From a virus, in IMG/VR virus record IMGVR_UViG_3300034198_003942, positions 1-23,183 of that record: a stretch of 23,183 nt of DNA. One strand, given 5' to 3'. The notes beneath the pieces are model-generated. The model saw only the letters and a program-made list of their open reading frames with translations. It had not been told where the DNA came from and searched no databases. The translations under genes were made by a program, and so were the position numbers. Positions 1 to 23,183 of this stretch are shown piece after piece (the first letter of the stretch is position 1; each line of letters begins with the position of its first letter).

Positions 1-810
1 AAAACTATAACCAGTAGTACCAGTGCCAGTAGGATTACCATTGGCAGCGAGATATGCGCTAGAACTAACTTCATCGATACCGTAAAGGTTACCACCAACG
101 AACAAGTTACCTTGGATAGATGCACCACCAGCAACCTTCAACGCACCAGTTGTGCCATCAGAAGTAGTTGCAGTTGTGGTCTTGATATCAATTCCATCGC
201 CATCAACAGTAACGACATTAACTTCATCAGAATAGAAATCGATATCGCCATTGTCTGATGCAGTTACATATGTGTTTTGGTCAACTGATTTAACACCACC
301 GAGTGATGTCCAGTTAGTACCATTGTAACCTTCAAAAGCAGTATTATCAGTATTAAAACGGATAGCAGCAGTAACTGCAGGTGCTTGTTGAGCAGAAGTT
401 CCCTTTGGAATTACTAAAGCATTTGTTCCATTAATCTTTACATAACCATCACCATCAGGTGTGAATTCAATATTACCATCAGTGTCTGTTGAACTGATTG
501 TGTTACCATTTAATGTTAAGTTATCAACATTAAGTTGGTCGATCTTACTGTTGCTATCAACAATGATTGCTGACGATGCAGTTAGCGTTCCTGGTGTATG
601 ATCTAATTTGTCAGTGAAATATTTACCACCGATAACCACATGGTTCGCTGCATTACCTGCAGTTTCTGTGCCCATACCAATGTATAGACGATCACCACTG
701 CCAGCAAACTCTCCTGTCGCTTCTTTATTTGAATACGCTAATTCGCCAGCACCCAGCGTGGCTGGATTTCCTGAAGTACTACTGCGTTTAATTCGGATGA
801 TTGATGCCAT
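1..810 (-). CDS. Tail-fibre-like virion structural protein, C-terminus cut by window edge
   Basis: I translated this open frame directly: 270 codons from ATG at 810 with no stop before position 1, so the C-terminus lies outside the window. It opens MASIIRIKRSSTSGNPATLG, then AGELAYS, a start style common in tail fibre and virion proteins of marine T4-like phages. Around residues 150-160 it carries AAIRFNTDNTAFEGYNGTNW, the RyNT...E.Y...gW fibre motif also seen at the N-termini of the three adhesins at 1764-6346. The rest is low-complexity Asp/Gly/Thr/Asn beta-type sequence such as TPDGDGYVKINGTN. A GGAGAAGA ribosome-binding site sits about 6 bases before the ATG, and the preceding gene ends 15 bases upstream. 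It is the third gene after the late promoter at 1462-1469. The assignment to fibre or structural protein is by sequence style; the exact virion position is unknown. Confidence 0.85.
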   Translation of the reverse strand, partial: MASIIRIKRSSTSGNPATLGAGELAYSNKEATGEFAGSGDRLYIGMGTETAGNAANHVVIGGKYFTDKLDHTPGTLTASSAIIVDSNSKIDQLNVDNLTLNGNTISSTDTDGNIEFTPDGDGYVKINGTNALVIPKGTSAQQAPAVTAAIRFNTDNTAFEGYNGTNWTSLGGVKSVDQNTYVTASDNGDIDFYSDEVNVVTVDGDGIDIKTTTATTSDGTTGALKVAGGASIQGNLFVGGNLYGIDEVSSSAYLAANGNPTGTGTTGYSF

Positions 811-825
811 TTTTATTCTTCTCCG

Positions 826-1095
826 TTAAAATTCTCCACCTTCCATAATCTGGAGATCCAGATTTCTGGTGGCAGTCCATCTACTTGTGTTTGATTTGTA
901 TACTAATACCGAACCATTTTCTTTACCCGATGCATCAACATCGTCTAGATTTCCCAGCGGAACCTGCCCACCTGGAATACCCTGTGGTCCTCGTTGCCCA
1001 CGAATACCAACTGCTGGTACTACTGGGATCGACGGAACATCAATTGATGCATTAATATTTGGGTTCGATAATACTGTTGCTGTTATATCTGCCAT
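826..1095 (-). CDS. Small collagen-like fibre-associated protein (89 aa)
   Basis: An 89-aa protein. Residues 30-44 form about five collagen-type G-X-Y triplets (GIRGQRGPQGIPGG). After them comes a C-terminal segment, NLDDVDASGKENGSVLVYKS followed by a Trp and ending LQIMEGGEF. This C-terminal type (LxDVD...dGsVLVYn...W...) is familiar from small proteins beside fibre genes in T4-like environmental phages. Collagen-like triplets in phage proteins usually form short trimeric stalks, so a trimeric linker or fibre accessory is likely, but that is inference. The ATG is one base after the stop of the 113-aa gene (TAACATG), and the next gene starts 15 bases downstream, so all three appear to be one transcription unit. 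The start is fixed by the junction. Confidence 0.8.
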   Translation of the reverse strand: MADITATVLSNPNINASIDVPSIPVVPAVGIRGQRGPQGIPGGQVPLGNLDDVDASGKENGSVLVYKSNTSRWTATRNLDLQIMEGGEF

Positions 1096-1096
1096 G

Positions 1097-1438
1097 TTAA
1101 GTCTTTGTAATTTCTGGCGTTAGGATAACAAGACCTTCCAACGCACGAATCTTACTAGAGTCGGGTGCTGGTGAAGTCAACTCAATATCGTACAAGTATC
1201 TACCTGCCTGGATATCAGTGGTGTCGCTAGGATCAAGTTTTAATTGCACCTGCCCAGCTGCTGCATCGTATATAGATGCTTGAAAATTTACTGCGGAAGA
1301 CGATTGATATGATTTACGAAACTGGGATCTTACTGTAAAATCAGTCAAATCCATTGGTGTTCCGTCTTGATTTGTGAGCGTAATGATGCTACTAAAAGTA
1401 GTTCCTTGGTCGATCACTAAATTCGAAATTGTTGCCAT
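1097..1438 (-). CDS. Small beta-sandwich-type virion protein (113 aa), function unknown
   Basis: A 113-aa protein. It reads VIDQGTTFSSIITLTNQDG, then PMDLTDFTVRSQFRKS, and later GRYLYDIELTSP. The pattern 'GttF...l....G.p.dLt...v..q.rks ... GrYlYDiel' is typical of small Ig-like or BppU-N-like phage baseplate and fibre accessory proteins; I cannot assign a T4 homologue. It is the first gene of the distal unit. Its ATG (1436-1438) has a GGAGA ribosome-binding site about 6 bases upstream, and a perfect TATAAATA late promoter lies 23 bases before the ATG. It ends one base before the ATG of the collagen-like gene. The coding call is secure; the family assignment is tentative. Confidence 0.75.
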   Translation of the reverse strand: MATISNLVIDQGTTFSSIITLTNQDGTPMDLTDFTVRSQFRKSYQSSSAVNFQASIYDAAAGQVQLKLDPSDTTDIQAGRYLYDIELTSPAPDSSKIRALEGLVILTPEITKT

Positions 1439-1461
1439 TAGAAGTCTCCAGCTTTATCTTT

Positions 1462-1469
1462 TATTTATA
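1462..1469 (-). promoter_or_regulatory. T4-type late promoter (TATAAATA)
   Basis: The minus strand reads TATAAATA exactly, the late promoter consensus recognised in T4 by the gp55 sigma factor with gp33/gp45. It sits 23 bases upstream of the 113-aa gene's ATG, which leaves a short leader carrying the GGAGA ribosome-binding site, and just downstream of the terminator at 1497-1516. It is the only perfect match I found upstream of a gene in the window. Confidence 0.8.
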
Positions 1470-1493
1470 ATCTACGAGAGTGCTGGTTGCAAC

Positions 1494-1516
1494 AAAAAAC
1501 CCTCCGAAGAGGGTTT
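1494..1516 (-). terminator. Rho-independent terminator with UUCG tetraloop
   Basis: On the minus strand an 8-bp stem (AAACCCTC / GAGGGTTT, 1497-1516) closes a TTCG tetraloop and runs straight into a T tract (the A run at 1494-1499 on the plus strand). It starts a few bases after the TGA of the 79-aa gene, so it would end the transcript coming from the adhesin genes. The UUCG loop is an unusually stable hairpin cap common in T4-like terminators. Confidence 0.9.
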
Positions 1517-1519
1517 ATT

Positions 1520-1759
1520 TCATTTCTCGTAGAGAGGTCGTTTATCATCGCCCATCATTTCCCACTTACCTAGTGGACATTTTACGAAAGGCATTAAAAC
1601 TTTTAACGGCATAAAACAGCTGCATTGAGCGCAGGTTCTAGTTGTTTTATTATACTCTTCACAAGTATTACAAATATCCAATCTTGAACGAGTTTCATCA
1701 GTTTCATCGTATGCCTGATAAGCACCAATATCTACATTATCTAAATGTTCGTGTTTCAT
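1520..1759 (-). CDS. Six-cysteine putative zinc-binding small protein (79 aa)
   Basis: A 79-aa protein. Its Cys pattern is CNTC at residues 30-33, CAQCSC at 43-48 and CPLGKW starting at 61. The layout C-x2-C-x9-C-x2-C-x-C-x12-C followed by PxGKW resembles small zinc-ribbon-like proteins found near tail genes of T4-like environmental phages. The metal-binding role is inferred from Cys spacing only. It begins 4 bases after the stop of the third adhesin gene; its ribosome-binding site (AGGA) lies in the last codons of that gene. The TGA at 1520-1522 is followed at once by a strong terminator, so this is the last gene of the fibre transcript. It could be a structural or a host-takeover factor; nothing in the sequence decides. 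Confidence 0.8.
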   Translation of the reverse strand: MKHEHLDNVDIGAYQAYDETDETRSRLDICNTCEEYNKTTRTCAQCSCFMPLKVLMPFVKCPLGKWEMMGDDKRPLYEK

Positions 1760-1763
1760 TTTA

Positions 1764-3284
1764 TCATCCTATTGCTAAAGTTACATAACCACTACCATTA
1801 TTGGATCCAGAACCAGATCCGTCATATGAGAGACTTGATATATATGACGAATTATAGTAGGAAGAACCTCCTCCACCCATACCACCACCTTGACCACAAT
1901 GTGAAGTCATTCCACCACCACCGAACCAACCAGCACCACCTGCGCCACCAGCAGATCCGCAGTTACCGTTTTGGCCACCATAGAATGCAGATCCGTCACC
2001 GCAACCATTTGAAGAACCTGCAGCGTCGATTCCACCTACACCACCAGAGGATTGACTGCCACCTTGTGCAATTCGGTTGGCAGTATTTGTGTTTCCTTGA
2101 CCACCAGCTGGGTATCCACCATGTCCGCTATTTGGAGTATCTCCGTCGCCAGCACCAGCACCAGCACCACCGACTATGTAGTATGTAGATCTATTACCAG
2201 TGTTCAATGGATCGCTAGTACCTGACCAGAAACCAGAGAAGCCACCACCAGTAGTTCCACCGCCACCGCCTGATGGACCACCACCAGGATATCCACCAGC
2301 CACATTACTACTGCCTTGGAAGTTTCCAGTCGCACCAACCACAACATAGTAGTTAGAAGCTGCAGGAATACTAGAGTATGTGCCAGTCATAATAGCACCA
2401 AAACCTCCAGGAGTATTTGATGGACTACTAATACCACCTCTTGCGCCAGCACAAGTTACCCTTAAACTATGAGCATTATGAACAGTCATTGGATAAACAG
2501 TTCCAGCTGATGACAGAGTTACTGTTTGAGTAGTACCAGTATTGTAGTAGGTAGTTCCGTTGACTGTTAGCAATCTCTTAACAGTAGTTATACTGAATGC
2601 ACGATCAGCATAGAAATTATTTGCAGTTGCTCTAACTGTAAAAGATGCAGTCGCTGAAGTATCAGGGAATGTTCCTGTAATTACACCGCTAGTGCTCAAT
2701 GAGAGTCCAGAAGGTAGTGAACCAGAAACTACACTGAATGAAATTGTATTACTATCAGGATCTGAAGCTGATAGCGTAATATTTGCAGAAGCTGCGCCAT
2801 TGAACGATCCCAACGAACCAGCCGATGTTGACCAAACTGGTTCTCTGTCTACTGTTCCAGCTGGATCTAAAATTGAAGATAGTCCTGATGGATTTTGAAC
2901 TCTTATAGAATAAGATGCACCACCAACATAGTTGACTGATGCAGCAGCAGTTGCTGCAGTTAATTGAGCTGAATTTACATAGGTAGTAGATAATGCTCTT
3001 TGAACAGTACTAACACCAGCACCATTAATATAAACAATAGATCCAGCTTTGAATCCTGTTCCATTAATTGTTATTGTTGAATTTTGATCTTGGTTGATCG
3101 TTCCACTAAAAGATGTAATCGCAGGAGGAGTATCTGCAGCAGTCCATCCATTGGCTGTGTAAACTTCCATCAAACCAATGTCTGTGTTAAATCTAATCAT
3201 ACCCTCTACGCCAGTTGGGCGATTTGCAGAACTATCTGCAGGGAGAGTAATTGCTTCTGGTCCAAGAATTGTTGGTTGACCCAT
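1764..3284 (-). CDS. Adhesin paralogue 3: IPT/TIG + He_PIG + glycine-rich tip
   Basis: A 506-aa protein and third of three tandem paralogues. Domain order: fibre-type N-terminus (about 1-52; TILGPEAITLPAD, IRFNTDIGLMEVYTANGW); IPT/TIG-like Ig domain (about 53-150; TITINGTGFKAGSIVYINGA); He_PIG-like domain (about 155-235; SGSLPSGLSLSTSGVITGTF); a linker with VNGTTYYNTGTTQTVTLSSA; then a glycine-rich C-terminus of about 230 residues ending GGGGSSYYNSSYISS and GYVTLAIG. The last resembles Gly_rich (PF12810-type) and polyglycine phage adhesins. Two Cys in the NCG...HCGQGGG region are shared with both paralogues; this copy has an extra CG just before them. Likely a receptor-binding tip protein; the receptor is unknown. 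Its start follows the tandem TAA stops of paralogue 2, with the AGGA site inside that gene's last codons. Confidence 0.85.
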   Translation of the reverse strand: MGQPTILGPEAITLPADSSANRPTGVEGMIRFNTDIGLMEVYTANGWTAADTPPAITSFSGTINQDQNSTITINGTGFKAGSIVYINGAGVSTVQRALSTTYVNSAQLTAATAAASVNYVGGASYSIRVQNPSGLSSILDPAGTVDREPVWSTSAGSLGSFNGAASANITLSASDPDSNTISFSVVSGSLPSGLSLSTSGVITGTFPDTSATASFTVRATANNFYADRAFSITTVKRLLTVNGTTYYNTGTTQTVTLSSAGTVYPMTVHNAHSLRVTCAGARGGISSPSNTPGGFGAIMTGTYSSIPAASNYYVVVGATGNFQGSSNVAGGYPGGGPSGGGGGTTGGGFSGFWSGTSDPLNTGNRSTYYIVGGAGAGAGDGDTPNSGHGGYPAGGQGNTNTANRIAQGGSQSSGGVGGIDAAGSSNGCGDGSAFYGGQNGNCGSAGGAGGAGWFGGGGMTSHCGQGGGMGGGGSSYYNSSYISSLSYDGSGSGSNNGSGYVTLAIG

Positions 3285-3289
3285 TATTA

Positions 3290-4801
3290 TTATCCTATTG
3301 CTAAAGTTACATAACCAGAACCACTTCTAGTTCCGTTGACATAAGAGAAACTAGAAATGTAAGATGAGTTATAGTAAGATGATCCACCGCCACCAGCACC
3401 ACCACCTTGACCGCAGTGCGAAGAACCACCGCCACCACCATACCATCCACCACCACCTGCTCCACCACCATTACCGCAAGTACCTGGAGATCCACCGTAG
3501 AATGCAGAACCAGCAGTCGCACCCTGAACTGTTCCGTCTAGAGATACAGTAGCAGAACCACCAGCGGATTGAGTACCACCTGTTGACACAGCATTTGCTG
3601 AGTTGTAGTTACCAACTTGACCAGTAGGGTATCCACCATCACCACGATTGGATGAAGTGATTGAGGTATCAACAGAGTGAGAAGCACCACCCGCCCCGAT
3701 TAGGTAGTAGGTGGATCTATTTCCAGAGTTCAATGGATCGTTAGTTCCTGACCAGAAACCAGAGAAACCACCGCCACCGCCACCACCGCCAGAACCACCA
3801 GAACCACCTCCTGGATAACCAGACTCTGTTGATGATGGAGAAGTACCAACTACAACATAGTATGTACCTGTTGGAATAGATGAATATGTACCAGTTACAG
3901 AACCGCCATATCCTGCACCAGAAGCAACATTCCACTGCGAGTTTAATGTTCCTGATGCGCCCACGCAAGTTACAGTCAAATTATGTGTGGCATAAACTGT
4001 AATCGGATAAACAGTACCAGCACTAGACAAGGTTACTGTTTGAGTAGAACCAGTGTTATAGTAAGTTGTTCCATTGACAGCCAACAATCTCTTAACTGTT
4101 GCAATACTAAATGCACGATCGGCATAAACAGTATTTGCAGATGCTCTAACTGTAAAACTGCTAGTTCCAGTTGTATCAGGAACAGTACCAGTAATAACAC
4201 CTGAAGAACTCATTGAGAGACCAGAAGGTAGTGAACCAGTAACTATACTAAATGTTATCGCTTGTCCGTCAGGATCAGATGCAGATAAAGAAATATTTGC
4301 AGAAGATCCACCATTCAATGAACCCAACGAACCAGCCGATGTTGACCAAACTGGTTCTCTATCAATAGATCCAGCAGCAGTAAGAACACCTGTCAATCCA
4401 GAAGGGTTTACAACTTTAAGATCAAAGGATGCACCACCAACATAGTTGACTGATGCAGCTGCAGTTGCTGCAGTTAAAGATGTAGAATTTACATAAGTTG
4501 TTGACAGTACTCGTGGCACACCGCTTACACCAGCACCTTCGATCTGAACATAAGATCCAGATTTAAAATTTGTTCCAGTAACAGTAATAGTTGTATTAAT
4601 GTCTTGGTTGATAATACCAGAAATACTACCAACTGTTGGAGGTGCATCAATTGCAGTCCATCCATTGGCTGTATAAATTTCTGCCAAGCCGATAGTTGTA
4701 TTGTAACGCATCATTCCCTCAACACCACTCGGTCTATTTGCCGATGTGTCTGCAGGAAGAGTTATCGCCTGTGGTCCAAGAATTGTTGGTTTAGTTGCCA
4801 T
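3290..4801 (-). CDS. Adhesin paralogue 2: IPT/TIG + He_PIG + glycine-rich tip
   Basis: A 503-aa protein with the same architecture as its two neighbours. It has the fibre N-terminus (MMRYNTTIGLAEIYTANGW), an IPT/TIG-like Ig domain with TNFKSGSYVQIEGAG, a He_PIG-like domain (SLPSGLSMSSSGVITGTVPD), and a glycine-rich C-terminus that includes an uninterrupted run of eight Gly before FSGFW. It ends GYVTLAIG. At DNA level it is a mosaic: 38 bases in the He_PIG region match paralogue 3 exactly, while 51- and 52-base stretches match paralogue 1 exactly. The ATG at 4799-4801 follows paralogue 1's TAATAA with an AGGA site 6 bases upstream, inside paralogue 1's last codons. Probable receptor-binding tip; the role is inferred from domain type and position. 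Confidence 0.85.
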   Translation of the reverse strand: MATKPTILGPQAITLPADTSANRPSGVEGMMRYNTTIGLAEIYTANGWTAIDAPPTVGSISGIINQDINTTITVTGTNFKSGSYVQIEGAGVSGVPRVLSTTYVNSTSLTAATAAASVNYVGGASFDLKVVNPSGLTGVLTAAGSIDREPVWSTSAGSLGSLNGGSSANISLSASDPDGQAITFSIVTGSLPSGLSMSSSGVITGTVPDTTGTSSFTVRASANTVYADRAFSIATVKRLLAVNGTTYYNTGSTQTVTLSSAGTVYPITVYATHNLTVTCVGASGTLNSQWNVASGAGYGGSVTGTYSSIPTGTYYVVVGTSPSSTESGYPGGGSGGSGGGGGGGGFSGFWSGTNDPLNSGNRSTYYLIGAGGASHSVDTSITSSNRGDGGYPTGQVGNYNSANAVSTGGTQSAGGSATVSLDGTVQGATAGSAFYGGSPGTCGNGGGAGGGGWYGGGGGSSHCGQGGGAGGGGSSYYNSSYISSFSYVNGTRSGSGYVTLAIG

Positions 4802-4804
4802 TTA

Positions 4805-6346
4805 TTATCCTATTGCCAATGTAACATATCCATTACCATCTCTGGCTCCGTTGGAGTAGGTGAAACTAGAAATATATGAACTGTTATAGTAAGATGATCC
4901 ACCGCCACCAGCACCACCACCTTGACCGCAGTGAGCATTACCACCACCGCCACCATACCAACCGCCACCACCAGCACCACCTTGGCCAGATCCACCGCAG
5001 TCGCCAGCAGATCCACCATAGAACGCAGAACCAGCACTAGTACCTTGTGTACTTCCGTTAACATTCAAACCAGCAGATCCACCAGCAGATTGAGTGCCAC
5101 CTCCTGGAATTGTCATACTACCGTTGTTACCATTACCTGCAGATCCTGTTGGATAACCAGCATCACCACCTCTAGTTGATCCAGGACTTCCTCCTGCAGC
5201 ACCTGCAGTTAGGTCAGATGAGTGACCAGCACCACCACCTGCTATTAAATAGTATGTAGATCTATTACCAGTGTTCAAAGGATCAGAAGTTCCTGACCAG
5301 AAACCAGAGAAACCACCGCCTCCGTTGGTTTGTGAAACACCGCCACCGCCACCTGGATATCCACCAGTGTTGCTTGATGTAGTTGCACCAACTACAGCAT
5401 AGTATGTTCCTGCTGGAATACTTGAATAAGTTCCTTGAACATAACCACCATAACCAGAAATAGCTGATCCGCTACCATAAACAGTACCACCTTGAGCACC
5501 AGCCATAGATATAGTTAAACTATGAGCAGCATAAACTGTAATTGGATAAACTGTGCCAGCTGAAGAAAGAGTTACAGTCTGCGTTGAACCAGTGTTATAA
5601 TAGGTAGTTCCATTAACTGCCAGCAATCTCTTAATAGTTGAAATACTAAATGCTCTGGCAACACTAATACCAGTTGTGGTTGTTATTGCAGTTACAGTAA
5701 AGGAAGATGTTGCAGTTGTATCAGGAACAGTACCAGTAATAACACCTGAAGAACTCATTGAGAGTCCAGAAGGTAGTGAACCTGATGTTATTGAAAATGT
5801 TACAGATTGAGAGTCGCCATCCGAAGCAGATAGTGATATATTAGCCGATGCGCCACCATATAAAGTTCCTAGAGAACCAGCAGAAGTTGACCAAACCAAA
5901 GTTCTATCAATAGTTCCAGCAGAAGTAAGAACACCAGACAAACCAGATGGATTAACTACTTTAACATCGAAAGATGCACCACCAACATAAGATGTTAATG
6001 AAGCATTAGTAACTGCAGTTAATTGAGTTGCATTAACATAAGTTGTTCCTAAAATTCTTGGAGTATTAGAAACACCAGCACCTTCAATCTGAACATAAGA
6101 TCCAGATTTAAAATTTGTTCCATTAACTGTTAGCGTTGTACTAACATTCTCGTTAATGATACCACTAATAGATGTTATTGCAGGAGGAGCGTCAATAGCA
6201 GTCCAACCAGCAGAAGTATAAACTTCGGCTAATCCAATATCTGTATTGTAACGAAGCATCCCCTGAACTGGAGATGGTCTATTCGCTGAAGTATCAGCAG
6301 GTAACTGCAGTGCTTCTGGTCCAAGAATTGTTGGTTTAGTTGCCAT
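4805..6346 (-). CDS. Adhesin paralogue 1: IPT/TIG + He_PIG + glycine-rich tip
   Basis: A 513-aa protein, first of the triplet in transcription order. Residues 1-52 are the fibre-type N-terminus (ANRPSPVQGMLRYNTDIGLA, then EVYTSAGW). Residues 53-150 are IPT/TIG-like (TLTVNGTNFKSGSYVQIEGA). Residues 151-235 are He_PIG-like (WSTSAGSLGTLYGG ... SGSLPSGLSMSSSGVITGTV). Residues about 280-513 are glycine-rich (MAGAQGG, VQGTYSSIPAGTYYAVVGA, GGGGFSGFW, DCGGSG, HCGQGGGAGGGGSSYYNSSY), ending GYVTLAIG. The layout 'AGAQGG ... VVGA ... GGGGW.GGGG ... GGGGSSY' is that of PF12810-type glycine-rich proteins; polyglycine packing is known in phage gp38-type adhesins. The ATG overlaps the TAA of the S74 chaperone gene by one base. 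The He_PIG domain is the most diverged of the three copies (TTTTGISVARAF replaces NxxYADRAF). Confidence 0.85.
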   Translation of the reverse strand: MATKPTILGPEALQLPADTSANRPSPVQGMLRYNTDIGLAEVYTSAGWTAIDAPPAITSISGIINENVSTTLTVNGTNFKSGSYVQIEGAGVSNTPRILGTTYVNATQLTAVTNASLTSYVGGASFDVKVVNPSGLSGVLTSAGTIDRTLVWSTSAGSLGTLYGGASANISLSASDGDSQSVTFSITSGSLPSGLSMSSSGVITGTVPDTTATSSFTVTAITTTTGISVARAFSISTIKRLLAVNGTTYYNTGSTQTVTLSSAGTVYPITVYAAHSLTISMAGAQGGTVYGSGSAISGYGGYVQGTYSSIPAGTYYAVVGATTSSNTGGYPGGGGGVSQTNGGGGFSGFWSGTSDPLNTGNRSTYYLIAGGGAGHSSDLTAGAAGGSPGSTRGGDAGYPTGSAGNGNNGSMTIPGGGTQSAGGSAGLNVNGSTQGTSAGSAFYGGSAGDCGGSGQGGAGGGGWYGGGGGNAHCGQGGGAGGGGSSYYNSSYISSFTYSNGARDGNGYVTLAIG

Positions 6347-6918
6347 TATTTAACACCCTTTAATTCTTTTACTTGGGCTTCCAATTCTTTAATTGCTTCG
6401 ATTAGCAATGGAACAATTTTTTCGTATTGAACTGTTTTGTAGTTTTCACCTGAACGAGACATTTCTGTATTTTCAAATACCATAATATCAAATGGTGCAG
6501 GTTTAACTGCCTGAGGTAAAACTTTTTCTACATCAGCTGCAAGAACTCCAACCTGAGTTTCTTTATTTGTAAATCCAAAAGACTCAGCCAACTCATTAGC
6601 GTTATATGTAACACCTCTTAGCTGTAAGACTTTTTCCAAAGCATTTGGAATTAACTCTACATTAGTTTTTAATCTCTCATCCGAGTAGTAAGAAGTGATT
6701 GAGTTAATCGCACGAATTTCACCAGCAGTAGTAGACGCTGCAGTACCAACACCAAGACTAGTAAAGGAAGCAGTAATAGAATTATTATTTACAGCTGTTA
6801 CCTCTAACTTATTATCGTTAAGATTAATAAAGTTTGCGTCAATTTCCTGACTCGTTAAAGGAGAGCCTTTGGCAGTACCACCAGTTGGATTCGTAATTCT
6901 TGTTACAATTGTAGTCAT
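6346..6918 (-). CDS. Tail fibre anchor with C-terminal S74 intramolecular chaperone (190 aa)
   Basis: A 190-aa protein. Residues 1-40 hold a fibre N-terminal motif (KGSPLTSQEIDANFINLN) almost the same as that of the tail collar fibre upstream. Residues 78-190 are a Peptidase_S74 intramolecular chaperone domain: YYSDERLKTN, then LRGVTYN, TQVGVLAADVEKVLPQAV, YKTVQYEKIVPLLIEAIKEL. Known S74 domains trimerise fibres and then cut themselves off using a Ser-Lys dyad in SDxRLK; here these are S79 and K84, so cleavage would fall just before S79. The C-terminal helix ELEAQVKELKG is coiled-coil-like. Odd point: only about 78 residues, with little shaft, would remain after cleavage. It starts 26 bases after the collar gene, with AGGA six bases before ATG, and overlaps the first adhesin by one base. 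Confidence 0.92.
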   Translation of the reverse strand: MTTIVTRITNPTGGTAKGSPLTSQEIDANFINLNDNKLEVTAVNNNSITASFTSLGVGTAASTTAGEIRAINSITSYYSDERLKTNVELIPNALEKVLQLRGVTYNANELAESFGFTNKETQVGVLAADVEKVLPQAVKPAPFDIMVFENTEMSRSGENYKTVQYEKIVPLLIEAIKELEAQVKELKGVK

Positions 6919-6937
6919 TATTGTTCCTGTGCTTTCC

Positions 6938-6945
6938 TATTTATT
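6938..6945 (-). promoter_or_regulatory. Possible weak late promoter (AATAAATA)
   Basis: The minus strand reads AATAAATA, one mismatch (position 1) from the T4 late consensus TATAAATA. It lies about 20 bases upstream of the S74 gene's ATG and overlaps the collar gene's stop codon. In an AT-rich genome a one-mismatch octamer is weak evidence, but its position in one of the few true gaps is suitable. Confidence 0.3.
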
Positions 6946-8539
6946 ATGTCTTCATAATGTAGCAGAGAGCGTAGTATGGTGGTAAGTTTGCATTTGTTCC
7001 GCTATTACCAGTAGCAGAGATAGAAGTGCTGACGCTGATACCAGTAGTTGCGACACCAGTACTTTGTGTATTAGAAATCTGGAAGGAAGAAGTGCCACCA
7101 AGATAATTACCAGCAACTGGTGCATGCGTTAATGGGTGAGAGTGGCCAGGATCGTTTACTGTTGAAGACGCAGTGTGGGTGTGAGATACAACAACAGAGT
7201 CTGCACTACCGCCAGTAGTACCAGCAGCATAACCACCACCAGCACCAATAACAAATCTGTCTCTTAAGTCTGGAGTTCCGTTTGATCCATTACACAATAC
7301 CCAACCAGCAGGTATATTCGTACTATTCCCGTACCACAAACTAATCAAACCAGATGGCACTGTATTAGGTTTGTTTATCAAATCAGCATAAGAACCGCTA
7401 GTAGCAACAGTTGCTAGTGCAGGTTTATTTGATAGATCGTTATATGAACCACTAGTAGCAACTGTTGCTAGTGTAGGTTTGTTCTTAATAAAATCTGCTT
7501 GCACATTATTTGTTTGAGTCCAGTTTGACTGGATTTGACCAACAATTGTTGGTTTGTTTGATAGGTCGTTATATGAACCACTGGTAGCAACAGTAGCCAA
7601 ACCAGTAACAGCAATAGTTGGATCTCCAGAAACTCCACTACCATTTGTTATGGAAATATTTGCACCAGCCTGAAGTGTTCTCGCAGTAACAGTGCCTGCG
7701 CCAGTTCTAACAATAATACCAGTGGTTGCGAGTGCAGCTAATGCAGCTAAGTCAGCGTCATACGCTTGAATGTCGGAGCCAACATTTAAAGATAATAATG
7801 TTTTTAATGTCGCAGCAGACGCTTGTCCAACAAGACTTCTACCGAATCCAGTAAAATCTGTAACTGCTGCAGCAGAAGAAGTACTAAAGTAAGAAAGTTT
7901 ATCTGAAGCTGGTGTAACGCTAGATAAAATTGTAAGAATATTGTTGAATGGTTGAATGTCAGAACCAATATTCAAACCAAGATTAGATCTTGCTTGAGCA
8001 GCAGTCGTAGAACCTGTACCACCATCAGCAATAGCCAATGCAGTAATACCAGCAATAGATCCACCAGTAATATTCACATTATTATATGCTTGAGTAGCCA
8101 TAGTACCCAAACCAAGATTTGTTCTGGCAGTTTCAGCACTAGTTGCACCAGTACCACCATTGTTTAATCCAACAGTTCCAGTAACATTCAAGGCAGTCCC
8201 AGAAACATTACCTGTTACATTACCTGTTACATTTCCCTGAAGATTTGAGATCATCAAAGTTGCGTGACCTGTTTCGAAGAAAATGTCTCCGTTAGAATCA
8301 CGACCAACCAGTGAAGATGGTGTATTTGTTAAAGAACCAACCAATCCGTGAACGGAGTCTGCGTCTAGTCCAGAAGATGGACCATCAACTGTTTTAAGTT
8401 TTGTAAGGATATCAGCAGCAGTATATGTGGATGCATCTAACTTAGCCTGAACATCGGTGTTCAAGTTATTGAAGTTATCATCTACCTCTTGATTTGTTAG
8501 TGGACTGCCTTTGACAGTTCGTAGCACTAGTGTTGCCAT
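6944..8539 (-). CDS. Tail fibre protein with phage tail collar domain (531 aa)
   Basis: A 531-aa fibre. The N-terminus has KGSPLTNQEVDDNFNNLN, the same anchor motif as the S74 protein. The shaft holds known fibre repeats: two copies of GGTGATSAETARTNLGLG type, two GSDIQ segments, NGSGVSGDPTIAV, and three copies of LATVATSGSYNDLSNKP. The C-terminal 135 residues are a tail collar domain (GLISLWYGNSTNIPAGWVLC, then TPDLRDRFVIGAG, ending LPPYYALCYIMKT) with a His cluster SHTHTASSTVNDPGHSHPLT like the metal-binding HxH sites of short and long tail fibres. It probably forms a trimeric fibre attached to the baseplate. Its ATG overlaps the stop of the 77-aa gene by one base, with a good AAGGAAG site about 6 bases upstream inside that gene. 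Confidence 0.93.
   Translation of the reverse strand: MATLVLRTVKGSPLTNQEVDDNFNNLNTDVQAKLDASTYTAADILTKLKTVDGPSSGLDADSVHGLVGSLTNTPSSLVGRDSNGDIFFETGHATLMISNLQGNVTGNVTGNVSGTALNVTGTVGLNNGGTGATSAETARTNLGLGTMATQAYNNVNITGGSIAGITALAIADGGTGSTTAAQARSNLGLNIGSDIQPFNNILTILSSVTPASDKLSYFSTSSAAAVTDFTGFGRSLVGQASAATLKTLLSLNVGSDIQAYDADLAALAALATTGIIVRTGAGTVTARTLQAGANISITNGSGVSGDPTIAVTGLATVATSGSYNDLSNKPTIVGQIQSNWTQTNNVQADFIKNKPTLATVATSGSYNDLSNKPALATVATSGSYADLINKPNTVPSGLISLWYGNSTNIPAGWVLCNGSNGTPDLRDRFVIGAGGGYAAGTTGGSADSVVVSHTHTASSTVNDPGHSHPLTHAPVAGNYLGGTSSFQISNTQSTGVATTGISVSTSISATGNSGTNANLPPYYALCYIMKT
7367..7603 (-). repeat. 54-base coding repeats in tail fibre shaft (LATVATSGSYNDLSNKP)
   Basis: Units at 7367-7420 and 7421-7474 are adjacent 54-base repeats, and a third copy lies at about 7550-7603 after a 75-base spacer. 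Each encodes an 18-residue unit of the type LATVATSGSYNDLSNKPx. This is a widespread fibre shaft repeat and likely forms one turn of a trimeric beta structure. Confidence 0.85.
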
Positions 8540-8772
8540 TAATCTTCCTTAGTCTTTATCAACAATTGGAGCATTTGCTTAATCTCGCTGATGTCTTGCT
8601 TTATATTATTTATCTCGTCTGTATTCTGTTCTAATTGAGTTTTTCTAGCCAACGCAATATCACGATTCTTCATATAATTTTCATACTCAGAATAATTCAT
8701 GTTTATAATCGCATTAGAAGAAACCTCTCTAACTAGAGAGGAGTTTCCTTCAACTTTTAGATATTCAACCAT
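8539..8772 (-). CDS. Conserved small coiled-coil protein (77 aa)
   Basis: A 77-aa protein read from the ATG at 8770-8772 (MVEYLKVEGNSSLVREVSSN). A longer frame using a TTG at 8781 exists, but the ATG makes the one-base TAATG overlap with the large DUF4815-type gene used at several other junctions here, so I prefer it. The N-terminal half (EYLKVEGNSSLVR, NAIINMNYSEYENYMKNRD) matches a type of short protein found between large baseplate and fibre genes of T4-like environmental phages. Residues about 45-77 (TDEINNIKQDISEIKQMLQL) show a heptad coiled-coil pattern. It may be a small linker or assembly factor for the adjacent fibre; its function is not known. There is no clear ribosome-binding site, so translation is probably coupled to the upstream gene. 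Confidence 0.72.
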   Translation of the reverse strand: MVEYLKVEGNSSLVREVSSNAIINMNYSEYENYMKNRDIALARKTQLEQNTDEINNIKQDISEIKQMLQLLIKTKED

Positions 8773-11700
8773 TATGTGCAAGCAATAATTCGTAAATCTT
8801 TAACTTTAGTTATTTCAGATCCATTCGTAGAAGTAAATACTAATTTAACTGTAAAGGCATCAAATGCACCTAGCCCAGTCGTAGTAAAGTTTACTTCACT
8901 ATATGTATCGTTACCAAATTGAACTTTCGGTAATAGTGCATCTGGTGCCAATTTTGTATAATTGATAGTGTCGTATGCGTTTTTGCTACCAACTGGAGAT
9001 ATTTTATAATAAACATCAACACTAGAATTGGTTGGCGAAACAACAGACATAATAACTTTCAGCGTAGTAGCTGGAGTTGTTAAGTTTGTTTTCTGAGTTA
9101 CATATTTACTAATTGTAGAACTACCAATTGGAGAGATCTCACTAATAAAAGTATTACCCTGAGTAATTGTTATCGAGTCACCAGCAGACTTGCTAGTAAA
9201 CGAAACAGGAATAACTACATTAGAAGTTTCTGTTCCAAGTGTTATTGAAGAACCATCTGTTGCTACTGCAGTAACTACATATGTTCCATTATTTCCAACA
9301 GCAGGGCTAGTAGCACCACTAATAGTTAAATAACGACCAACCTTTGCAGTTAAGAATATACCCTTAGAAGTGGTGTCTGATGTTGTTATCGTAGCACCAC
9401 TGAATCCAACTGTAGTGTTTGATGTCAAGAACGCATTATCATCAATACCACCTTGATTTGTATATGTATGATCTGGTTTATTAATTTTATTTGCGATTGC
9501 AATTAATCCAATACGAGTAGTATCAATTACTGGAGATAATGCATCATTAGTTGAACTAATTTTACACAACATGGTTGCTGATTTATTTCCAGAAAGATAA
9601 TAGTTCTCGTTTTGTTGTGAAGCAACTACTCTAGTTGTAGCATAATCATTGTTATCATTTAGTGTTATACCAGTCCAATCACTATCTCTGTAGTATGGAG
9701 CTTCTACTCCATTAATTGATGTTCCGCTTGTTGTCTTAACAGAAAACAATGATGTAGTTTCAGAGAAAGTTTGAATCTGAGCAGATGGTTGTAAAGTATT
9801 GTATGCAATTTGTCCATTAGCCGTAACAGTATTTCCACCAGTATACCCATATTGAGTTGCTGCAGTTGTAGTATTGATTATGTAATTATCTTGGTCAACG
9901 ACAACGGCAACTGTTTGTATTTTGTATACTTCAGTTGCAGGGATACCATTGATAGATTGAACTACCTTGAACGCAGTATTTGAACTCAATGTAATTGCAG
10001 CATTAGAAACTAATGTCAAAGAAACATCACTACCACTAGCAACAGAAGAAACAACACCAACATATCTTGGAGTCGATTCATTGGTATAGATAACATTTCC
10101 TCTACCTAATGTTAAATCGCCAATATCTGTTTGGAATGCCGATGAGTGTCCAGTAACTGTTGTGCTACCAGTTGAGCAGGTTATAGTTCCTGTTGCAGTA
10201 ACTCCATGGATTTTAGTATCATCAGTATTATTAATTGTAACAATACTAGTTGGAGTCAAACCATGGTTTCTTTGATAAATTTTAATTTTCGCAGAACCAG
10301 TATTAGTCTCAATTGAATTTGCATCTAATATAGTTGTCGGCAACTGATCGTTCACAAATTCAACATTACCAATAACTGAAGTATCAAACTGTGCTCTGTA
10401 AATAGTGAACATCAAGTCTTCGTTTTGATCTGCAGTCCATGTTGATCCATTTTGTGATTTAAACAAAACACCAGCATATGGTTGCTGAGAAATAGTTCTT
10501 GAAGATCCTGGAATTTGATCACCCATACGAGCAACCCATGTATTGTATCCGTTAGAATCAGAAGCAACAACTAAAGCGTAGGAAGTTGCATCTTTAACAT
10601 AAACAGGTGATGAGAATGTAAATCTTGTTGGAGTATCATAAGATGGAACTTGTGAACCATCTGGTAATGTTACTTTATTTGTTGAAATATTTACCTGCTC
10701 TGGATTCAACGCAACCTGAGAGAAAGGTAAAATATTAATACCTGGATATCCGTTAACAACTTCACGGATTTCAATATGCACTGGAACTTTTGAATCTTTG
10801 GTAGCGAAGAATAAATCAACACCAGTTAAGAATGCTCCACCTGGACTGCTAACGAGGAAAGTCTCAGCCAACGGATCCCACCAACCAGTATCAGCAACAA
10901 TACGCTCTGATGTTTGAGTGATCGTTCTGGTATCGGAAACTTGATTTTGAACTAAAGTACCATTTCGAACAGCATTATATGTTGCCTGTTTAACCTGTAA
11001 AGTTCCCTGTGCATAGTATGTTGCAGAACCTTTGGTTGTTGATACGCTATTTGCGGCAGAGTCAGTAAGAGTCAGAGTTCTTTGGCCACAACGGAAACGA
11101 ATAGAATCGCTGTTTGGAATCAAGAATAAAAATTGTAATTTACCATTAACATCGGTTACTAGAGAGTTACCCTCAGTTTTAACTGTTGGAGCAGTAACAA
11201 CAGTTCCAACATTATGGCTAATACTACCAGTAATTGTTTCGTTAGCTTGGAATGTTCCCTTGATGTTTACAACATAAACATTTCTAGTTACGATTACATT
11301 AGCATCATTTAGTATATTTTCAGTTCCAACAACAACCGCAGTTGCCCCAGAAGTCCCACCAGTAATAACATCACCAGTATTCAAACATACCTGAGAATCG
11401 ACATTAATCAATCTTGCAGCAACAACTACATCGCTACCTACAGATTGATCACTATTAAATTGTCCTGTTCCAGTAAATGTAATTTTTGTTGCTGGAGTGC
11501 AGTAAGATGTAATATCCTGACTGTCAAAAGAAGCATAAACCTGAGTTAATGGTTTCATTCCAGTTGTCTGAATAAGAACATTTCTAGAACGGATATATGG
11601 AATAACAGCAGTAGATAGAATTCTGTCATCAACGAATTGAGTATCAATTCTTGATACAACACTAGTGTTTACACCAGTTCTTGACTGACCAACTTCAGTA

Positions 11701-14700
11701 GCAAATGTTTCAGATGTAATCTGACGAGCATTACCCCAACCAAGATTACCGAACTTTGCTTGAACTTCAGCTTGGCTAAGACGAACATCACCAAATCCAG
11801 AAGCCCAGTTGCTACCGAAAGTATATTTAATAGCACCTGAAGATTGAGTTGTTCCTGTCCACTGTGTTTGCCATGCATTCCAAACAGTACCAAGAACACC
11901 AGCTTTTTGAGCTAATGAAACGATAGTATTGAAATCACCTTCTATATTATTAATAATGTCTGGGCGACGCTCAACCTCAAACCAATTGTCTGATGGTGGG
12001 TTAATGCTTACTTGACCCAAGAAAGTAAAGATAGCAAAAGGATTAATGTTTTCTAAACGAGAACCATATGGTTGAGTAATCAACGCAGGGTTGCCAATAA
12101 TTGGTAAAGTAATCAAACCACCAATGTTATTGTAATTTGCCAATAAACGATCAGCATTAGTCGCAACTTTTTCAATCAAGTTGACATTCTGCATTGTATA
12201 GAATGGACGCAATACATTATTCTGCATATCAATCGAGCAGAAATAATCCACATTGTTTACATCACCAACAGAATGTCCACTAAAATTATCAACAATAAAT
12301 CCATTTTTAAATCTGTTTAGACCAGTTGCAGAATCAATAACTGCAGTGGCTTGAGTTTGTTGTTCTAGTAATGACAAAGATGTGTAATACTCTAAAGTAT
12401 TGATTCTTTGTTCTAGTTTACCGATATCACGCATTGTGTATCGTTTGTTTTCTGTTTTTGTAGTTTTTACATTTCCAGCACTAGTACCGAATGTATATGG
12501 TTCAATTTCCAATTTGTAAAGAAGCATGCCCTGATTTGGATCAGGAGGATCAGAAGGATTGGCTCCTGGATTTCCAACAATTTGAAAGAAGTTTCCTTTT
12601 CGATCAATTGCTACTTTATCAGTTCTGCCAAGATAGTAGCTGATGTCAGCTTCAATATCAACACCTCGTTTTGGAACAAGAGAACATTGACCAGAATTTG
12701 TTGCACTAACAAATGTAGTTCCATTATCGTCAATTTTTGGTCTAAAGTCAATTACATCACGAAGGGGAACTCCATTAAAAGCAGGAATCAATTTATATTG
12801 AATATCTGTATAAGAATCTACTGTAAAGTAATCTCCGTTGCCATGAGTAAAGTACTCAAAAACAATTTGAACCGATGCGTTTGGAGCAGTATACGATGGT
12901 TTTAAAATTAATTTAGAAAGACCATAGTAAGAAATATTTTGACCATTATCAAAATCATAACGATCTGAAATATCAATAGAATAGTTGTTATCTGGAGCTG
13001 CAAAAGTTCCAGTGTCCATCAAAACACTAATAATTCTATATGCGTCTGCAACACCAAGAGATAAAATAGAAGCAGTTGCAGTCGCTTGAGTTGTAAATGT
13101 TTTAGTAGTAGGAACAGAAAGAGTTTTTGTCTTTCTTGTTAAATTTGATCCTGTCTTAACAACACCACCAATAATACTAAAAGATCTTGATGCATATGTG
13201 TCAGATAGAGTAAATACAGTTGATGCTCCATTAACAGCAATGTTTCCAGAAGAAATTGGAACAGTCAATCCTGTAGTATTATCCACCAACTGATAATTGT
13301 CTGCTTGTGCTGCAGAAATCATATTACCGCTGGTTGCTGAAATGCTTAGAGTACAGGATCCACCAGAACCAGAAGAGGTTGTTGCGCTAAATTTCTCATA
13401 AGCTGTATAATAGACTCTATTTGTCGAGTCGGAACCAGTAACTGATTTTGTAGCATAGTATGGAACTGTAAATAACAGTGCCTCATTTTGTGGTTCAAAA
13501 ATTTGAGTAGCAACTTTTCCAATAGTTGTTCCAGTTACAGTGATTGCGGTATCAACTGTAATAGATGTTTGGCTATTAACTGCAGTTACTCTACGATATG
13601 ATCCAGAAAGACCATTGAAATATACATAGTCACCAGCAACCAAATCTGTTTGGAATGAAGTACCAGCACCAGTAATTGTTGTACTATTTGACGCAGTAGC
13701 GTTACCAATTATTGGTCTAACACCAGCAACATTATTCCAAATTGGGACAATATCAGCAGTAAAGTCGTACGAAAGTCCACCACCAGAATTATTAAAATAT
13801 ACAGCCTTAACATTAGTTGAGAAGTTATATCCTTGATTCATTTGAATGTCAAATAAACCTAATTTATAGTAAGAACTTTGTGTACCAATAGTTCCACTGT
13901 CCCACTCAATGAAACGAACACGAGCAGTACCAACAAGAGTACCATTGTGAGTTCCACGACCATCTTTCTTTGCAGCTGCACCTGAAAGAGCAACAGCAGC
14001 ATTTGCAGTTAAAGTTAAATGAGTTGCATCAGTAATAGATGCTACAGTACCAACATAAACACCAGCTGAGTTGTAAATATTTTGTCCAACAATTAACTCA
14101 GTTGTGAAAGCAGTTGCATTACCACCACTACCACCAGTAACAGCAGTACTGCTTGTTGTAACTGTTAGTTGACCTGTCAATGCAGTAGTTGCTTGCATTG
14201 TATATTGATCATACAGACTAATAACGCTGTAAGTATCAACTGGTGGTAAACCATTAATCGCATTTACCATAATATAATTACCAACAGTTTGCGGAACTAA
14301 AGCACCAGTTACTTGAACTTGATGTTTTGCGTCTCTACATTTATCAATATAAACATATTCAGCAGCAACTTTTTGAATTTCATATCCGTCTACATAGGCT
14401 TTAGCTGGTTCAAACCCAATAGCCAATTGGTCTTCACTACCATCAAATGTAACACCACGATTCCATGCTGGAGTTAATGTGTACTCCCAGTTTACACCAG
14501 TATTGCCTGATCCGTCAAACGCAGTACCAGAAGAGTGTGTTGGTGGAACACTATTTGCTGATGTTGCAGAATTTTTAGCAGTATAATATTTTCCATTATT
14601 AGAAACAATGTCGCCAATAAGATATGCAGTAGGAGTGGTAGACCATTCTCCACGATCATTTGTTCTTGCTTCACGAACATCAATTATAAAAGGATTAACA

Positions 14701-15599
14701 GTATAATTTCCAGACTCGTCATAAGTTCTACGAGCCAATGTTTCTTCAAGAACATTATACTGAGTTGTATTAACTAAACGCTGTAATTGGCCATTGGTTA
14801 CTTTCAACAACTCGACGAAACTTGCGTCATCTTCACTGGCATAAGGCAACTTTGTTAATATCAAATCAATGTGATATCTATGAGCACCAGGAGCTGCAAA
14901 GTTATAAGAAGTTTGAGCATTATCAAGAAGAGTTTCATCAGCTTCTGGAACGATTAAATCTTCAACGATAGATAAACCTACACGATATGAAGGTGTATCG
15001 CTATATTTGTCGAGAACGATAGTTTGTGCACCACCAGTTGCTGGGTCAGCACAAAGAGTAAAGAAACCATTAACATAGTAAACACCTCTTTGGATTGTTG
15101 CCAAAGAGCCGATACCAGTAGAATCTGAAGCTGCTACTTGAAATGGAAAATTACTACCATCATCGATAGTTACAGTTTCACTATCTGCAAATGTGTGAGT
15201 AATACCATCAGTTGCAGAAGTTGTATAACGAACAAAAATTGTTGTTGGATCAGAAACAGTTGCTCGTGCAACTTTAATAATTTGTGCTTTAATTCCGTTA
15301 GAACCAGTAACGAATTTTCCTTCAAGATTTTGAACATATGTTTCAATATTAACGCCAGAATAATTTGATTGTAATTTTACATACTGTGCTTTAGTATCAA
15401 TAGAAACCTGTCCAGGAATAACCATGGCTCCCTGTTTATACAGAGAATCACCATTTCTTGAAACTTGTTTTTGGAGGATTGTTTGTAACTGAGTTAATTC
15501 TCGTGCTTGAACCGCAAACGCAGGGCGAAAGAGGACTCGATAAAATTTATTATCCTCATCATAATCGTCATTATACGGTTCGGTATTGAAATTAAGCAT
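8772..15599 (-). CDS. Giant DUF4815-type baseplate/virion structural protein (2275 aa)
   Basis: A 2275-aa protein spanning nearly 30% of the window. The N-terminus (NTEPYNDDYDEDNKFYRVLF, then RPAFAVQARELTQLQTILQK) is the DUF4815 signature of large phage structural proteins. Other landmarks: W-containing attachment-like module near 315-375; GFEPAKAYVDGYEI near 400; coiled segment KLEQRINTLEYYTSLSLLEQ near 1060; VWNAWQTQW near 1237; AVIPYIRSRNV near 1330; WWDPLAETFLVSSPGGAF near 1577; ending in a beta-rich region. Inserted bead modules occur near 478-545, 630-693, 1800-1880 and 2063-2121. Position after gp8 and size suggest it fills the outer-wedge or fibre-base role of T4 gp7/gp10, but that equivalence is inference. 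The ATG at 15597-15599 has a weak AAGAAG site. No frameshift is visible across the whole length. Confidence 0.85.
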   Translation of the reverse strand: MLNFNTEPYNDDYDEDNKFYRVLFRPAFAVQARELTQLQTILQKQVSRNGDSLYKQGAMVIPGQVSIDTKAQYVKLQSNYSGVNIETYVQNLEGKFVTGSNGIKAQIIKVARATVSDPTTIFVRYTTSATDGITHTFADSETVTIDDGSNFPFQVAASDSTGIGSLATIQRGVYYVNGFFTLCADPATGGAQTIVLDKYSDTPSYRVGLSIVEDLIVPEADETLLDNAQTSYNFAAPGAHRYHIDLILTKLPYASEDDASFVELLKVTNGQLQRLVNTTQYNVLEETLARRTYDESGNYTVNPFIIDVREARTNDRGEWSTTPTAYLIGDIVSNNGKYYTAKNSATSANSVPPTHSSGTAFDGSGNTGVNWEYTLTPAWNRGVTFDGSEDQLAIGFEPAKAYVDGYEIQKVAAEYVYIDKCRDAKHQVQVTGALVPQTVGNYIMVNAINGLPPVDTYSVISLYDQYTMQATTALTGQLTVTTSSTAVTGGSGGNATAFTTELIVGQNIYNSAGVYVGTVASITDATHLTLTANAAVALSGAAAKKDGRGTHNGTLVGTARVRFIEWDSGTIGTQSSYYKLGLFDIQMNQGYNFSTNVKAVYFNNSGGGLSYDFTADIVPIWNNVAGVRPIIGNATASNSTTITGAGTSFQTDLVAGDYVYFNGLSGSYRRVTAVNSQTSITVDTAITVTGTTIGKVATQIFEPQNEALLFTVPYYATKSVTGSDSTNRVYYTAYEKFSATTSSGSGGSCTLSISATSGNMISAAQADNYQLVDNTTGLTVPISSGNIAVNGASTVFTLSDTYASRSFSIIGGVVKTGSNLTRKTKTLSVPTTKTFTTQATATASILSLGVADAYRIISVLMDTGTFAAPDNNYSIDISDRYDFDNGQNISYYGLSKLILKPSYTAPNASVQIVFEYFTHGNGDYFTVDSYTDIQYKLIPAFNGVPLRDVIDFRPKIDDNGTTFVSATNSGQCSLVPKRGVDIEADISYYLGRTDKVAIDRKGNFFQIVGNPGANPSDPPDPNQGMLLYKLEIEPYTFGTSAGNVKTTKTENKRYTMRDIGKLEQRINTLEYYTSLSLLEQQTQATAVIDSATGLNRFKNGFIVDNFSGHSVGDVNNVDYFCSIDMQNNVLRPFYTMQNVNLIEKVATNADRLLANYNNIGGLITLPIIGNPALITQPYGSRLENINPFAIFTFLGQVSINPPSDNWFEVERRPDIINNIEGDFNTIVSLAQKAGVLGTVWNAWQTQWTGTTQSSGAIKYTFGSNWASGFGDVRLSQAEVQAKFGNLGWGNARQITSETFATEVGQSRTGVNTSVVSRIDTQFVDDRILSTAVIPYIRSRNVLIQTTGMKPLTQVYASFDSQDITSYCTPATKITFTGTGQFNSDQSVGSDVVVAARLINVDSQVCLNTGDVITGGTSGATAVVVGTENILNDANVIVTRNVYVVNIKGTFQANETITGSISHNVGTVVTAPTVKTEGNSLVTDVNGKLQFLFLIPNSDSIRFRCGQRTLTLTDSAANSVSTTKGSATYYAQGTLQVKQATYNAVRNGTLVQNQVSDTRTITQTSERIVADTGWWDPLAETFLVSSPGGAFLTGVDLFFATKDSKVPVHIEIREVVNGYPGINILPFSQVALNPEQVNISTNKVTLPDGSQVPSYDTPTRFTFSSPVYVKDATSYALVVASDSNGYNTWVARMGDQIPGSSRTISQQPYAGVLFKSQNGSTWTADQNEDLMFTIYRAQFDTSVIGNVEFVNDQLPTTILDANSIETNTGSAKIKIYQRNHGLTPTSIVTINNTDDTKIHGVTATGTITCSTGSTTVTGHSSAFQTDIGDLTLGRGNVIYTNESTPRYVGVVSSVASGSDVSLTLVSNAAITLSSNTAFKVVQSINGIPATEVYKIQTVAVVVDQDNYIINTTTAATQYGYTGGNTVTANGQIAYNTLQPSAQIQTFSETTSLFSVKTTSGTSINGVEAPYYRDSDWTGITLNDNNDYATTRVVASQQNENYYLSGNKSATMLCKISSTNDALSPVIDTTRIGLIAIANKINKPDHTYTNQGGIDDNAFLTSNTTVGFSGATITTSDTTSKGIFLTAKVGRYLTISGATSPAVGNNGTYVVTAVATDGSSITLGTETSNVVIPVSFTSKSAGDSITITQGNTFISEISPIGSSTISKYVTQKTNLTTPATTLKVIMSVVSPTNSSVDVYYKISPVGSKNAYDTINYTKLAPDALLPKVQFGNDTYSEVNFTTTGLGAFDAFTVKLVFTSTNGSEITKVKDLRIIACT

Positions 15600-15637
15600 A
15601 TTTCAGGTCTTCTTTTATTGGTTATACACTATTTAGT

Positions 15638-18526
15638 TTAGAATTTGATGACAGTTCTCAAAGTAACTGTCTCGTCTTTAGACGGAGTAAATCCTGCTTT
15701 GTTATCAATAAACAAACAGTCACCAGAATATTTATCCACAGTTGGGTTACCTATCGCAGTAACTGTAAAAAATTGATTTGTTGGATTCGTCATAACATCC
15801 GAAATTTGCGGAGGGTCATTATCCAACATCTGAACCAACATACCAGTTCCGCTGGCATTTACAGAAACAATTCTATAATTTCTGTAGTAAACTGTATCAT
15901 TTACAGTTCTTGGAGTTGTTATAATCATATCTTGTTTAAACGAAGCAGTATCAAAAGATCCTTCAACAACAAAACAAGCAGAACCTAAAGCGGAATCGTA
16001 TCTAGTTGTTACACCATATCCACGGATATTTTTAATAATACCAACTTGACGATAATCGTTGTTTACATCAAACCCTTGATTTTTATCTAAGGATACATTC
16101 GAATAAAACATTAATGTTCTCGCAAACAATTCTTCATATGCATCTTTACCGTGACCACCAAATGGAGAGATGATTGCTCTAGCAGAAGCTGCATATCCGT
16201 TACCAGTAATAGTTACATTAGCGTAAGTATATCCAGAACCATAATTCGTCATTCTAATTTTGGAAATTTTACCACCAGCAAGAACAACAACAGCACTAGC
16301 ACCGCTACCGTCACCTTCAATAGTTACTGTTGCAGTACCATACCCATAACCTTGACTAATTACTTGAATGTTATTAATAGAACCATCTACTGTCAATAAT
16401 TCATTGTTTGCTTGTAGAGTATTAATGTTACCGATTGCAATATCTGCTGTAAGGTTAGCGTCTGATCCATCGCCTGTTACGGTAATTGTTGCAGCACTAT
16501 AACCAATTCCAGCTTCATCAATTTGCACACCATTAATTTGACCATTTTCAATCAACGGAATTAACTTTGCTTCAGATTTAATAGAAGTAAATGAAGCAGA
16601 GAACCCAGAGCCAGTAGTTGTATTAATGGTGATCGATGGATTTCCGTTATATCCAGCACCATATCTTAATACTGCTTCACCTGCTGCAGCAGAACCGACA
16701 TAGGTAAAATATGCAGTACCATTTTGTTCAGCAACACCGAGAGATGTTCCTGTTGGTGCAGTAGAAGAATCTGTAGTACCAGATGTCTTTACCGTATATA
16801 AACGATTAGCAACAAAGTATTGATCTCCAGCATTAACTGATGTTGAAGCAGTCCATGGGTTACCAATTGTTACTGTTGGTGGTTCTGTATAGTTATTTCC
16901 TGGTTCTGTAATAATAATTCTTTTTACAACACCAGTAGGAGAAAGGTTTGCAAAAGCAGTTGGCAAATTTAACTGATTTGATATAGTATGGGCAATACCA
17001 ACACCAGCAGAAGTTATATTTACTGCAATACCATCCATGGCATTTTGATAAGTGCTTGCCAATTTAATTGCAGTTGAAGAATTTTTAATTACATAGTATG
17101 TTGTATTATTAACTAAACCACCGATAGCAGTCCCACCACCAGTAGAATATTTAACCTTGTCCCCATCAGAAAACCAATGTGAACCAATTGTAATAACCTC
17201 TGATGTGGTATTTACTGCAGTTCCAGCAAAAGTTTTTGTTGGTGGTGAAAACGAAATTGTTGGATTAGAATTATATCCAGAACCAAATGATGTTAAATCA
17301 ACTTCACGGACACCACCAAGAACATTAACTGTAATAGCACCACCACTAAATGATGGATATGCTTTAGGCACTGATCCAATAAATTTTAAAGCAGCAGTTC
17401 CGTTTTCAACAGTACCAGCTTTATGAGTCGGTTCTACCATCCCAGTAGTTCCAGCTTGAACTACCTCGTAAATATTATTTTCTGATGAAAGAAGTTTAAC
17501 ACCAAAATAGTATGCAGTATTTTCAGTCCAAGAAGCTGCAGTATCCATTGGTTTTGCAATTGTGATAGTATCGCCATCAGAATAATTAGTTCCGTGGTTG
17601 GTATATGTAATTGCAGAAAGGTATACTGGATCAGCTTCCAAGTATCCATCACCAGCAACAGTCAATGTTGCTTGGGTGTATCCAGATCCTCTGTTTTGAA
17701 TAATAACAGATTCGATACCACCAGCTGAATAAAATTGCTGAGTCAAAGCTGTAATAACAGGAATTTGATCGGCTGTTAGGAATTTTGTTCGGAGAGCAAT
17801 TGGCACATTATACATGTACTTCCAAACATACCCATCAGAAAGAGTAATCGGAGCAACTTGAGTGCCAATAGGTTTATTTACTGAAAATGCTCCATTGTTA
17901 TTATCGAGGCATTTGTAAACATTAAATTCGTCAGTCATTACATAAAACTGAGCTTCTTCTAATTTTTGCGAATTGCTTGGAGCTTTTGATAAAACACCAA
18001 CCGCATGAGCAGTATCAGCATCACCACCACCACCAACAAATGTTATCGCTGGAGGGTTTGTGTAACCAGAACCAGTATGAGTCATAGTACAACCAATAAT
18101 TTTACTGTTATACATGGTTGCTGTAGCTGTAGCCTGAACTCCACCAAATAAATCTGGTGGATCGATAACAATAGTTGGCGTACTAGTGTAAGTATTTCCA
18201 CCATCAGTTATATTAATACCAATAACCTCAGTTGAATACTGATCATCATAGATATCGTAAACTGTACCAGAAACCCAATCAATCCTTGGAATAACAAAAG
18301 CAACATCTGAAGGTTTGATTTCTTTCAGAGTAATAATTTCATTACGAGTTGCCTTTTCATACTTGTAAGAGTCAGTTGGAAATGGTGGCGCAGTCTCATC
18401 TTCCCATTTAATTGTCTTACCAAGGAAATAGTAGTATCTCGAATTACGAGATTGAACCTCTTTAAACAATCCATCAGCGATGGTTTTGTGTAAGAGAGTT
18501 TTTAAAAGAGAAGATGTGATTGTCAT
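15638..18526 (-). CDS. 8: Baseplate wedge protein gp8, greatly enlarged by bead insertions
   Basis: T4 gp8 (334 aa) landmarks appear in order: APPFPTDSY (about 46; T4 has APPYPTDS), VIPRIDW (about 76; T4 VIPRRDW), VYKCLDNNNG (about 203), DGYVWKYMYNVP (about 230; T4 DGYVWEYLFEIP), YRQVGIIKN (about 825), and DCLFIDNKAGFTPSKDETVT near the C-terminus. Between these lie two insertions. One, about 95-175, carries two GSGYT beads. The other, about 265-780, carries about eight more plus DGDKVKYSTGGG and AYYFGVKLLSSENNIYEVV modules. The protein is 962 aa, nearly three times T4 gp8. gp8 joins gp10/gp7, gp6 and gp53 in the wedge. I start at MTITSS (18526): a longer reading from 18553 would overlap the 149-aa gene by 22 bases. 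The ribosome-binding site is weak. Confidence 0.9.
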   Translation of the reverse strand: MTITSSLLKTLLHKTIADGLFKEVQSRNSRYYYFLGKTIKWEDETAPPFPTDSYKYEKATRNEIITLKEIKPSDVAFVIPRIDWVSGTVYDIYDDQYSTEVIGINITDGGNTYTSTPTIVIDPPDLFGGVQATATATMYNSKIIGCTMTHTGSGYTNPPAITFVGGGGDADTAHAVGVLSKAPSNSQKLEEAQFYVMTDEFNVYKCLDNNNGAFSVNKPIGTQVAPITLSDGYVWKYMYNVPIALRTKFLTADQIPVITALTQQFYSAGGIESVIIQNRGSGYTQATLTVAGDGYLEADPVYLSAITYTNHGTNYSDGDTITIAKPMDTAASWTENTAYYFGVKLLSSENNIYEVVQAGTTGMVEPTHKAGTVENGTAALKFIGSVPKAYPSFSGGAITVNVLGGVREVDLTSFGSGYNSNPTISFSPPTKTFAGTAVNTTSEVITIGSHWFSDGDKVKYSTGGGTAIGGLVNNTTYYVIKNSSTAIKLASTYQNAMDGIAVNITSAGVGIAHTISNQLNLPTAFANLSPTGVVKRIIITEPGNNYTEPPTVTIGNPWTASTSVNAGDQYFVANRLYTVKTSGTTDSSTAPTGTSLGVAEQNGTAYFTYVGSAAAGEAVLRYGAGYNGNPSITINTTTGSGFSASFTSIKSEAKLIPLIENGQINGVQIDEAGIGYSAATITVTGDGSDANLTADIAIGNINTLQANNELLTVDGSINNIQVISQGYGYGTATVTIEGDGSGASAVVVLAGGKISKIRMTNYGSGYTYANVTITGNGYAASARAIISPFGGHGKDAYEELFARTLMFYSNVSLDKNQGFDVNNDYRQVGIIKNIRGYGVTTRYDSALGSACFVVEGSFDTASFKQDMIITTPRTVNDTVYYRNYRIVSVNASGTGMLVQMLDNDPPQISDVMTNPTNQFFTVTAIGNPTVDKYSGDCLFIDNKAGFTPSKDETVTLRTVIKF

Positions 18527-18531
18527 TTTTA

Positions 18532-18981
18532 TTAACTTACTGTAACAACCCAAGTGATGGCGATAGAATCACCAGACGCTTTGTTAACTGCAGAGAAAGT
18601 AGTACGGCAAAGCATAGTACCACCAGAAGATGCATTGAATACAGCAGCTTCAGTAACAGCACCAGTACCAGTACCAGCTGGGAATGTTGCAGTATAAGTT
18701 ACTGTGTTAGTAGAAACAACAGTTGCTGATAGTGATACACGACCACCTTCAGTACCAAGAGTTGTGTCACCAGCAGCTGGAGAAGTAGTTCCAGTACCGA
18801 TAGCCATGTGAGTCATAGAAGCTGGACTGTTAGTAGTTGCAGCAATCTTTGCAGCGATGTGGTTTTTACCTGAAGTAACTACCAAGTTTTTAACTTTGAA
18901 TTCGTTAATAACTTCACCAGCTGCATTTTTGTGGACTACAGTAACGAGTCCAGTAGGTTTTAAATTTTCTTGTACATTCAT
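18532..18981 (-). CDS. Small conserved virion/tail protein (149 aa)
   Basis: A 149-aa protein. It begins MNVQENLKPTGLVTVVHKNA, then has VKNLVVTSGKNHIAAKIA, then the motif MTHMAIGTGTTSPAAGDTTL followed by GTE and an Arg, and ends in a Thr/Ala/Val-rich beta region. The 'MaiGtGttspaagdTtLgtE' motif occurs in many small phage tail and virion proteins, often near baseplate genes, but I cannot tie it to a T4 gene. It lies in the wedge cluster between the 615-aa protein and gp8, and has the best ribosome-binding site on this side of the window (AGGAGA, 9 bases before ATG), consistent with high-level synthesis. A decoration or fibre-collar role is possible. Confidence 0.72.
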   Translation of the reverse strand: MNVQENLKPTGLVTVVHKNAAGEVINEFKVKNLVVTSGKNHIAAKIAATTNSPASMTHMAIGTGTTSPAAGDTTLGTEGGRVSLSATVVSTNTVTYTATFPAGTGTGAVTEAAVFNASSGGTMLCRTTFSAVNKASGDSIAITWVVTVS

Positions 18982-19016
18982 TTTTAGGAATCTCCTATTA
19001 AGGGTTTAATTTTATA

Positions 19017-20864
19017 CTATGTATAGTTATTGGTATCAACAGTTGAACCAAATGTTGCGTCCACAGTATTGTCGTAAATAATCGGGTGGATACTGAAATA
19101 CCCACCCTGACTATATGGATTCATTGCTACATACCCATCATCAGCTTCTGACATAGTCTCTGTATCTGTAAGATATTTAGCTACCGCTTTGACGAGAGAA
19201 TCTGTTGGGGTTGAAATAGAGTCAGACACTGCCTTACCGAAATCTTTAGCAGTTATTGAATCTGTTGGGGTTGAAATAGAATCTGAAAGTGCTTTACCTG
19301 TGTTGAAAGTAATATCACTATCAGATGGAGTGCTAATGGAGTCTGATAAAACTTTACTTGTAAATAAAGTAGCCAAATCTGTTGGTGTGTCAATAGAGTC
19401 GTCTAACGCTTTATCCATTCTGAATGTGTGGGACTCAGTCACAACTGGATAATCATTCAACGCTTTTGATACATCAAATATTGGTCTGTTAATATCGACC
19501 ATTGTTACAGTATCAGAAACTGTAACAGCAAGAATCTTAATAAGAGATTGCAGAGTTACTGATATGTCAAAGTTATTTTGAATTAAGAATTCACCAAACA
19601 ATGCAGTACCTGCAGGGTGAACCATTGTTCTTACTGCAGTTCTATAAGTTGCTAATCTTTCATCAATTCTCAATACATAAGAAAATGCCTGATAGTATCT
19701 ACTATCTTGAATAAAAATCGCATCAGATAAGAAACCATCGTTGGAAGAATAATATCCTGGATATTTTGCCAATGATCCCAATTTAATATTCAATGTGGCA
19801 GGTTCGTGGATATTACTAACTGTAATACCACCAGAAGGCTGGGCAGAGAATTCTCTTAAAACAGAACCAGCGTAAGTACCATCAGCATAGTTATCTGTAT
19901 CTGTTCTTGCGTAGTCATCTCGGTTAATATAACCTTGTTCTGAAAAACCATTCATAACATCGATGATACTTAAACCACCTGGAACTGCATTTGCAGAAGA
20001 GTGTTCGCCACTCAATGGTGCATAGTAGTCTAATAATGGGTTTACATCTACACTAAAGTCTGTACCATAACCAATACCATATTTAATGAATTCAGCCGAA
20101 AGGATACCACCATCCTGATCGATACGGGTAACTTTAACAATAGATCTTACACCACCACCATTTTTTAATTCAAACAATTGACCCAGTCTAAAACCAGTTC
20201 CCTTGTTTAAAATTGTTAATGATGATGTTGTAGATACAATAGTTGCAGAGAATACTTCTTTGTATCGAATTATATCTCCAACTTTAATATCACCGAAGAA
20301 TCTTCTATCAATAAAGATTTCATAAGTAGTGTCAGATAACTGAACCACTCGGTCAACTTCAATCTCAACATACTGACGACGATCTACAAGAACCTTAAAA
20401 GTTCTATTTGGTTGAACAACATCAACCAACTTTCCGTCAATCATATCAGGTGTACCGAGATCTACCTTGATGAACATGGAGATATCTTGGTTCCATCTAC
20501 CATCAGACGCACGAAGCATTTGTTGACCTGGATATCCAACCTCTACGCTCTTATTGTAGAGTAAACGGAATAGAAGTTTAAACGAACCTTCTGAACCTTT
20601 CGCGAGATATTGATCTTTAATATGTTGTAATAAAAATCTTTCATCCAGTTTAAGTTCTTTTGGTAATGCAGCACCTAACTCTTTTTTAAAGTATTGAATA
20701 AAATTATCAAGAGTTTTATCTAAATCAAGAGTAGATAAAAGGTCAACACCCTGACTATCCAAATATTCATAGTATGCTTCAATAAAAGCAATGAATGTGG
20801 GATAGTCTGACCTAACAAACTCAGGTACTTGAGACGGAACTAGGGTGGATGTTGCTAATCTCAT
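19017..20864 (-). CDS. T4-like conserved baseplate/virion structural protein with repeat tail (615 aa)
   Basis: A 615-aa protein. Its N-terminus reads TLVPSQVPEFVRSDYPTFIA, then FIEAYYEYLDSQG, then DQYLAKGSEGSFKLLFRLLY. This N-terminal type sits directly after gp6 in T4-like environmental phages and is annotated only as virion structural. Residues about 200-285 include two bead-like motifs (NKGTGFRLGQLFEL, KYGIGYGTDFSVDV) akin to those in gp8. A domain with RIDERLATYRTAVRTMVHPA and TALFGEF lies near 405-430. The C-terminal 475-566 stretch is a Ser/Asp/Thr repeat (see repeat entry), then a tail ending in an Asn/Thr segment. Its ATG overlaps the gp6 stop by one base and has no clear ribosome-binding site, so translation is likely coupled. 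A baseplate role is inferred from context. Confidence 0.8.
   Translation of the reverse strand: MRLATSTLVPSQVPEFVRSDYPTFIAFIEAYYEYLDSQGVDLLSTLDLDKTLDNFIQYFKKELGAALPKELKLDERFLLQHIKDQYLAKGSEGSFKLLFRLLYNKSVEVGYPGQQMLRASDGRWNQDISMFIKVDLGTPDMIDGKLVDVVQPNRTFKVLVDRRQYVEIEVDRVVQLSDTTYEIFIDRRFFGDIKVGDIIRYKEVFSATIVSTTSSLTILNKGTGFRLGQLFELKNGGGVRSIVKVTRIDQDGGILSAEFIKYGIGYGTDFSVDVNPLLDYYAPLSGEHSSANAVPGGLSIIDVMNGFSEQGYINRDDYARTDTDNYADGTYAGSVLREFSAQPSGGITVSNIHEPATLNIKLGSLAKYPGYYSSNDGFLSDAIFIQDSRYYQAFSYVLRIDERLATYRTAVRTMVHPAGTALFGEFLIQNNFDISVTLQSLIKILAVTVSDTVTMVDINRPIFDVSKALNDYPVVTESHTFRMDKALDDSIDTPTDLATLFTSKVLSDSISTPSDSDITFNTGKALSDSISTPTDSITAKDFGKAVSDSISTPTDSLVKAVAKYLTDTETMSEADDGYVAMNPYSQGGYFSIHPIIYDNTVDATFGSTVDTNNYT
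19198..19437 (-). repeat. About 60-base coding repeats (SDSISTPTDS units)
   Basis: Near-identical starts recur at 19201, 19261, 19321 and 19378 (spacing 60, 60 and 57 bases). They encode 19-20-residue units of the type K(A/V)LSDSISTPTDSxxxxxFG. Two more degenerate units precede them (VSDTVTMVDI and KALNDYPVVTES). Within the 615-aa gene, copies at 19201 and 19261 share 20 identical bases, so expansion looks recent. Confidence 0.9.
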
Positions 20865-22699
20865 TATGGTCTAATTGGAGTAAATGTGTAGTTGAATCCA
20901 GCACCTAAGTCACCAGAAGCAGATTTGTCAGCGATGACATTAACAGTTAAATGGTCACGAGCAACTTCAGCAATTTGATGTAATGCAGATACAACATCAT
21001 TGGCTTGAGGTTTCATTGAGATCTCAAAATCCACATCAGCAAGATCTGTTATCCACAAATTGTTAATTTCAATATAACCTTTTGAATAATTAACAGTTCC
21101 AATAGTCGGGTCTGCAATATTTTTTTGATAGTTTTCATCTAATGTATACAAACGGATATAACCAGCACCATCATCATCAATATAGTGAATTGTTTCACTA
21201 CCGTGAATATAGAATCCAGTAGAGTAAATAGCACCCTCAGCAATACCAGAGTTGTACAGTGGGTTGATAATATTTAAAATATACTGCGCAGAAACATTAT
21301 ACTTAACGATCATTTTTCTGCGAAGAAGAACAGTCATTGTATTGTTAACGATTGACTGGTCTGCTGTGTCGATTAAACGACTTAATTTTGAGTGACGGAA
21401 TACCCCATCAAATTTTTGTAAATCAGAATCATCATAATTAAAAATTGCATTAGTAACAATACTTTGTATTTGACTAGGTGTTTTGTTTGTCTTGAATGGA
21501 TCATAGTTTACAGTAACATTCAATGCAATATTAATAAACTCTGGATCTAAAATTTCTGGAGTTACAGAAACCATATTCTTCTTATTAAGAACAGTATTTA
21601 AAATATAGTTCTTCTGAAGATTGGTTAATTTGTCAGCGTCAGTTGGGTTTACGCAAATATAAACTTTTCCATAGATCGCTGGATAATTATCTTCACCACC
21701 CCAAACAGAAACTGATTTTGCTTGTGGGAAATTTGATGTAATAAGAACCTTATAATCTTCAGGAGTAACTGCACGATTTTGAGCAGCATATGCTCGTGGT
21801 GCATTAAATTTAATACTCTCAATACTTTCTGAAGCACCACCACCAGTGGCGATTAATTTCGTCGAGATATTTACAGATCCGCCAAGTAAAGTTGCTCCAT
21901 TGTAATTAAACAATCTTGCCCCATTTGGAGAACCTAAACTAGAAACAAAGTAGTTTATGGTTACAACATTACCATTGACTAATGACTTACCTAAAATCCC
22001 ATCACCAAAATAAATTTCCATTAATCCATTATCAATTTCTTTAACGAAGTATGCAAGAGTTGTTGAATCTATACCATTGATAATATTTTTGGCTAGTGAG
22101 TATGTGACAAAGTTACCTGAAGATGCATTGTCTTGAACTGTTACACGAACTGTTGATAAGTCAACATTAGCGTTTGGGATAATAAATCTTTGACCTGGAG
22201 ATACCGTATATTTAAAAGATAGTGGAGTACCTTCAACCAATTCAACAGCAGAGAACACATATCCATTGGCGCCATTGCCAGTCGTATAGTCAGCTAAATT
22301 GTAAAATGTATACTGAGTTTTATTAACGATTGTTTCGAAAGGTTGATACGCTGGTAGAGTAGTAACTGTAGGTGTTGAAGTTGGAGAAACAATTCTTACA
22401 TCAACAATAGCACGAGCGCAAGTAGCAGAACGAGGAACATAACCGAGCATTTTGGCAAGAGATACAACACTGGCTCTTTTTGAAGCTGAATCTAAAAACG
22501 ATTCATTGATTGCCAAATTGGTATAAAGATTATTGTAGTGAGTATTATATGCCAATACATCCATAAGAACGGAAAGACCAGAACCATCAAAATCGTAGTC
22601 CTTAAATTGATCTTGTCCACGGAAAAAGTTTTTAAGATTTTCCTTAATATTGTCAAAGTCTAACTCGGCTACATTTATTCTGTTATTGTCGATTGCCAT
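20864..22699 (-). CDS. 6: Baseplate wedge protein gp6
   Basis: A 611-aa protein (T4 gp6 is 660 aa). The N-terminus has the gp6 signature LKNFFRGQDQFKDYDFDGSG, then LSVLMDVLAYNTHYNNLYTN and LAINESFLDSASKRASVVSL, then AKMLGYVPRS. Mid-protein APRAYAAQNRAVTPEDYKVL is the gp6/gpJ-type conserved core. The C-terminal part includes LWITDLADVDFEISMKPQAN. In T4, gp6 dimers form the continuous inner ring of the baseplate, linking wedges through gp25 and gp53. Genes 25 and 6 are neighbours here as in T4-like phages, and the one-base TAATG overlap suggests coupled translation; only a weak GAGAG lies upstream. The length and motifs are complete. Confidence 0.95.
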   Translation of the reverse strand: MAIDNNRINVAELDFDNIKENLKNFFRGQDQFKDYDFDGSGLSVLMDVLAYNTHYNNLYTNLAINESFLDSASKRASVVSLAKMLGYVPRSATCARAIVDVRIVSPTSTPTVTTLPAYQPFETIVNKTQYTFYNLADYTTGNGANGYVFSAVELVEGTPLSFKYTVSPGQRFIIPNANVDLSTVRVTVQDNASSGNFVTYSLAKNIINGIDSTTLAYFVKEIDNGLMEIYFGDGILGKSLVNGNVVTINYFVSSLGSPNGARLFNYNGATLLGGSVNISTKLIATGGGASESIESIKFNAPRAYAAQNRAVTPEDYKVLITSNFPQAKSVSVWGGEDNYPAIYGKVYICVNPTDADKLTNLQKNYILNTVLNKKNMVSVTPEILDPEFINIALNVTVNYDPFKTNKTPSQIQSIVTNAIFNYDDSDLQKFDGVFRHSKLSRLIDTADQSIVNNTMTVLLRRKMIVKYNVSAQYILNIINPLYNSGIAEGAIYSTGFYIHGSETIHYIDDDGAGYIRLYTLDENYQKNIADPTIGTVNYSKGYIEINNLWITDLADVDFEISMKPQANDVVSALHQIAEVARDHLTVNVIADKSASGDLGAGFNYTFTPIRP

Positions 22700-23183
22700 T
22701 ATCGTGTTCTCTCTAGTACTAGATTAAGAGTTTGGGGAGTCTGTGTATTTAAAATCGTGAACATAATAGTTACTCCAGCACTATTGTTGTCAGGATTGAT
22801 TTTAACAGATACATTATTTAAAGTAACTCTTGGTTCAAAGTTGTCTATTGTATGTCTGATTGTTCTTTCCAAAACTGCGCTAAGTAGCGGAGTAGCTGGT
22901 TCAAACAATAGGGAATTCACTTGAGAACCTATTTCTGGATGAAATGGTCTCTCATAGTTCATAGTTAAAATTAAGTTTTTTACGGATGCCTTAATCGCAT
23001 TCTCATTAAACCTCACTACCAAATCTGCTGGGTTTGAATATCTAAAATTCTGTGCCGTAACAGCTACATTTGCATTTTTAAACAATTGAAGATGAGTTGC
23101 GTCAATTGTGTTTTTTACCTTACCAATATGAACCCCATTTACTATTAGGTTTCTGTATAACATGTCATACTTGGCGAATGTAG
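22699..23183 (-). CDS. 25: Baseplate wedge protein gp25 with extra N-terminal module, start outside window
   Basis: The C-terminal 110 residues are gp25: VKNLILTMNYERPFHPEIGS, then QVNSLLFE, then TPLLSAVLERTIRHTIDNFE followed by PRV, matching T4 RPFDPEFG...LFE...TPL...ERNIE...YEPRI. gp25 is a small inner-wedge protein that helps trigger sheath contraction. Here the frame has an ATG at 23161-23163, but it stays open to the window edge. The 50 residues before the gp25 core (LIVNGVHIGKVKNTIDATHL followed by NANVAV) match a bead module of the DUF4815-type protein, so the true start is probably outside the window. The visible part is 154 residues from that ATG, against 132 for complete T4 gp25. 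The stop overlaps the gp6 start by one base. Confidence 0.92.
   Translation of the reverse strand, partial: TFAKYDMLYRNLIVNGVHIGKVKNTIDATHLQLFKNANVAVTAQNFRYSNPADLVVRFNENAIKASVKNLILTMNYERPFHPEIGSQVNSLLFEPATPLLSAVLERTIRHTIDNFEPRVTLNNVSVKINPDNNSAGVTIMFTILNTQTPQTLNLVLERTR

What the first reader, a model, noticed from the sequence alone, without database searches (positions are those of the whole stretch)
1764..6346. Three tandem adhesin genes form a recombining mosaic
Copies are about 1.5 kb each with identical domain order. Exact matches switch partner along the gene: copy 2 equals copy 1 over 51 bases (3368-3418 / 4883-4933, glycine-rich end) and over 52 bases (4168-4219 / 5713-5764, He_PIG end), but equals copy 3 over 38 bases (4323-4360 / 2809-2846, He_PIG start), where copy 1 differs. 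Partner switching inside one domain points to gene conversion or unequal crossing-over between the copies. Tandem receptor-binding proteins could let the phage keep several specificities and generate hybrids, an alternative to diversity-generating retroelements.
Basis: partly seen in the sequence, partly recalled or inferred. Interest (0 to 1): 0.7.

Follow-up and report, generated by a model that had tools for sequence, protein, structure and literature searches.

The report
Three phage adhesin genes swapping tips
An uncultured virus of bacteria carries three side-by-side copies of a probable host-attachment gene whose stems stay in fixed order while the tips that probably touch the host are exchanged between copies and related viruses, a neat natural example of a known way in which such viruses may vary their targets.

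Summary
In detail: three intact tandem genes (4805-6346, 3290-4801, 1764-3284, minus strand) of one T4-like phage fragment, and all three exact matches are present. Related contig L005 (about 81% identical over 15 kb) settles the meaning. It has the same three genes in the same order. The first 238 codons are orthologous slot by slot (91-92% nt; paralogs 67-75%), but glycine-rich tips have moved: L005 slot 1 carries a slot-3-type tip and slot 2 a window-slot-1-type tip. Stem and tip trees reject each other (delta lnL 291 and 135). Both swapped tips start in a conserved 34-residue linker and end at codon 520/521, keeping slot-specific last codons, so double crossover or gene conversion fits and simple unequal crossing-over does not. 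Swapped tips differ by dS 0.58-0.66 against 0.18-0.28 for unswapped parts, so they are probably imports from a wider pool, not fresh sibling copies. Similar stems bear fibrinogen-C, laminin-G, F5/8 or Gly_rich_2 tips in other phages. No reverse transcriptase was found. Function as host adhesins is inferred, not shown.

The parts
4805..6346 (-). adhesin slot 1 (copy 1), 513 aa: N-terminal anchor, TIG-like and He_PIG Ig-like domains, linker, glycine-rich tip
   Evidence: ORF; Pfam He_PIG 7e-9, ALK_LTK_GRD 6.5e-5 just below cut-off; stem orthologous to L005 slot 1 at 92% nt
3290..4801 (-). adhesin slot 2 (copy 2), 503 aa, same order of domains; tip type not found in L005
   Evidence: ORF; ALK_LTK_GRD 1.6e-4 just below cut-off; stem 91% nt to L005 slot 2
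1764..3284 (-). adhesin slot 3 (copy 3), 506 aa, same order of domains; stem and tip both orthologous to L005 slot 3
   Evidence: ORF; He_PIG 1.9e-9, ALK_LTK_GRD 1.4e-8 above cut-off; stem 91%, tip 93% nt
5531..5632 (-). conserved linker of slot 1 (KRLLAVNGTTYYNTGSTQTVTLSSAGTVYPITVY), the 5' breakpoint zone of the tip cassette
   Evidence: breakpoints of L005 slots 1 and 2 at alignment codons 257-264 and 268-273
3992..4093 (-). conserved linker of slot 2
   Evidence: alignment
2478..2579 (-). conserved linker of slot 3
   Evidence: alignment
4832..5530 (-). glycine-rich tip cassette of slot 1; its relative sits in slot 2 of L005
3317..3991 (-). glycine-rich tip cassette of slot 2; no close relative in L005
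1791..2477 (-). glycine-rich tip cassette of slot 3; relatives in slots 1 and 3 of L005
4168..4219 (-). 52-nt tract identical to 5713-5764 (slot 1); conversion slot 1 to slot 2 supported by ortholog control
4323..4360 (-). 38-nt tract identical to 2809-2846 (slot 3); slots 2 and 3 homogenised separately in each genome
3368..3418 (-). 51-nt tract identical to 4883-4933 (slot 1); not significant as conversion once the L005 tip is used as control
6346..6918 (-). 190-aa protein with Peptidase_S74 (intramolecular chaperone) domain; upstream neighbour and synteny anchor
   Evidence: Pfam 8.6e-16; 98% identical in L005
6944..8539 (-). tail collar fibre-like protein upstream
   Evidence: phrog_1800, 8.5e-23
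1520..1759 (-). 79-aa cysteine-rich protein directly after the array
   Evidence: phrog_13558, 2e-14; conserved in L005
1497..1516 (.). bidirectional intrinsic-terminator-like hairpin closing the unit
   Evidence: consensus match; 4 found against 3.6 expected, so position is the only argument
1097..1438 (-). 113-aa tail-fibre-assembly-like protein, downstream synteny anchor
   Evidence: phrog_1084 1e-29, phrog_3304 3e-22

Best explanation
The locus is a tandem array of three paralogous tail-fibre adhesin genes in a T4-like phage. Each gene is a slot-specific stem (anchor, TIG-like and He_PIG Ig-like domains) carrying an exchangeable glycine-rich tip. Shown: stems stay in place between related phages, tips are replaced as whole cassettes between a conserved linker and the last eight codons, and short conversion-like tracts homogenise parts of the He_PIG domains between slots. 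Inferred: homologous recombination (T4-type strand annealing between paralogs or with co-infecting phages) does this through conserved flanks; the tips bind host receptors; keeping three stems lets one virion or population carry several specificities while new tips are sampled from a shared pool.
For: Same three-gene array in L005. Stem identity by slot 91-92% against 67-75% between paralogs; tip partner switches abruptly. IQ-TREE AU test: stems reject the tip topology (delta lnL 291) and tips reject the slot topology (delta lnL 135). Two-breakpoint fit places both swapped cassettes at codons 257-264 or 268-273 to 520/521, with slot-specific 3' ends kept. dS: stems 0.22-0.28, unswapped slot-3 tip 0.18, swapped tips 0.58-0.66; stem dN about five to seven times below dS, so the slots are under purifying selection. 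Ortholog-controlled tracts. Same stem with a different tip fold joined at the same place: fibrinogen-C in L013 and L170, laminin-G in L170, L173 and L181, F5/8 C in L178, Gly_rich_2 in L172 and L175. Position beside baseplate genes, a tail-fibre chaperone domain protein and fibre-assembly-like protein. Arrays of two or three paralogs of at least 250 aa at the corresponding place in 19 of 52 non-duplicate contigs.
Against: Only two genomes carry this exact adhesin family, so direction and number of exchanges rest on one comparison; another array family, L092 against L093, is colinear with no tip swap. Receptor binding and presence in the virion are untested. The glycine-rich tip could not be modelled with confidence (pLDDT mostly below 50) and has no sequence match in the PDB or in 50,697 phage records (low-complexity filter on). 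Imports from other phages and old intragenomic duplications with later loss cannot be told apart.
Confidence: 0.72

Rival explanations
1. Ordinary divergence after tandem duplication: the exact matches are just the best conserved parts of three paralogs, with no recombination.
For: The exact matches lie in conserved protein stretches; silent-site test within the window alone is modest for slots 2-3 (P=0.21) and the 51-nt tract fails with a control.
Against: Strongly conflicting stem and tip trees, sharp partner switch, synonymous-only significance of the 52-nt tract.
Confidence: 0.05
2. Assembly artefact: short reads of co-existing strains or of paralogs were joined wrongly at the conserved linker.
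For: Metagenomic contigs only; L004, 99.99% identical, begins at the same base as the window, so it may not be an independent assembly. Paralogs inside L005 share exact stretches of 41-65 nt.
Against: At the linker the longest exact match is 44 nt (L005 slots 1 and 3) and otherwise 35 nt or less, with 14-20 nt between most paralogs; both swapped cassettes return to slot-specific sequence after the tip; the array recurs in independent contigs; all frames stay open.
Confidence: 0.08
3. The three proteins are subunits of one heteromeric fibre tip, not alternative adhesins, and slot identity reflects assembly contacts.
For: Stems are slot-specific, conserved in order and under purifying selection; three copies in several unrelated arrays.
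Against: Tips differ and move between slots, and copy number is two in L013 and others; this does not exclude heteromers whose stems assemble and whose tips differ.
Confidence: 0.25
4. Unequal crossing-over between slots makes the hybrids by expanding and contracting the array.
For: Copy number of arrays varies between two and three among contigs.
Against: Between the window and L005 all three stems and their slot-specific last codons are kept in order, so a single unequal event cannot give the tip pattern.
Confidence: 0.07

Closest known systems
Tandem tail spike genes tsp1-4 of Ackermannviridae (PMC11414711)
   Same: Several adjacent receptor-binding protein genes with conserved 5' parts that fix their place in a complex and variable 3' receptor-binding parts; homologous recombination between neighbours was observed (tsp4-tsp5 chimera)
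   Different: Those are tailspikes in a branched complex with XD domains; here Ig-like stems with glycine-rich tips, closely similar paralogs, and tips that change slot
T-even gp37/gp38 adhesin exchange by recombination between conserved motifs (Tetart, Desplats and Krisch 1998, cited in PMC11414711; not readable here)
   Same: T4-like phages; glycine-rich adhesin tips; exchange guided by conserved flanking motifs (from the cited title and my own knowledge)
   Different: There a single adhesin locus; here three tandem copies. No sequence match to any solved chain, gp38 included, was found
Haloarchaeal hafunavirus tail-fibre adhesins (PMC8651126)
   Same: Glycine-rich adhesin in a hypervariable locus governing host range
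   Different: One adhesin gene per genome in the passages read, no tandem slots
Metaviromic islands and domain mosaicism of phage receptor-binding proteins (PMC3909814, PMC10684548)
   Same: Variable C-terminal recognition domains, including fibrinogen-like and gp38-like, on conserved N-termini
   Different: These compare orthologs between phages; tip movement between paralogous slots is not described in the passages read
Diversity-generating retroelements
   Same: Also diversify phage adhesins
   Different: No reverse transcriptase in six related records; variation here is by whole cassettes

Membership tests
T4-like myovirus structural locus | baseplate wedge genes (gp25, gp6) in the same region | tested here: met
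   phrog_219 E 1e-169 and phrog_261 1.5e-38; gp6 best hits Pelagibacter and Methylophilales T4-like phages at about 40%
Gp38-type glycine-rich adhesin | glycine-rich, variable C-terminal receptor-binding domain | tested here: inconclusive
   glycine-rich tips match Pfam ALK_LTK_GRD but no PDB sequence hit and no confident tip model
Gp38-type glycine-rich adhesin | binds an outer-membrane receptor | not testable with these tools
   no cultured relative; closest named phages share only the stem
Tandem multi-RBP array (Ackermannviridae-like organisation) | adjacent paralogs with conserved N-terminal and divergent C-terminal parts | tested here: met
   window, L005, L013, L087 arrays; not all arrays show a clear N-to-C decline
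Tandem multi-RBP array (Ackermannviridae-like organisation) | homology to Ackermannviridae TSPs (XD and TD domains) | tested here: not met
   Pfam and PHROGs give He_PIG and glycine-rich domains only
Diversity-generating retroelement target | reverse transcriptase nearby | tested here: not met
   PF00078 absent in the window and five related records, which may be fragments

The most novel reading that the evidence does not exclude
A position-locked array: three stems that cannot be interchanged hold fixed places in the virion, while tips are standardised, interchangeable cassettes with the same joints, shared through a population-wide pool and plugged into any slot. A general stem of anchor, TIG and He_PIG with tips of at least five unrelated Pfam families would be a common adhesin system of aquatic T4-like phages.
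Probability: 0.3. Interest if true: 0.65.

Novelty: new variant of a known kind. Interest (0 to 1): 0.5.

Why it matters
Phage host range is often set by the tips of fibres. Here stems and tips of the same genes have visibly different histories, with defined joints, in phages without a retroelement in view. It offers a clear comparative case for testing whether multi-adhesin phages evolve by re-plugging tips between slots, and it predicts where joints lie in relatives with other tip folds.

Tried and rejected
The two first sequence scans for the adhesin and a bacterial genome scan found no other phage with these tips, so the tip comparison rests on two genomes. Tip against named phages: no match. 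Fold search with the model returned only generic Ig-like and cadherin chains, uninformative for the tip. The 51-nt tract as conversion was rejected. Unequal crossing-over was rejected for the tip pattern. Fresh copying from a sibling slot was rejected as the source of the L005 tips on dS, though the first half of the L005 slot-1 tip leans towards its own slot 3 (31 against 16 sites). L172 against L174 suggested slot-true anchors with mixed bodies, but the copies are too diverged for a firm statement. Trojet 2011 on gp38 could not be read.

Full report
Observation. The window is a fragment of a T4-like phage (baseplate genes; nearest named gp6 about 40% identical in Pelagibacter and Methylophilales phages). 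Three intact genes follow one another on the minus strand at 4805-6346, 3290-4801 and 1764-3284. Each has an N-terminal anchor, Ig-like domains (He_PIG detected in slots 1 and 3; slot 2 aligns over the same stretch), a conserved linker and a glycine-rich end matching ALK_LTK_GRD. The three quoted exact matches are all real.

Within the window alone. Runs of matching variable sites are longer than shuffles allow, but conserved protein sequence explains part of it. Counting only silent codons, slots 1-2 keep a signal (P=0.008) and slots 2-3 do not (P=0.21).

The decisive relative. Contig L005 (IMG/VR 3300032236_000551, about 81% identical over 15 kb) has the same array between the same neighbours. 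Over codons 1-238 each slot matches its own counterpart at 91-92% and the other slots at 67-75%. From the linker on, partners change: L005 slot 1 becomes slot-3-like (79% to window slot 3, 82% to L005 slot 3), L005 slot 2 becomes window-slot-1-like (74%), and slot 3 remains true at 93%. Trees of the two halves reject each other's topology decisively.

Joints. The best breakpoints are in the conserved linker, alignment codons 257-264 (slot 1) and 268-273 (slot 2), and for both genes at codon 520/521, after which the last eight codons again belong to the slot. The few informative sites at the 3' end (about four per gene) make this second joint less firm than the first. A cassette replaced between two joints speaks for gene conversion or double crossover and against single unequal crossing-over.

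Age and source. Silent divergence is 0.22-0.28 for stems and 0.18 for the unswapped slot-3 tip, but 0.58-0.66 for swapped tips. The moved tips are thus older than the split of the two phages. They came from other phages or from older alleles, not from a recent copy of a neighbour. Low dN/dS in stems (0.14-0.21) says all three slots are maintained.

Short tracts. With L005 as control, slot 2 of the window carries a slot-1-like piece at codons 198-208 within the 52-nt match (run over codons 190-208: 0 of 5000 shuffles, synonymous only P=0.0004). Part of that longer run arises because L005 slot 2 is itself deviant there. Around codons 148-166 slots 2 and 3 are alike within each genome and different between genomes, the mark of separate homogenisation; L005 slots 2 and 3 share 65 identical bases there. 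The 51-nt match is not significant.

Wider context. Scans with the neighbouring S74 and 113-aa genes gave many syntenic contigs. Nineteen of 52 non-duplicate contigs with enough sequence have two or three adjacent paralogs of at least 250 aa upstream of the 113-aa gene (two of the 19 are near-identical). The families differ, but several share the N-terminal anchor. The full stem recurs with other tips joined after He_PIG: fibrinogen-C (L013, L170), laminin-G (L170, L173, L181), F5/8 C (L178), Gly_rich_2 (L172, L175). In L092 against L093, by contrast, stems and tips are colinear.

Mechanism. Shown: slot-true stems, moved tips, joints, homogenised tracts. Inferred from knowledge of T4-like phages: recombination by strand annealing between conserved flanks, within a genome or during co-infection. 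Inferred from position and domains only: that these are fibre adhesins and that tips choose receptors. No reverse transcriptase was found.

Known or new. Tandem receptor-binding genes with recombining 3' parts are known in Ackermannviridae (PMC11414711), motif-guided adhesin exchange in T-even phages (cited there), and tip mosaicism is general (PMC10684548, PMC3909814). The new element is tips changing place among paralogous slots whose stems and last codons stay put. I call it a new variant of a known kind.

Caveats. Two genomes, metagenomic assemblies, one of the confirming contigs (L004) begins at the same base as the window and may not be independent, and function is untested.

Noticed in passing
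L014:1698-9404, L011, L013:212-6325, L087:7274-9941: Tail-fibre loci of related phages hold inserted sets of radical SAM enzymes (one with a weak B12-binding match), hydroxylase-like and methyltransferase genes; possible modification of fibre proteins or host surface compounds.
   Followed up: partly
L010:7744-9915: A tryptophan-halogenase family gene (Pfam E 8e-95) next to 2OG-Fe(II) oxygenase genes, directly upstream of the S74 gene and a three-gene adhesin array.
   Followed up: partly
L170:3336-11965: Three genes with the same stem but of 266, 520 and 1338 aa (the last cut by the contig end): no tip, a fibrinogen-C-like tip and repeated laminin-G domains.
   Followed up: partly
window 1497-1516: Bidirectional terminator-like hairpin just after the 79-aa gene, apparently closing the transcription unit.
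   Followed up: no
window 1520-1759: 79-aa cysteine-rich protein of unknown function (phrog_13558) conserved directly behind the array in L005, and a weaker match in L170.
   Followed up: no
L005:10500-10620 (codons about 180-200 of slot 2): L005 slot 2 departs from all five other copies over a short stretch of He_PIG, as if imported from an unsampled source.
   Followed up: no
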